A stretch of DNA of 53,743 nt from Candidatus Eisenbacteria bacterium (GCA_016867715.1 VGIW01000013.1:1-53743); one strand, 5' to 3'. Shown: positions 1 to 53,743, counted from the stretch's first letter. The notes: a model not told the origin generated them from the sequence alone. Program-made: numbers and translations.

Positions 1-1372
1 CCCGAACGATCCCACCGCCCCCCTCAAACATCAGGGCTCCGCCCGGGTAGCGAATCGTGTCGCCGGGTGCGCATCCGTTCCAGGAGAATACGTTGTTCTC
101 GATCGTCGGGGACGTCTGGTGAGATACAAATACCGCGCCGCCTCGCGGGGGGCCAGTACCGCCACCCGTCGTGCACTTGTTGTTCCGGAAGAGGTTGTTC
201 ACGATGTTCGGTGATCCGAAAGTCCGCATCGCCCCTCCGTGACGACCTCGGTTGTGCTGGAAGATGCAATCCCTGACCGTGACCGAGCCGGTCACGGCCT
301 TCGTGCAGAGCATTCCGCCTGCCCCGAAGGCCTGCCCTTCGAAGATCGCCTCTGAATACCCGTGCTGGAAGGTGAAGCCTCGGATCTCGACCGCAACCAG
401 CGAGGCATCGATCGCAGAGGTATCACAGACCAACGCGCAGGCGTGGGGGGTCAACGTGTCCTTCCCCACGAAAGTATACCCCGCTCCTGCCACGCCAAGG
501 ACCACGATGCTGTCCTTGTCGACAGAGAAGGTTGTCACGCACGCGCGATACTTCGGAGGAGGTCCCGCGGAAGTCATCTCATAGGGACGAGTGATGAGCG
601 TGTCATAGGTCCCCGGATTCACACAGACCGTATCTCCTGCCGCGGCGCTGTCGATGCACGCCTGGATCTGATTGCAGTCGCAGTCCGTCCCGATGTCGCC
701 GTTATCGTTGACCACCCAGACTCGCCCGGTCGCAGGCTTCTCGGCGACATACGTGCAGCAAGGAAGAGAATCGCACTCGTTGGCCGGAGAGTCAGGGGCC
801 TCGCTTCCGCTCTCGCTCTCGTCGTCGTCTCCGTCCCCTTCGTCCTGCTCCCCTGACACACAGACGACCGCTCCCTCGAAGCCTGCGAACGTCCCCTCCG
901 CGAACTCCGTGTTCTGCCAGCCGCACATCGTGGAGTCCCAGGCGAGCGGCGCGCATTCTCCGCCCGCGGTCGCCACGAACCGGAGCCGCGCCACCTCCGC
1001 CGGCAGATGCAACGGCTGGCTGAACGAGAAGTCGTACGGTTGGAGAAGAAGGAACCCGACGTCATCCTCGAGGATGGCGAAATCGGTCCACGCAACCGGC
1101 GTCACGAAGACCGCGCTCGCCGAGTCTTCGAGCCAGTCGAGAACCCCGCTCGTGTCCCCGACCGTGATGCCGAAACCGAACAAGGAATCGCTGCTCCCCG
1201 TGATCCAGATCCGAACGAGAACGGTGTCGCCCGGTTCCACCTCTAAGGTGTCCGGTCCGTTCGTCGCGTTGGAATCGAGGTCCGCGACGATCGACGGATC
1301 GGCGAGGGCCACGGTGAAGGTGAGTCCGAGGAGGAGAGCGACGCAGGCGAGGGGTGGCGGGAGCAGGCGCAT
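1..1372 (-). CDS. Secreted right-handed beta-helix protein, 5' part (runs off the left edge)
   Basis: The frame is open for 457 codons from the ATG at 1370-1372 down to base 1 with no stop, so the gene is cut by the window edge. Residues 1-24 look like a signal peptide ending in ALA. Residues about 25-175 (hydrophobic beta pattern beginning VEPGDTVLVRIWITG) resemble a cohesin-like fold. An acidic linker rich in D, E and S follows. The rest resembles the start of a Pmp/NosD-type parallel beta-helix: the entry motif GDTVCVNPGTYD, then short repeats such as FTFQHG, CIFQHNRG, NLFRNN and NVFSWNG. These are typical of polymorphic outer-membrane-type surface proteins. Several Cys near the linker suggest disulphides outside the cytoplasm. 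The C-terminus is not visible; a sorting domain like those at 2606 and 31223 would be expected, but that is inference. The ligand is unknown. Confidence 0.75.
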   Translation of the reverse strand, partial: MRLLPPPLACVALLLGLTFTVALADPSIVADLDSNATNGPDTLEVEPGDTVLVRIWITGSSDSLFGFGITVGDTSGVLDWLEDSASAVFVTPVAWTDFAILEDDVGFLLLQPYDFSFSQPLHLPAEVARLRFVATAGGECAPLAWDSTMCGWQNTEFAEGTFAGFEGAVVCVSGEQDEGDGDDDESESGSEAPDSPANECDSLPCCTYVAEKPATGRVWVVNDNGDIGTDCDCNQIQACIDSAAAGDTVCVNPGTYDTLITRPYEMTSAGPPPKYRACVTTFSVDKDSIVVLGVAGAGYTFVGKDTLTPHACALVCDTSAIDASLVAVEIRGFTFQHGYSEAIFEGQAFGAGGMLCTKAVTGSVTVRDCIFQHNRGRHGGAMRTFGSPNIVNNLFRNNKCTTGGGTGPPRGGAVFVSHQTSPTIENNVFSWNGCAPGDTIRYPGGALMFEGGGGIVR

Positions 1373-1514
1373 CGAGAGTCCCCTTCCGGCTCGTGGACCG
1401 GAGCGTGAGACGAGAGCCACCCACGCCGGGTCGATGCAGGGACGGGTTTCCACGGTGGGCGAGCAGCTCGGCTTTCTGTTCTCAGGATAGCCGCGGCTTC
1501 TTGAAGCGTCGATA

Positions 1515-1830
1515 GGGGGCGTGGCCAAGTCTGTCAAGCGCCTGGTAGCAGGTTCGAGTCCCTCCCAGGGTGCCGGTTGGTACGCAGGCTCTAACCGATT
1601 GGTATTGCTGAGGTTACGAGAGGGGGTTCAAGCTGGCTCCCCAGCTTGTCACTTCCGCGAACTCTCGGGCCAGTCGCTAAGTGACAAGGTTCCCGGCGGT
1701 TCCTGCACCCCGAAATGGCGCTCTCTGCGGGGGACCAGAGACCAACCGCCTGCGCAACTGCTTCCGGGCCTCACGTTGGCCCGCCGGGCCTCAGAAACCC
1801 GCACCCGCAAGTCGGGTGCAGAACTGTGAG
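1515..1830 (+). ncRNA. Candidate structured RNA with tRNA-like 5' motif and possible pseudoknot
   Basis: No convincing reading frame occupies this stretch, but it is dense in complementary segments. Bases 1515-1573 carry a D-arm-like GTGGCCAAGTCTGTCAAG and a perfect T-loop GGTTCGAGTCC, with no room between them for an anticodon arm. Downstream are a 7-bp hairpin (1630-1636 with 1641-1647), a 10-bp pair (1645-1654 with 1679-1688), a 6-bp pair (1617-1622 with 1662-1667) whose second arm lies in the loop of the 10-bp pair and so can form a pseudoknot, a 7-bp pair (1695-1701 with 1744-1750) and a 7-bp hairpin (1801-1807 with 1813-1819). The 7-bp and 10-bp elements share bases 1645-1647. The architecture recalls mobile-element guide RNAs such as HEARO/omega RNA, or an IS110 non-coding end. 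That identification is from memory and unproven. Ends and strand are approximate. Confidence 0.35.
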
Positions 1831-1991
1831 AAACAGCGGCGTGCGCAGGACGGAACCGGGCGGAGATCTCGCTGGCCACACTCCTCACAACACGCGGCTC
1901 CAGTCACGGACCCCACCATGGAAAGCAGAAACGCGCGCGGCAGGGCCGATCCGAAACCTCCAGGGTTTCAGCGCGGACGGAATTTGTAGGA

Positions 1992-2327
1992 CCGACAGGG
2001 GAGACGAAGCAGCGCGGATCCATCACCCGGGCTGGGAACTCTCATGCCAGACACCTCCTCGTCGAGGCCGCCTGGCATCACCGCCATCGGCCCACGATCA
2101 GCCTCCCGCTCCGCCGGCGGCGCGAAGGACAACCCACTCGAGTCCTCGCCCTCGCCGATCGCGCCCACGTTCGCCTCCACCAACGCTTCGTGCGTCTCAC
2201 CCTCCGAGGTAAGCCGACCCAGAAAGCGGTCGTCGCCGTCGCACGAGAACTCGCCGGGTTCCTCTGGGTCGTCCTCCACCCCGAAGGAATCCAGGCCCAA
2301 CGACGCACGCACGAGGAAGGAGTCTAA
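1992..2327 (+). pseudogene. IS110/IS116/IS902-family transposase, C-terminal remnant
   Basis: In the frame ending at the TAA 2325-2327, the translation contains GSITRAGNSHARHLLVEAAW near 2016-2075 and, further on, RGKPTQKAVVAVARELAGFL. These are the conserved C-terminal segments of IS110-type (Transposase_20) enzymes. The homology begins abruptly at about 1992-2001. The same frame has a stop at 1827-1829 and nothing resembling the N-terminal DEDD catalytic half lies upstream, so roughly three quarters of the gene is missing. The element is therefore an inactive fossil. Its right end may extend through the hairpin at 2554-2581. An IS110 element normally carries a guide (bridge) RNA in its non-coding end, which could be related to the structured stretch just upstream. 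Confidence 0.7.
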
Positions 2328-2553
2328 GCAAGAGTGAGGCGGAGGATGATCGGCACGATCCGGAGAACGTGCGGGTTCGGTATGCGACCCGGGAAGATCC
2401 CTTCCCCAACTCGCGCGGCTAGAGAGCACTCTCTCCCGACGGAGTCCAGTCATGCGGATAGGCCCGGGACGCCGGCGCAACCCGCGAAGATCCGCGTGAC
2501 TCGTCGTCGAAGCGCCCGATCATCCCCGCCCTCTCCTCCATACAAGAAGAAAC

Positions 2554-2581
2554 GGCCACCTCCCCCCACAGAGAGGTGGCC
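2554..2581 (-). terminator. Hairpin terminator downstream of the beta-propeller gene
   Basis: A perfect 9-bp stem (GGCCACCTC with GAGGTGGCC) closes a 10-base loop 25 bases past the stop of the minus-strand gene at 2606. Read on the minus strand it is followed by a T-rich run (GTTTCTTCTTGT), as in an intrinsic terminator. It could instead belong to the right end of the adjacent IS110 remnant. Confidence 0.55.
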
Positions 2582-2605
2582 GCGCTTGACAACGGTCGTG
2601 CCATA

Positions 2606-4720
2606 TCACCGCAGATGAACGGTCTTCGTCGTGAGGGTCTTTCCGTCCGTTTTCAAGCGGATGAAGTAGACGCCGGCCGCCGCTTGTTCGCCGGAGGACG
2701 ACGTTCCATTCCACATCCTCTCGTGCGGGCCCGCGAGAAGCGTCCCCGAGGCGAGCGTCGCGACCCTCCGGCCCGAAGGATCGTAGACCGCGAGATCGAC
2801 CTCCGTCCGCTGATCGAGACGGAAGGAGATGCGCGCGCCCGAGGCGAAGGGGTTCGGGTTGACCTTCAGCGCGCGAAGGGACGCTTCGGCGCCGGCGCCG
2901 GTCCCCTCGTCGACCGCGCTGATCGCGATCGGCGCGCGCCAGACTCCGCTCCCCCAAAGACCCGCGAACAGATTCTCGCTTCCGGCCGCGAGCGCCCGAA
3001 CCGCGTACCACTCCCCGAGACCGGCGTGCTCGTCGCTCCACGTCCCTCCGGTGTCCGCCGACGCGTGGAGCGTCCCCCAACCGCCCGCGAGAAGCCGATC
3101 CCCGACCGAGAGAAGAGACCAGACCGTCATGTCCCACGGTCCGCACGAGTCCCAACTCGCGGCCGCCTCGTTCCATTTGTACACGCCCTTCGACTCGGTT
3201 CCGAGGAAGAGCGTTCCCGCATGCTCCGCCATCGAGCGCGGGTGAAGATCGGGAAGCCCCGCGCTGATTGAGGTCCAAACCGTCTGCCCGTCCGGAAGCT
3301 TGTAGACGCCGTTGTCCCAGACCGCCGCGTAGAGCGTCGCTCCGACGCGCGCGAGCCCCGAGACGTTCCCGTTCGGAAGACCGGTGCCGACCTCGTTCCA
3401 CGAAGTTCCTCCGTTCGCCGAGGAGTACACCTTTCCCCCATACGTCCCCGCGATCAACGCGGAGCCCGAGGCGATCATCGAGAAGACGCCGTTCCCCTGA
3501 AGGCCGGACCCGCTCCATGTCTGTCCTTGATTCGTCGTCTTGAAGACGCCGTTCCACGTCCCGGCGTACACCCCCTCCGCGTCCCGCGCCAACACCCACA
3601 CCCAGATATTGCCGAGCCCTTCGATGGAGCGATCCCAGTTGTCTCCCTGATCGCTCGAGAACGAAACGCCCCCGCCTTCGGTCCCCGCGTACACATCCTC
3701 CCCGTCGGCCAGGAGAGCGATAATCGGCGCGCCGGTCATCCCATCCGTCTCGGCGGTCCACGTGTCGGTCGACGGATCGAGCCGGAAGACGCCCGCGCCC
3801 CATGTTCCCGCGAACGGCGAGAGCCCGAGCTTCCCCATCTTCCGCACATCCCCGTTCCAGAGACCGTCGTTCACCTCTTCCCACGCCCAGACGCCCGGAT
3901 TCCACCGCCACACGCCGCCTCCCATGAGCCCGGCGTAGAGCGTGCGGTCCACCTCGACGACCGCGTCCACGTTGTCGTCGTAGAGACCGTCGTTCATCGC
4001 GACCCACGCGCTGTCCCCGCAATCGAGATGGTAGACGCCCCCCTCGTGCGTCGAGAGAAGGAGCGCGTCCGCGGTCGCGGCGATCGACTGCATGCCGAGC
4101 GTCGAGTAGAGCCCTTCGTTCCATGCGCTCCACGCGCCGCTCTCCGGATCGAAGCGATAGACGCCGCTGTCGCCGAGACGCGCGTAGAGAACCGTTCCGC
4201 GAAGGGCGAGCGTCTGCACCCACTCGGAAGGGAGGCCGTCGCTCATGAGCGTCCAGGAAGCGCCTCCGTCGTCGGAGCGCGCCACGCCGAACTGCCCGCC
4301 CGCATAGACCGTCTCTCCGTAGCGGCAGACCGCGAGCCCGAGAACGATCGGGTAGCTTTCGTCCGGAATCGATCCGGTCGTGTACCAGGTCTCTCCGTCA
4401 TCGTCGGAGCGCGCAACGCCCCCGCCCCACGTCCCCGCGTAGACCGCCGCCTCCCCCGCGGCGAGAGAGCCGACGCTGTAGTTGCAGCAAGGCCACGGGA
4501 ACTCCACGGAGATCCACGTCTCGCCTCCGTCGGTCGATCGATAGAGACCGCCGCTTTCGGTCCCGACGAGCAGGGCGCCGCGCGAGGTCGCGGCGATGCA
4601 GGTCACGATGGCCCCCTCGGGGCCTTCGGTGAACGTCCAATCGTAGGCGGCCTTTCCCGGCGAGGCGAGCAGGAACGAAGCGACGAGAACTGCGGCGACA
4701 AGCGAAATCAATCGGCGCAT
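2606..4720 (-). CDS. Secreted 14-repeat beta-propeller protein with FlgD-like C-terminal sorting domain
   Basis: This 704-residue protein begins with a signal peptide (MRRLISLVAAVLVASFLLAS, cut after GKA). It then has about 14 repeats of roughly 43 residues with the pattern (V/L)YAGTxGGGVxRSxDxGxTW, the BNR/Ycf48-like sialidase-propeller repeat. Fourteen repeats would build two seven-bladed propellers. The last 85 residues (NPNPFASGARISF..., then VYDPSGRRVATL and AAGVYFIRL) form a FlgD/T9SS type-A-like sorting domain found on secreted and surface proteins of the FCB group. The start is supported by AAGGAGGA about 8 bases upstream. A sigma70-like promoter lies at 4855-4883. No catalytic sialidase residues were identified, so a binding or structural role outside the cell is more likely. 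Confidence 0.85.
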   Translation of the reverse strand: MRRLISLVAAVLVASFLLASPGKAAYDWTFTEGPEGAIVTCIAATSRGALLVGTESGGLYRSTDGGETWISVEFPWPCCNYSVGSLAAGEAAVYAGTWGGGVARSDDDGETWYTTGSIPDESYPIVLGLAVCRYGETVYAGGQFGVARSDDGGASWTLMSDGLPSEWVQTLALRGTVLYARLGDSGVYRFDPESGAWSAWNEGLYSTLGMQSIAATADALLLSTHEGGVYHLDCGDSAWVAMNDGLYDDNVDAVVEVDRTLYAGLMGGGVWRWNPGVWAWEEVNDGLWNGDVRKMGKLGLSPFAGTWGAGVFRLDPSTDTWTAETDGMTGAPIIALLADGEDVYAGTEGGGVSFSSDQGDNWDRSIEGLGNIWVWVLARDAEGVYAGTWNGVFKTTNQGQTWSGSGLQGNGVFSMIASGSALIAGTYGGKVYSSANGGTSWNEVGTGLPNGNVSGLARVGATLYAAVWDNGVYKLPDGQTVWTSISAGLPDLHPRSMAEHAGTLFLGTESKGVYKWNEAAASWDSCGPWDMTVWSLLSVGDRLLAGGWGTLHASADTGGTWSDEHAGLGEWYAVRALAAGSENLFAGLWGSGVWRAPIAISAVDEGTGAGAEASLRALKVNPNPFASGARISFRLDQRTEVDLAVYDPSGRRVATLASGTLLAGPHERMWNGTSSSGEQAAAGVYFIRLKTDGKTLTTKTVHLR

Positions 4721-4854
4721 GGAGGGATCCTCCTTCCGTTCAAGCGGGACGCTCGTCGGAGCGTATCCCCGGCGGGCGGCTCGCGTCTCCTAATCGGAGA
4801 ACGGCGATGGACATGCGGCTTCGGCCGGCGCGGACGCTGCAGGATTGCTGAATG

Positions 4855-4883
4855 ATTGTATCACGGAACGCCGGCCGTTTCAA
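4855..4883 (-). promoter_or_regulatory. Sigma70-like promoter for the beta-propeller gene
   Basis: On the minus strand TTGAAA (4878-4883) is separated by exactly 17 bases from TACAAT (4855-4860), a near-consensus pair. Transcription would start near 4848, giving a leader of about 130 bases before the ATG at 4720. Confidence 0.65.
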
Positions 4884-4917
4884 TGATCGAGGAATCCGAA
4901 AAGACGGACGGATCCCG

Positions 4918-5592
4918 TCAGGGTCGTTCCCCCGGTGGCTCCGGCGCCGCGCTCCGGCGCCGGCTCCGAACCCACTCGATCACGATCGGGAGAACGGAGA
5001 TCGCGACGATCGCGACGATCACGTAATGAAAATGAGTCTTCACGATCGGAAGGTCGGCGAAGTAATGTCCCCCGAGAACGAACACGAGCACCCACGTGAT
5101 CGCTCCGGTCACGTTGTACATGGCGAACCGCGGGTAGCTCATCTTGCCGATCCCCGCGACGAACGGAGCGAACGTCCGAATGATCGGCACGAAGCGCGCG
5201 AGAAAGATCGTCTTCCCGCCGTGCTTCTCGTAGAACGCATGCGCCTGATCCAGGTGTTTCTTGTTGAAGAGACGCGAGCGCTCCTTGTGAAACACCTTCG
5301 GACCGACGAAGTGACCGATCGAGTAGTTGACCGCGTCCCCAAGAATCGCCGCGACGATGAGAAGCGCGGCGACCAAGTGGACTTCAATCGGGGAGCCGGG
5401 CCGCGCGGAAAGCGCCCCGATCGCGAAGAGGAGCGAATCGCCGGGAAGAAAGGGGGTCACGACGAGCCCCGTTTCGAAGAAGATGATCGCGAAAAGGAGC
5501 ACATACAGCCACGGTCCCAGGACTCCGGCCCAATGATTCAAGTGTTGATCGATATGCAAGAAGATGTCGATCACCGTCTGAAGGAAATCCAT
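4918..5592 (-). CDS. DedA-family membrane protein (VTT/SNARE-associated domain)
   Basis: This 224-residue multi-pass membrane protein has the DedA signatures: FFETGLVVTPFLPGDSLLF near residues 39-57, GDAVNYSIGHFVG, and FLARFVPIIRTFAPFVAGIG with the essential Arg/Pro pair. DedA proteins are inner-membrane transporters or scramblases linked to undecaprenyl-phosphate recycling and membrane homeostasis; the substrate here is unknown. I chose the ATG at 5590-5592 (MDFLQTV) because GAGAGGAG lies just upstream. An in-frame upstream start would add 16 hydrophilic residues ahead of the first helix. The gene has its own transcription context: a repeat-rich region lies upstream, and the promoter of the next gene lies just past its stop. 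Confidence 0.9.
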   Translation of the reverse strand: MDFLQTVIDIFLHIDQHLNHWAGVLGPWLYVLLFAIIFFETGLVVTPFLPGDSLLFAIGALSARPGSPIEVHLVAALLIVAAILGDAVNYSIGHFVGPKVFHKERSRLFNKKHLDQAHAFYEKHGGKTIFLARFVPIIRTFAPFVAGIGKMSYPRFAMYNVTGAITWVLVFVLGGHYFADLPIVKTHFHYVIVAIVAISVLPIVIEWVRSRRRSAAPEPPGERP

Positions 5593-6111
5593 CTCCTCTC
5601 CTCTCACACGAGCGGAAGTCCGCCCGCCGGCACGGCGCAATCAGTTCGCGGATCCCACCCATCCGACGACGCCACCACGCGCGGGTGGCGGCCACGGGCG
5701 CCTGCTCGCGCGCAGGCCACCAAGTGCGTAGGCGCGACTGGCCGGAGCGCGAGCGGGCTGTGGCCGACACGACCGAGCCGGGGCTCCCCGTCGCGAAGAG
5801 CGACGGGGTGGCGAGGAAGCTCCTTCGCGCATGCGGCGCGAAGGAGTGACCCGCCGTCCGACGACAGAAGACGCAACCACGGCGGGTGGCGATGGTGGGA
5901 ACGGAGAGCCCCGGAGCCGGGGGTGAGGCTCGCTTGCTCAAACATGCCGCGCGCGGCGCGCGGCAACTCGCCGCTCTGCCTCCCCCCCGTCTCCGGAGCA
6001 AGACAAACCTGGGCGCCTGGGACCAGCCGTCCGACATCGCCACCACGGCGGGTGACCGCGGCGGGCAGCCGGTTTTACTCACGTGCTGCGATCGCTTGGG
6101 GGGTTCGCCGG
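5593..6111. repeat. Intergenic region filled with hairpin repeats
   Basis: No gene is supported here. Besides the three-hairpin element at 5766-5890, the region has further partial copies of its third hairpin: around 5655-5690 (ATCCGACGACGCCACCACG flanked by GGGTGG/CCACCC) and 6028-6053 (CCGTCCGACATCGCCACCAC then GGCGGG). There is also a 9-bp GC palindrome at 5945-5965 (TGCCGCGCG, loop CGG, CGCGCGGCA). The region separates thiS (ending 6112) from dedA (starting 5592). It may act as a terminator or RNA-stability zone between two same-strand units. Confidence 0.5.
5766..5890. repeat. Three-hairpin intergenic repeat, copy 1
   Basis: This unit is about 90% identical over most of its length to the copy at 51036-51152. 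It has three perfect stems: CCCCGTCGC/GCGACGGGG with loop GAAGA, CTCCTTCGCGC/GCGCGAAGGAG with loop ATGCG, and CCCGCCGT/ACGGCGGG around about 21 bases. Recurrence at two distant intergenic sites with intact stems indicates a dispersed genomic repeat. Confidence 0.65.
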
Positions 6112-6315
6112 CTACCCGCCCGCCATTGGCGTGGCGATCTCGATCCGGTCGCCGGGGAGGACCATCGTCTCCTGATAGAGCTCCCGCGGGACCGGCTCCC
6201 CGTTCCGCTCGACGATCGCCCATCGGGATCGAATCCCCATCTCCTCGAGAAGGAGAGGGAGGGAGATCGGACCGTCGAGCGCCCGCGCTTCTCCGTTCAC
6301 GACAATTTCACCCAT
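6112..6315 (-). CDS. thiS: ThiS sulphur carrier protein
   Basis: This 67-residue ubiquitin-like protein begins [13 protein letters not shown] and ends in the diagnostic Gly-Gly (TPMAGG). In thiazole synthesis the C-terminal Gly is adenylated and converted to a thiocarboxylate that donates sulphur to ThiG. The length matches the family (about 66 residues). It overlaps the end of thiH by 8 bases and is the last gene of thiG-thiH-thiS. No ThiF adenylyltransferase is visible in the window, so activation must be encoded elsewhere or shared with another E1-like enzyme. Confidence 0.9.
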   Translation of the reverse strand: MGEIVVNGEARALDGPISLPLLLEEMGIRSRWAIVERNGEPVPRELYQETMVLPGDRIEIATPMAGG

Positions 6316-7423
6316 GAAGCGCCTCCTCCCAGTCCTTCCAAACCGGATCGAGCCCGAGAGCGGCGAGACGCTCGGCGACCTCGGCCGGGCTTCGCGTGTC
6401 CTCGACCATGAATTGCTTCTCCGCGTCGTCCGGGCGGCCGTAGCCTCCCGGCTCGGTGCGCGAACCCGCGCTCATCTGCGTGATGCCGATGCGCGCGAGC
6501 CCGTCCCTCATGCCGGGACCCTCGCGCGTCGAAAGAACGAGCCCCGCGTCCGGAAGGATCAGCCGGAGCGCCGCGACCATGCGGGCGAGCTCCCGATCGG
6601 AGACCGGAAACGGCGGCGCGAAGTGGCTCGCCGCCTCTCGGATCCTCGGGAAGCTGATCGATACATGCGTTCTCCAATACTGCTTCAAGAGCCAGCGCGC
6701 GTGCGCGGCGAGACGTATCGTTTCCATCCGCCAGTCCGCGAGGCCGAGAAGCGCTCCGATCCCGACCCGGCGGATTCCCGCCTCCGCGGCGCGGCTCGGC
6801 GCCCCCAGACGCCAATCGAAACGCTTCTTGGGTCCGTGCGTGTGGTAGCGGGCGTAGAGCTCGCGATCGTACGTCTCCTGGTAGAGCGTGACGCCGTCGA
6901 TCCCCGCCTCGATCAGCCTTCGATACCCCCCGACATCCAGCGGCTCCACCTCGATCGCGACGGAGGGGACAAGGGAACGCGCGAGGCGCACCGCCGCATC
7001 GAGGTACTCGAGATCGACGTTCTTCGGGTGCTCGCCCGTCACGAGAAGCAGGTGCCGGAATCCCTGCCTCGCGAGGAAACGGATCTCCGCCTCGATCTCC
7101 GCAAGGCCGAGCGTGGCGCGGCGGACGTCGATGTCCCTCCGGAACCCGCAGTAGGTGCAGACGTTCACGCACTCGTTCGAGAGGTAGACGGGCGCGTAAA
7201 GAAGGATCGTGCGGCCGAAACGCTGCGCGGTGAGCTGCGCGGAGGCGGCGGCGATCTCCTCGAGCAGGCGGTCCGCGGCGGGAGAAAGAAGAATCGCCAA
7301 ATCCTTGAGGTCTCGACCTTCTTTCGCGAGGACGGCGCGCACTGCCGGCTCGTCCGCGCGGTCGGCGCGATCGAGAAGATCCCCCGCCGGGATCGACTCC
7401 AACGTACGGGCAAGGTCGTTCAT
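6308..7423 (-). CDS. thiH: 2-iminoacetate synthase, radical SAM (ThiH)
   Basis: This 371-residue radical SAM enzyme cleaves tyrosine to dehydroglycine (2-iminoacetate) and p-cresol, feeding the thiazole synthase. The 4Fe-4S motif CVNVCTYC lies at residues 85-92, followed by GF as in ThiH. Later segments such as [20 protein letters not shown] and [12 protein letters not shown] are ThiH-typical. The ATG at 7421-7423 overlaps the thiG stop (ATGA), so the two are translationally coupled. Using ThiH rather than the oxygen-dependent ThiO suggests low-oxygen growth or at least a tolerance of it. The length matches the family. Confidence 0.93.
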
Positions 7424-8205
7424 GGTCTCCCGAGAAAACCGGTGAGGGGAGAGGACGCTTCCGCCCGGTCCTTCTCCGAGGGAACGCCCGCTCGAAACGC
7501 CCTTCTTCCCGCCTCCACACCGAGGCGGAACGCTTCCGCCATCGCGACCGGGTCTTCCGCGGTGGCGATCGCCGTGTTGACGAGCACCGCATCCGCTCCC
7601 ATCTCGAGCGCGGCGGCCGCGTGCGAAGGGGCGCCGAGCCCCGCGTCTACGACAACCGGGACGGTCGCCTCCTCGACGATGAGACGGATCGCATCGCCGG
7701 TCCGGAGCCCGCGGTTGGACCCGATCGGCGAGCCGAGCGGCATGACTGTCGCAGTGCCGGCTTCGGCCAAGCGGCGAGCGAGCACCGGATCCGCGTGGAT
7801 ATACGGGAGGACGACGAAACCCTCCTTGACGAGCACTTCCGCCGCCTTCAGCGTCTCCACCGGGTCGGGCAGAAGGTGCATCGGGTGCGGCGTCACCTCA
7901 AGCTTGATCCAGTCCGAGAGGCCCCCGGCGCGAGAAAGACGGGCGAGCCGAATCGCCTCCTCGGCGTCGCGCGCGCCCGACGTGTTCGGAAGGATGAGAA
8001 CGCGCGACGGGTCAAGGTAGTCGAGGATGTTCCCCGACGCGGCCCCCTTCTCCGCGCGGCGGAGCGAGACGGTGACGATCTCGGAGCCGCTCGCCTCCAC
8101 CGCCTTCGCCATGCACTCGAGCGAAGGGAACTTCCCCGTCCCAACGAGAAGACGGGAGCGGAAGGAGCGTCCGGCGATGACGAGGAGATCGGTCGCGTCG
8201 GCCAA
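7420..8205 (-). CDS. thiG: Thiazole synthase (ThiG)
   Basis: ThiG condenses deoxyxylulose 5-phosphate, iminoacetate and ThiS-thiocarboxylate into the thiamine thiazole. The protein of about 261 residues carries the whole family pattern: [39 protein letters not shown] with the Schiff-base Lys, [33 protein letters not shown] and [13 protein letters not shown] chose the TTG at 8203-8205 because AAAGGGGA lies about 7 bases upstream. A GTG at 8221-8223 is an alternative that adds six residues. The open frame continues upstream into the GIY-YIG gene in another frame, but that extension is not conserved. A strong promoter sits at 8240-8268. No TPP riboswitch was recognised in the short leader. Confidence 0.93.
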
Positions 8206-8239
8206 GCGGGTTTCCCCTTTCACCCTACATCCCGCTCTC

Positions 8240-8268
8240 AGTATAGAAACCGCGACCAGCGGTGTCAA
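8240..8268 (-). promoter_or_regulatory. Sigma70-like promoter for thiG-thiH-thiS
   Basis: On the minus strand TTGACA (8263-8268) and TATACT (8240-8245) are separated by 17 bases, an almost perfect consensus promoter. The predicted start is near 8233, so the leader before the TTG is only about 28 bases, too short for a TPP riboswitch. The -35 box overlaps the last codons of the upstream GIY-YIG gene. Confidence 0.75.
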
Positions 8269-8576
8269 ACGGACGTCCGGGCCCGCCGAATCTTCGCCTC
8301 GTGCATCCGGCGCTGCTCGATGAGAAGGATCTTCTCTGCACGCGTGAGGCGTTTGATCGCCCGTTCGCGGCGAAGCGCCTCGCCGCGCGTAAGACCGCTC
8401 TTTCGGAAGCGAAGCACAACCGGAAGACGCCCGCGGGTGTAGCGGGCGCCGCGCCCCGCGTTGTGCGCCGCGATTCGATCGGCGACGGAAAGGGCCACGC
8501 CGGTATAGAGAGTCGCGTCGGCACACTCGACGATGTAGACCGACCACGAGGTCTTCTTGCGTTTCATCGCGCTCAT
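8265..8576 (-). CDS. GIY-YIG nuclease-fold protein (UPF0213/YhbQ-like)
   Basis: This protein of about 103 residues has the GIY-YIG signature as [16 protein letters not shown]. It continues with a basic helix ([15 protein letters not shown]), LPVVLRF and a conserved [13 protein letters not shown] tail, as in the small UPF0213 (YhbQ) family. Members are linked to nucleic-acid processing; the function is not settled. I chose the ATG at 8574-8576 (MSAMKRKK). The open frame runs about 49 codons further upstream, but that part is divergent from the family and overlaps the promoter region of the opposite gene. It is the first gene of the minus-strand set ahead of thiG but is probably not co-regulated, because thiG has its own promoter. 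Confidence 0.8.
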
Positions 8577-8643
8577 TCTAGCCGGACACCCCTCGTTGGC
8601 AACGGCGAAGTCGTCCGCTATGATCGGCCCTCGAGAGGTGCGC

Positions 8644-9276
8644 ATGAATACCCTTGCATGTCCGTTCCGTCTTCTCTTCGTCGGGAGCAGCGCCTCCTGC
8701 GGCGCCGATCGGCTGCTGGACATCCTCGAGGCGGCCCTTCGAGGGGGCGTCGACGCGTTTCTCCTTCGGGAGAAATCGATGCCGGGCGGGCCGCTCCTCT
8801 CGCTCGCCCGGGAGGCGAGGAAGAGGACCGCGCGCGCGGGAGCCCTCTTCTTCGTCTCCGACCGAATCGACGTGGCCCTCGCCTCCGGCGCGGATGGCGT
8901 TCAGCTTCCCGAGAACTCTTTCACACCCGAAGAGACTCGGCGGCTCCTCGGACCCGAGGGGCGGATCGGGCGAAGCGTTCACGATCCGGCCGGAGCGCGC
9001 GAGGCGGAGAGGCGGGGCGCGGATTTCGTGCTCGCGGGGCCTGTCTTCGCGACCCCGGGGAAGGAGCGTCTTCTCGGGGTTCGCGGGGCGGCCGAGCTCC
9101 GAGCGGCCCTCGGCATTCCAGCGATCCCGATCGGCGGCATCGACGAGGCGCGCGTTCCCGAGATCCGCCGGGCCGGGTTCCGCGCGATCGCGGTCGTTCG
9201 GGCGATCGCCTCCGCGGCTGATCCCGAAGCGGCCGCGCGGCGCCTTCGCGCGCTCCTCGAGGCGCATCTCTCGTGA
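8644..9276 (+). CDS. ThiE/TenI-family thiamine phosphate synthase or thiazole tautomerase
   Basis: This TIM-barrel protein of about 210 residues has LLREK near the N-terminus, SDRIDVALASGADGVQLPE, IGRSVHD, GADFVLAGPVFATPGKE and PIGGID, the phosphate-binding pattern of the ThiE/TenI superfamily. The VQLPE segment and the lack of the usual VHLGQ(E/D)D of ThiE lean towards TenI, the thiazole tautomerase, although synthase activity cannot be excluded. It lies next to thiGHS on the opposite strand, which supports a thiamine role. I chose the ATG at 8644 (MNTLACPF), preceded by GAGAGGTG. An in-frame ATG at 8620 is possible. Its stop overlaps the GTG of mtgA. Confidence 0.8.
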   Translation: MNTLACPFRLLFVGSSASCGADRLLDILEAALRGGVDAFLLREKSMPGGPLLSLAREARKRTARAGALFFVSDRIDVALASGADGVQLPENSFTPEETRRLLGPEGRIGRSVHDPAGAREAERRGADFVLAGPVFATPGKERLLGVRGAAELRAALGIPAIPIGGIDEARVPEIRRAGFRAIAVVRAIASAADPEAAARRLRALLEAHLS

Positions 9277-10037
9277 AACGGAAGAACCGTTCCTCCCGCG
9301 GATCCCGGGCTGAGGATCGGCGCTCCCGGCGGCGGATCTTCCTCTACGCGGTATTTCTCGCGATCGCGGCGACCTTCCTCTCCCCCATCGGCTACCTCAC
9401 ACTCTTCTCGCCCGATGTGGAGAGCCTCCGCTCCGAGAACCCGCAATCGACGGCGCTTCAGAAGGAGCGAGCGGACGAGGCGATCCGCGCCGGGCGTCCG
9501 TTTCGAAAGGAACAGCGATGGGTCCCGCTCCGTCAGATCAGCCCGCATCTCGTGAACGCGGTGATCGTGAACGAGGACGCGACCTTCTACGAACATCGAG
9601 GATTCGATGTTCATGAACTCAAGGAATCGATCCGGAAGAACTGGAGGGAGAAGCGCTTCGCCCGCGGGGCGAGCACGATCACCCAGCAGCTCGCGAAGAA
9701 CCTCTACTTCGGGAGCGAAAAGAGCCTCCGGCGAAAGGCTCTCGAGGCGGTCACGACGGTCCGGCTCGAACGGACGCTCACGAAAGACCGCATCCTCGAG
9801 CTCTACCTCAACGTGATCGAGTGGGGACCGGGCGTTTACGGCGCCGAAGCGGCCGCCCGCCATTCCTTCGGCCTCTCCGCGAGCGATCTCACACCGCGGC
9901 AGGCGGCGCTTCTGGCGAGCGCCATCCCCTCGCCTCGCCGTATGAACCCCGCCGACCCCGGGCCCTATCTCCGGAAGCGCGCCGAGATCACGCTCGAGCG
10001 GATGCGCGCCCGCGGCATGCTCCCTCGGGAGCCGTGA
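9273..10037 (+). CDS. mtgA: Monofunctional peptidoglycan glycosyltransferase (MtgA)
   Basis: This 254-residue GT51 enzyme polymerises lipid II into glycan strands at the membrane. A basic N-terminus and one membrane anchor (about residues 22-45) precede the catalytic domain. The motifs are EDATFYEHRGFD with the catalytic Glu, RGASTITQQLAKNLYF, and ELYLNVIEWGPGVYGAE. There is no transpeptidase domain, so it is the monofunctional type. The GTG start at 9273 overlaps the stop of the preceding ThiE/TenI gene (GTGA), so the two are coupled even though their pathways differ. The gene ends 2 bases before a REP-like inverted repeat. Confidence 0.92.
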   Translation: MKRKNRSSRGSRAEDRRSRRRIFLYAVFLAIAATFLSPIGYLTLFSPDVESLRSENPQSTALQKERADEAIRAGRPFRKEQRWVPLRQISPHLVNAVIVNEDATFYEHRGFDVHELKESIRKNWREKRFARGASTITQQLAKNLYFGSEKSLRRKALEAVTTVRLERTLTKDRILELYLNVIEWGPGVYGAEAAARHSFGLSASDLTPRQAALLASAIPSPRRMNPADPGPYLRKRAEITLERMRARGMLPREP

Positions 10038-10038
10038 A

Positions 10039-10130
10039 GGAATTCGGGACCTGATACCCTATTTCCGGGCCATGAGTCGACTGTTGGGAATGCTCCCTGC
10101 GGGGAAATAGGGTATCGGGTACCGAATTCC
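10039..10130. repeat. REP-like inverted repeat between convergent genes
   Basis: Two 28-base arms (10039-10066 and 10103-10130) are inverted complements at 26 of 28 positions and separated by 36 bases. Each arm contains GGAATTCGG, then GATACCCTATTTCC. The element sits exactly between the convergent mtgA and acyl-CoA dehydrogenase genes, and its last base is the first base of the latter's stop codon. Such arms resemble repeats mobilised in trans by REP-associated tyrosine transposases. It may also serve as a bidirectional terminator. Confidence 0.7.
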
Positions 10131-11281
10131 TACTCCCAGCCGAAGTCGCCCTTCAGGAGCTGGCGAGCGATGATGATCCTCTGGATCTCGCTCGTCCCCT
10201 CGCCGATCGTGCACGCCTTCGCGTCGCGCATGTAACGCTCGACCGCATAGTCCTTGGTGTACCCGTAGCCCCCGTGAATCTGAACCGCGTCGAGCGTCGC
10301 CTTCATCGCGAGCTCGGAGCAGAAGAGCTTGGCCATCGCCGCCGCGGTCATGATGTCCTTCTTCTCGTCCCGGAGGCGCGCCGCCGTGTACGTGAGATGC
10401 TTCCCGCACGCGATCCCCGTCCCCATGTCGGCGAGCATGTGCTGCACCGCCTGGAAGTTCGCGATCGGCTGTCCGAACTGCTCTCTTTGCTGGGAGTACT
10501 TCAGCGCCTCCTCGAACGCTCCCTCCGCGATGCCGAGCGAGAGAGCCGCGATCGAGATCCGTCCCCCCGCGAGCTGCTTCATCGCCTGGGCGAACCCCTG
10601 GCCCCGCTCGCCGAGGACATTCTCCTTCGGCACGCGAACGTCCTCGAAGATCACCTCGCTCGTGTCCGAGGCGCGCCATCCCATCTTGTCTTCCTTCTTC
10701 CCCGCCTTCAGCCCCTTCATCCCCTTCTCGAGAGCGAACATCGTGATCCCCTTCGTCCCCTTCTCCGGATCGGTTCGGGCGAGCACGACGAAGACATCCG
10801 CCACCGATCCGTTCGTGATGAAGACCTTCGTTCCGTTGAGGACGAAATGATCCCCCTTGTCGACGGCGCTCGACTCGATCGCCTTCGCGTCGGAGCCGGC
10901 GTTCGGCTCGGTCAGGCAGTACGCGGCGAGCTTCTCCCCCCGCGCGCACGGTGTGATGTACTTCCGCTTTTGTTCCTCGTTTCCGAAATCCCAAATCGGC
11001 GAGAGGGAGTTCGACGTGTGCGTGAGGAGCGTGAGCGCGTGGGAGGCGTCGACCTTCGCGAGCTCCTCGACGACGAGCGCGTAGCTCATGTAATCAAGTC
11101 CCGCGCCTCCGTACTCCTCCGGGAAGGGGATTCCCATCAAGCCGAGCTCGCCGAGCTTGCGGATCGTCTCGTGCGGGAACGCCCCGCTCCGATCGATCTC
11201 CGCAGCGATCGGCGCGATCTCCTTCCGCGCGAAATCCCGAACCATGTTCCGAATCGCCCGATGTTCTTCGGTGAGATACAT
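10130..11281 (-). CDS. Acyl-CoA dehydrogenase
   Basis: This 383-residue FAD flavoenzyme introduces the first double bond in acyl-CoA beta-oxidation. The family motifs are present: [40 protein letters not shown], the [19 protein letters not shown] helix, [27 protein letters not shown] and, near the C-terminus, [18 protein letters not shown], where the Glu of GEGT corresponds to the short/medium-chain catalytic base. The ATG at 11279-11281 ([10 protein letters not shown]) matches family starts; the frame extends 27 codons upstream without homology. Chain length cannot be read from sequence; the closest likeness is short-chain or butyryl-CoA types. No electron-transfer flavoprotein genes lie nearby. 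Confidence 0.92.
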
Positions 11282-11383
11282 GTCGGTCCGTCTCCGGGTG
11301 AGGGGCCTCGAGCAACCGCGGGGCCGAGTTCCAGATCGGCGTCCCGTTCTCTTGTCTTCCATTCGAGCGAAAGGCCCGGCCGG

Positions 11384-12109
11384 TCAAACGCCGAGCCGAA
11401 GCCTCGTGGCCAGCATCTCGGGAAGACCCGCCTTCAAGATCTTCGCCGACGCGGCGGCGACGTCATACACTTCGCGACGGAGCTTCAGTTTCCTCTCGGA
11501 GGTGTCGTAGATCCCGAACGACAAGCGCGGATCGTTGTCCCTCGGCTGGCCGACGGATCCCACGTTGATGATGTAGCGTCCGTCCCTCGGGAAAGGAACG
11601 GAGCCCTCGGGGATGCGCACCCCCCGCGCCCCCCCCTCGCGAAAGAACATGGGGAGGTGCGAGTGCCCGATGAAGCAGATCTCGTCGGGAAACGCGAGGA
11701 ACGCCTCCTCGGCGATCGATTGGTTCACGATGTAGTGCCATTCTTCCCGCTCGTTCGGCGAGGCATGCACGGCGTAGAAATCGACGGTCCGGTAGTCCAT
11801 CGGAAGCGTGCGGAGGTATTCGCCGTTCGCCGGCGCGAGCGTCTCGCCCGTCCAGAGCGCGGAGCGCCGTGCGTGGGTGTTGAAGGTCTCGATAGAGGTC
11901 GTCCCGATCGCGGCGGCGTCGTGGTTCCCGAGGAGGACATGCGCGCAGCGCGCGCGCACGCGCTCAACGCATTCGTTCGGATTCGCTCCGTATCCGACGA
12001 TGTCCCCCAGACAGAGAACCTCGTCCGCATTCTCCTCGTCGATGCATCGGAGAGCGGTCTCGAGAGCCTCGAGGTTCCCGTGGATGTCGGAGAGAATCGC
12101 GAGGATCAT
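11384..12109 (-). CDS. Calcineurin-like metallophosphoesterase (YfcE/MJ0936-like)
   Basis: This 241-residue cytoplasmic enzyme has the five metal-binding blocks of the small phosphodiesterase family: LSDIHGN (residues 6-12), GDIVGYGANPNE, GNHDAA, VHASP and GHSHLPMF, then NVGSVGQPRD. Related proteins hydrolyse phosphodiesters or phosphoprotein-like substrates; the natural substrate is unknown. I chose the ATG at 12107-12109 (MILAILSDIHG) because the first beta strand starts there. The frame continues upstream without similarity. It is probably co-transcribed with the radical SAM pair that ends 34 bases upstream. Confidence 0.88.
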   Translation of the reverse strand: MILAILSDIHGNLEALETALRCIDEENADEVLCLGDIVGYGANPNECVERVRARCAHVLLGNHDAAAIGTTSIETFNTHARRSALWTGETLAPANGEYLRTLPMDYRTVDFYAVHASPNEREEWHYIVNQSIAEEAFLAFPDEICFIGHSHLPMFFREGGARGVRIPEGSVPFPRDGRYIINVGSVGQPRDNDPRLSFGIYDTSERKLKLRREVYDVAAASAKILKAGLPEMLATRLRLGV

Positions 12110-12143
12110 CGAAGACTCCCGGAATCCGCGTGTATGCGCCAGA

Positions 12144-14684
12144 TTACCGGATGCCTCCCTCCGCTGCAATCCCGTTGTCGGCTTCTTTTTCGAGAAGGCG
12201 GAATCGCTTCCGGGAAACGACGAAGGCGCGCGCGCTCCTCGGGTCCTCGGCGAGATGCCGGAGGACTTCCGCCGCGCGGCCCTTTCCGTCGGTCCGAAGG
12301 ACCAGCAGGCGGCCGTCCCGTAAGAGATCGACGGAAAGAATCCCCTCGCGAAGGTTCACGCTTCGCGTCTTCCCCTTCGTGGTCTTCTCGCCGAGAACAA
12401 CGTCCGCGCGCGTGAACCGATCGATCGCCTCGCGGAGAACGTCCGCGTCGAGATCGGGCGGGAGGACCGCCTCGTACTCGAGCGCTCTCTCCGTCGCGTC
12501 CGGCGCGGCGTCGCGGAGAGAGAGGGTCTTCCCGGCGAAGACGCGAACCCCCTCCGGCAGCTCCCCGTTCAACGCGGCCTCTGCGTCCTCGATAGCAACC
12601 GGCGCGCGGAAGAAGAGGTCGATCGGCTCTTCCATCCCCGCGTACCCGACCGGAAGCGCCGGCCCGAACGCGACGCGCACCTGCGGGTGAAATCCTTGCG
12701 TGTAGGCGATCGGAAGGCCGCTCCGGCGAAGCGCCATTCGAAAGAGACGGACGACCTCGAGGTGCGAGAGGAACCGAAGCGCGCCCTGCTTCGTGTAGCG
12801 AAAACGAAGACGCGCACGAGCCTCGGGGGGCGGCGGAACGACCGGCTCCTCGGCGGCCGGCGCGTTCTTCTCCCCGATCCGCTCCCGAACGACATGAAGT
12901 CGGTCTCCGCACGCGCGACAGACGCGGCATTCCTCCCGGCAGAACGGCGTCGCGCGCCCCCGCATTGCCCGCTCCCTTTCGCGGAGGAGGAACTTCTTCG
13001 AAAGCCCGCTATCGAGAGAATCCCAAGGGAGGCTCTCGTACGGATGGCGCTCCCGAAGATAGGAATCGGGATCGACCCCGGTTCTTTCGAACGCGCGAAG
13101 CCACCTCTCGTACGAGAAGACCTCGCGCCACTCGTCGAAGCGCGCGCCGGCTCGAAAGACCTCCTCCAGAACGGGCGCGACCCTCCGATCGCCGCGGGAG
13201 AGAACCCCTTCGATGCGGGTCTGGCGCGTGTCGTGACACTTGAGCGTTAAAGCGCGCGTCCTCGGGAGTCGTTCTCGAATCCTCGCCTGTCGTCTTTCGA
13301 TCTCCTCTACGGATAGCTGCGCTTCCCACTGGAACGGCGTGTGCGGCTTCGGCACGAGGCTCGACACGCTCACGTTCAAGCGGAATCCCCTCGGCGCCCC
13401 CTTTCTCCCGGCTCGCCACACTTCGGAGACGAGTGAGGCGACCGCGTCCACGTCCTCGTCCTCCTCGGCGGGGAGCCCGATCAGGAAGTAGAGCTTGAGA
13501 AGATCCCAGCCGCTTCGGACCGCCCGCTCCGCCGTTCGAATCACGTCGTCGCGCGCGATCCCCTTGTTGACGAGCCGGAGCATCCTCTCCGAACCGGCCT
13601 CGGGCGCGATCGTGAAACCGGTCTTTCGATAGCGGGAGATCTCGCGGACCATCTCGCTCGTGAGGGTGCACGCGCGAAGCGAGGGGAGCGAGATCCCGGC
13701 CTGATCGTTCGCGAGGGCGCGGTTCAGCGCGCGGAGCATCGGGAGGATCTCCGCGTGATCCCCCGTCGAGAGCGAGGCGAGGGAGATGTCGTCGTGGCCG
13801 GTGCTCCGGAGCGCGCGGCAGGCCGACTCGACGACGTCGCGCGCGGACCGCTCGCGAAGCGGGCGGTAGATCATCCCCGCCTGGCAGAAGCGGCACCCGA
13901 CCCCGCACCCCCTGGCGATCTCCGCGTACACGCGGTCGTGAACCGGTTGGACGGCGGGGACGAGCGGCGTGAGCGGCGGCGGAAACACCGCGAGGTCCGC
14001 CACCGCGAGACGGCGAGGAGCGGCGCGCCCGGAACGCCCCGCGCGCGAGGGAACGTAGACGCCGTCGACCGCATCGAGACGATCGAGAAGGCTCTCCTTC
14101 CTCCCGTCCCCCTCTCTCTTCCACCGGCGCACCGCCTCGTCGATCGCGAGCACCCCCTCCTCCCCATCGCCGAGAAGGAAGAGATCGAAGAAAGGCGCGA
14201 GCGGTTCCGGGTTCAGCGCGCACGGGCCGCCCCCGACGACGAGGGGAAGGGGCTCTTCCCGCTCCTCCGCGCGGAGGCGGACCCCTGAGAGATCGATCGC
14301 GGCGAGAACATTCGTGTAGGAGAGCTCATGCTGAAGCGTGATGCCGAAGAGATCGAACTCGCGAACCGGCCGGAACGATTCAGATGAGAAGAGCGGGATT
14401 CCGCTTCTCCGCATCTCCTCCTCCATGTCGATCCAGGGAAGGAAGGCGCGCTCTGCGGCCGAACCTTTGCGGCAATTGATCAAATGATAAAGAATCTCGA
14501 GCCCGTGATGCGGATAGCCGACCTCGGCGACGTCCGGGAAGAGAAGTGCCCACGACACCTCCGCCTCGTCGATCCGCGGGCGGTATCCGTTCCGGACGGG
14601 CGGCAGATAGCGGCTCGGCTTCTCGATGTGCGGCAGGATCGCTTCGAGCGCGTCTTGCACGGAACGCACGATCTCCCTCCTCAC
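12144..14684 (-). CDS. B12-binding-type radical SAM protein fused to DUF2344
   Basis: This protein of about 846 residues matches the fused radical SAM family described by TIGR03960 plus TIGR03936 (DUF2344). Its N-terminal part resembles a cobalamin-binding-like region (VVGGGPCALNPEPLAPF, FLLGDGEEGV). The SAM domain has CGVGCRFC followed by QAGMIYRP, then TIAPEAGSERM. The C-terminal part has LRFRYTKQGALRFLSHLEVVRLF and YTQGFHPQVRVAFGPALPVG, typical of DUF2344. The family is uncharacterised; substrates may be RNA or protein. The GTG at 14682-14684 overlaps the preceding stop (GTGA) and fits the family start (VRREIVRSVQ). A Cys-rich segment (CREECRVCRACGD) sits between the two halves, possibly a second metal site. 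Confidence 0.8.
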   Translation of the reverse strand: MRREIVRSVQDALEAILPHIEKPSRYLPPVRNGYRPRIDEAEVSWALLFPDVAEVGYPHHGLEILYHLINCRKGSAAERAFLPWIDMEEEMRRSGIPLFSSESFRPVREFDLFGITLQHELSYTNVLAAIDLSGVRLRAEEREEPLPLVVGGGPCALNPEPLAPFFDLFLLGDGEEGVLAIDEAVRRWKREGDGRKESLLDRLDAVDGVYVPSRAGRSGRAAPRRLAVADLAVFPPPLTPLVPAVQPVHDRVYAEIARGCGVGCRFCQAGMIYRPLRERSARDVVESACRALRSTGHDDISLASLSTGDHAEILPMLRALNRALANDQAGISLPSLRACTLTSEMVREISRYRKTGFTIAPEAGSERMLRLVNKGIARDDVIRTAERAVRSGWDLLKLYFLIGLPAEEDEDVDAVASLVSEVWRAGRKGAPRGFRLNVSVSSLVPKPHTPFQWEAQLSVEEIERRQARIRERLPRTRALTLKCHDTRQTRIEGVLSRGDRRVAPVLEEVFRAGARFDEWREVFSYERWLRAFERTGVDPDSYLRERHPYESLPWDSLDSGLSKKFLLRERERAMRGRATPFCREECRVCRACGDRLHVVRERIGEKNAPAAEEPVVPPPPEARARLRFRYTKQGALRFLSHLEVVRLFRMALRRSGLPIAYTQGFHPQVRVAFGPALPVGYAGMEEPIDLFFRAPVAIEDAEAALNGELPEGVRVFAGKTLSLRDAAPDATERALEYEAVLPPDLDADVLREAIDRFTRADVVLGEKTTKGKTRSVNLREGILSVDLLRDGRLLVLRTDGKGRAAEVLRHLAEDPRSARAFVVSRKRFRLLEKEADNGIAAEGGIR

Positions 14685-16303
14685 GGCTGATCCGCGGCGG
14701 TTCGTTCCCATTCCCGGCGGTTCGCCTCGTCCCGGCGGCTCGTCGCCTCTCCCTCCCACGGCGCCCTCGATTCGGGCGATCGATCTTCGAAGAGAAGCGC
14801 GTCAAGATCGATCCCCGCCTCGCGCACCGCCCGATTCCAGCGCTCGCCGTCCGCTAGTCGGAGAAGGAAGGGGGCGATCTCCTTTCCCCCGAGGGCGAGA
14901 ATCGCTTCGATGTAGACCTCGCGGAGATCGGGCGCTTTGACCCGAAAACCGGCGAGACGACGCCTTTCCCGCGCGAGTGCCGTCTTCATCTCTTCAGGTC
15001 TCAACATCCGGCTCCACTGGAAAGGGGTCCGGGGTTTTGGGACGAAGGGGTGGAGCGAGATCGACACCGTTCCCGTCCTCGCGCCGGCGGAGCGGAATCG
15101 GGCGCGGATCGCTTGCGCGAGACGAAGAATCCCCTCGCGGTCCTCCTCCGTCTCGCGGGGGAGCCCGAGCATGAAATAGATGCGAAGGTTTCGGAAGCCG
15201 GCCCGTCCCGCCCGCTCGACGCCGGAGAGGATCGCCTCGTCGCTCGCGTTCTTGCCGATCCGCGCGCGGAGAGCAGGGGTCCCCGCCTCGGGAGCGATCG
15301 TGAGCGTGCGAAGCCCGCTCCGCCGGAGCGCATCCAGGACCGGATCGGTGAGCTGGTCGACGCGCACCGAGGAAGCGGTGACCAGCCATCCACGCCGGAG
15401 GAGGCCGGCGGCGATCGCCTCCGCTTCCCAATGATCGAAAAGGGCCGCCGTCACGAGCCCGATCGCGCGGGCCGGCTCGCGACCGAGCCTCTCATCCTCC
15501 TCGCGGAAGCGGTCGGCGAGAGCGAAGACGACGTCGGCGGGGACCTGGCGAAACCTCGGGAACGCGGCGCCGACGGTGCAGAAGCGGCAGCGGCGCGGAC
15601 AGCCGCGCGAGATCTCGACGAGAAGGGTGCTTGCGAACTCCGCGCGCGGAGAGAGAATGCGCGAGACGGCCGGATCGGAGGCGATCGCCTCGTAACTTCG
15701 CCGCGGAAGATCTCCGCTTCTCCCGTGGACGGCCGGAACGTAAGCCCCCTCGATGCGCGCCGCCCGCTCCAGATGCGCCCTTCGCGGCAGGCGGAGATCC
15801 TGGAGACGAAGATCGAGGTACTCGAGGACGATCTCCTCGCCGTCCCCCAGAAGGAAGACGTCGACGAACGGCCGGAGAGGTTCGGGGTTCAAGTAGGTAC
15901 ACGCCCCCCCGACGACGACGATCGGATGGCGGTCCTCCCTCTCCTCGCGCCGAAGAGGAACGCGCGCGGCCAGGAGCATGCGGAGAAAGTTCACATAGTC
16001 GTTCTCGAACGAGATCGAGAACGCGAGAACGTGCGCCCCGCCGGCGGGCCGGCTGCTCTCCAGGGTTCGAAGCGGACCGGAATCCTCCTCCGGAAGAAAG
16101 ACCCGCTCGGCGGCGAACCGGCCGCTCCGGCGCATCCGTCCGAGGATCGTCTGGAAGCCGAGGTTCGACATGCCGACCGAGTAACGGTTCGGATAGGCGA
16201 GCGCGACCTCGAGCTCTCCGGATCGGGGCCGGACGCCGTCGTAGAGGGTCTCTCCCCGAAGCAGGGCGGCCCGGTCCTCGATCGCAGTCTTCCGTCTCTC
16301 CAT
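14681..16303 (-). CDS. B12-binding-type radical SAM protein, paralogue of the next gene
   Basis: This protein of about 540 residues is clearly related to the N-terminal two thirds of the downstream protein: YPNRYSVGMSNLGFQTIL, VVGGACTYLNPEPLRPF, FLLGDGEEIV, the cluster motif CPRRCRFCTVG, LTIAPEAGTPALR, FMLGLPRETEEDREG and HPFVPKPRTPFQW. It lacks DUF2344. Tandem coupled paralogues suggest they act as a pair on one substrate or as a heteromer; this is inference. The ATG at 16301-16303 is used here; a GTG directly before it is in frame. A strong promoter at 16416-16444 drives the pair and possibly the phosphoesterase and acyl-CoA dehydrogenase downstream. Confidence 0.8.
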   Translation of the reverse strand: MERRKTAIEDRAALLRGETLYDGVRPRSGELEVALAYPNRYSVGMSNLGFQTILGRMRRSGRFAAERVFLPEEDSGPLRTLESSRPAGGAHVLAFSISFENDYVNFLRMLLAARVPLRREEREDRHPIVVVGGACTYLNPEPLRPFVDVFLLGDGEEIVLEYLDLRLQDLRLPRRAHLERAARIEGAYVPAVHGRSGDLPRRSYEAIASDPAVSRILSPRAEFASTLLVEISRGCPRRCRFCTVGAAFPRFRQVPADVVFALADRFREEDERLGREPARAIGLVTAALFDHWEAEAIAAGLLRRGWLVTASSVRVDQLTDPVLDALRRSGLRTLTIAPEAGTPALRARIGKNASDEAILSGVERAGRAGFRNLRIYFMLGLPRETEEDREGILRLAQAIRARFRSAGARTGTVSISLHPFVPKPRTPFQWSRMLRPEEMKTALARERRRLAGFRVKAPDLREVYIEAILALGGKEIAPFLLRLADGERWNRAVREAGIDLDALLFEDRSPESRAPWEGEATSRRDEANRREWERTAADQP

Positions 16304-16415
16304 CACGCTTCCGCTTCCGCCCGCCGATTCTCGTCGTGGGGATACGCCGCCCGGAAGGGGCGGGAAGATTCAAGATCGGGGAGAATTCGCCGTACGGGCG
16401 ATGCCCGTTCTCCTT

Positions 16416-16444
16416 ATCTTATGGTCGTGCGAACGGGAAGTCAA
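16416..16444 (-). promoter_or_regulatory. Sigma70-like promoter for the radical SAM operon
   Basis: On the minus strand TTGACT (16439-16444) is followed after 17 bases by TAAGAT (16416-16421), close to consensus on both boxes. The start would be near 16409, giving a leader of about 105 bases before the ATG at 16303. Confidence 0.65.
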
Positions 16445-16501
16445 CGCGGCCCGGCCTCGAAGGCAGGGAGCCGCTCTCGGGAGCCGCGCAACCGGACGCG
16501 G

Positions 16502-16531
16502 TTGACCCGCGCGCGGCGGATCGCGTAGCGT
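16502..16531 (+). promoter_or_regulatory. Possible promoter for the SPASM radical SAM gene
   Basis: TTGACC (16502-16507) and TAGCGT (16526-16531) are 18 bases apart and sit 50-80 bases before the TTG start at 16581. The -10 box is weak, so this is a plausible rather than firm call. Confidence 0.35.
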
Positions 16532-16580
16532 TTCGGAAGGCGGCCGCCGGACCCCCGCAAGCCGCAGCAAGGAGTCTCTC

Positions 16581-17600
16581 TTGGTCTACCGGCCGATCGA
16601 CGTCGTTCTCGCCGTCACCTATCGGTGCAACGCGCGCTGCATCATGTGCAACATCTGGAAGAACCCGTCGGAGAACGACCTCACCGCCGAGGAATACCGT
16701 TTCCTCCCGTCGTCGCTCCGCTACGTGAACATCTCCGGAGGCGAGCCGTTCCTTCGGGACGACATCCCCGAGATCGTGCGGGTCGTGAAGGAGCGGGCCC
16801 CGCGCGCCGAGATCGTCCTCTCGACGAACGGCTTCTTGCCGGACCGGATCGAGCGCGCGATGAAGGAGACGCTGAAGATCGATCCGACGGCCGGGGTCGG
16901 CATCTCGATCGACGGGGCCGGGGAGCTCCACAACAAGGTGCGCGGCATCCCGCGAGGCTTCGACAAGTGCATGGACACGGCGGAGCGCCTGAAGAAGCTC
17001 GGCATGACGAACATCCGCCTCGCCTTCACCGTGGTCGACGATAACGTGGACGATCTTCCCGAGGTCTACCGGCTCACGAAGAAGATGGGGATCCAGTTCA
17101 CGATGGCGGTCGCGCAGAACTCGTCGCATTACTTTATGACCGAAGAAAACGCCTTCAGCCTGGTCGAGAAGCTCCGCGAGCGGCTCGGCCCGATCGTCGA
17201 GGATTTGCTCCGATCGAGCCGGCCCAAGAACTGGCTCCGCGCGTTCTTCGCCCATGGCCTCTTCCGCTACGCCGCGGGGGCTGGCCGGCCGTTCGTCTGC
17301 AACGCCGCAGAGGACTTCTTCTTCGTCGGGCCGAATGGGAACGTCTATCCGTGCAACGTCCTCGACCGGGTGCTCGGCAACGTGCGGGAGAAATCCTTCG
17401 AGGAGATCTGGGAGTCGGCCGAGGCCGAGAAGATCCGGGACGAGGTGCGCGCGTGCGAGCTCCGGTGCTGGATGATCTGCACGGCGCGCGCCGACATGAA
17501 ACGAAACGCGGGGCAAGTCGCCCGGTGGATCGCGAAGAACAAGACGGCGGCTCACCTCGGGAAGTTCGAGCTCGAGGCGCGGGAGGAAGAGCCTCGATGA
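16581..17600 (+). CDS. Radical SAM protein with SPASM-like C-terminal iron-sulphur region
   Basis: This 339-residue protein has the cluster motif CNARCIMC (about residues 15-22), the GGEPF motif (YVNISGGEPFLRDD), LSTNGF and GISIDGAG. Its C-terminal Cys set (FVCNAAEDFFFVGPNGNVYP, then CNVL and CELRCWMIC) is typical of SPASM/twitch auxiliary clusters. These enzymes modify peptides or sugars, or act in cofactor and lipid-linked pathways; the substrate is not evident. The TTG start is supported by AAGGAG 8 bases upstream. Its TGA overlaps the ATG of the metallo-beta-lactamase gene (ATGA), so they form a coupled pair. Confidence 0.88.
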   Translation: MVYRPIDVVLAVTYRCNARCIMCNIWKNPSENDLTAEEYRFLPSSLRYVNISGGEPFLRDDIPEIVRVVKERAPRAEIVLSTNGFLPDRIERAMKETLKIDPTAGVGISIDGAGELHNKVRGIPRGFDKCMDTAERLKKLGMTNIRLAFTVVDDNVDDLPEVYRLTKKMGIQFTMAVAQNSSHYFMTEENAFSLVEKLRERLGPIVEDLLRSSRPKNWLRAFFAHGLFRYAAGAGRPFVCNAAEDFFFVGPNGNVYPCNVLDRVLGNVREKSFEEIWESAEAEKIRDEVRACELRCWMICTARADMKRNAGQVARWIAKNKTAAHLGKFELEAREEEPR

Positions 17601-18238
17601 TCTTCGAGCAGATCCCGGTCGGGGGCGACCGGAATTTCGCTTACCTTGTCGGCGACCGCCCGGGCGGATCGGCCTTCGCGGTCGATCCGTCCTACAGCCC
17701 GCGGCGCGTCTTCGATCTCGCGAGGGAACGAAACCTCACGATCCGAGCGATTCTCTGCACGCACGACCACCCCGACCACACGAACGGAAACGAGGAGCTG
17801 CGGGCGCTCACCGGCGCGGACGTGCGCATCCACCCGTCCGCCTCCGGGCAGAGAGCGAAGGGGGTTGCCGACGGCGAGGTCTTCCGCGTGGGCGACCTCG
17901 AGGTGCGCGCGATCCACACGCCGGGACACACGCCCGACTCGGTCTGCTTCCTGGTCGGCGGGAAGCTCCTTTCGGGAGACACGCTCTTCGTCGGGAAGGT
18001 CGGGGGAACCGGAACCGGCGACGACGCCCGCGCCGAGTACGAGAGTCTGCACGAAAAACTCCTCGTCCTTACGGATGAGACCGAGGTGTGGCCGGGGCAC
18101 GATTACGGTGTGCGTCCCTCCTCGACGATCGGCGACGAGCGCCGCACGAACCCGTTTCTCCTCCAGCCCGATTTCGCGTCGTTCGTCGCCCTCAAGAAGA
18201 ACTGGCTCCAGTACAAGAAAGAGCACGGGATCAAGTAG
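17597..18238 (+). CDS. Metallo-beta-lactamase-fold hydrolase (glyoxalase II / persulphide dioxygenase-like)
   Basis: This 213-residue protein has the metal-binding motif THDHPDH, IHTPGHTPDSV, GDTLFVG and WPGHDYG, the full His/Asp set of glyoxalase II-type hydrolases. The C-terminal ERRTNPFL is shared with glyoxalase II-like proteins. Thioester or persulphide substrates are likely. The ATG overlaps the stop of the preceding radical SAM gene by 4 bases, so it may act on the product of that enzyme; that is inference. It is a distant relative of the second such gene at 52519. Confidence 0.88.
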   Translation: MIFEQIPVGGDRNFAYLVGDRPGGSAFAVDPSYSPRRVFDLARERNLTIRAILCTHDHPDHTNGNEELRALTGADVRIHPSASGQRAKGVADGEVFRVGDLEVRAIHTPGHTPDSVCFLVGGKLLSGDTLFVGKVGGTGTGDDARAEYESLHEKLLVLTDETEVWPGHDYGVRPSSTIGDERRTNPFLLQPDFASFVALKKNWLQYKKEHGIK

Positions 18239-18272
18239 ACGCTCCCGTTGCGCGGACAACCGCCCAATCGTC

Positions 18273-18278
18273 TATAAT
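18273..18278 (+). promoter_or_regulatory. -10 box of the queF promoter
   Basis: A perfect TATAAT lies 17 bases before the queF ATG. A weak TTGCGC sits 19 bases further upstream. The start would be near 18285, leaving a very short leader that contains only the ribosome binding site GGAGGAG. Confidence 0.5.
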
Positions 18279-18295
18279 CGTTCCGGAGGAGCGCC

Positions 18296-18664
18296 ATGCC
18301 GACGAAGCCGAGCCGCGAGCTGGTCACCTGGCCGAACGAACATCCCGACCGCCCCTACCGGATCCACTTCGACTGTCCCGAGTTCACCTGCGTCTGCCCG
18401 ATGACCGGGCAGCCCGACTTCGCCTCGTTCCGCATCGAGTACGTCCCGGACAGCCTCTGCCTCGAGCTCAAGTCACTCAAGCTCTACCTCTGGTCGTATC
18501 GGGACGAGGGGATCTTCCACGAGACCGTGACGAACCGGATCCTCGACGACCTCGTCGCGGCGGTGAAACCGCGCTGGATGCGGGTCGTCGGAGAGTTCAA
18601 CGTGCGCGGCGGCATCGGGACCACGGTCATCGCCGAGCACGGCACCCTGCCCGCGGAAACTTAA
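18296..18664 (+). CDS. queF: 7-cyano-7-deazaguanine reductase, unimodular type (QueF)
   Basis: QueF reduces preQ0 to preQ1 with NADPH in queuosine synthesis. This 122-residue protein has the catalytic Cys block [13 protein letters not shown], the substrate and NADPH-binding motif [21 protein letters not shown] and the C-terminal [10 protein letters not shown]. It is the short single-domain type, a little smaller than the Bacillus enzyme. GGAGGAG lies 5 bases before the ATG. No other queuosine gene is adjacent. A REP-like repeat starts 3 bases after its stop. Confidence 0.93.
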
Positions 18665-18667
18665 GCA

Positions 18668-18776
18668 GAGACAGCCGCCTGTTTCGAACCTACTGCGAAG
18701 CGCGAGAAGGCCCGGTCTTCTTCGCGGCCGCGTGAAGCAGACGACCGTCCCGACTCCAGGAGAGGTGACTGTCCCC
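18668..18776. repeat. REP-like element, degenerate copy downstream of queF
   Basis: The left end (GAGACAGCCGCCTGTTTCGAA) and right end (AGGTGACTGTCCCC) match the arms of the intact element at 19629-19710, as does the core AAGGCCCGGTCTTCTT. The left arm has about five changes, so the inverted repeat is eroded. Together the two copies flank aqpZ. Confidence 0.6.
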
Positions 18777-18800
18777 GGTTTCCCGGAGCGCGATCGCGCG

Positions 18801-19490
18801 TCAGTCTTTCGATCCGCCGACGAAGCGATACACGCCCGCGCCGATCACCCCGCCGATGATCGGAGCCACCCAGAAGAGCCAGAGCTGCGACAACGCCAAG
18901 CCGCCCGCGAACACCGCGACGCCCGTGCTCCGCGCGGGGTTCACCGAGGTGTTCGTCACCGGGATGCTGACGAGGTGGATCAGCGTGAGGCAAAGCCCGA
19001 TCGCGATCGGCGCGAAACCTTGCGGGGCCCTCTTGTCCGTCGCGCCGAGGATGACGATGAGGAACATCATGGTCATCACGATCTCGCAAACGAGAGCCGA
19101 TCCGAAGGAGTACCCGCCGGGCGAATGCTCGCCGTAGCCGTTCGAGGCGAACCCGGCCGACGCATCGAACCCCGCCTTTCCGCTTGCGATGATGTACAGG
19201 ACCGCGCCGGCGACGATCCCCCCGAGCACCTGCGCGACGATGTACGGAAGAAGCTGCTTCGACGGGAAACGTCCTCCCGCCCACAAGCCGACGGAGACCG
19301 CAGGGTTCAGATGGCATCCGGAGATATGCCCGATCGCGAAGGCCATCGTCAGCACGGTCAGACCGAAAGCGAGCGAGACGCCAAGAAGACCGATCCCCAC
19401 CTGGGGAAACGCCGCGGCGAGCACCGCGCTGCCGCATCCGCCGAGAACCAACCAGAAGGTCCCGAAGAACTCCGCGCCGTACTGTTTCAT
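18801..19490 (-). CDS. aqpZ: Aquaporin Z-type water channel
   Basis: This 229-residue channel has six membrane helices and two NPA loops: HLNPAVS at residues 60-66 and VNPARS at 182-187. The selectivity filter residues correspond to Phe42, His171, Thr180 and Arg186, the narrow water-selective set of AqpZ rather than the glycerol type. GAGGAG lies about 8 bases upstream of the ATG. The gene stands alone and is bracketed by two related REP-like repeats (18668-18776 and 19629-19710), which may indicate insertion as a cassette or simply use of the repeats as terminators. Confidence 0.93.
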
Positions 19491-19628
19491 GTTCTACTCC
19501 TCGCGAGCAGTGGGATCGCCGCCGTCCGGAAAAGCGGCCGCTCGATCGCGGGGCGGGGACTTCTCGCCCCGGGGCCGTTCCGCGACGCCGGCTCCACCCG
19601 CCGGCTGACTTCTACCACGTTGAAACTA

Positions 19629-19710
19629 GGGACAGTCACCTATTTCGAAGCATGAAAAGACCCGGTCTTCTTGTCGTTCGCGCGAAAGAGGCGAAATAGG
19701 TGACTGTCCC
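19629..19710. repeat. REP-like inverted repeat, intact copy
   Basis: Arms GGGACAGTCACCTATTTCG (19629-19647) and CGAAATAGGTGACTGTCCC (19692-19710) are perfect 19-base inverted complements. The 44-base interior holds a small hairpin (AAGAC, CCG, GTCTT). The style matches repeats associated with REP-type Y1 transposases, none of which is intact in the window. Confidence 0.75.
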
Positions 19711-19880
19711 CAGGTCCTACCCACGCCCCCCGCGATCGACTGGTGCGCGCCGAGGTTCATCGAGCGGCCTCCTCCTCACCATCCTGCCTCCCGTCGAACC
19801 GCGGCGCAAGCGCGGGGATTGAGTGAGACCTCAAGTAATGTCTCTACTTCAAGGCCGCCCGAATGGGGAGGTTTTCTCGT

Positions 19881-19910
19881 TTGACCCGTCCCCCGGAATT
19901 CATGTAGCAT
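19881..19910 (+). promoter_or_regulatory. Possible promoter for the first tandem family gene
   Basis: TTGACC (19881-19886) and TAGCAT (19905-19910) are 18 bases apart, followed by an AT-rich discriminator region. It would give a leader of about 200 bases before the ATG at 20116. Confidence 0.35.
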
Positions 19911-20115
19911 TCCTAATGATTTCAATAAGGATTGTTGCTCTTTGCAAGCCTACCCCCCGGGAAAGAAGACGAGCGATCGAGACGCGAGCGGCCCCGCCGG
20001 GGTCGTTCCCGTTCGTCGTTCCCCCCGACCTGAGCGCCGGCTTCCCCCCGTTGACCGACGTCTCCGTGAAACCCGCGCATCCCGAGGCCACGGCCGTCGG
20101 GAAGGAGGTTTGGCG

Positions 20116-20739
20116 ATGACGCATCGCAAACGGAACATTCTCATCACGCTGGTCTTGGTGCTTCCGGCAGTTCTCCTCTTGGCCTTCGGCCGCGAGGCGC
20201 CGCCCGTTCGCGCCGACCAGGTCGAGCTTCACCTGGAGCTCGTCCCAGAACCCGGAAAGACCACGCAGGGGATTCCAGGGAACTGCACCACCTGGCACGA
20301 GATCTACCCCGCCTACTGCACACCGCACCACCAGAGCGGATACGAAGACAACGGCGACGGCGAGGTCTCTCCCTGCGACATCATCGAGCTGAATGGGATC
20401 CGGTACCACATCATCTGGGCCGGGCCGACCTACTGGCTGAATTGCTCCGGCTTCGAAACCGCGCTCGAGCCGATCGACCCGCGGCCCGGGAACCCGACCT
20501 GCGAGATCTGGCACACGATCTATCCGCCGTCCCAGTATTGTCAGGAGTCGCACGTCGACAATTGGCAGGACAACGGAGACGGCGTGGTCTCGGCCTGCGA
20601 TTATGTATGGATCAGCGGCCACCCTTGCCACATCGTCGATGTCCGTCTCAACATCACGGTCGTCCCCGACGGCGGCGGGACCGCGACCGAGCAGGGATCC
20701 TGGGGGAAGGTGAAGGGGCTCTTCCGCAAGGTCCTTTAG
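20116..20739 (+). CDS. Exported two-module Cys/His protein with dockerin-like loops, paralogue 1
   Basis: I do not recognise this family. The 207-residue protein begins with a basic stretch and a hydrophobic segment (residues 7-24) ending PVRA, probably a signal peptide. Module 1 (residues 54-107) has C57, W60-H61, C68, H71-H72 and the loop E77-DNGDGEVSPC-D88, then GIRYHIIWAGPTYW. Module 2 (126-183) has C129, W132-H133, C142, H146 and the loop Q151-DNGDGVVSAC-D162, then CHI. The loops match a calcium-binding dockerin/EF-hand loop except at position 1, and each ends in Cys-Asp. The tail SWGKVKGLFRKVL is shared by all three paralogues. A metal-binding extracytoplasmic role is inferred. GGAGG lies 9 bases before the ATG. 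Confidence 0.75.
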   Translation: MTHRKRNILITLVLVLPAVLLLAFGREAPPVRADQVELHLELVPEPGKTTQGIPGNCTTWHEIYPAYCTPHHQSGYEDNGDGEVSPCDIIELNGIRYHIIWAGPTYWLNCSGFETALEPIDPRPGNPTCEIWHTIYPPSQYCQESHVDNWQDNGDGVVSACDYVWISGHPCHIVDVRLNITVVPDGGGTATEQGSWGKVKGLFRKVL

Positions 20740-20761
20740 ACCTATTGGGTTCACATGAGAA

Positions 20762-20789
20762 GCCCGTCCGGCTCTCGGGCCGGGCGGGC
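20762..20789 (+). terminator. Hairpin terminator after tandem paralogue 1
   Basis: A 10-bp GC-rich stem with one G-T pair (GCCCGTCCGG with CCGGGCGGGC) and an 8-base loop is followed by CTACTTTCGTCTT, a loose T-rich tail. It separates paralogue 1 from paralogue 2, suggesting separate transcripts. Confidence 0.5.
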
Positions 20790-20800
20790 CTACTTTCGTC

Positions 20801-20830
20801 TTGACGAGCGCGCTCGTAGGGGCGTATCGA
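20801..20830 (+). promoter_or_regulatory. Possible promoter for tandem paralogue 2
   Basis: TTGACG (20801-20806) and TATCGA (20825-20830) are 18 bases apart, directly after the terminator hairpin and about 140 bases before the next ATG. The -10 box is weak. Confidence 0.35.
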
Positions 20831-20969
20831 GAGAGACGGAAAAGGGAAGAACGCGCATCTGCCGCCAGTCGATCCCGGCGGAGAGCTCTCCTCGGGTCGA
20901 TCGGCCGCATTCCGCGTGTAACGGGGCAATCGGGAGAGAGAGAACGGACTCCCGGGAAGGAGGTCGTCG

Positions 20970-21593
20970 ATGAAGCAGAAGAAACGCCCGTTCTTCTTCG
21001 CGCTCGCCGCGGGTCTTCTCGCGATTCTGCTCGTCCTCGCGATCGGCGCGAACCGCCCGGAGGCGCGGGCGCCGGTGGGCGAGCTCTACTTGGAGCTCCT
21101 CGTGACGAAGGGAGGACCGCCCGGCTACGCAATCCCGCCCAACTGCTCGGTCTGGCGCGAGATCCACCCGAATCCCGGAACTCTCCGCCATCAGAGCAGG
21201 TTCGACGACAACAGCGACGGTCTTCTGTCCCCCTGCGACATCATCTACCTCGATCAGCTTGCTTATCACGTCAAGTGGGTCGGCCCGACCTACTGGGTGA
21301 GGCGTCTGCAAGAGCAGGTCGCCCTCGAGCCGGAGATCCAGCCGACCGGAGAGAACCCGACGTGCGAGACGTGGCACGAGGTCTATCCGTTCTTCTGCAC
21401 GCCGCATCACATCGATGCGTGGGAGGACAATCAGGACGGGGTCTTGAGCGTCTGCGATATCGTCTGGATGAACGAGGTCCCTTGCCACATCGAGCGGATC
21501 GAGCTGAACATCACCGCCGAGCCTCTCCCGTCGGGGACCGAACAGGAATCGTGGGGAGGGATCAAGAACCTCTTTCGAAGGGTCTTTCGCTGA
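20970..21593 (+). CDS. Exported two-module Cys/His protein with dockerin-like loops, paralogue 2
   Basis: This is the same unrecognised family as the genes on either side (207 residues). A signal peptide (KKRPFFFALAAGLLAILLVL, ending EARA) precedes the modules. Module 1 keeps C-x2-W (NCSVW), the loop D-DNSDGLLSPC-D and GPTYW, but has lost the second Cys and one His of the pair (NPGTLRHQ in place of YCTPHH). Module 2 is complete (TCETWHEVYPFFCTPHH, loop E-DNQDGVLSVC-D). The tail is SWGGIKNLFRRVF. This is the most diverged member, and the loss of module 1 ligands hints at specialisation or decay of one site. The ATG follows GGGAAGGAGG, a strong ribosome binding site. Confidence 0.75.
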   Translation: MKQKKRPFFFALAAGLLAILLVLAIGANRPEARAPVGELYLELLVTKGGPPGYAIPPNCSVWREIHPNPGTLRHQSRFDDNSDGLLSPCDIIYLDQLAYHVKWVGPTYWVRRLQEQVALEPEIQPTGENPTCETWHEVYPFFCTPHHIDAWEDNQDGVLSVCDIVWMNEVPCHIERIELNITAEPLPSGTEQESWGGIKNLFRRVFR

Positions 21594-22020
21594 AGCGGAT
21601 CCCCGGTCCGCGGTCGGGCGCCGGAGTTTCGTCCCGGCTCCGAGCGGATCCCGCGCCGGGCCGGGAGTCGGGCCCATCGGGTAGCCGGGCTGTCCGGACC
21701 ACAACCTTCTTATTTGCATTCGGTTACACGCCGGGTCTTCCCGCGGGAGCTGCGGAAAATCGGCTTGCCGCCTTCCTTTGCGGATGCTACGTTGATGCTG
21801 CGGCTGGAACCTCACGCAAGGTGAGGGTCCGGTGCGTGCCGGCCGAACCGGTGCCTCCCACCTAACGACAGCCTGCCGATCCAGCTTCGAGGGTGGTCGC
21901 CGAGTTCCGCGAGGTCGGCCGCGTGTGCGGGAACGGAGCGCGGCGCTCTCCGATCCGCTCGGGCGGCCTCTCCGCGGCAGGGCCGGCGGGACATTCAACC
22001 AGGCAGATGGAGGGAATACC
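21594..22020 (+). other. Intergenic leader before tandem paralogue 3
   Basis: This 427-base gap holds no supported gene. After a possible promoter (21765-21793), a predicted leader of about 220 bases contains a GNRA-like hairpin (CCTCAC, GCAAG, GTGAGG; 21811-21827) and further GC-rich pairable segments (CCGGTGCGTGCCGG, ACCGGTGC). I could not match it to a known riboswitch class. Confidence 0.4.
21765..21793 (+). promoter_or_regulatory. Possible promoter for tandem paralogue 3
   Basis: TTGCCG (21765-21770) and TACGTT (21788-21793) are 17 bases apart, upstream of the long structured leader. Both boxes deviate from consensus by two positions. Confidence 0.35.
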
Positions 22021-22617
22021 ATGAAGCGTAGGTACCTGATCGTTCCGCTGATCGTGCTCCTCTTCCCGATCGCGCTCTTCCTCGCGACCGGAAGGGAGAT
22101 GAACCCCGTGCGGGCAACACCGACGGAGATGCACCTCGACCTCGAGGTGGGCGGCGAGTTGCTCCAAGGAATTCCGGGGGACTGCGCCACCTGGCACGAG
22201 CTCTATCCGAACTACTGCATCCCCCACCACCAGGACGCGTACCAAGACAACGGGGACGGCGTGGTCTCGGTCTGCGATTACATCATCCTCGACGGAATCC
22301 GGTACCACATCATCTGGGTCGGGCCGACCTACTTCACCGACGACGGCCATGTGTGGGAGCCGGTCGGCGATCCGAGCGGCAGCCCGATCTGTCAAGACTG
22401 GCACATGGTCTACCCGGTCTACTGCCACGTCGCCCACGTCGATGACTGGGACGACAACTACGACGGCGTCCTAGGCGATTGCGACCACGTGCTGATCGAC
22501 GGCTCGTGGGTCCACATCGATCGGGTCGGTCTCGACATCATCGTGGTGCCGGAGCCGACGGGCACGGAGGAGAGCACCTGGGGGCAGGTGAAGAAGCTGT
22601 TCCGCGATCTCTTCTAG
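22021..22617 (+). CDS. Exported two-module Cys/His protein with dockerin-like loops, paralogue 3
   Basis: This is the third member of the unrecognised family, 198 residues. Its signal peptide (MKRRYLIVPLIVLLFPIALF, ending PVRA) and the following EMHLDLEV match paralogue 1 (VELHLELV). Module 1 is nearly identical to that of paralogue 1: DCATWHELYPNYCIPHH, loop Q-DNGDGVVSVC-D, GIRYHIIWVGPTYF. Module 2 reads ICQDWHMVYPVYCHVAHVD, loop D-DNYDGVLGDC-D, VHI. The tail is TWGQVKKLFRDLF. Paralogues 1 and 3 are closer to each other than to the middle copy. Extracytoplasmic metal binding is inferred from the loop and the Cys/His pattern. The ribosome binding site is a GGAGG 8 bases upstream. Confidence 0.75.
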   Translation: MKRRYLIVPLIVLLFPIALFLATGREMNPVRATPTEMHLDLEVGGELLQGIPGDCATWHELYPNYCIPHHQDAYQDNGDGVVSVCDYIILDGIRYHIIWVGPTYFTDDGHVWEPVGDPSGSPICQDWHMVYPVYCHVAHVDDWDDNYDGVLGDCDHVLIDGSWVHIDRVGLDIIVVPEPTGTEESTWGQVKKLFRDLF

Positions 22618-22639
22618 TCGGACAAGACGCGCGCGTTTT

Positions 22640-22667
22640 GCCGCCCGGTCAGGGCCGACCGGGCGGC
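22640..22667. terminator. Bidirectional hairpin terminator
   Basis: A perfect 11-bp stem (GCCGCCCGGTC with GACCGGGCGGC) with a 6-base loop is followed by GTTCTTTCT on the plus strand. On the minus strand it is followed by CAAAACGC. It lies between the convergent paralogue 3 and the last gene of the ccm operon. Confidence 0.65.
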
Positions 22668-22674
22668 GTTCTTT

Positions 22675-24003
22675 CTACTTGAACTTCCCTTCCACGGAAA
22701 AGCCGCGCTCCTTCCACTCCCGAATCCCTCCGCGGAACCAGAGAAGCTCGCGGAAACCGGCGCGCGCAGCCCACGTGGCGCACTGCCGGCTCCGGATGCA
22801 GTCCTCTCCGTAGCAGTAGGTCGCGAGCGGGGTCGCCGCGCGGTCGAGACCAGGCCGCGCCCTTTCCAGATACGCGTCGAGGGAATCGGCGAAAAGATGG
22901 GAAGCGAGGCAATCCGCCCCCGGAATGTGGTTGATCTCGTAGTCGCGGTCATTCCGCACGTCGAGAAGAAGAAGGTCGTCCCGCGGTTCTCCGCGCGCGC
23001 GATCTCTCCTCTTCAGCCGCTCCCGGATCTCCTTCGCGTCGACGATCCGGACGACCGGGAGGGCGTCGTCCGCGGCCCATTCCGCGTAGCCTCCCGGGAA
23101 CCAGCGCACCTTCTCGATCCCCGCCATCCGGAGAAGAAGATACGCGAGCGCGCCCCGGCCGCTCATCCCGTCGTCGGCGAGAAGGATCTCCGACTCGAGA
23201 TCGATCCGGGTCGCCGGCCGCGGTCCGACCTCCGCGAAGACGGAGCGGATCTCGGGGCCGGGAAGAAACGTCCCGTCCTTCCGGATCACCGTCCGCGGAT
23301 CGAACGGCAGCGCGTGCGGGATGTGTCCCGGACGGAGATCCTTCGCGTGTGAACGATCCTTCCCCTCCCAGGAGACCGTATCCCGAAGATCGATCACCTC
23401 GAAGCCGTCGGTCCCGTAGCGTTCGCGCAGATAGTCGAGCGTCGCCAGACGCGTGGAGTCGAGCTCCGAGACGCGTTCGAGCTCGGGAACCACAGCCCCC
23501 CGCGAGACGCTTCCTCCCGCCTCGACCCACGATTCGTATCCCCCGTCGAGGAAGAGAACGCCGTCGCGCCCCGCGAGCTCGAGAAGCCAGAAGAGGCGGG
23601 CCGGTGCCGCGGGATCCTCCCGGGTGCCGGAGCAGACGATCTTCCCTCCGCCCGCGCGCGGAAGGCGGAGCGGGCCGGCCGCGGCGAGAGCGGCGGCGGC
23701 CGTCCCGGTAGGAACGGACAGCGCTCCCGGGATGTGCCCCTCCTCGAAGCCCGAGGCCCGTGCGTCGAAGACCGCGACCTCCTCGAGATGATCGCGGAGC
23801 CATGCCGCGTCGACCGCGATCTCCGGAAAGACCGGGGGCTTCGTCTCCTTCTTTGCGAGCCACGGGGGCCATTGCGCGGCGAGCGGAGAAGCCGCCGCGA
23901 AAGCCGCGAGAAGAACTCCCGCCGCGATTCGGCCGGCGCGCCGGGCGCGATGCCGCAGGCCGGAACCGCAGGGCCTTTTTTGTTCATAAATGAAGCGTTT
24001 CAA
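22675..24003 (-). CDS. Exported triple-rhodanese-domain protein ending the ccm operon
   Basis: This protein of about 442 residues has a hydrophobic export segment (GRIAAGVLLAAFAAASPLAA, about residues 26-45) and three rhodanese domains. Domain 1 has the loop CSGTRED after GKIV. Domain 2 has DDGMSGRG, with no Cys at the active position, so it is probably structural. Domain 3 has CYGEDCIRSR, with an intact loop plus a second Cys. Rhodaneses transfer sulphane sulphur; in a ccm operon a periplasmic version could supply or sort sulphur or thiol groups for apocytochromes, but this is inference. The TTG at 24001-24003 overlaps the ccmD stop (TTGA) and follows GGAGG. No in-frame ATG precedes the hydrophobic segment. 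Confidence 0.78.
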   Translation of the reverse strand: MKRFIYEQKRPCGSGLRHRARRAGRIAAGVLLAAFAAASPLAAQWPPWLAKKETKPPVFPEIAVDAAWLRDHLEEVAVFDARASGFEEGHIPGALSVPTGTAAAALAAAGPLRLPRAGGGKIVCSGTREDPAAPARLFWLLELAGRDGVLFLDGGYESWVEAGGSVSRGAVVPELERVSELDSTRLATLDYLRERYGTDGFEVIDLRDTVSWEGKDRSHAKDLRPGHIPHALPFDPRTVIRKDGTFLPGPEIRSVFAEVGPRPATRIDLESEILLADDGMSGRGALAYLLLRMAGIEKVRWFPGGYAEWAADDALPVVRIVDAKEIRERLKRRDRARGEPRDDLLLLDVRNDRDYEINHIPGADCLASHLFADSLDAYLERARPGLDRAATPLATYCYGEDCIRSRQCATWAARAGFRELLWFRGGIREWKERGFSVEGKFK

Positions 24004-24260
24004 CCCCGCTCCTCCTCCATACGGGCGAGGATCTTCTCGAGCCGGCGCTGTCCGCGATCGACCACGAGAAGATGGATCCAGATCGCGGCCCACGTGAGAA
24101 CGAAAGCGGAGAAGAGGAAAGAGACGTTGACCGGCTTCCGCTCCGTGCGCCACTCGCGCGGAGGCTTCTCCGCAGGCGTCTCGGCCGGCGCGCCCGCAGC
24201 CGGAGAGAAGCACCAAAGAACGAGCAGGAAGAGCGCGAACCGCGCCGAACGACGGATCAT
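24000..24260 (-). CDS. ccmD: CcmD-like small membrane protein
   Basis: This 86-residue protein has an N-terminal signal-like segment (residues 7-24) and a second hydrophobic helix (FLFSAFVLTWAAIWIHLLVV, about residues 48-67), followed by a charged helix (QRRLEKILARMEEER). Position directly after ccmC with an ATGA overlap, one central helix and a charged C-terminal helix fit CcmD. CcmD assists release of haem-loaded CcmE from the CcmABC complex. It is longer than the Escherichia coli protein because of the extra N-terminal segment. Sequence conservation in this family is low, so the call rests mostly on context. Confidence 0.65.
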   Translation of the reverse strand: MIRRSARFALFLLVLWCFSPAAGAPAETPAEKPPREWRTERKPVNVSFLFSAFVLTWAAIWIHLLVVDRGQRRLEKILARMEEERG

Positions 24261-24958
24261 AGCGACCGTCTCCTTTCGTCGAGCAACGCCTCGGCGCGCC
24301 CCTCCGCCGCGCGGAGTCGCATGCGAAGGCGGAGAAGCACGACGAAGAGAAGGGTGAACACGGCGAGGGAGTAGAAAAACGCGGCGCGCATTCTCGGATC
24401 GAGACCCGATCCTTCTCCGCCCGCGAAGACGGGCGAAGGATGTTGCGTCCGCCACCAGCGAATCGAGAGATAGACGATCGGGACGTCGAGAAACCCGACG
24501 ATCCCGAGCACCGCGGAGAGGGTCGCCCGCCGCGCCGCATCCGGCACGTACGAACGGAGAAGGAGATAACCGATGTAGAGGAACCAGAGCACGAGCGTCG
24601 AGGTGAGGCGCGCGTCCCACGTCCACCAGATCCCCCACACCGGTTTCGCCCAGATCGGCCCGGTTGCGAGAACGAGCGTGCAGAAGAGAACGCCGACCGC
24701 CGCCGATGCTTCCGCGAGACGGTCGTACGAAGCGCGCCGCGAGGCGAGATACGCGATCGAGGCGGCGAACACGACGAAGAAGGCGAGGAACGCCACCCAC
24801 GCCGCGGGAACGTGGATGTAAAAGATCTTCTGGACGAGACCCATCGTCCGCTCAACGGGGGCGTGGTAGAAGATCAGGAAGAGGTTCAAGACCATCGCCG
24901 GGCCGACGAGGAGGATCAACCCGCGATCGATCCGGTTTCGGGCACCGTGCATGTTCAT
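24257..24958 (-). CDS. ccmC: Haem exporter/handling protein CcmC
   Basis: This 233-residue protein with six membrane helices carries the tryptophan-rich haem-handling motif WGIWWTWDARLTS and flanking His residues (FYIHVPAAW). CcmC presents haem to CcmE on the outer face of the inner membrane. The ATG overlaps the ccmB stop (ATGA). The order ccmA-ccmB-ccmC-ccmD is the classical one. Its length is typical for the family. Confidence 0.93.
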   Translation of the reverse strand: MNMHGARNRIDRGLILLVGPAMVLNLFLIFYHAPVERTMGLVQKIFYIHVPAAWVAFLAFFVVFAASIAYLASRRASYDRLAEASAAVGVLFCTLVLATGPIWAKPVWGIWWTWDARLTSTLVLWFLYIGYLLLRSYVPDAARRATLSAVLGIVGFLDVPIVYLSIRWWRTQHPSPVFAGGEGSGLDPRMRAAFFYSLAVFTLLFVVLLRLRMRLRAAEGRAEALLDERRRSL

Positions 24959-25623
24959 TCCTCCAACACGAAGCCGAACGTCAGGAAGGCGACGCTCGCG
25001 AAGATCGCGTCGAACGCGATCAGGATCTTGAGCGCGGCCGCGGGCGATTCCCCCCGGAAGATCGCCGCGGTCCCCTCGACCGCCGCGAGGAGCACCGGCA
25101 CGGCCACGGGGAAGAGGAGAACCGGGAGGATCACGCCCTTGAGGCGCGTGCGCGCCGTGACCGCGACGAGAAGGGTTCCGACCGCGCAGAAGCCGAACGT
25201 CCCCGCGAGGTTCAGGAGAAGCATCCGCGGGAGCATGGGAAGAATATCGACGTTGAAAAAGACGACGAAGAAAGGAAGCGTGAGAAGCTCCGCGAGGTAC
25301 ATGAAGAGCGTTCCGGCGAGAAGCTTCGCGACGTAGATGAGACCCCGATCCATCGGCGCGAGGAGAAGGCCCTCCATGCCGTCCATGTCGCGTTCGACCG
25401 CGTGCGTGTGCTCGAGGCCGATCGTCCCCGCGAAAGCGAACGCGATCCAGAGAAGACCGGGGGCGATGAGGCGCGTCTCCTCGCGGGTCGGCTCGAAGGC
25501 GAAGGCGAGAAGGAGAACCGAGAGGATCGAGAAGAGCGTCATCGAGAAGAGTCCCTGCCGCGTTCTGAGCTCGAGGAGGAGGTCTTTCGCGAGAAGCGCG
25601 CCGACGCGCGCGAGGCCGTCCAT
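24955..25623 (-). CDS. ccmB: CcmB, ABC transporter membrane subunit for cytochrome c maturation
   Basis: This 222-residue protein has six hydrophobic helices and family segments: AKDLLLELRTRQGLFSM, the conserved ERDMDGMEGLLLAPMDRG and LPVLLFPVAVPVLLAAVEGT. Together with CcmA it forms the ATPase that releases haem-loaded CcmE. The ATG at 25621-25623 shares one base with the ccmA stop (TGATG). A much longer open frame continues upstream across ccmA in another frame and is not coding. Confidence 0.92.
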   Translation of the reverse strand: MDGLARVGALLAKDLLLELRTRQGLFSMTLFSILSVLLLAFAFEPTREETRLIAPGLLWIAFAFAGTIGLEHTHAVERDMDGMEGLLLAPMDRGLIYVAKLLAGTLFMYLAELLTLPFFVVFFNVDILPMLPRMLLLNLAGTFGFCAVGTLLVAVTARTRLKGVILPVLLFPVAVPVLLAAVEGTAAIFRGESPAAALKILIAFDAIFASVAFLTFGFVLEE

Positions 25624-26342
25624 CACGATTCCTCCGCGAGGAGTTCCCGAACGCGGGGGGCGCGTTCCGAAGAGGAGAGCTTGCCGAGATCCATCTCCCC
25701 CGCGACCCGTCCTTTTCGAAGAAGAACCGCGCGGTCGGCGAGCGGAGCCGCGACCTCGAGATGGTGGCTCGAGAGAACGAGAGCCGCCCCCCGGGCGCGC
25801 GCGGAGGCGAGCCGATCCGCGAGCGCGCGCGCCGAATCGAGATCGAGCCCCGTGAACGGCTCGTCGAGAAGAAGCACGTCCGGATCGTGAAGAAAGACGC
25901 GCGCGAGGGCGAGTCGCTGCTTCATCCCGCGAGAGAAGCTCCGCGCCGGTTCGTCCCGCCACGACTCGAGGCCGACCTCGCGAAGCGCCGCGCGCACGCG
26001 CTCCGCACGATTCTCCACGCGGTAGAGTCGCGCGAAGAAGCCGAGGTTCTCCGATGCGGTGAGATCGCTGTAGAGCGCGAGACCGTGCGACAGGAACCCG
26101 ATCCTTCGGCGCACGTTCCCTTCGTTCGCGCGCGGCGAGCATCCGCAGATCGAAACCTCCCCCTCGTTCGCGAGAAGAAGCCCGGCGAGGATCCGAAGAA
26201 GCGTCGTCTTCCCCGCTCCGTTCGGCCCGACGAGAAGCACCGCCTCTCCGGCGCGCGCCTCGAGCGCCGCTCTGTCGAGCGCGCGGAGAAAGCCGAACCT
26301 CCGGACGATCCCCCGGCCGAGAATCGTCGGAGGGGAGATCAC
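25623..26342 (-). CDS. ccmA: CcmA, ABC transporter ATPase for cytochrome c maturation
   Basis: This 239-residue ATPase has Walker A GPNGAGKTT, a Q-loop region (IGFLSHGLALYSDLT), the signature FSRGMKQRLALAR, Walker B DVLLLDEPF, the D-loop and the switch His (SSHHLE). The FSRGMKQR form of the signature is typical of CcmA. It overlaps the start of ccmB by one base, and its own ATG overlaps the stop of the upstream gene (ATGA). Confidence 0.92.
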   Translation of the reverse strand: MISPPTILGRGIVRRFGFLRALDRAALEARAGEAVLLVGPNGAGKTTLLRILAGLLLANEGEVSICGCSPRANEGNVRRRIGFLSHGLALYSDLTASENLGFFARLYRVENRAERVRAALREVGLESWRDEPARSFSRGMKQRLALARVFLHDPDVLLLDEPFTGLDLDSARALADRLASARARGAALVLSSHHLEVAAPLADRAVLLRKGRVAGEMDLGKLSSSERAPRVRELLAEES

Positions 26343-27334
26343 CGAACTCTCCCCGAAGGAGCTCGGAGCGAGATGCCGAGCGCGGCGAGAAGAACGAACG
26401 CGAGAAGCGCGATGAGAGGAAGACGGATCTCGGCGAAGGGGGGCGCCCCGGTGAAGATACGCCCCTTGGGCATCGCGTCGGCAGCGGGCGCGGCCGGGGA
26501 TCCGCCGACCGCGCGGAAGACGATCCGATCGCCCGCCGCGATCGACTCCATTGTGAAGACGCCGGTCCCGCGCGCGCCGGTGTGGGCGGGAGAGATCCCT
26601 TCCCCCTCGATCCGCATGTCGGGGGGCGCGGCGATCAGGACGCGCGGAATCGCGTACGGCGCCCGCGCGTCGAACGCGAGCTCTCCCGGGTACGCAAGAT
26701 CGAAGCTCGCCGCAACCGCGGTCATCCCCGGTCTCATCGGGTAGTCGATCGCCGCCTCGTCCGGGCGCTCCGTCGGGATCGGATCGCGCCGCACCGGCAT
26801 GATCCCGCGCGAGGCGGCGAGGACGAGATCGGAGATGTCGCTCATCGGCGCGGGAAGAAACACGCGGAACGTTCCGCGCGCGCCGACCACTGTCCGCGGC
26901 GGAGCGGCTTCGTTCACGACGCGGAAGACCTCGTCGATCCGGATCCGACTCTCGACGAGCGAAAGATCGATCTCCATCTCATCCACTCGGATCCCGGAGA
27001 GCGCGCTCGTCGTGTCGTACACCTCGAAGACGATCGTCGTGTCCGCTCCCGAACGAAGATGAAAGCGGCTGTTGTAGACGATGCCGAGATAGGAGGCGTG
27101 TACGAGATACGGGTTTTCCTCGCCCGTCGGCAAACCGTCGAAACGGAAGCCGGACACCGCGTCGTCCGCCTCCCAGACGCCGCCTTTCTCGCCGAACGAG
27201 GCGAGCCGGAACTCGACCGGCCCCCGCAGCGGTCCTCCGGTCCCGTTCACGACCCGCCCGCGGACGACCCCGTCTTCCGAAGCCGCAAGCGCCGACGAGA
27301 CGAGAAGAAGCGACAGGAGAAGGATCCTACGCAT
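26339..27334 (-). CDS. Exported, C-terminally anchored protein of unknown function in the ccm operon
   Basis: This 331-residue protein is not assigned to a family. It has a signal peptide (residues 1-18), then a carboxypeptidase-regulatory-like beta-sandwich (VVRGRVVNGTGGPLRGPVEF, about 22-110). A second beta-rich domain spans about 120-285. A single helix (PLIALLAFVLLAALGISL) near residues 302-320 is followed by a short basic tail, so it is anchored with its bulk outside the cytoplasm. It contains no CxxC or CxxCH motif. Embedding with 4- and 8-base overlaps between the ccmI-like gene and ccmA argues for a role in cytochrome maturation, for example as an apocytochrome or haem-lyase partner. 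Confidence 0.7.
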   Translation of the reverse strand: MRRILLLSLLLVSSALAASEDGVVRGRVVNGTGGPLRGPVEFRLASFGEKGGVWEADDAVSGFRFDGLPTGEENPYLVHASYLGIVYNSRFHLRSGADTTIVFEVYDTTSALSGIRVDEMEIDLSLVESRIRIDEVFRVVNEAAPPRTVVGARGTFRVFLPAPMSDISDLVLAASRGIMPVRRDPIPTERPDEAAIDYPMRPGMTAVAASFDLAYPGELAFDARAPYAIPRVLIAAPPDMRIEGEGISPAHTGARGTGVFTMESIAAGDRIVFRAVGGSPAAPAADAMPKGRIFTGAPPFAEIRLPLIALLAFVLLAALGISLRAPSGRVR

Positions 27335-27608
27335 CGCTTCTCCCCTCCTCGCGGTCGATCGCGATGAGGACTTCCGCGGCTTCCCGTTTCATCCGTTCCC
27401 TTTCCGCCTCGTGGTCCGCTTCCGAGAGCTTGCCCATCTCCCGGTCGAAGTCGAGCTCGCGGATCGCGGCGAGAAGAACGCGCTTCCGCTCGCGAAGCGC
27501 GCAGATCCGGTCCTCTCGCTCCGCCCGCATCTCCGTGCCGCGGCGGAAGAGCGGCGGCAAGAGCGCGGCGACCACGAGCACCGGGAGCAACAAGAGGAGG
27601 ATGCTCAC
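27327..27608 (-). CDS. Small CcmI N-terminal-domain-like membrane protein
   Basis: This 93-residue protein has one N-terminal helix (SILLLLLPVLVVAALLPPLF) followed by a charged coiled coil. The segment containing IRELDFDREMGKLSEADHEA resembles the LxxDxxxGKLSExDY pattern in the N-terminal domain of CcmI/CycH, which guides apocytochrome c to the haem lyase. No TPR repeats follow, so only the membrane and leucine-zipper-like part is present. The GTG at 27606-27608 overlaps the ccmF stop (GTGA), and the gene overlaps the next one by 8 bases. Confidence 0.65.
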   Translation of the reverse strand: MSILLLLLPVLVVAALLPPLFRRGTEMRAEREDRICALRERKRVLLAAIRELDFDREMGKLSEADHEAERERMKREAAEVLIAIDREEGRSDA

Positions 27609-29611
27609 GGCGCGCCTCCCTCGCTCTCGCTCGCCTTCGGAATGGGCGGCCCCTCGCGTCTCATGGGGACGAGGCAGATGAGCCCACCGAGAACGAGAAC
27701 GATCCCCCCGACCCACACCCAGAGAACGAGCGGGTTCCGATAGACCTGAATCACCGCTCCTCCCTTCTCTCCCGTTGATGCATAAACGAGATAGATATCC
27801 TCCCGCACGGTCGAGTGGATCTCCACCTCCGTGCTCGGTTGCTCGCTCGCGTAGTAGAACCGCCTCTCCGGACGATAGACGCCCACCGGCCGCCCTCTCC
27901 GCTCCAGGACCACGCGCGCGCGCGCGAAATCGTAGTTCGGGGTCTCCCCCTCCTCGAGGTTCTCGACCCGGAGCGTGTAGCCGGCGATCGCCATCTCGCC
28001 TCCCGGGGAAAGCTCCTCCGCGCGGCTTCGATTGAACGAGGAACCGGCGAAGCCGACGAAGAGAAGGACGACCCCGAAGTGGACGACATAGCCTCCGTAA
28101 CGCCGGGGATTTCTGAGAAAGAGGTTTGCGAGCGCGCGGGGCCACGACTCGCCGAGCTGCCTCCTGCGGACGCGGCCCCCCCGATAGAACTCCATCAGGA
28201 TCGTGGTCGCCACGAAGACGGACAAACTGAAGCAAATGAGCGCATAGCGCGCGCGGACCGCGAGGAGAAAGAGGATGGTCCCCGCGGCGAGCATGAGCGC
28301 CGCCGGCCAAGCGAATGACCTTCGCAGGCTCGGCCACGACGTCCGCCTCCACGCCAAGAGAGGCGCGAAGCCGGTGAGGAAAAGCAGGAAGAGCCCGATC
28401 GGCACGTTGATCCGATTGAAGTAGGGCGGGCCGACCGATATCTGCTCGCCGCGAACCGCCTCCGAGAGGACGGGGAAGAGCGTCCCCCAAAGAACCGCGA
28501 AACAGGAGACGAGAAAGACGAGATTGTTGAAGAAGAAGCTCGACTCCCTCGATAGAACCGAATCGAGGGTCGCGTCGCTCCGGAGATATTCCCTTCGCAT
28601 CCAAATGAGCCCGAACGAGAAGACGACTCCGAGGGCGAGGAAGCCGACGAAGTAGTGTCCCACCGGGCTTTGGGCGAACGCGTGGACGGAGCTCACGATC
28701 CCGCTCCGCGTGAGAAACGTCCCGAAGACGCAGAGGAGATACGTCGTGACGACGAGCACGGCATTCCACACCTTGAGCATGCCGCGCTTCTCTTGAATGA
28801 TCACCGAATGCAGAAGGGCCGTCCCGGTGAGCCAAGGCATGAGCGAGGCGTTCTCGACCGGGTCCCACGCCCAGTAGCCGCCCCATCCGAGCTCGACGTA
28901 CGCCCACCGCGCGCCGAGGAGAATCCCGCCGCTCAGGAAGAGCCACGCGAAGAGAGTCCAGCGCCGCGTCGCGAGAAGCCAGCCCGCGCCGGGGGCGCGC
29001 GTCCAGAGGGCGGCGAGAGCGAATGCGAAGGGGACGACGAAGCCGACGAAACCGAGATAGAGAACCGGAGGATGGACGACCATCGCCGGATGCTGGAGGA
29101 GCGGATTCAGACCCCTCCCGTCGGGAGGCGCGTAGGGGATCGGCGTTCCCGCATGATCCATCACCAGCGGACGAAACGGGTTCGCCGCGAGGAGGTTCAT
29201 GTTCGTGAAGAAGAAGGCGGAGACAAGGAGAATCGCCGTCACGTAAGGCATGAGATCGCGATTCCGGTTCCGGTTCGACCAAAGGACCGCGATCCCGTAG
29301 AGAGAAAGCAGCCAGTTCCAGAAAAGGAGGGATCCCTCCTGACCGGCCCAGAGCGCGGTCACTTTGTAGAAGGTCGGAAGGTCGATGTTCGAATGGTTGG
29401 CGACGTAAGCGTTCGAGAAGTTGTCCTTGAGAAAGAGCACGACGAGGGAAAGAACGGACAGGGTCAAGAGGAGGAACGAGACGACGAGGCTCCGCTCCCC
29501 CGCCGAGACGAGACCTTCCCGCCGATTGTGCCCCCCGAGGAAGCTCGCGGCCGCGCCGAAGAGCGTGACGGGATAGAGGGTGATGAGCGCGAGGCTCCCC
29601 AGCTCGTTCAA
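27605..29611 (-). CDS. ccmF: Cytochrome c haem lyase subunit CcmF
   Basis: This protein of about 668 residues has some 14 membrane helices. CcmF motifs include WAGQEGSLLFWNW, the tryptophan-rich haem-handling GGYWAWDPVENASLMPWL and conserved His positions (HPPVLYLG, VHAFA, VVHFGVVLLF). It ligates haem from CcmE to apocytochromes. The TTG at 29609-29611 overlaps the ccmE stop (TTGA) and starts at NELGSLAL, the family start. An upstream in-frame ATG at 29674 would overlap ccmE by over 60 bases and adds only basic, non-conserved residues. Confidence 0.93.
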   Translation of the reverse strand: MNELGSLALITLYPVTLFGAAASFLGGHNRREGLVSAGERSLVVSFLLLTLSVLSLVVLFLKDNFSNAYVANHSNIDLPTFYKVTALWAGQEGSLLFWNWLLSLYGIAVLWSNRNRNRDLMPYVTAILLVSAFFFTNMNLLAANPFRPLVMDHAGTPIPYAPPDGRGLNPLLQHPAMVVHPPVLYLGFVGFVVPFAFALAALWTRAPGAGWLLATRRWTLFAWLFLSGGILLGARWAYVELGWGGYWAWDPVENASLMPWLTGTALLHSVIIQEKRGMLKVWNAVLVVTTYLLCVFGTFLTRSGIVSSVHAFAQSPVGHYFVGFLALGVVFSFGLIWMRREYLRSDATLDSVLSRESSFFFNNLVFLVSCFAVLWGTLFPVLSEAVRGEQISVGPPYFNRINVPIGLFLLFLTGFAPLLAWRRTSWPSLRRSFAWPAALMLAAGTILFLLAVRARYALICFSLSVFVATTILMEFYRGGRVRRRQLGESWPRALANLFLRNPRRYGGYVVHFGVVLLFVGFAGSSFNRSRAEELSPGGEMAIAGYTLRVENLEEGETPNYDFARARVVLERRGRPVGVYRPERRFYYASEQPSTEVEIHSTVREDIYLVYASTGEKGGAVIQVYRNPLVLWVWVGGIVLVLGGLICLVPMRREGPPIPKASESEGGAP

Positions 29612-30036
29612 GACCGGGAATCCCCCGCGCCGGCCGATTCGCCGCCGTATTCCGCCTCGTACTTCGAAGCGCATTTCGCCTGAATCTTCACGGCTTCAAG
29701 GGTTCCGTCGCTCGCCACCGTCCCTTCGACGACCGCCTGCGAACCGTCCTTGAAGGTGTCCGGCACGGGCGCTTCCCCGAGATACCGCACGGGGAGCGAG
29801 GCCTCGTTCTGCGTGAGCCGGAAATGAAGCCCGTCCTCTTTCCACACGATGCTCCCCGCCTCGACGTTTCCGCCGACTTTGAGGCGTTTCCCGGCGCTCG
29901 CCTCTCCCTCCTCGCGCAATTCCTCCACCGTGCGATAGTAGGCCTTCCCCTCGTCGAACCCGGTGAAGGCGAGCCAGAGGACCGCGGCAAGGACGATGCC
30001 CGTCCCGATCAGAAATCTCCCTCTCATGGGTCTCAT
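29608..30036 (-). CDS. ccmE: Haem chaperone CcmE, CxxxY variant
   Basis: This 142-residue protein has an N-terminal membrane anchor (residues 8-25) and an OB-fold domain (GKRLKVGGNVEAGSIVW, LHFRLTQNEASLPVRYLG, VVEGTV). Classical CcmE binds haem covalently through His in an HxxxY motif. Here the site reads C122-A-S-K-Y126, so Cys replaces His. CxxxY forms of CcmE are known from Desulfovibrio-type and archaeal Ccm systems and can handle haem. The gene is first in the nine-gene ccm operon. A weak promoter candidate (TGGAAG, 17 bases, TAGACT at 30074-30079) lies upstream. Confidence 0.92.
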   Translation of the reverse strand: MRPMRGRFLIGTGIVLAAVLWLAFTGFDEGKAYYRTVEELREEGEASAGKRLKVGGNVEAGSIVWKEDGLHFRLTQNEASLPVRYLGEAPVPDTFKDGSQAVVEGTVASDGTLEAVKIQAKCASKYEAEYGGESAGAGDSRS

Positions 30037-30124
30037 CGTTCTTCCGCTCCGCGCTGGGGGGATCCCTTTGGGAAGTCTAGCAAAGGAGAAGACGATCTTC
30101 CACCACCCACGGGGCGGGGCCGCG

Positions 30125-31117
30125 TCAACCGGAGACGAGCGCTTCTAGACCCGCGGTGACCGATCGCACCGCTTCCTCGAGGCTCCCCTCGACCGTGAGG
30201 CCCGCCGCCTTCGCGTGCCCGCCGCCGCCGAACGACGCGGCGAAACGGTGGAGCTCGACCTTCCCCGTGGAGCGGAGCGAGACGCGCACGCGGCCCTCCT
30301 CGACCTCCTTGAAGAGCGCGCACACCTCGACGCCGCGCACCGCCCGCAGGAGCTCGATGTAACCATCGGTGTCCTCGAAGTCGGCGCGCGCCTCCTCGAG
30401 CATCCGGCGCGTCACGCTCACCCAGAGGATCTTTCCGCCGCTCGTGCTTCCGAGCGCCGCGAACGCAAGCGGGAGGAGGCGGACGAACGCACCTCGCCGG
30501 TTCTCGAACGCGTCCCGGTACGCGCGCTCGGGCCGCACGCCGAGACCGACGAGCTCGGCCGCCGCGCGGAGAGCCCTCGCATCGGTGTTCGAGAAGCGGA
30601 AGGAGCCGGTGTCGACGAGGAGCGCCGCGTAGAGCGCCTCGGCGATCGGAAGGGAGATCGGCGCCCCGGTGTCGCGGATCAGCTCGTACACGAGGAGCCC
30701 CGCGGCCGCCGCCGTCTCGTCGATCACGGAGATCCGCGCGATCTCCGCGTCCGGAGCCCGGTGATGATCGATGCAGACGCGGATCGATTGGAATCGGCGC
30801 ACGGTGTCCGCGAAGGGTCCGAGCTGCGGCCAACTCGAGAGGTCGACGATGAAGATCGCCTCGATCCCCGCGAGAAGCTCGCCGGCTCGATCGGCATCGA
30901 AGAGAACGATCTCCCCCTTCGGGTCGAGAAAGCGGCAGTTCTCGGGGGTGGGGCTCGGGTTCACGATTCGAACCGATTTTCCCCGCTCGCGAAGAAAGCC
31001 CGCGAGAGCGACCTCGGAACCGATCGCGTCCCCCTCGGGGTTCACGTGGCTCGTGACGAGAAAGCTCGATTGTTCGTTGATCACCCGGCGGACCGGGCTC
31101 CAATCGATCGCGTTCAT
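30125..31117 (-). CDS. nrnA: DHH-family nanoRNase / pAp phosphatase (NrnA)
   Basis: This protein of about 330 residues combines a DHH domain (VTSHVNPEGDAIGSE, FIVDLSS, VCIDHHRAPDA) with a C-terminal DHHA1 domain (FGGGGHAKAAGLTV). NrnA degrades 2-5 nucleotide RNAs and dephosphorylates pAp. The first motif reads NPEGD where many relatives have PDGD, a conservative Asp-to-Glu change next to the metal-binding Asp. I use the ATG at 31115-31117; a GTG two codons upstream is in frame. A TATAAT box on the minus strand at 31170-31175 probably belongs to its promoter. Confidence 0.88.
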   Translation of the reverse strand: MNAIDWSPVRRVINEQSSFLVTSHVNPEGDAIGSEVALAGFLRERGKSVRIVNPSPTPENCRFLDPKGEIVLFDADRAGELLAGIEAIFIVDLSSWPQLGPFADTVRRFQSIRVCIDHHRAPDAEIARISVIDETAAAAGLLVYELIRDTGAPISLPIAEALYAALLVDTGSFRFSNTDARALRAAAELVGLGVRPERAYRDAFENRRGAFVRLLPLAFAALGSTSGGKILWVSVTRRMLEEARADFEDTDGYIELLRAVRGVEVCALFKEVEEGRVRVSLRSTGKVELHRFAASFGGGGHAKAAGLTVEGSLEEAVRSVTAGLEALVSG

Positions 31118-31169
31118 TCGCACTCCCGCGCGGCGGCGCCGATCCGAAGAGATCGAGCGAGCAGTCTGG

Positions 31170-31175
31170 ATTATA
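31170..31175 (-). promoter_or_regulatory. -10 box upstream of nrnA
   Basis: A perfect TATAAT on the minus strand sits 53 bases before the nrnA ATG. No good -35 hexamer is present at the usual spacing. The upstream gene ends only 47 bases further on. Confidence 0.4.
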
Positions 31176-31222
31176 CACGCGTTTTCGCCGCGAGTGCGCG
31201 CTCGTCCGGCCGCGACCCGCCT

Positions 31223-33004
31223 TCAGCGCGCGAGCACGACCTTTCGATTGAGGACCTCTCCTTGCGCGGAGAGGAGCGCGAGATAGACCCCGGAGGGTGC
31301 CCTCGATCCGTCGGGAAGAAGCCCGTCCCACGAGGCCTCGTGCGCGCCCCGTCTGTGCCGTCCCTCGGCGAGCACCGCGACCTCGCGCCCCCGGACATCG
31401 TAGAGGGCGAGCTTCGCGGCGCCGTCCATGCCGATCTGGTAAGAGAAGGTCGTCGACGGGTTGAAGGGGTTCGGCCGTCCCGGCGCGAGGCGCGGGCGAG
31501 AGGGGATCGTCTCGGTACCGCCGGCCACATCCGAGCTGTTCGCGGCGGCGACCGTCACCGTCGTCGTCCCCGCCGCCGGAATGTCCACCTCGACGTAGCA
31601 GACGGCGACCGAATCGGTGTCGTCCACCTGGAGGAGCGTTCCGCCGTCCGCTTCGTAGGAGGCGGCCCGCGCGGGCATTAGGAAACGAAGAAGCCCGTGC
31701 TCGAAGCGCTCGTTCAAGTTGTTGACGACGAGCGCGGACACGGTGTCGGCGCCGCCGTCGTTCGCCGGCCAGTAGGCGACCCGGAGGTTCTGCCCGGTCG
31801 ACCCCGCGGACACGGTGGGGGACGGAACGAGCGCACCGTTCGAGAACCTCACGAGACGATAGGCGCGCTCTCCGTCGCACGCGTTGTTCGTGCTGAGGTT
31901 GTACGGCGCCTGGGTCACGCTCCCCTCGTCCCGATGGATGTGGCCCCAGAGAGCCATCTCCGCGCCGAGAGAGTTCAGGTTGATCTGGCCCGAGAAGTCC
32001 CGGTGATAGAAGAGAACCCGCGCCGCGCTCCCCGAGGCGGAGGCGAGATCGTCCGCGAGCCACGCCATCTGTGCGGACGTGAAGCTTTTCGATCCGTAGA
32101 TTTCGTATCTCCAGCTATCGTAGTTGAGATACGCCTCAAGGCCGGTGAAGCGGACCGGGCCGTAGTCGAAGCTGTAGTCCTGGGTTCTCGCCGGAGCGCC
32201 GGCCGGCGGGTTGTTCAGTCGTTTCCAGCCGAAGAAGCGCCACCAGTCCCTTCGGGCGGTTCCGGCGGGCGGGGGGGTGTCGTTCCAGCCGCCGATGTCG
32301 TGATTGCCGGAGGTCAGATAGACGGGGACGGCGAAGCGGGCGAGGATCTCTTGCGCGCGCGTGTAGTAGCGCTTGGAGAGGAAATCCTCGAGCTCCCCCT
32401 CGTTGACGAGGTCGCCCGTGAGGAGTACGAACTCCGGGTTGATGATCGCGATGTCGTCGATAACCGCGTGAAGATCGGCCATCTCAGACGTGTCTGTGTC
32501 CGCCCCCTGCTGGTAGTAGTAAAGATGCGTGGGAAGATGTGTGTCCGTGATGTGAACGAAGTAGAAATCCGAACGGAACGCGGGGATGACGCGAACCGCG
32601 TGCTCCGTCCTGTCGTGGATTCCTCCCGATGCCGAGACCTCGAGATCGTACAGCTCGTGGAGCGGGACCTGGGGGACCAGGGTTTCGATCGTCCACCAGG
32701 TCGTCGTCGCGTCGTACGACGCGGAAAGAACCGGGAGAGGGATCTCGATCGACCCGCGGAGGAGGCACGCCGACCATCCGGTCGCCGCCGGGTCCGCCTC
32801 GCACTCGATCCGGAGCGTGTCCCCGGACGTCACGATCGCGGGGATGTTGAGAAGAGGCCGCTGGATCACCGTGAGGGTATCCCCGATCGGAAGATCCGAC
32901 GACGCGAGCGGATCGGCCTGGGCGAGAGAGGCGCCCGCCGCGAGCGCCGCGGCGAGAAGGCCGATCAAGAAACGAGCGGGCACTACGGTCGTTCGTTCGC
33001 GCAT
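31223..33004 (-). CDS. Secreted metallophosphoesterase with FlgD-like C-terminal sorting domain
   Basis: This protein of about 593 residues has a signal peptide (residues 1-30, cut after AQA), an N-terminal beta domain (about 35-145), and a calcineurin-like phosphoesterase domain with HITDTHLP, LLTGDLVNEGE, TSGNHDIGG, YHRDFSG and WGHIHRDEG. A further beta domain and a C-terminal FlgD/T9SS-like sorting domain follow (GRPNPFNPSTTFSYQI, LYDVRGREVAVL, SGVYLALLSA). It is a cell-surface or released phosphatase or nuclease of unknown substrate, possibly for phosphate scavenging. AAGGAG lies 6 bases before the ATG at 33002-33004. The open frame continues far upstream without protein character. Confidence 0.87.
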   Translation of the reverse strand: MRERTTVVPARFLIGLLAAALAAGASLAQADPLASSDLPIGDTLTVIQRPLLNIPAIVTSGDTLRIECEADPAATGWSACLLRGSIEIPLPVLSASYDATTTWWTIETLVPQVPLHELYDLEVSASGGIHDRTEHAVRVIPAFRSDFYFVHITDTHLPTHLYYYQQGADTDTSEMADLHAVIDDIAIINPEFVLLTGDLVNEGELEDFLSKRYYTRAQEILARFAVPVYLTSGNHDIGGWNDTPPPAGTARRDWWRFFGWKRLNNPPAGAPARTQDYSFDYGPVRFTGLEAYLNYDSWRYEIYGSKSFTSAQMAWLADDLASASGSAARVLFYHRDFSGQINLNSLGAEMALWGHIHRDEGSVTQAPYNLSTNNACDGERAYRLVRFSNGALVPSPTVSAGSTGQNLRVAYWPANDGGADTVSALVVNNLNERFEHGLLRFLMPARAASYEADGGTLLQVDDTDSVAVCYVEVDIPAAGTTTVTVAAANSSDVAGGTETIPSRPRLAPGRPNPFNPSTTFSYQIGMDGAAKLALYDVRGREVAVLAEGRHRRGAHEASWDGLLPDGSRAPSGVYLALLSAQGEVLNRKVVLAR

Positions 33005-33181
33005 GCGGGACTCCTTGCCGGGAAGCGGGTCGACGGACTGAGTATACCACGCAAACGCCGCCCGGCGGACGATCTTCGTCCTTTTCGCGCCGGACCTGCG
33101 TCCTGTAAGATGGTGTGCGCCGCTCGGACGCGCTCTCGATCGTTCCACGGATTCGATGCGAGGACTGTGTGCAGCGGCGGA

Positions 33182-34720
33182 ATGAACGGAACCGCCTCTT
33201 CGAACGGAGAACTCGACTTGGCTCTTATCGGATCGATCCCCGAGCTCGTCTACCGGCGCGGGCTGCCGGCGCCGAAAGACTTCCCGCTGGTCGCCGCCGC
33301 CCTCGCGGAGGGAGAGCCCGCGTCCTCTCTCCCCGGTTTCCTCAAGGGCGCGGGGGCGCCCGCGCGCCTCGGCGACTTCCGCGGCGAGGAGATGGAGACC
33401 TCGCTCATCTATGGAGGAGTCGATCTTCCCGAGCGAATCCTCCTCGTCGGGCTCGGCAAGGCCGTCCCCGCGGAGACCGCCCGGGTCCGGCGATGGGCCG
33501 CGCGCGCGGCGAGAGAAGCGCGCCGCGTGCGCGTGCGGCGCCTCGCGATCGTGCTCCCCGCGGGGGCCGGAACGGAGGCGCAGCGCATCAGGGCATGCGC
33601 GCACGGAGCGACCCTCGGGGCGCGCTTTACATGGAAAGAAAACGAAAAGGAAAGCGCGCCGGAGATCGAGGAGATCGCGATCTTCGGCACCCTCTCGGAA
33701 GCCGGCGGATCGCGCGCGGCGGAGGAAGGCCTCCGCATCGCGGAGGCGGTGCTCACCGCGCGGCGCCTGGCGATGACCCCGCCGAACGATCTTCCTCCGG
33801 CCGCGCTCGCTTCCGAGGCGGAGCGGATCGCATCGGAGATCGGGGCCGACGCGCGCGTGATGGACGAGAAGGAGATCGCAAAGGAAGGTCTGTTCTCTCT
33901 CCTCGCGGTCGGGGCCGGGAGCGCGAACCCGCCCCGGTTCATTCGGGTTGCGTACGACGGCTCCGGCGGGCGCGGCCCGTCGATCGGGCTCGTCGGCAAG
34001 GGGATCACGTTCGACTCGGGAGGTCTCTCGCTCAAGCAACCCGAGCGGATGGTCCACATGAAGTACGACATGAGCGGGGCGGCTGCGGTCCTCGCCGCGA
34101 CGAGAGGTGCGGCGCGGCTCCGTCTCCCGCTTCGCGTGACGGCGGTCATCCCTTCCGCGGAAAACATGCCCGGACCCCACTCGCTTCGTCCGGGAGACGT
34201 GATCGCTTCGTACGGAGGCCTCGCGGTTGAGGTGGACAACACCGACGCGGAGGGGAGGCTCATTCTCGGGGACGGCCTCGCGTGGGCGGTGAAGAACGTT
34301 CGCCCGGACATCTTGATCGACGTGGCCACTCTGACCGGGGCGGTCAAGATCGCGCTCGGGCGCCACGCGGCCGGCCTCTTCAGCAACGACGACTCGCTCG
34401 CCGAGGAAGTCGCGCGCGCGGGGGATGAATCGGGAGAGCGTGTTTGGCGGCTTCCGATCTGGGAGGTGTACGATCGGGAGCTGAAGAGCGATCTCGCCGA
34501 CCTTCGGAACGTCGCGCGATCGGCGGAGGCGGGAGGCGCGTCGATCCTCGCCGCCAAGTTCCTGCATCGTTTCGTAGAAAAGACGAAGTGGGCCCATCTC
34601 GACATCGCCGGGGTGGCGTGGGCGGGTGGGGACCACGATCTCGGACCGGGCGGCCCGACGGGGTTCGGGGCGGCGCTGCTTCTCGCGTTTCTCGCGAAGC
34701 GGGGAGCGGCGGCTGCGTAA
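33182..34720 (+). CDS. pepA: Leucyl aminopeptidase, M17 family
   Basis: This protein of about 512 residues has a variable N-terminal domain and a conserved catalytic domain: [16 protein letters not shown] (metal-binding Lys and Asp), [31 protein letters not shown], the signature [12 protein letters not shown] and [11 protein letters not shown]17 enzymes are two-metal cytoplasmic exopeptidases, usually hexameric, that release N-terminal amino acids. I chose the ATG at 33182 (MNGTASSNG), where the protein-like composition begins. A weak TAAGAT (33106-33111) may be part of its promoter. trxB follows after 64 bases on the same strand. Confidence 0.92.
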
Positions 34721-34784
34721 GCCACACGAGCCGACGGGTCGGCACGCGAACGCACGCGCACCAGGGCTTTGGAGAGGGAACACA

Positions 34785-35714
34785 GTGAAGAAGGATCACT
34801 ATCGACTCGCGATCATCGGTTCGGGACCTGCGGGGTTCACCGCGGCGATCTACGCGGCCCGGGCGGACCTCGAGCCGCTCGTTCTCGAAGGGCCGCAGCC
34901 GGGCGGCCAGCTCACGATCACGACGGAGGTGGAGAACTTCCCCGGCTTCCCCGAGGGGATCCAGGGGCCCGAGCTCATGGATCTCTTCCGAAAGCAGGCG
35001 GAACGCTTCGGCGCGGAGGTCGTCTCGCGCGAGGTGACCGGCGTCGATTTCTCCCGCCGTCCGTTTACCCTGACGGTCGAGGAGAGAGAGAAGACTCTCG
35101 CGGACTCGGTCATCGTCGCCACCGGCGCGAGCGCGCGCTACCTCGGTCTCGAGTCGGAACTTCGCCTTCGCGGGCGCGGCGTCTCCGCATGCGCGACGTG
35201 CGACGGCTTCTTCTTCCGCGGAAAGACGATCGCCGTCGTGGGGGGCGGCGATTCCGCGATCGAGGAGGCGGGATTCCTCACGAAGTTCGCCTCGAAGGTG
35301 TATCTCATCCATCGCCGCGATCAACTTCGGGCATCAAAAATCATGCAGCAAAGGGCTTTCGACAACCCGAAGATCGAGATCGTTTGGAACGCCGTCGTCC
35401 TGGAGGTGATCGGAGAGAACGCGGTCGAGGGGGTGCGGCTCCGGGACGTGAAGAGCGGCGAGACCCGCGCGCTTCCGATCGAGGGCTTCTTCCTCGCGAT
35501 CGGGCACGATCCGAACACCAAGATCTTCGAGGGGCGGCTCGCGCTCGACAAGGCCGGCTACATTGAGACCCGCGGGGGGACCCGGACAAGCGTCCCAGGG
35601 GTCTTCGCGGCGGGGGACGTGCAGGACCACGTCTACCGGCAGGCGGTCACGGCGGCGGGGAGCGGGTGCATGGCGGCCCTCGAGGCGGAGCGGTTCCTCG
35701 AGTCCGGAGGATAG
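34785..35714 (+). CDS. trxB: Thioredoxin reductase
   Basis: This 309-residue flavoprotein has the FAD-binding [16 protein letters not shown], the redox-active C136-A-T-C139 followed by Asp, the NADPH-binding [15 protein letters not shown] with HRRDQLRA, and the C-terminal FAD motif [10 protein letters not shown]. It passes electrons from NADPH to thioredoxin. The GTG at 34785 is preceded by GGAGAGGG and gives a family-typical start ([17 protein letters not shown]). No thioredoxin gene is adjacent. Confidence 0.94.
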
Positions 35715-35718
35715 CCGC

Positions 35719-35824
35719 AAAGGGGCTTCCCGTCCGAAGAGGTCAGCCCTAACCCCCATAAAGACAATAAGTTTCAGGATTGCACCGCGAGATGGACGGG
35801 CCACCTCGCCGACAGGCCCCTTTT
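35719..35824. repeat. Structured intergenic element with 8-bp terminal inverted repeat
   Basis: AAAGGGGC (35719-35726) pairs with GCCCCTTT (35816-35823) and is followed by one more T, so it could end trxB transcription. Inside are CCCGTCC/GGACGGG (35729-35735, 35794-35800) and GAGGT/ACCTC (35739-35743, 35803-35807). These two pairs cross each other, so they could form a pseudoknot or alternative folds. Confidence 0.4.
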
Positions 35825-35850
35825 CCGCTTGATCGCGGGATGCCGCCTTC
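35774..35850 (-). pseudogene. Possible N-terminal scrap of a REP-type Y1 transposase
   Basis: On the minus strand the peptide [20 protein letters not shown], followed within four codons by a stop, resembles the basic lead-in and the first strand (SRFPVHVTLR) of REP-associated tyrosine transposases. Only about 25 residues are recognisable. The call is weak and rests on pattern memory plus the presence of REP-like repeats nearby. Confidence 0.25.
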
Positions 35851-35857
35851 GCATTAT
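35829..35857 (+). promoter_or_regulatory. Sigma70-like promoter of the nuo operon
   Basis: TTGATC (35829-35834) and CATTAT (35852-35857) are separated by 17 bases. The predicted start near 35864 lies 43 bases before the nuoA ATG. It is the only good promoter between trxB and the 14-gene run that follows. Confidence 0.55.
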
Positions 35858-35906
35858 TTCATAGGCGGCAAGAGTTGATTTTACGCGAGTTACGGGACGG
35901 GCACCC

Positions 35907-36317
35907 ATGCGGTTTGATCTTGCCAACATCGTCGTCTTTCTCGCGGTGGCCCTCGGGTTCGTCTGGGCGACCCTCCTCGCGAGCCGCCTCATCCACCCTC
36001 GGGTCCCCGGGGGGGACAAGGGCCTCACCTACGAGTGCGGGGAGCTTCCCGTCGGCGCGGGCCGGATCCAGTTCAACTTCCGCTTCTACATCCTCGCGCT
36101 CATCTTCCTCGTCTTCGAGGTCGAGATCGCCCTTGTCTTCCCGGTGGCCGTCGTCTTCCGCGAATGGCTCGAATCAGGACGGGCGGCCGCGGCCTTCCTG
36201 GAGATCTTCCTCTTCATCGGGATCCTCTTTCTCGGATTGGTTTATCTATGGAGGAAGGGAGAGCTGTCCTGGCACAAGGAGGAACCGGAGGCGGAAGACG
36301 TTCCGGGAGGACGATGA
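35907..36317 (+). CDS. nuoA: Complex I subunit NuoA
   Basis: This 136-residue protein has three membrane helices and the conserved loop [20 protein letters not shown], in which the Cys-Gly block marks NuoA/ND3. The [13 protein letters not shown] segment is also typical. It sits at the junction of the membrane and peripheral arms. Its stop overlaps the nuoB ATG (ATGA). It is the first gene of the operon. Confidence 0.94.
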
Positions 36318-36838
36318 AGAGAATCGGCGAGATCAGCATGTACCAGTCGCTCCCGGACGGGGTGCTCGTCACGAACGTGGACAAGCTCCTCGCGTGGGGC
36401 CGTCTCTCCTCGCTCTGGTATCTCCTGTTCGGGCTCGCCTGCTGCGCGATCGAGCTGATGCAGACCGGCGGTCCCCGCGCGGATCTCGACCGCTTCGGCG
36501 CGGTTCCGCGCGCCACCCCGAGACAAGCGGACCTCATGATTGTCGCGGGGACGGTGACGCTCAAGATGGCGAAGCGCGTGAAGCGTCTCTACGAGCAGAT
36601 GCCGGAGCCCAAGTACGTGATCTCGATGGGAAGCTGCGCGAACTCGGGCGGGCTCTTCGCGTACGCGTATTCCGTCCTCAAGGGGATCGACAAGGTGATC
36701 CCCGTGGACATCTATGTCCCCGGATGCCCGCCGCGCCCCGAGGCGCTGACCGAGGCGCTTCTCGAGATCCAGAAGAGGATCCGAAACGAGAAGTACCTCG
36801 GCCGCGCGAAAGCGCCCGGACCGAACGGAAACGAATAG
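36314..36838 (+). CDS. nuoB: Complex I subunit NuoB (cluster N2)
   Basis: This 174-residue peripheral subunit holds the terminal 4Fe-4S cluster N2, with the expected ligands C43-C44 (GLACCAIE), C108 (GSCANSGG) and C138 (PGCPPRPE). It passes electrons to quinone. It starts within the nuoA stop codon. Family segments such as [14 protein letters not shown] are intact. Confidence 0.95.
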
Positions 36839-36880
36839 CCGCCGCCCGGACCGGCGGACGAAAGACCGGACAGCCGAACG

Positions 36881-37366
36881 ATGAACATCGAGGAAATCGA
36901 CGCGCGCCTTCGCGAGGGAGTGCCGGGAGGAGTCCTCGAGCTCCAGGAGGGCCACTACTCGCCCCACCTCGTGGTGGACGCGCCGAAGGTCCGCGAGGTC
37001 TGTCTCTTCCTCCGCGACGACGGCGCGCTCCGCTTCGACTATCTCACGCACCTCACCGGCCTCGATTGCGGGGAACGGCTCTGCACGGTCTATCGCGTGC
37101 TTTCGCTCCTGCACAAACGGACGGTGGCGATGCGCGCATACGTGCCGCGCGAGGATCCGGTCATCGACACGATCTCGGACATCTGGGCTTCCGCCGGATG
37201 GTTCGAGCGCGAATCGTACGACCTTCTCGGCATCCGGTATCGGGGCCACGCGGATCTCCGGCGGCTCCTCCTTCCCGAGGATTGGGAAGGGCATCCGCTC
37301 CGCAAGGATTACGTCGATCCTCTCCGCTACCAGGACATCGACAACACGAGGAACTACGGGATCTAG
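36881..37366 (+). CDS. nuoC: Complex I subunit NuoC
   Basis: This 161-residue protein corresponds to the 30-kDa subunit. Characteristic segments are [32 protein letters not shown] and the C-terminal [18 protein letters not shown]. It is separate from NuoD rather than fused as in some proteobacteria. It ends 2 bases before nuoD, and a 42-base gap separates it from nuoB. Confidence 0.94.
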
Positions 37367-37368
37367 GA

Positions 37369-38490
37369 ATGAAGCCGCTCCGCACCGAAGACATGACGCT
37401 CAACATGGGGCCGCACCATCCCTCGACGCACGGCGTTCTCCGCTTCATCCTGACGTCCGACGGAGAGGTCGTTCACTCGTGCCGCCCGGACGTCGGATAT
37501 CTCCACCGGTCGATCGAAAAGATCGGTGAGATGATGACCTACCTCGGGTTCATGCCGTACACGGACCGGGTCGACTACGTTTGCGCGATGAACGCGAACT
37601 GGGGATACGCCCTCGCCGTCGAGAAGCTCGCGAAGATCGAGGTGCCGCGGCGTGCGGAGTTCCTCCGCGCGATCGTCGGCGAGCTGAACCGGATCTCGAG
37701 CCATCTCGTCGCGCTCGGCACGATGGCGATGGATCTCGGGGCGATCACCCCGTTCCCTTGGACGCTCCGCGAGAGAGAACGCGTGAACGACCTCTTCGAG
37801 GAGATCTGCGGCGCGCGCCTCACGCACAACTACGTCTGGATCGGCGGCGTGGCCTTCGATGCGCCGGACGGCTGGCTGGACAAGGTCCGCCGCTTCGTCG
37901 ACTCGTTCGAGAAGATGATTCCCGAGTTCAACCGCCTGATCACCGGGAACAAGATCTTCCTCGAGCGGCTCGTGAACGTCGGCGTGATCGACCGGAAGAC
38001 GGCGCTCGCGTACGGAATCTCCGGGCCGAACCTCCGCGCTTCGGGAATCGACTGGGACATCCGCCGCGAGATCCCGTACGGAATCTACCCGGAGCTCGCG
38101 TTCGAGGTCCCGATCGGAGGGGATGCGATCGGCTGCATCGGCGATTGCTACGCGCGCTTCGTCGTCCGCGTTCGCGAGATGGAAGAGTCGCTCAAGATCG
38201 TGCGCCAGTGCCTCGACCGCTTCCCGCATGAGGAAAAGGAATACCGGACCCGCATTCGCAAGGTGAAGCCGCCGGTCGGTTCGGTGTACGTCGCGTCGGA
38301 GGCTCCCCGCGGGGAGCTCGGCTTCTTCATCGTGTCGAACGGCACGGAAAAGGCGGAACGGATGCGCATCCGGACGGGGAGCTTCACGGCGATGTCGGTC
38401 GTGGAGAAGATCGCGCCCGGTCTCATGGTCGCGGATCTTGTCGCGCTCATCGCGAGCCTCGACGTGGTCGCGCCCGAGATCGACCGGTAG
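37369..38490 (+). CDS. nuoD: Complex I subunit NuoD (quinone-site 49-kDa subunit)
   Basis: This 373-residue protein starts [20 protein letters not shown], with the HPSTHG motif lining the quinone pocket. It keeps [40 protein letters not shown] and the C-terminal [24 protein letters not shown] (shown here in part by its ending EIDR). It is related to the large subunit of NiFe hydrogenases but lacks their CxxC nickel ligands. GGA lies close to the ATG, and the start is fixed by the nuoC stop 2 bases before. A far longer open frame upstream is not coding. Confidence 0.94.
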
Positions 38491-38500
38491 GAGACGGATC

Positions 38501-39700
38501 GTGCAGCAGCTTCTCGACCGCTTCATCGAGAGCCGGGGATGGACGGGGGATTGGGCGATCGAGCTCGTCTACTTCCTCGGCATGCTCTTCTTCGCGGTCG
38601 CTCTCCTCCTGGTGGTCGTGACCCCGTTCACCGGGATCGTCTCGTGGGCGGAGAGGCGCATCGCCGCACGCATGCAGTCGCGCGTCGGTCCGAATCGAGT
38701 GGGGCCGCAGGGGATCCTCCAGTGGGCGGCGGACGGGTTGAAGTGCATCCTCAAGGAAGATCTCATTCCCGAGGACGCGGATCGAATCCTCTTCACGGCG
38801 GCTCCCTATCTCGTCTTTTCGGGGCTCTTCGGGGCCTTCGCCGTTCTTCCCTTCTCCGAGCACCTCGTGATCGCCGACCTCGACGTGGGGGCCTTCTACG
38901 TGATGGCAATCACCTCCCTCGTGCCGCTCGGAATCATCATGTCCGGCTGGGCGTCGAACAACAAATGGTCGCTCCTCGGCGGCATGCGGTCGGCGGCGCA
39001 GATCATCTCGTACGAGATTCCGGGCGCTCTATCGCTCCTCGCGGTGGTCATCGCCGCTGGAACATTGAGTCTTCAAGGAATCATCCGCGCCCAAGGATGG
39101 AGCCCGGCCGACTGGTTTCTCTTTCGGAGTCCTTTCCTCTTCACGGGATTCTTCTATTTCTTTGTCGCGAACCTCGCGGAGGGGAACCGGACCCCCTTCG
39201 ATCTTCCGGAGGCGGAGTCGGAGCTCGTCGCGGGCTACTCGACCGAGTACTCCGGCATGCGCTTCGCGTTCTTCATGCTCGCCGAGTGGGCGAACCTCTA
39301 CGTGGTCGCGTCCGTCGTGAACGTCGCCTTTCTCGGGGGCTGGAACGTGCCCCCGATCGCCGAGGGAGTCGCTCGTACCCTTCTCCAGATTGTCGTGTTC
39401 GCCGCGAAGTCGCTCGTTCTCGTGTTCGTCATCATCTGGATCCGCTGGACGCTCCCGCGCCTCCGCGTCGACCAGATGATGCTCCTTTGCTGGAAGTACC
39501 TCGTCCCGCTCTCGTTTCTCAATGTTCTCGGGACGGCGGTTTGGATGATGATCGTTCCCGAGGGGAGCGCCGCGGGCCGGATCGCCTCTTGGATTCTCGT
39601 GCTCGTCGGTCTCTCTCTCTTGGGGCTCTTCGGCCTTCGTGTGCGCAGGAACCTGAAGGACGCGGATGTCGAACGCCCTCGCCTAAGCCCTATCGCGTAG
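38501..39700 (+). CDS. nuoH: Complex I subunit NuoH
   Basis: This protein of about 399 residues has eight or more helices. ND1 motifs are ERRIAARMQSRVGPNRVGP, GGMRSAAQIISYEIPG and the acidic LAEGNRTPFDLPEAESELVAGY, which shape the quinone chamber and proton entry. The GTG at 38501 is preceded by TAGGAG 8 bases upstream. It is somewhat longer than the Escherichia coli protein because of a longer C-terminus. Confidence 0.94.
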   Translation: MQQLLDRFIESRGWTGDWAIELVYFLGMLFFAVALLLVVVTPFTGIVSWAERRIAARMQSRVGPNRVGPQGILQWAADGLKCILKEDLIPEDADRILFTAAPYLVFSGLFGAFAVLPFSEHLVIADLDVGAFYVMAITSLVPLGIIMSGWASNNKWSLLGGMRSAAQIISYEIPGALSLLAVVIAAGTLSLQGIIRAQGWSPADWFLFRSPFLFTGFFYFFVANLAEGNRTPFDLPEAESELVAGYSTEYSGMRFAFFMLAEWANLYVVASVVNVAFLGGWNVPPIAEGVARTLLQIVVFAAKSLVLVFVIIWIRWTLPRLRVDQMMLLCWKYLVPLSFLNVLGTAVWMMIVPEGSAAGRIASWILVLVGLSLLGLFGLRVRRNLKDADVERPRLSPIA

Positions 39701-39707
39701 GACGGCC

Positions 39708-40319
39708 ATGATCGCATACGTGAGGAACATCCGGCAGGCTTGCACATCGATCTTCGACGGGATGGCCGTCACGTTTTCGCATCTCTTCCGCCGGCCGATC
39801 ACCGTGCAGTATCCGGATCGGATCCCGAGGCGGATTCAAGAGACGCTTCCCGACCGCTACCGCGGACATCTCGAGGTCGATCTCGATATCTGCATCAGCT
39901 GCCGGGCGTGCGAGAAGGCGTGTCCGATCGAGTGCATCGTGATCGAGGACGTCAAGATCACGAAGGACTCGGTGACCGGCGTCGACGGCAAGGAGACAGC
40001 GCGCGTCAAGGAGCCGACCCGTTTCGACATCAACCTTTACAAGTGCATGTATTGCGGGCTCTGCGTCGAGCCGTGTCCCACGGGGGCGATCCGCTTCACA
40101 AAGGAGTTCGAGGGGGCGACCGACGATCTCTCGCGCCTCCATCTTCGCTTCGTAACCCCCGAACGACGCGAAGCCGTCCTTCGAAAGAGCGAGGAATACG
40201 AGAAGGAGCAGGCGGAGAAGGCGAGGAAGAAGGCGGAGGCGGCCGCGAAGCCGGAGGGCGGGAAGCGAGTGGATCCGCCGAGCGCGGGCGAGGAATCGAA
40301 GGAAGGGGATATGGAATGA
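39708..40319 (+). CDS. nuoI: Complex I subunit NuoI (two 4Fe-4S clusters)
   Basis: This 203-residue ferredoxin-like subunit has cluster motifs C62-x2-C65-x2-C68-x3-C72P and C113-x2-C116-x2-C119-x3-C123P, which hold N6a and N6b. The N-terminal amphipathic segment fits family members. The C-terminal 45 residues are a charged, Glu/Lys/Ala-rich helix (EKARKKAEAAAKPEGGK) not usual in NuoI, perhaps a lineage-specific contact site. The stop overlaps nuoJ (ATGA). Confidence 0.94.
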   Translation: MIAYVRNIRQACTSIFDGMAVTFSHLFRRPITVQYPDRIPRRIQETLPDRYRGHLEVDLDICISCRACEKACPIECIVIEDVKITKDSVTGVDGKETARVKEPTRFDINLYKCMYCGLCVEPCPTGAIRFTKEFEGATDDLSRLHLRFVTPERREAVLRKSEEYEKEQAEKARKKAEAAAKPEGGKRVDPPSAGEESKEGDME

Positions 40320-40816
40320 AGCCGAGCGACCTGTTCTTCGTGCTTTTCGCTCTCATGACCGTCGCTCCCGCCTTCGTCGTCGCCTTCTCACGGAGTCTCG
40401 TTCACTCCGCCTTCGCGCTTCTCTTCACGCTCGTCGGGATGGCCGGGCTGTACGGCTTCCTCGCCGCGGACTTCCTCGCGGTCCTCCAGATCCTCCTCTA
40501 TGTCGGCGGAATCCTCGTGCTCATCTTGTTCGGCGTGCTCTTCACGCAGAAGGCGCATACGCCCGAAGCGACGACCGGGCGCTTCGCGTTCGCGCCGGTT
40601 CTTCTCGTAGGAGCGGTCCTCTTCGCCGTCCTCTTCGTCGTCCTCGGGATCGGGATCTCCTGGCCCCTCGCCGAGGAGCGTCCGGCGGAGCCGACGATCC
40701 GAACCCTGGGGAATCTCCTCCTCAGCCGGCATCTCCTTCCGTTCGAGGCGGCGTCGGTCGTGCTTCTCACCGTGCTCATCGGAGCGGTGGCGATCGCCCG
40801 GAAGGAGCTCCGATGA
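40316..40816 (+). CDS. nuoJ: Complex I subunit NuoJ
   Basis: This 166-residue protein with five helices has the ND6 features SLVHSAFALLFTLVGMAGLY, FLAVLQILLYVGGILVLILF (with the pi-bulge Tyr-Val-Gly-Gly) and a last helix ending AIARKELR. The ATG overlaps the nuoI stop, and its TGA overlaps nuoK (ATGA). Confidence 0.93.
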   Translation: MKPSDLFFVLFALMTVAPAFVVAFSRSLVHSAFALLFTLVGMAGLYGFLAADFLAVLQILLYVGGILVLILFGVLFTQKAHTPEATTGRFAFAPVLLVGAVLFAVLFVVLGIGISWPLAEERPAEPTIRTLGNLLLSRHLLPFEAASVVLLTVLIGAVAIARKELR

Positions 40817-41133
40817 ACCGGCTCGAGTCGTACCTTTTCATCAGCTCGATCCTCGCCGCGCTCGGCGTCGTCACGATCGCGAGCCGCCGGAACGCCGTCG
40901 CGATCCTGATGGGGATCGAGCTTCTTCTGAACGCGGCGGCCCTGAACTTCGTCGCGTTCGGCCGCTTCGTGAAGAACGCGGCGGGGACGCACCCTCTCGA
41001 CGGGCAGATCTTCGCGATCTTCATCATCGTTCTTGCCGCCGCGGAGGCAGTCATTCTTCTCGCCGTCATTATCGCGATCTATCGGCAGGTCGAGTCGATC
41101 GACGCGGACCGCCTGCGAGAGCTGAAGGGGTAG
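40813..41133 (+). CDS. nuoK: Complex I subunit NuoK
   Basis: This 106-residue protein with three helices keeps the two key Glu of ND4L: MGIELLLNAAALNFVAF and AAAEAVILLAVIIAIYR. Its length is typical. The ATG lies within the nuoJ stop, and nuoL follows 3 bases after its stop. Confidence 0.94.
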   Translation: MNRLESYLFISSILAALGVVTIASRRNAVAILMGIELLLNAAALNFVAFGRFVKNAAGTHPLDGQIFAIFIIVLAAAEAVILLAVIIAIYRQVESIDADRLRELKG

Positions 41134-41136
41134 GCG

Positions 41137-43179
41137 ATGCACGAAAGCGGAGCGAGAATCGCCGAGACGAGCCTCCTGTGGATCGTTCTCCTTCCTCTTC
41201 TCGGGGCCGCCTGGAACGGCTTCTTCGGGAAGAAGATCCAGATGCGTTTCGGCGAACGGGCGATCGCCGCCGTCGGATGCCTCACCGTCGCGGCTTCCTT
41301 CCTCCTCTCGCTGCGCGCGGTGCTCGCCCTTCCGCCGGGGGGCGCCGCGGCGGACCGGGTCTACCTGTGGTTCGGGGCCGGCGACCTTCACGTTCCGTTC
41401 TCGCTCCTTCTCGACCCGCTCTCGGCGGTGATGGCTCTCGTCGTGACCGGAGTAAGCGCTCTCATCCATCTCTACTCGATCGGCTACATGCGCGGGGATC
41501 GCGGTTTCTATCGATACTTTTCGTTCCTGAACCTCTTCGTTTTCGCGATGCTCCTCCTCGTGCTCGGCGACAACATCCTCCTTCTCTTCGTCGGATGGGA
41601 AGGGGTCGGGCTCTGCTCGTACCTCCTCATCGGCTTCTGGTTCGCCGATCGGGAGAAGGCGGCCGCGGGGATGAAGGCGTTTCTCGTGAACCGGATCGGG
41701 GATCTTGGGTTCCTCGTCGGAATCCTCGCCCTCTGGTGGAGTCTCGCGAAGCACGGCGTCTTCTCGCTCGACTTCCGCGCGATGGCGGAGGGAATCCATC
41801 TTCTCCAGGGGGACACGATCCTCGGCGTCCCGGCGCTCGCCTTCATCGGAATCGCGCTTTTCGTCGGGGCGGCGGGCAAGTCCGCGCAGATCCCGCTCTA
41901 TGTCTGGCTCCCCGACGCGATGGCCGGTCCGACCCCGGTCTCCGCTCTCATCCACGCGGCGACGATGGTGACCGCGGGCGTCTACATGATCGCGCGGATG
42001 AGCTTCCTCTACTCGCTCGCGCCGCAAGCCCTCGCCGTCGTGGCGGTGATCGGCGCGGCGACCGCGCTCTTCGCGGCGACGATCGGCTTCGCGCAAACCG
42101 ACATCAAGAAGGTTCTCGCCTATTCCACCGTGAGCCAGCTCGGAACCATGATGCTCGGCGTCGGCGTCGGCGCGTACGCGGCCGGCGTCTTTCATCTCAT
42201 GACGCACGCGTTCTTCAAGGCGTGTCTCTTCCTATCGGCCGGGAGCGTGATCCACGCGCTCGGTGGCGAGCAGGATCTCCGCAAGATGGGCGGCCTCCGG
42301 AAGAAGATGCCGGTCACCTTTCTCGCGATGCTCCTCTCGACCCTCGCGATCGCGGGGATCCCCGGCTTCTCCGGCTTCTTCTCGAAGGACGAGATCCTGT
42401 GGAACGCGTATGCCGGACCGCACGGACACTGGGCGCTCTGGCTGGCGGGCGTGCTCGGAGCGGGGATGACCGCCTTCTACATGTTCCGTCTCCTCTTCCT
42501 CGCCTTCTTCGGAGAGTGCCGGGCGGACGAGGTGGCGAAGCGGCACCTCCACGAATCGCCGCGCGTCATGACCGTTCCGCTCGCCCTTCTCGCGGTTCTC
42601 TCCGTCGCCGGAGGATGGGTGGGGATTCCGAAGGTTCTCGGGGGCGGCAATCATTTCCATCATTACCTCGAGCCGGCAATCACGGCGCACGAAGCGCACG
42701 GGTCGCACGCGCTCGAGTTCTTGCTCATGGCCGTCTCGGTTCTCCTCGCGCTCTCCGGGATCGCCCTCGCCTATCATTTCTACATCAAGAAACCGGATCT
42801 TCCCGTCCGGCTCGCGGCCCGCGCGCGCGGTCTTCACCGGCTCGTGGAGAACAAGTACTACGTGGACGAGATCTACGGGGCGACTGCGGTCCGCGGCGTC
42901 TTGGTTCTTTCGCGCGTGCTCCGCGTTTTCGACGATTTCGTGATCGACGGCCTCGTGAACCTCTCCGGATGGATCGGGCGAATTGTCGCGCTCGTCTCGG
43001 GTTGGTTCGACCTCGTCTTCGTGGACGGCCTCGTCAACGCGCTCGCGAACGGGACCATCGATCTCGGGAGACGCGCCCGGCGGATGCAGACCGGCGCGGT
43101 ACAAACGTACGTTCTCGCCGTGTTCGGCGGGATCCTCGCGCTGATCGCCCTCTACCTGGGCCTCGGCGGAGGAGCATGA
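41137..43179 (+). CDS. nuoL: Complex I antiporter-like subunit NuoL
   Basis: This 680-residue protein has the antiporter core and the long C-terminal lateral helix region of ND5. Motifs include FVGWEGVGLCSYLLIGFWF, GKSAQIPLYVWLPDAMAGPT with the proton-channel Lys and HAATMVTAGVYMIARM, then TDIKKVLAYSTVSQLG. The C-terminal part (VENKYYVDEIYGATAVRG) is typical. It pumps protons at the distal end of the membrane arm. Confidence 0.94.
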   Translation: MHESGARIAETSLLWIVLLPLLGAAWNGFFGKKIQMRFGERAIAAVGCLTVAASFLLSLRAVLALPPGGAAADRVYLWFGAGDLHVPFSLLLDPLSAVMALVVTGVSALIHLYSIGYMRGDRGFYRYFSFLNLFVFAMLLLVLGDNILLLFVGWEGVGLCSYLLIGFWFADREKAAAGMKAFLVNRIGDLGFLVGILALWWSLAKHGVFSLDFRAMAEGIHLLQGDTILGVPALAFIGIALFVGAAGKSAQIPLYVWLPDAMAGPTPVSALIHAATMVTAGVYMIARMSFLYSLAPQALAVVAVIGAATALFAATIGFAQTDIKKVLAYSTVSQLGTMMLGVGVGAYAAGVFHLMTHAFFKACLFLSAGSVIHALGGEQDLRKMGGLRKKMPVTFLAMLLSTLAIAGIPGFSGFFSKDEILWNAYAGPHGHWALWLAGVLGAGMTAFYMFRLLFLAFFGECRADEVAKRHLHESPRVMTVPLALLAVLSVAGGWVGIPKVLGGGNHFHHYLEPAITAHEAHGSHALEFLLMAVSVLLALSGIALAYHFYIKKPDLPVRLAARARGLHRLVENKYYVDEIYGATAVRGVLVLSRVLRVFDDFVIDGLVNLSGWIGRIVALVSGWFDLVFVDGLVNALANGTIDLGRRARRMQTGAVQTYVLAVFGGILALIALYLGLGGGA

Positions 43180-43231
43180 ACCCGCGGGAAGAAGCTCGTC
43201 CCGCGGCAGGAAGAAGAGGGATCGTAGAAGC

Positions 43232-44734
<1,503 letters not shown>

Positions 44735-44737
44735 AGG

Positions 44738-46273
44738 ATGAACGGAACGGTCCTCGGGAACGCCGAGAGCATCCGCTACTTCCTCCCCGAGATCGTTCTC
44801 GTCGGGACGATCCTCGCGGTGATCGCCTTCGAGCTTTTCGCGGGGCGGGGACGAGCGACGGATCCGCCCACCGCCATCGGACGGAGATCCCCGGTGTGCG
44901 ACGGGACGCTCGCGATCGGCATTCTCGGCGTCGCCGGTTCCCTCGCCGCGCTCCTCTCGCTCGGCTACGAAGGCCCTCTTCTTCTCTTCGAAGGGGCGAT
45001 CGCTTGGGATCCCTTTTCGGTCTTCTTCCGCTGGTTCTCTCTCGCGGTCGCGGCGGCGGTTCTTCTTATCGCCCATCCGTACCGGCCGCTCGTCTCTCTT
45101 CACCACGGCGAGTTCGTCTCTCTCGTCGTCGGGACCGCGTTCGGGATGATGCTTCTCGCGTCCTCGACGAACCTCCTTCTCGTCTACCTCGCGCTCGAGA
45201 TGGTCTCTCTCCCCTCGTACATCCTCGCCGGTTTCCTTCGCGGAGACCGAAGGTCGAGCGAGGCGGCGCTGAAATACGCCGTCTACGGAGCGGCCGCGTC
45301 GGGGGCGATGCTTTATGGCCTTTCCTTTCTCTACGGAATGACCGGCTCGATCGGCTTCTTCGAGATGCGCGAAGCGATCGCGGGGGGCGAGATCCCGGTC
45401 GTTCACCTTCTCGTCCCGATCGTGCTCGTTCTCGCCGGATTCGGATACAAGATCGCCGCGGTCCCGTTCCATATGTGGGCGCCGGACGTCTACGAAGGAA
45501 GCGCGACGCCGATCACCGCGTTCTTCTCTGTCGGCCCGAAAGCGGCGGGACTCGCGGTGCTCATCCGCTTTTTCCATTCGGTCTTCGCGGCGGGCGGCGA
45601 AGACTCGCTCCGAGTGATCGGCTCGGTCGACTGGACTCTCGTCCTTGGGATCCTCTCCGCGATCACGATGACCTTGGGGAACCTCGCCGCGATCCCACAG
45701 GACAACCTGAAGCGGATGCTCGCCTACTCCTCGATCGCCCACGCGGGAACGATGCTGATGGGCGCGGTCGTCCTCGGCGGCTCCGGAGTCCACGCGATCC
45801 TGTTCTATCTGGTCGTTTACGCATTCATGAACCTCGGAGCGTTTCTCGTGGTGATCGCGATCTCGATCGACAAGAGGCGCGAGACGATCGCGGACTTCCG
45901 CGGGCTCGGATGGAAGATGCCGTTCCTCGGCGTCTCGATGACCGTCTTTCTCCTCTCCCTCACCGGCATGCCGCCGACGGCCGGCTTCGTGGCCAAGTTC
46001 GCGATCCTGCGCGCGCTGATCGAGGAGGAGATCTACTGGCTCGCGGTGGTCGGCGTCCTGAACACCGTCGTCTCGCTCTACTACTACGCGCGCGTCATCA
46101 AGGCGATGTTCCTCGACCCGCCCGATCCGGCGGAGCCGGGCGTGCCCTCTCTCTCGAGAATCCACATCTTGCTCATCGTTCTCTTCCTCGTCCCGACGAT
46201 TCTCTTCGGTTTCCGATTCGGAGTTCTCGACGCGGTCGCCGCCGCTTCCCGGTCGCTGGTCGCGGGACCATGA
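44738..46273 (+). CDS. nuoN: Complex I antiporter-like subunit NuoN
   Basis: This 511-residue ND2 homologue has YLALEMVSLPSYILAGFLRG with the conserved Glu, GYKIAAVPFHMWAPDVYEGS, and QDNLKRMLAYSSIAHAGTML. The final helices end LDAVAAASRSLVAGP. It completes the 11-subunit core. The TGA overlaps the ATG of the Nudix gene (ATGA), so the housekeeping genes that follow are read from the same transcript. Confidence 0.94.
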   Translation: MNGTVLGNAESIRYFLPEIVLVGTILAVIAFELFAGRGRATDPPTAIGRRSPVCDGTLAIGILGVAGSLAALLSLGYEGPLLLFEGAIAWDPFSVFFRWFSLAVAAAVLLIAHPYRPLVSLHHGEFVSLVVGTAFGMMLLASSTNLLLVYLALEMVSLPSYILAGFLRGDRRSSEAALKYAVYGAAASGAMLYGLSFLYGMTGSIGFFEMREAIAGGEIPVVHLLVPIVLVLAGFGYKIAAVPFHMWAPDVYEGSATPITAFFSVGPKAAGLAVLIRFFHSVFAAGGEDSLRVIGSVDWTLVLGILSAITMTLGNLAAIPQDNLKRMLAYSSIAHAGTMLMGAVVLGGSGVHAILFYLVVYAFMNLGAFLVVIAISIDKRRETIADFRGLGWKMPFLGVSMTVFLLSLTGMPPTAGFVAKFAILRALIEEEIYWLAVVGVLNTVVSLYYYARVIKAMFLDPPDPAEPGVPSLSRIHILLIVLFLVPTILFGFRFGVLDAVAAASRSLVAGP

Positions 46274-46692
46274 AGCCCGAGAAGCCGTTCGTCCGCGTGG
46301 TCGCCGGGGTCGCCTTTCGAGACGGCCGCTTTCTCGCCGCGCTTCGCCCGGAAGGAAAGCCGTGCGCGGGACGATGGGAGTTCCCCGGCGGGAAGGTCGA
46401 GGCGGGAGAAACCGACGAAGAGGCCCTCCGCCGGGAGCTTCGCGAGGAGCTCGGCGTGGAGGCGCGAATCGGCGAGGAGATCGATGTCCGAACACACGAA
46501 TACCCGGAAAAGACGGTGGAGCTTCACTTCTATCGGATCGTAGAATGGCGGGAGGAGCCGCTCGCGATCGGTGTCGGCGCGCTCCGCTGGTTCGCCCCGG
46601 AGGAGGCCGGCGATGCGCCGTTCCTCGAGGGAGACAAGGAGTTCTTGGCGAAGATGAAGAACCCGTCCTTCGTGAGGGAGCGGTTTTCATGA
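46270..46692 (+). CDS. Nudix hydrolase, MutT-like (8-oxo-dGTP type)
   Basis: This 140-residue protein has a perfect Nudix box (G41-x5-E47-x7-R55-E56-x2-E59-E60-x-G62-V63). The N-terminal VAGVAFRDGRFLAALRPEGK and CAGRWEFPGGKVE match MutT-type enzymes that clean the nucleotide pool. The substrate cannot be fixed from sequence. It is coupled to nuoN upstream and to the phosphatase gene downstream by ATGA overlaps. Confidence 0.9.
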   Translation: MKPEKPFVRVVAGVAFRDGRFLAALRPEGKPCAGRWEFPGGKVEAGETDEEALRRELREELGVEARIGEEIDVRTHEYPEKTVELHFYRIVEWREEPLAIGVGALRWFAPEEAGDAPFLEGDKEFLAKMKNPSFVRERFS

Positions 46693-47354
46693 GCCCGGTC
46701 TCTCCGCCCCGGCTTCCGATTTCCTTCGTCCTCTTCGACTTAGACGGAACGCTCGTCGACACGCTCGAGGATATCGCCGCTTCCGTGAACCACGCGCTTC
46801 GCACGCTCGGCCTTCCCGAGCGGTCCCTCGAGGAGGTGCGGACGTTCGTCGGCCGCGGCGTTCAGCATCTTGTTCTTCGCGCGATCGGAAGCGAGAACGC
46901 CGAGAAGGCGGATCGGTTGCTCGACCTCTTCCGCGCCCACTACGACGCGCACTGCCTCGACCGATCGCGCCTCATGCCGGGCGCGCGGGAGTGTCTCGAA
47001 TACTTCGCGGGGAGAGACCTCGGCGTGGTCTCGAACAAGCCGGAGCGCTTCGTGCGGCGGCTGCTCGAGGGGCTCGGAATCGATTCATACTTCAAGGTTA
47101 TGTTCGGCGGGGACTCGACGGCCGAACGAAAGCCGTCGCCTCTCATGGTGCGCGCCGCGCTCGGGACGCTCGGGCGCTCGCCGAATGAGGGGATTCTCGC
47201 CGGCGATCTCCCGGTCGATGTCGAGACCGGCCGCGCGGCCGGCGTCTACACGGTCGCTCTTCTCGGCGGCTTCGGCACGCGCGAGGAGCTCGAGGCCTCC
47301 TCTCCCGACCTCCTGCTCGACGATCTCCACATGCTCGTCCGGCGGTTCGGGTAG
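46689..47354 (+). CDS. gph: HAD-family phosphoglycolate phosphatase
   Basis: This 221-residue HAD hydrolase has motif I FDLDGTLVDT, a helical cap, motif II VVSNKPE, motif III Lys (ERKPSPLMV) and motif IV AGDLPVDVETGRAAG. These match Gph, which removes 2-phosphoglycolate produced during DNA repair, although other small phosphates are possible. It pairs logically with a Nudix repair enzyme upstream. Its ATG overlaps the Nudix stop. It is the last gene of the nuo transcript. Confidence 0.87.
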   Translation: MSPVSPPRLPISFVLFDLDGTLVDTLEDIAASVNHALRTLGLPERSLEEVRTFVGRGVQHLVLRAIGSENAEKADRLLDLFRAHYDAHCLDRSRLMPGARECLEYFAGRDLGVVSNKPERFVRRLLEGLGIDSYFKVMFGGDSTAERKPSPLMVRAALGTLGRSPNEGILAGDLPVDVETGRAAGVYTVALLGGFGTREELEASSPDLLLDDLHMLVRRFG

Positions 47355-47482
47355 AAGATCGCCGAAGGGAAAACGCGTCGAGCCGGCTGTTCACGGCCCC
47401 GCGAGGGATGATATCCTCCCGGCGTCGAGAGTCGGGTGAAGCGGAAACGAATCCCGTCGGAGAAGGTTCGAGAAGAACGCGC

Positions 47483-49285
47483 ATGGAGCACTTCCTTGTC
47501 CTTGGGCTGATCGGCTCGGCGCTCGTCCTCTTCGCGCTCGAGGTCGTGCGGCCCGACCTCGTGGGGCTCGGCGTGCTTCTGGTGCTCCTCTTGTCCCGCA
47601 CGGTAACCATCGAGGAGGGATTCTCCGGATTCAGCAACCCGGCCGTGATCACGGTTCTGGCGATGTTCATCCTGAGCTCGGGGCTGATCCGCACGGGCGT
47701 CGCCGATCACCTCGCCGGAGTCATCACGAAAGCGGGCGGCGGACACCCGGTATTCCTGACCGCCGCCGTGATGGCGATCGTGGGCGTGATGTCCGCGTTC
47801 ATGAACAACATCGGCGCGGTCGCCATCCTTCTCCCTTCCATGTACGTCGTCGCCCGAAAGCTGGAGTATCCGGTCACCAAGCTGCTCATCCCGCTCTCCT
47901 TCGGGTCGCTCCTCGGCGGGCTGACGACGCTGATCGGAACGCCGCCCAACCTGCTCTGTTCGACGGCGATGGAAGAAGCGGGCTTTCGCGGATTTCGGAT
48001 GTTCGACTTCGTGCCGACGGGGCTCGCGGTGATGGCGACCGGCATTCTCTACATGGCGCTCGTCGGACGGTTCCTCATCCCCGTGCGAAAAGAGACCGAG
48101 AGCCTGACGCAGCGCTTCCATTTGCAGGACTACCTCACCGAAGTAGTGGTTCCCGAGGGAAGCTCGCTCATTGGAAAGTCCCTCGCGGAAGCAGGCCTAC
48201 CCAAGACGCTCGGGCTCTCGGTCCTTCGCGTTCGTCGCAAGGACGCTCCCGATCATGCGTTCGTTCCATCGCCGACCACGGTGTTGCAGATGGGTGACTG
48301 CCTCATCGTAGAAGGGAACATCGAGGAACTTCTTCAGAGCAAGAGCAGCGGCCCGCTTCGAATTGTCGCGGAGACGAAGTTCGAGGACTCGGCGCTCATC
48401 GGCGCCGATATCGAGCTTGCCGAGGTGGTCATCGCCCCGAACGCGACCCTGCGCGGTCAATCGATCAACCAAGGCCAACTGCGCTCCCGCTACAACGTAT
48501 TGGTTCTCGCGCTCCGCCGGCGCGGGCGCGATCTCGTGGAGCGCTTCACCTACATGCCGCTCCGAGTGGGCGATGTGCTCCTCGTGCAGGGATCGCCCGA
48601 GGCGATCGGCGAGGTGGCGAGGAGCGCAGATTTCCTGGTCGCGAACCGCCTCGAGCACGAGGCGCGCGAGTCGAAGAAGGCGCCGTTGGCCCTCGCGATC
48701 ATGGCCCTCTCGGTGGCGACGGCGGCGACGGGATTGCTTCACATCTCGGTGGCGGGAATGCTCGGGGTGCTGCTCATGGCGCTCACGAAGTGCGTGCGCG
48801 TTCAAACCATGTATCGTGCGGTCGAGTGGAGGGTGATCTTCCTCATCGCCTGCATGATGCCGCTCGGCATCGCCATGAACGACGAGCACTCGGGGACCGC
48901 GCGCTGGCTCGCGGAGCATGTGGTGAGTCGGACGGGGCCGCACGGGCCGCTGGTCGTGATGGCGAGCCTGTTCCTCTTCACGACGACGATCACGGAAGTC
49001 ATGTCGAACGCCGCTGCCGCGGTGTTGACCGCGCCGATCGGCGTGGCGATCGCGGTGGCGATGGGGCTGGAGCCTCATCCCTTCCTGATGGCGATCGCGA
49101 TCGGGGCCTCCACCACATTCCTGACGCCGGTCGGCCACCAGGCGAACGTGCTGGTCTACGGCGTGGGGAACTATCGGTTCGCCGACTTCCCGCGCGTAGG
49201 CGCTCTTCTCAACTTGCTGATCTTCGTCGTCACGATGATCGTGGTGCCGATCGTGTTGCCGTTCGTGGAGCTTCCGGTCAGGTGA
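47483..49285 (+). CDS. SLC13/DASS-type ion transporter with two RCK_C domains
   Basis: This protein of about 600 residues has membrane helices in its first 195 residues and from about residue 400 onward. Between them are two cytoplasmic TrkA-C-like domains (LTEVVVPEGSSLIGKSLAEA and LAEVVIAPNATLRGQSINQG). The transport core has SNPAVITVLAMFILSSGLIR, SAFMNNIGAVAILLPS, GTPPNLLCSTAM and the repeat TTTITEVMSNAAAAVLTAP, typical of the CitT/SLC13 family of sodium-coupled dicarboxylate or sulphate carriers. RCK_C domains sense nucleotides in related permeases. The start ATG at 47483 follows GAGAAG; the frame extends 25 codons upstream. The substrate is unknown. Confidence 0.85.
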   Translation: MEHFLVLGLIGSALVLFALEVVRPDLVGLGVLLVLLLSRTVTIEEGFSGFSNPAVITVLAMFILSSGLIRTGVADHLAGVITKAGGGHPVFLTAAVMAIVGVMSAFMNNIGAVAILLPSMYVVARKLEYPVTKLLIPLSFGSLLGGLTTLIGTPPNLLCSTAMEEAGFRGFRMFDFVPTGLAVMATGILYMALVGRFLIPVRKETESLTQRFHLQDYLTEVVVPEGSSLIGKSLAEAGLPKTLGLSVLRVRRKDAPDHAFVPSPTTVLQMGDCLIVEGNIEELLQSKSSGPLRIVAETKFEDSALIGADIELAEVVIAPNATLRGQSINQGQLRSRYNVLVLALRRRGRDLVERFTYMPLRVGDVLLVQGSPEAIGEVARSADFLVANRLEHEARESKKAPLALAIMALSVATAATGLLHISVAGMLGVLLMALTKCVRVQTMYRAVEWRVIFLIACMMPLGIAMNDEHSGTARWLAEHVVSRTGPHGPLVVMASLFLFTTTITEVMSNAAAAVLTAPIGVAIAVAMGLEPHPFLMAIAIGASTTFLTPVGHQANVLVYGVGNYRFADFPRVGALLNLLIFVVTMIVVPIVLPFVELPVR

Positions 49286-49301
49286 GAGGAGAGACGCGCG
49301 C

Positions 49302-50414
49302 ATGATCCCTGATTCGCCTTCGGCCCCTCTCACCGACGCGAGCGCCCCCTGGGGTCTCCTGTGGGCCTACGTGTTGTTCTCCTTGCTCTTCTCGTTTCTC
49401 TGCTCCATCGCGGAGGCGGTTCTACTCTCCATTACCCCCTCTTACATCGAAGACCTGGCCGTTCGGCGGCCGAGGCTCGCCGGTCTCGTGAAGCGCCTCA
49501 AGCAGGAAGACGTAGATCGATCGCTTGCCGCCATCTTGACCCTGAACACGGTCGCGCACACCGTCGGCGCCGTCGGAGCAGGCGCCCAGGCGACCATCCT
49601 GTTCGGGAGCGCATGGGTCGGCCTCTTCTCCGCGGTCCTGACTCTTGCAATCCTCTTTCTTACCGAGATCATCCCGAAGACGATCGGCGCCGTCTACTGG
49701 TCGAGTCTCGTTCGGCCGACCGCGTTCTTCGTGCACGGTCTTACCCTCGCTCTCTATCCCATCGTGCGGATCACGGAGTTGATAACGAAATCCATCTCGC
49801 GAGGAAAGCAGCTTCACGTCTTCAGTCGGGAGGAGTTCATCGCGATGGCCCGTGTCGGCGAAGCGACCGGGCACCTTCACGCCAAGGAGTCGAGGATCAT
49901 CCGGAATCTGTTTCGCCTCGGATCTCTCCGCACGGCGGATATCATGACCCCTCGGACCGTGATTTCCGCGATTCCTGAGACGGCCAAGGTTTCGGAGGCG
50001 TTGGAGCTTGTCGCCGGCTCCCCCTTCTCGCGCCTGCTGCTCTATCGGAACAACCTGGACGAGGTCACGGGCTTTGCTCTCAAGCAGGACATCCTGATGC
50101 AGAAGGCCGCTGGGCGCGACGAGGAGCGCCTTTCGTCGTTGAAGCGAAACATCCTCGCCGTCCCCGGATCCATGTCGCTGTCGACCTTATTGGACAACTT
50201 CCTCGAACACCGTCAACACATCGCGATCGTGATCGACGAACACGGCGGTACCCGAGGACTGGTCACGTTCGAGGACCTGGTGGAGACCTTGATGGGCTTG
50301 GAGATCACGGACGAGACCGACTCGGTGGTCGACATGAGAGCATTGGCGCGCAAGCAGTGGTTGGAACGCGCCAAGGCGCTCGGAATCGACGAGGAGATCA
50401 TCGAAGAACCCTAG
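49302..50414 (+). CDS. DUF21/CBS-domain membrane protein (CNNM/CorC-like)
   Basis: This 370-residue protein has a DUF21 transmembrane domain (about residues 18-180, with the family segments CSIAEAVLLSITPSYI, LAAILTLNTVAHTVGAVGAG and TEIIPKTIGA). A CBS pair follows (TADIMTPRTVISAI and FLEHRQHIAIVIDEHGGTRG). The C-terminal CorC_HlyC domain is missing, as in short family members. CNNM-type proteins mediate or regulate magnesium and cobalt transport. It starts 16 bases after the transporter gene and is probably co-transcribed with it. GAGAGGAGAG precedes the ATG. Confidence 0.87.
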   Translation: MIPDSPSAPLTDASAPWGLLWAYVLFSLLFSFLCSIAEAVLLSITPSYIEDLAVRRPRLAGLVKRLKQEDVDRSLAAILTLNTVAHTVGAVGAGAQATILFGSAWVGLFSAVLTLAILFLTEIIPKTIGAVYWSSLVRPTAFFVHGLTLALYPIVRITELITKSISRGKQLHVFSREEFIAMARVGEATGHLHAKESRIIRNLFRLGSLRTADIMTPRTVISAIPETAKVSEALELVAGSPFSRLLLYRNNLDEVTGFALKQDILMQKAAGRDEERLSSLKRNILAVPGSMSLSTLLDNFLEHRQHIAIVIDEHGGTRGLVTFEDLVETLMGLEITDETDSVVDMRALARKQWLERAKALGIDEEIIEEP

Positions 50415-50519
50415 TCGAGAGAGCGGACCGCGGATGCTCGGAGAGAGACGGCCTGCCAAGTTGCCGAATCCGCTACGATTGATCGCGTATGGAAAGGAAC
50501 GGTCCGGGCGTTTCCGCCC

Positions 50520-50943
50520 GCACCGGTGAGCGAGCTCGACGCCGTAACCGTCGCCGGCACGGCCGTTGGAGCGACGAAATCAGGATTGCTCATCGGCCAG
50601 GACCCCGCTCCGCACTCACCGGAGAACCGCGATGCAGGCAAGCCTTGCGCGAGATCGTGCGCGTCGCTTGCCGGCGCTTTGCGATCGACCTTCTCCACCG
50701 AAACGGCCTTCTCCGTCTCTGGAAAGGCCGAGGCGCGGGCCGCGGAGGGTATCGCGGGGCGCGTTGGCACTCGATCGACGACGCACGCGCTCTCTTCCGC
50801 GATCTCCCCGTTCGTCATCTTCGAGTGCAAACCGCGATCCACATCCCGACCGGAGGGTTTTCGAACGAGCCATCGAGCGCATTCTCCCCGCCGCTCTCCC
50901 GACCGGTTCGTTCCTTCTCGTTTCCGGAGACGCCGCAGAGTAG
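50520..50943 (+). pseudogene. Decayed SAM-dependent methyltransferase, C-terminal part
   Basis: From 50642 one frame reads ALREIVRVACRRFAIDLLHR, then RWHSIDDARALFRDLPVRHL and VQTAIHIPTGG, a class I methyltransferase C-terminal pattern. At about 50855-50862 it shifts to another frame that continues FERAIERILPAALPTGSFLL and stops at 50943. Upstream, a third frame offers APHSPENRDAGKP, matching the usual residues before ALREI, so a second frameshift near 50635 is likely. The SAM-binding N-terminus is not recognisable. The pieces fit one broken gene. Confidence 0.5.
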
Positions 50944-51035
50944 AACAACCATAGACATGAAGGAAACCCGAAGACTCCTCTCCTTGTCCCTTCGCCCGTC
51001 CCGTGCTATCCTTCTGGTTCTCGGAAGCTGGCGCG

Positions 51036-51152
51036 GACACGACCGAGCCGGGGCTTCCCGTCGCGAAGAGCGGCGGGGTGGCGAGGAAGCTCCCTCGCGC
51101 ATGCGGCGCGAAGGAGAGCCCCGCCGTCCGACGACGCAGCCACGGCGGGCGG
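51036..51152. repeat. Three-hairpin intergenic repeat, copy 2
   Basis: This copy matches the unit at 5766-5890 along its length. All three stems are kept: the first with a G-T pair (CCCGTCGC with GCGGCGGG), the second with one change that is a C-A mismatch on the plus strand but a G-T pair on the minus strand, and the third perfect (CCCGCCGT with ACGGCGGG). It lies 80 bases before the M24 peptidase gene. Confidence 0.65.
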
Positions 51153-51231
51153 CACAAGCGAACGAAGATCGCGACGACCCGGCCACGGATCGTCCGAGAA
51201 GCGGACTCAAGACACGAAGGCGGATACGAAG

Positions 51232-52350
51232 ATGAGCACGAAGAAGAAACCCGCGGTTCTGCACATCGCCGACAGCATGACGAGCGCCGATCTCCTCTAC
51301 CTGACCCGTTTCCCGAGCGGCGACCCGTTCATCTATTTGCAGTCCGGGGGCAAGACGACGATCGCAGTGACCGACTTCGAGGTCGGCCGCGCCTCCTCCG
51401 AATCGATCGCCGACGAAGTCCTCCCCTTCTCCCGCCTCCACGAGCTGGCGGGGAAGGCCGATCTCGTCTCCGCCGCCGCGGCCCTTCTCAAATGGAAGAA
51501 GATCCGCCAGGTCGAGGTCCCCTCGCAGTTCGCGGTCGGCGCGGCCGAGGAACTCCGCAAGCTAGGGGTGATAACCCGCGTGAAGCCCGACCCGTTCGTC
51601 CCCGAGCGGCAGACAAAGACCTCTCGCGAAGTCCGCATGATCACGGACGTGCAAAGGAAGACCGAGAAGGCGATGGAGAACGCAATTCACTGGATCGCCT
51701 CCGCATCGGTCCGCCGCGGAACGCTCTACGTGGGCGGCCGCCCCCTCACCGCCGAGATGGTGCGCAAGCGAATCCATCTCGACCTGATGGAGGAGGATTG
51801 CCTCGGCGCCTCGACGATCGTCGCCTGCGGCGACCAGGCCGTCGATCCGCACAACATCGGGATCGGCCCGCTCAAGGCGAACACGCCGATCGTGATCGAC
51901 ATCTTCCCGCGCTCGCAGGCCACCTACTACTTCGCCGACATCACAAGGACGGTCGTCAAGGGGAAAGCTTCGGAGACGGTGAAGAAGATGTTCCGCACCG
52001 TGCGCGAGGGACAAAGAATCGCGTTCTCGATGATTCGGCCCGGCGTGCGCGCCGATAAGGTCCACGAGGCGATCGTCGAGTACTTTCAGTCGGAAGGTTT
52101 CAAGACCGGCATTCAAGGCGGCAAGCTGCAAGGGTTCATCCACGGAACCGGACACGGGCTGGGACTCGAAATCCATGAGCCCCCGCGCGTCTCGAAAGTG
52201 CAGCTCCAGCTTCAGACGGGGAACGTGGTGACGGTGGAGCCGGGTCTCTACTACAAGGGACACGGAGGCGTTCGCCTCGAGGACGTGGCGCTCGTCACGC
52301 CTCAGGGGAACCGGAACCTCACGCGCGCTCCCAAGATCCTCGAGGTGTAG
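51232..52350 (+). CDS. M24-family metallopeptidase (Xaa-Pro aminopeptidase-like)
   Basis: This 372-residue protein has a creatinase-type N-terminal domain (residues 1-130) and a pita-bread catalytic domain with all five metal ligands: D223 (VIDIFPR), D236 (FADITRT), H308 (GTGHGLG), E336 (TVEPGLYY) and E350 (VRLEDVAL). The HGTGHGLGLEIHE segment is typical of prolidases and aminopeptidase P. It removes residues ahead of proline from peptides. The ribosome binding site upstream (GAAGGCGGA) is modest. Confidence 0.9.
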   Translation: MSTKKKPAVLHIADSMTSADLLYLTRFPSGDPFIYLQSGGKTTIAVTDFEVGRASSESIADEVLPFSRLHELAGKADLVSAAAALLKWKKIRQVEVPSQFAVGAAEELRKLGVITRVKPDPFVPERQTKTSREVRMITDVQRKTEKAMENAIHWIASASVRRGTLYVGGRPLTAEMVRKRIHLDLMEEDCLGASTIVACGDQAVDPHNIGIGPLKANTPIVIDIFPRSQATYYFADITRTVVKGKASETVKKMFRTVREGQRIAFSMIRPGVRADKVHEAIVEYFQSEGFKTGIQGGKLQGFIHGTGHGLGLEIHEPPRVSKVQLQLQTGNVVTVEPGLYYKGHGGVRLEDVALVTPQGNRNLTRAPKILEV

Positions 52351-52367
52351 AGAGCCCCGGCCGTTTC

Positions 52368-52396
52368 TTGACGAGGCCCTCGGCGTGCCATAGATT
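52368..52396 (+). promoter_or_regulatory. Sigma70-like promoter for the second metallo-beta-lactamase gene
   Basis: TTGACG (52368-52373) and TAGATT (52391-52396) are exactly 17 bases apart. The start near 52403 leaves a leader of about 115 bases. Confidence 0.55.
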
Positions 52397-52518
52397 CAAC
52401 AGGGAGCGCGCGCATCCCGAGGGAGCAAGCCGCTTCTCGGACGCGGAGACGGCAAGCCGGCCTTCGCGCTGAGCCGCGAGGGGACACCGGACGTGCGGCG
52501 CATCGAGAGGAGCGGAGG

Positions 52519-53199
52519 ATGGCGAACGAACCGCGGGAGACGCCGGGCGATCGGATCGAGGTCGCGCGGATCGTGGTCGGCCCCTTCCAGGAGAACTGCT
52601 TTCTGGTGCGGGAGGCCGGAGGCTCGGGATGCGTCGTCGTCGATCCGGGCGACGAAGCGGACCGGATCGCGGAACGGATCGATGAGAGGGGATGGAAGCC
52701 GGTCGCGATCGTGAACACGCACGCCCATCTCGATCACATCGGCGGTATTCAAGAGCTCAAGGAGAAATACGGCATCCCGCTCCTTCTTCACGAGGCGGAC
52801 GAGCCGCTTCTTCGCTCGGCGCCCGAGCACGCGCGCTTCTTCGGCGTGGCGGAGCCGACCGTCCCCGCCGTGGACCGCCGTCTCTCCGACGGAGACGTGC
52901 TCGACTTCGGCGGGATCCGGCTCGAGGTTCTGCACACGCCGGGCCACTCGCCCGGAAGCGTCAGCCTCGTCGCCGGCGGACGCGTCTTCGTGGGGGACAC
53001 TCTCTTCGAGGGATCGATCGGCAGAACCGATCTCCCGGGGGGTTCGCACGGGACTTTGCTCCGCTCGATCCGCAGGCGGCTCTTCGCGCTGCCGGACGAA
53101 GCGATCGTCCACTGCGGGCACGGACCCGACACAACGATCGGCCGCGAGAGACGATCGAACCCGTTTCTCCGGGAATCGTCGGTGGGAACGATCGAGTAG
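52519..53199 (+). CDS. Metallo-beta-lactamase-fold hydrolase (hydroxyacylglutathione hydrolase-like)
   Basis: This 226-residue protein has NTHAHLDHIGG with the HxHxDH metal site, LHTPGHSPGSVSLV, VGDTLFEGSIGRTDLPGGS and HCGHGPDTTIGRERRSNPFL. The GRTDLPGG segment and its length match the widespread small MBL/glyoxalase II-like family found in most bacteria. It hydrolyses thioesters in relatives; the substrate is unproven. The ATG at 52519 is directly preceded by GGAGCGGAGG, so the ribosome binding site is close. A hairpin follows its stop. Confidence 0.88.
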   Translation: MANEPRETPGDRIEVARIVVGPFQENCFLVREAGGSGCVVVDPGDEADRIAERIDERGWKPVAIVNTHAHLDHIGGIQELKEKYGIPLLLHEADEPLLRSAPEHARFFGVAEPTVPAVDRRLSDGDVLDFGGIRLEVLHTPGHSPGSVSLVAGGRVFVGDTLFEGSIGRTDLPGGSHGTLLRSIRRRLFALPDEAIVHCGHGPDTTIGRERRSNPFLRESSVGTIE

Positions 53200-53215
53200 A
53201 CGCCCTTCCGGGCGT
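53200..53215 (+). terminator. Small hairpin after the metallo-beta-lactamase gene
   Basis: ACGCCC and GGGCGT form a 6-bp stem around TTCC, followed by TTCGCG, at the end of the gene. The T tail is short, so termination may be weak. A related GCCC/GGGC pair lies at 53270-53279, just before the ferritin gene. Confidence 0.4.
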
Positions 53216-53292
53216 TTCGCGATAACAAGCGCGCGACTCGGGAAACGGATTCCCGTTCGCGCACGACGCCCGAAAGGGCGAAGGAGATGTCG

Positions 53293-53743
53293 ATGCTGAA
53301 GAAATCGATGGAAAAGGCGCTCAACAAGCAGATGAACGACGAGTTCGCATCCGCGTATCTCTATCTCTCCATGGCTTCCTACTTCGAAAACCGCAACCTG
53401 AAGGGTTTCGGGCACTGGATGCACGCCCAGACCAAAGAGGAAACCGAACACGGAATGAAGTTCTTCCACTTCATTCTCGACCGGGGCGGGAAGCCGATTC
53501 TCGACGCGATCGAGACCCCGCCTTCGTCGTGGAAGTCGCCTCTCGATGCGTTCCAGGCCATCTACGCGCACGAGCAGAAGGTCACCGCCGGGATTCACAA
53601 GCTCCTCGACCTCGCGGCGAAGGAAGGGGATCACCCCGCGCACGCCTTCCTCCAGTGGTTCGTCGCCGAGCAGGTCGAGGAGGAAGCGTCGGCGGACGAG
53701 GTCGTCCAGAAGCTGAAGATGATCGGCGACATGGTTCCCGGGA
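53293..53743 (+). CDS. Bacterial non-haem ferritin, 5' part (runs off the right edge)
   Basis: The frame from the ATG at 53293 is open for 150 codons to the window end. All ferroxidase ligands of FtnA fall at the textbook positions: E17, E50, H53, E94, Q127 and E130. The four-helix segments MNDEFASAYLYLSM, EETEHGMKFF and AEQVEEEASADEVV are typical. Ferritin oxidises and stores iron in a 24-subunit shell. Of two in-frame ATGs, the second is chosen because AAGGAG (53281-53286) is 6 bases from it but touches the first. Only about 15-20 residues should be missing at the C-terminus. Confidence 0.92.
   Translation, partial: MLKKSMEKALNKQMNDEFASAYLYLSMASYFENRNLKGFGHWMHAQTKEETEHGMKFFHFILDRGGKPILDAIETPPSSWKSPLDAFQAIYAHEQKVTAGIHKLLDLAAKEGDHPAHAFLQWFVAEQVEEEASADEVVQKLKMIGDMVPG

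Follow-up and report, generated by a model that had tools for sequence, protein, structure and literature searches.

Three adjacent genes in the window, which is the whole 53,743-nucleotide stretch of DNA analysed here, encode predicted Sec-exported proteins of a family not previously described, and they share a short C-terminal tag, W-G-x-[VI]-K-x-L-[FY]-R, with unrelated proteins encoded across the same genome. On balance, their sequences lead us to favour somewhat the reading that the triplet comprises Sec-exported surface proteins, stabilised by calcium and probably by metal, which are sorted by means of the tag and are probably linked to type IX secretion (T9SS). A broader proposal, to which we give about even weight, is that this helical tag is an unrecognised sorting signal of several uncultured lineages, which operates alongside the T9SS domains already known, either through a receptor of its own or as a fourth T9SS class, and delivers the family with coupled Cys-His modules among other proteins.

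An exported gene triplet and its module family

The original prediction had described three homologous neighbours, and this was borne out on the + strand with exact coordinates (Table 1). When gene 1 was used as a query against its own 3.5 Mb assembly, gene 3 (E=7e-65) and gene 2 (E=1e-58) were recovered, which is similarity well past chance, and no further match was found in that assembly; in full-length alignment, genes 2 and 3 show 49-55% identity to gene 1. The signal peptides ending in (V/A)RA and the two modules per gene, as previously described, were likewise seen in all three genes; the signal peptides were judged by reading and a simple hydrophobicity test, not by a signal-peptide program. 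In the one same-genus genome that was compared, a MAG deposited as Gemmatimonadetes bacterium DeMMO4_6, the triplet is kept in the same gene order, the orthologues of genes 1, 2 and 3 show 81, 91 and 88% protein identity, respectively, and the differences fall mostly at third codon positions. The retention of the triplet together with these third-position changes indicates that genes 1-3 are under protein-level constraint.

Table 1 Features of the gene triplet, with positions counted from the first letter of the window.
Feature	Position	Strand	Description and basis
Gene 1 (P0002)	20116..20739	+	207 aa, two-module exported protein; open frame, GGAGG RBS-like sequence upstream, signal peptide, orthologue at 81%
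Gene 1 Sec signal peptide, PVRA end	20116..20214	+	hydrophobic segment and VRA, judged by reading
Gene 1 module 1	20278..20439	+	C1, H2, C2, H3, short calcium-type loop, C3, H4; module alignment
Gene 1 module 2	20494..20664	+	module alignment
Gene 1 tag TATEQGSWGKVKGLFRKVL	20680..20736	+	tag common to unrelated exported proteins
Weak terminator-like hairpin 3' of gene 1	20777..20791	+	no more than chance predicts
Gene 2 (P0001)	20970..21593	+	207 aa; module 1 without H2-C2 pair
Gene 2 Sec signal peptide, EARA end	20970..21071	+	judged by reading
Gene 2 module 1	21138..21299	+	H2 replaced by Arg, C2 by Gly
Gene 2 module 2	21357..21521	+	module alignment
Gene 2 tag SGTEQESWGGIKNLFRRVFR	21531..21590	+	tag common to unrelated exported proteins
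Gene 3 (P0003)	22021..22617	+	198 aa; sequence taken for structure prediction
Gene 3 Sec signal peptide, PVRA end	22021..22116	+	helix 7-23 in predicted model
Gene 3 module 1	22177..22338	+	module alignment and predicted structure
Gene 3 module 2	22384..22554	+	module alignment and predicted structure
Gene 3 tag TGTEESTWGQVKKLFRDLF	22558..22614	+	same tag elsewhere; helix 186-197 in model
Terminator-like hairpin 3' of gene 3	22639..22668	+	12 pairs, T-rich tail; longest stem in region

The flanks of the triplet hold aquaporin, QueF, rhodanese and cytochrome c maturation (Ccm) genes. Since the triplet has gaps of its own and a hairpin after gene 3, an operon link is not suggested; an operon with these neighbours was rejected, no functional link to the aquaporin, QueF, rhodanese or Ccm genes being seen. 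The total of terminator-like sites in the triplet region was no higher than in shuffled sequences. A protein with three rhodanese-domain stretches, encoded at 22675-24855 on the - strand, follows immediately downstream of the triplet and is convergent with gene 3.

The module is about 50 residues long and occurs in two copies in each triplet protein. The Cys/His pattern proposed for it is present, but its spacing had been given wrongly, and the modules actually follow C-x2-W-H-E-x-Y-P-x2-C-x3-H. In gene 2, module 1 has the sequence C-x2-W-R-E-I-H-P and lacks a second Cys, while module 2 of gene 1 carries a two-residue insertion. The claim that no named family has this combination of features held up in Pfam, NCBIfam, PDB sequence and fold searches, none of which returned a significant match. 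Specifically, the triplet proteins gave only chance-level matches in Pfam (among them Dockerin_1, discussed below) and no match in NCBIfam; a profile of 12 homologues reached at best E=0.25 against PDB sequences; and a Foldseek search with the gene 3 model reached at best E=0.17 in the PDB and 0.016 in BFVD (viral), with low TM-scores throughout. An IF5A-like match at the N terminus (Pfam E=0.09), which was also among the top Foldseek matches, was too weak for use, and an SH3-like barrel shape may be its source. The AlphaFold2 model of gene 3, made with 12 sequences, has a pLDDT of 81 overall and above 90 across most of residues 55-178, and shows all-beta modules followed by a low-confidence linker and a C-terminal helix (residues 186-197).

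The module family was found in 18 of 20 sampled genomes of one other phylum, in three of 47 sampled genomes of a phylum to which a MAG labelled Candidatus Eisenbacteria belongs, and in a further lineage (f135), making at least three other lineages altogether. Tandem pairs or triplets of family genes recur in other lineages, for instance as three consecutive genes in genome G075. Such repeated sets indicate that tandem growth is a habit of the family and not specific to this window, so the proposed expansion in place is supported here and extends elsewhere. The family also has a five-module member (L120:1587-3065, 493 aa), which carries the tag SSWGRIKSEFR.

Calcium-type loops and coupled Cys-His pairs

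A DN-x-DG loop with Cys at the penultimate position had been noticed in the triplet and is present in all three genes. Its register had to be revised: the residue taken as position 1, reported as E, D or Q, is not conserved and is E, D, V, Q, I, G, A, L or others among 86 module segments. Counted from the invariant Asp that follows to the last acid, the loop spans 11 residues in 74 of these segments and 12 in the other 12. The 12-residue loops occur as eight distinct variants, matching Dx[DN]xDGx[IVM]xxC[DE] (for example, DADGDGEVSQCD, DTNSDGQISPCD and DVDGDGNMSFCD), and in one 12-residue variant, DADGSGSVTPCD, Ser replaces the fifth-position Asp. Because these 12-mers match the Dx[DN]xDG consensus, the invariant Asp is loop position 1, which makes the usual loop shorter than that of an EF-hand by one residue; most modules have lost one residue after this Asp.

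In the gene 3 model, the loop joins strands 68-75 and 87-90, and a loop placed between beta strands is not helix-loop-helix. The longer variants resemble type I dockerins and EF-hands in having D, [DN], D-G, a hydrophobic residue at position 8 and D/E at position 12, whereas the module loops mostly have 11 residues, lie between strands and carry a Cys before the last acid. If the modules were divergent dockerins that attach to cohesin-bearing scaffolds, the DN-x-DG loop, its two copies per protein and the export of the proteins would be accounted for. We nevertheless consider this extremely improbable: the match to the type I dockerin profile (Dockerin_1, PF00404) spans 12 residues with E=0.16 and 12.6 bits versus a cut-off of 22.9, the loop mostly has 11 residues, and the gene 3 model, whose modules are all-beta and beta-loop-beta rather than loop-helix, contains neither the helix that follows the loop in dockerins nor their duplicated segments of about 22 residues. 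Similarly, the 12-residue EF-hand loop with an acid at position 1 is matched by the 12-residue minority but not by the other 74 segments. Membership of the dockerins or EF-hands was thus rejected on profile score, loop length and predicted fold. The calcium-type loop of the original prediction is supported by the eight 12-residue variants; its suggested dockerin/EF-hand kinship is not supported.

Excalibur is a case of a Dx[DN]xDG calcium loop outside the EF-hands, in which a Cys immediately precedes the last acid. Excalibur and other non-EF-hand Dx[DN]xDG loops share the linear motif of the modules but differ from them in flanking pattern and organisation, and the modules have no Pfam match. 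The Dx[DN]xDG motif itself occurs in several unrelated folds, including contexts other than EF-hands (PMC3123361). We propose that a predicted calcium ion would hold each module together, sitting in the shortened Dx[DN]xDG loop that links two strands.

The modules also contain six Cys/His positions (C1=55, H2=59, C2=66, H3=70, C3=85 and H4=96 in gene 3 numbering), which vary in pairs across 81 modules. Of these modules, 44 have C1 together with H3, 37 have neither, and none has just one of the two (p=6e-24); among 1176 column pairs, this one shows the strongest coupling once APC correction is applied. For H2-C2, the corresponding numbers are 72 both present, seven both absent and two mixed (p=1e-8), and for C3-H4, 78 both present and three both absent. 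These Fisher p-values assume independent modules, but the modules are related; repeated joint changes on a module tree are therefore the stronger argument. On a tree built with the Cys/His pair columns left out and with changes placed by parsimony, C1-H3 underwent about 11 changes, always joint, and H2-C2 about seven, of which five were joint. C3-H4 changed once on the tree, so its coupling has no independent support. The repeated gain and loss of C1-H3 and H2-C2 as units suggests that they are shared ligands, and the co-varying residues are probably ligands of one metal or otherwise bonded. A role in disulfides was considered and fits poorly, as there are three Cys per module and they are lost pairwise with His.

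In the original prediction, the Cys/His family was metal- or calcium-dependent and perhaps bound a redox cofactor. The first Cys is missing from 37 of the 81 family modules; metal dependence is plausible in view of the coupled pairs, whereas the redox cofactor found no support. A redox or catalytic centre, which would make the family an extracytoplasmic enzyme or electron carrier, would agree with the strong coupling of the Cys-His pairs, the export of the proteins and the cytochrome c maturation genes downstream of the triplet. However, pairs have disappeared independently from many modules that are otherwise retained, which is unlike an active site; the CxxCH heme motif was not seen in the module sequences; and the Ccm genes lie on the opposite strand, where co-transcription is not indicated. 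This reading appears improbable to us. In the structural reading that we prefer, metal ions would be bound at predicted sites through Cys-His pairs that come and go as units, and tandem duplication would generate a set of surface or repeat proteins differing in metal-site content. Separately, in tandem sets of another phylum, the second modules of L122, L119 and L149 have lost C3 and H4 jointly and show GD with YE or WR.

The C-terminal tag and its carriers

In the triplet, the tag takes the form T-x-[TV]-E-x-x-[ST]-W-G-x-[VI]-K-x-L-[FY]-R, followed by three or four residues, and the consensus of 31 distinct tagged ORFs in the same genome is T-[AGS]-[TVI]-E-x-x-[ST]-W-G-x-[VI]-K-x-L-[FY]-R. 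The tail (S/T)WGx(V/I)KxLFR had been listed as a trait of the triplet family; it is indeed present there, but it is not family-specific, as unrelated proteins genome-wide share it. The DNA pattern WGx[VI]KxxF/YR gave 35 matches in this genome against 0 in the reversed control, and the tag profile gave 53 matches. The tag lies at the stop or at most four residues before it in 76 of the 77 distinct tagged ORFs that were read and in 31 of 31 from the triplet's own genome, and every tag found in 18 sampled regions of other tag-rich groups is at most two residues from the stop.

The tagged proteins of this genome are otherwise unrelated, comprising right-handed beta helices, choice-of-anchor W and many proteins without a named domain, and most of them have a hydrophobic, signal-peptide-like N terminus by a simple test. 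In the triplet's family, all 43 proteins whose C terminus is intact are tagged, often with a longer helix. The choice-of-anchor W protein matches NF041928 with E=1.4e-49 over residues 9-196 of 217, and the tag follows immediately after the domain. Going by the meaning of the family name, this is the place of an expected anchor or sorting signal. Choice-of-anchor W is nevertheless the upstream domain, not the tag, and the triplet proteins have no NF041928 match. The open-access literature was searched for the tag letters, and also for any sorting signal of these lineages, and yielded nothing. Among the other tagged proteins of the genome are about seven Trp/Cys-rich exported paralogues of an unnamed family with the motif GFWWYW (L033, L038, L039, L040 and L046-L048). 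In another genus of the same family, genome G005 (C21:223729-226217) has five tag matches spaced by about 0.6 kb, which form a tandem array of small tagged genes.

Could the tag be an inherited remnant of an ancestral C-terminal domain and not a working signal? Some tagged proteins are paralogous (L033, L038-L040, L046-L048), as such descent would predict, but the tag also follows beta helices, choice-of-anchor W and many unrelated domains and stays C-terminal throughout. Moreover, W, G, K and R are invariant across 53 aligned tails, although this invariance alone is weak evidence because those residues were in the search pattern. We regard a remnant as very unlikely and continue to treat the tag as a candidate working signal.

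Tag distribution and a possible link to type IX secretion

All seven sampled genomes of the phylum to which the triplet's own genome belongs contain 9-41 tag-pattern matches, with 0 in the control. In a 386-genome sample, the tag-count distribution was sharply bimodal, with 14-60 matches in the family-level groups f26, f67, f70, f135, f159, f174 and f215 and 0-2 in the remainder; overall, eight sampled family-level groups including the triplet's own carry 9-94 tags per genome and other genomes 0-2. These counts rest on the strict DNA pattern or on a short 20-column profile, which counted 22-94 tagged frames in each of 18 tag-rich genomes, against 0-2 in each of 14 others. As this profile was built partly from genomes later counted with it, the evidence that is independent of it comes from the DNA pattern and its control, and from the division of the genomes into tag-rich and tag-poor. 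Two almost tag-free genomes (G007 and G080) each encode one small exported FN3-like protein (L098 and L099) ending in TWGSIKA(M/L)FR, and similar single tag-pattern matches occur in G013, G057, G161, G199, G221, G300, G330 and G350. Such a lone FN3-like tagged protein may be a conserved, early user of the tag, or may itself belong to the tag system.

SprA, the type IX translocon, is encoded in the triplet's own genome and in all 18 tag-rich genomes examined, which also encode dozens of type A T9SS tails. It is present as well in eight T9SS-positive genomes that encode one or two tagged proteins, while among the other six comparison genomes a SprA match is absent in five and weak in one. The T9SS signals known so far fall into types A, B and C, all of them folded beta domains; that of ChiA is about 100 residues long (PMC10202324), and a known T9SS signal domain forms a seven-stranded sandwich (PMC10994853). 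The type A C-terminal domain (TIGR04183/PF18962) resembles the tag in being C-terminal, in occurring on unrelated Sec-exported proteins, dozens per genome and in the same genomes, and in having a conserved lysine close to the C terminus. It differs as a folded beta-sandwich with 72 model positions, whereas the tag has about 16 residues and is predicted to be helical. No known sorting domain was found in the three triplet proteins or in 17 full-length tagged proteins outside the family, and neither set has a C-terminal TIGR04183 or PF18962 match.

In PEP-CTERM, LPXTG and GlyGly-CTERM-like tags, a transmembrane helix and then a basic end come after the motif. The present tag is similar to these in being a short C-terminal element on many unrelated exported proteins of one genome, but it has no hydrophobic segment and its motif stands at the stop or a few residues before it. 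The exosortase/sortase layout of motif, transmembrane helix and basic tail was not found, as the tag ends at most four residues from the stop.

We infer a sorting role from the C-terminal position of the tag, its recurrence on unrelated exported proteins and its co-occurrence with SprA. The link to T9SS is weaker than the sorting role, since genomes with few tags can encode SprA too. These data also bear on whether the tag is instead a self-contained surface or membrane anchor, unrelated to T9SS, with an amphipathic helix that inserts into the membrane or binds an S-layer or matrix protein. The helix predicted behind a low-confidence linker, the hydrophobic spacing around the invariant W, G, K and R, the lipoprotein-like character of one tagged protein (L027) and the nearly tag-free state of some T9SS-positive genomes would all suit an anchor. 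Nevertheless, SprA occurs in every tag-rich genome examined, and W-G-x-[VI]-K is stricter than membrane anchoring alone needs, so we consider an anchor of this kind possible but rather doubtful. Under the sorting reading that we favour, the Sec signal peptide would export the triplet proteins, and the C-terminal tag would act as a sorting signal, most likely read by the SprA translocon with its shuttles or by a receptor that works with T9SS; once read in this way, the proteins would be displayed at the surface of the cell or released into the medium.

The module family adds a case of a calcium-loop motif in a beta context and a case of Cys-His pairs evolving as units. The tag, if it serves as a sorting signal, raises the question of whether T9SS can accept a 16-residue helical signal in place of a folded beta domain, and it would provide an annotation handle that Pfam and NCBIfam do not offer. 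For several uncultured lineages, it would also delimit the set of proteins displayed at the surface or secreted, which numbers roughly 20-90 per genome.
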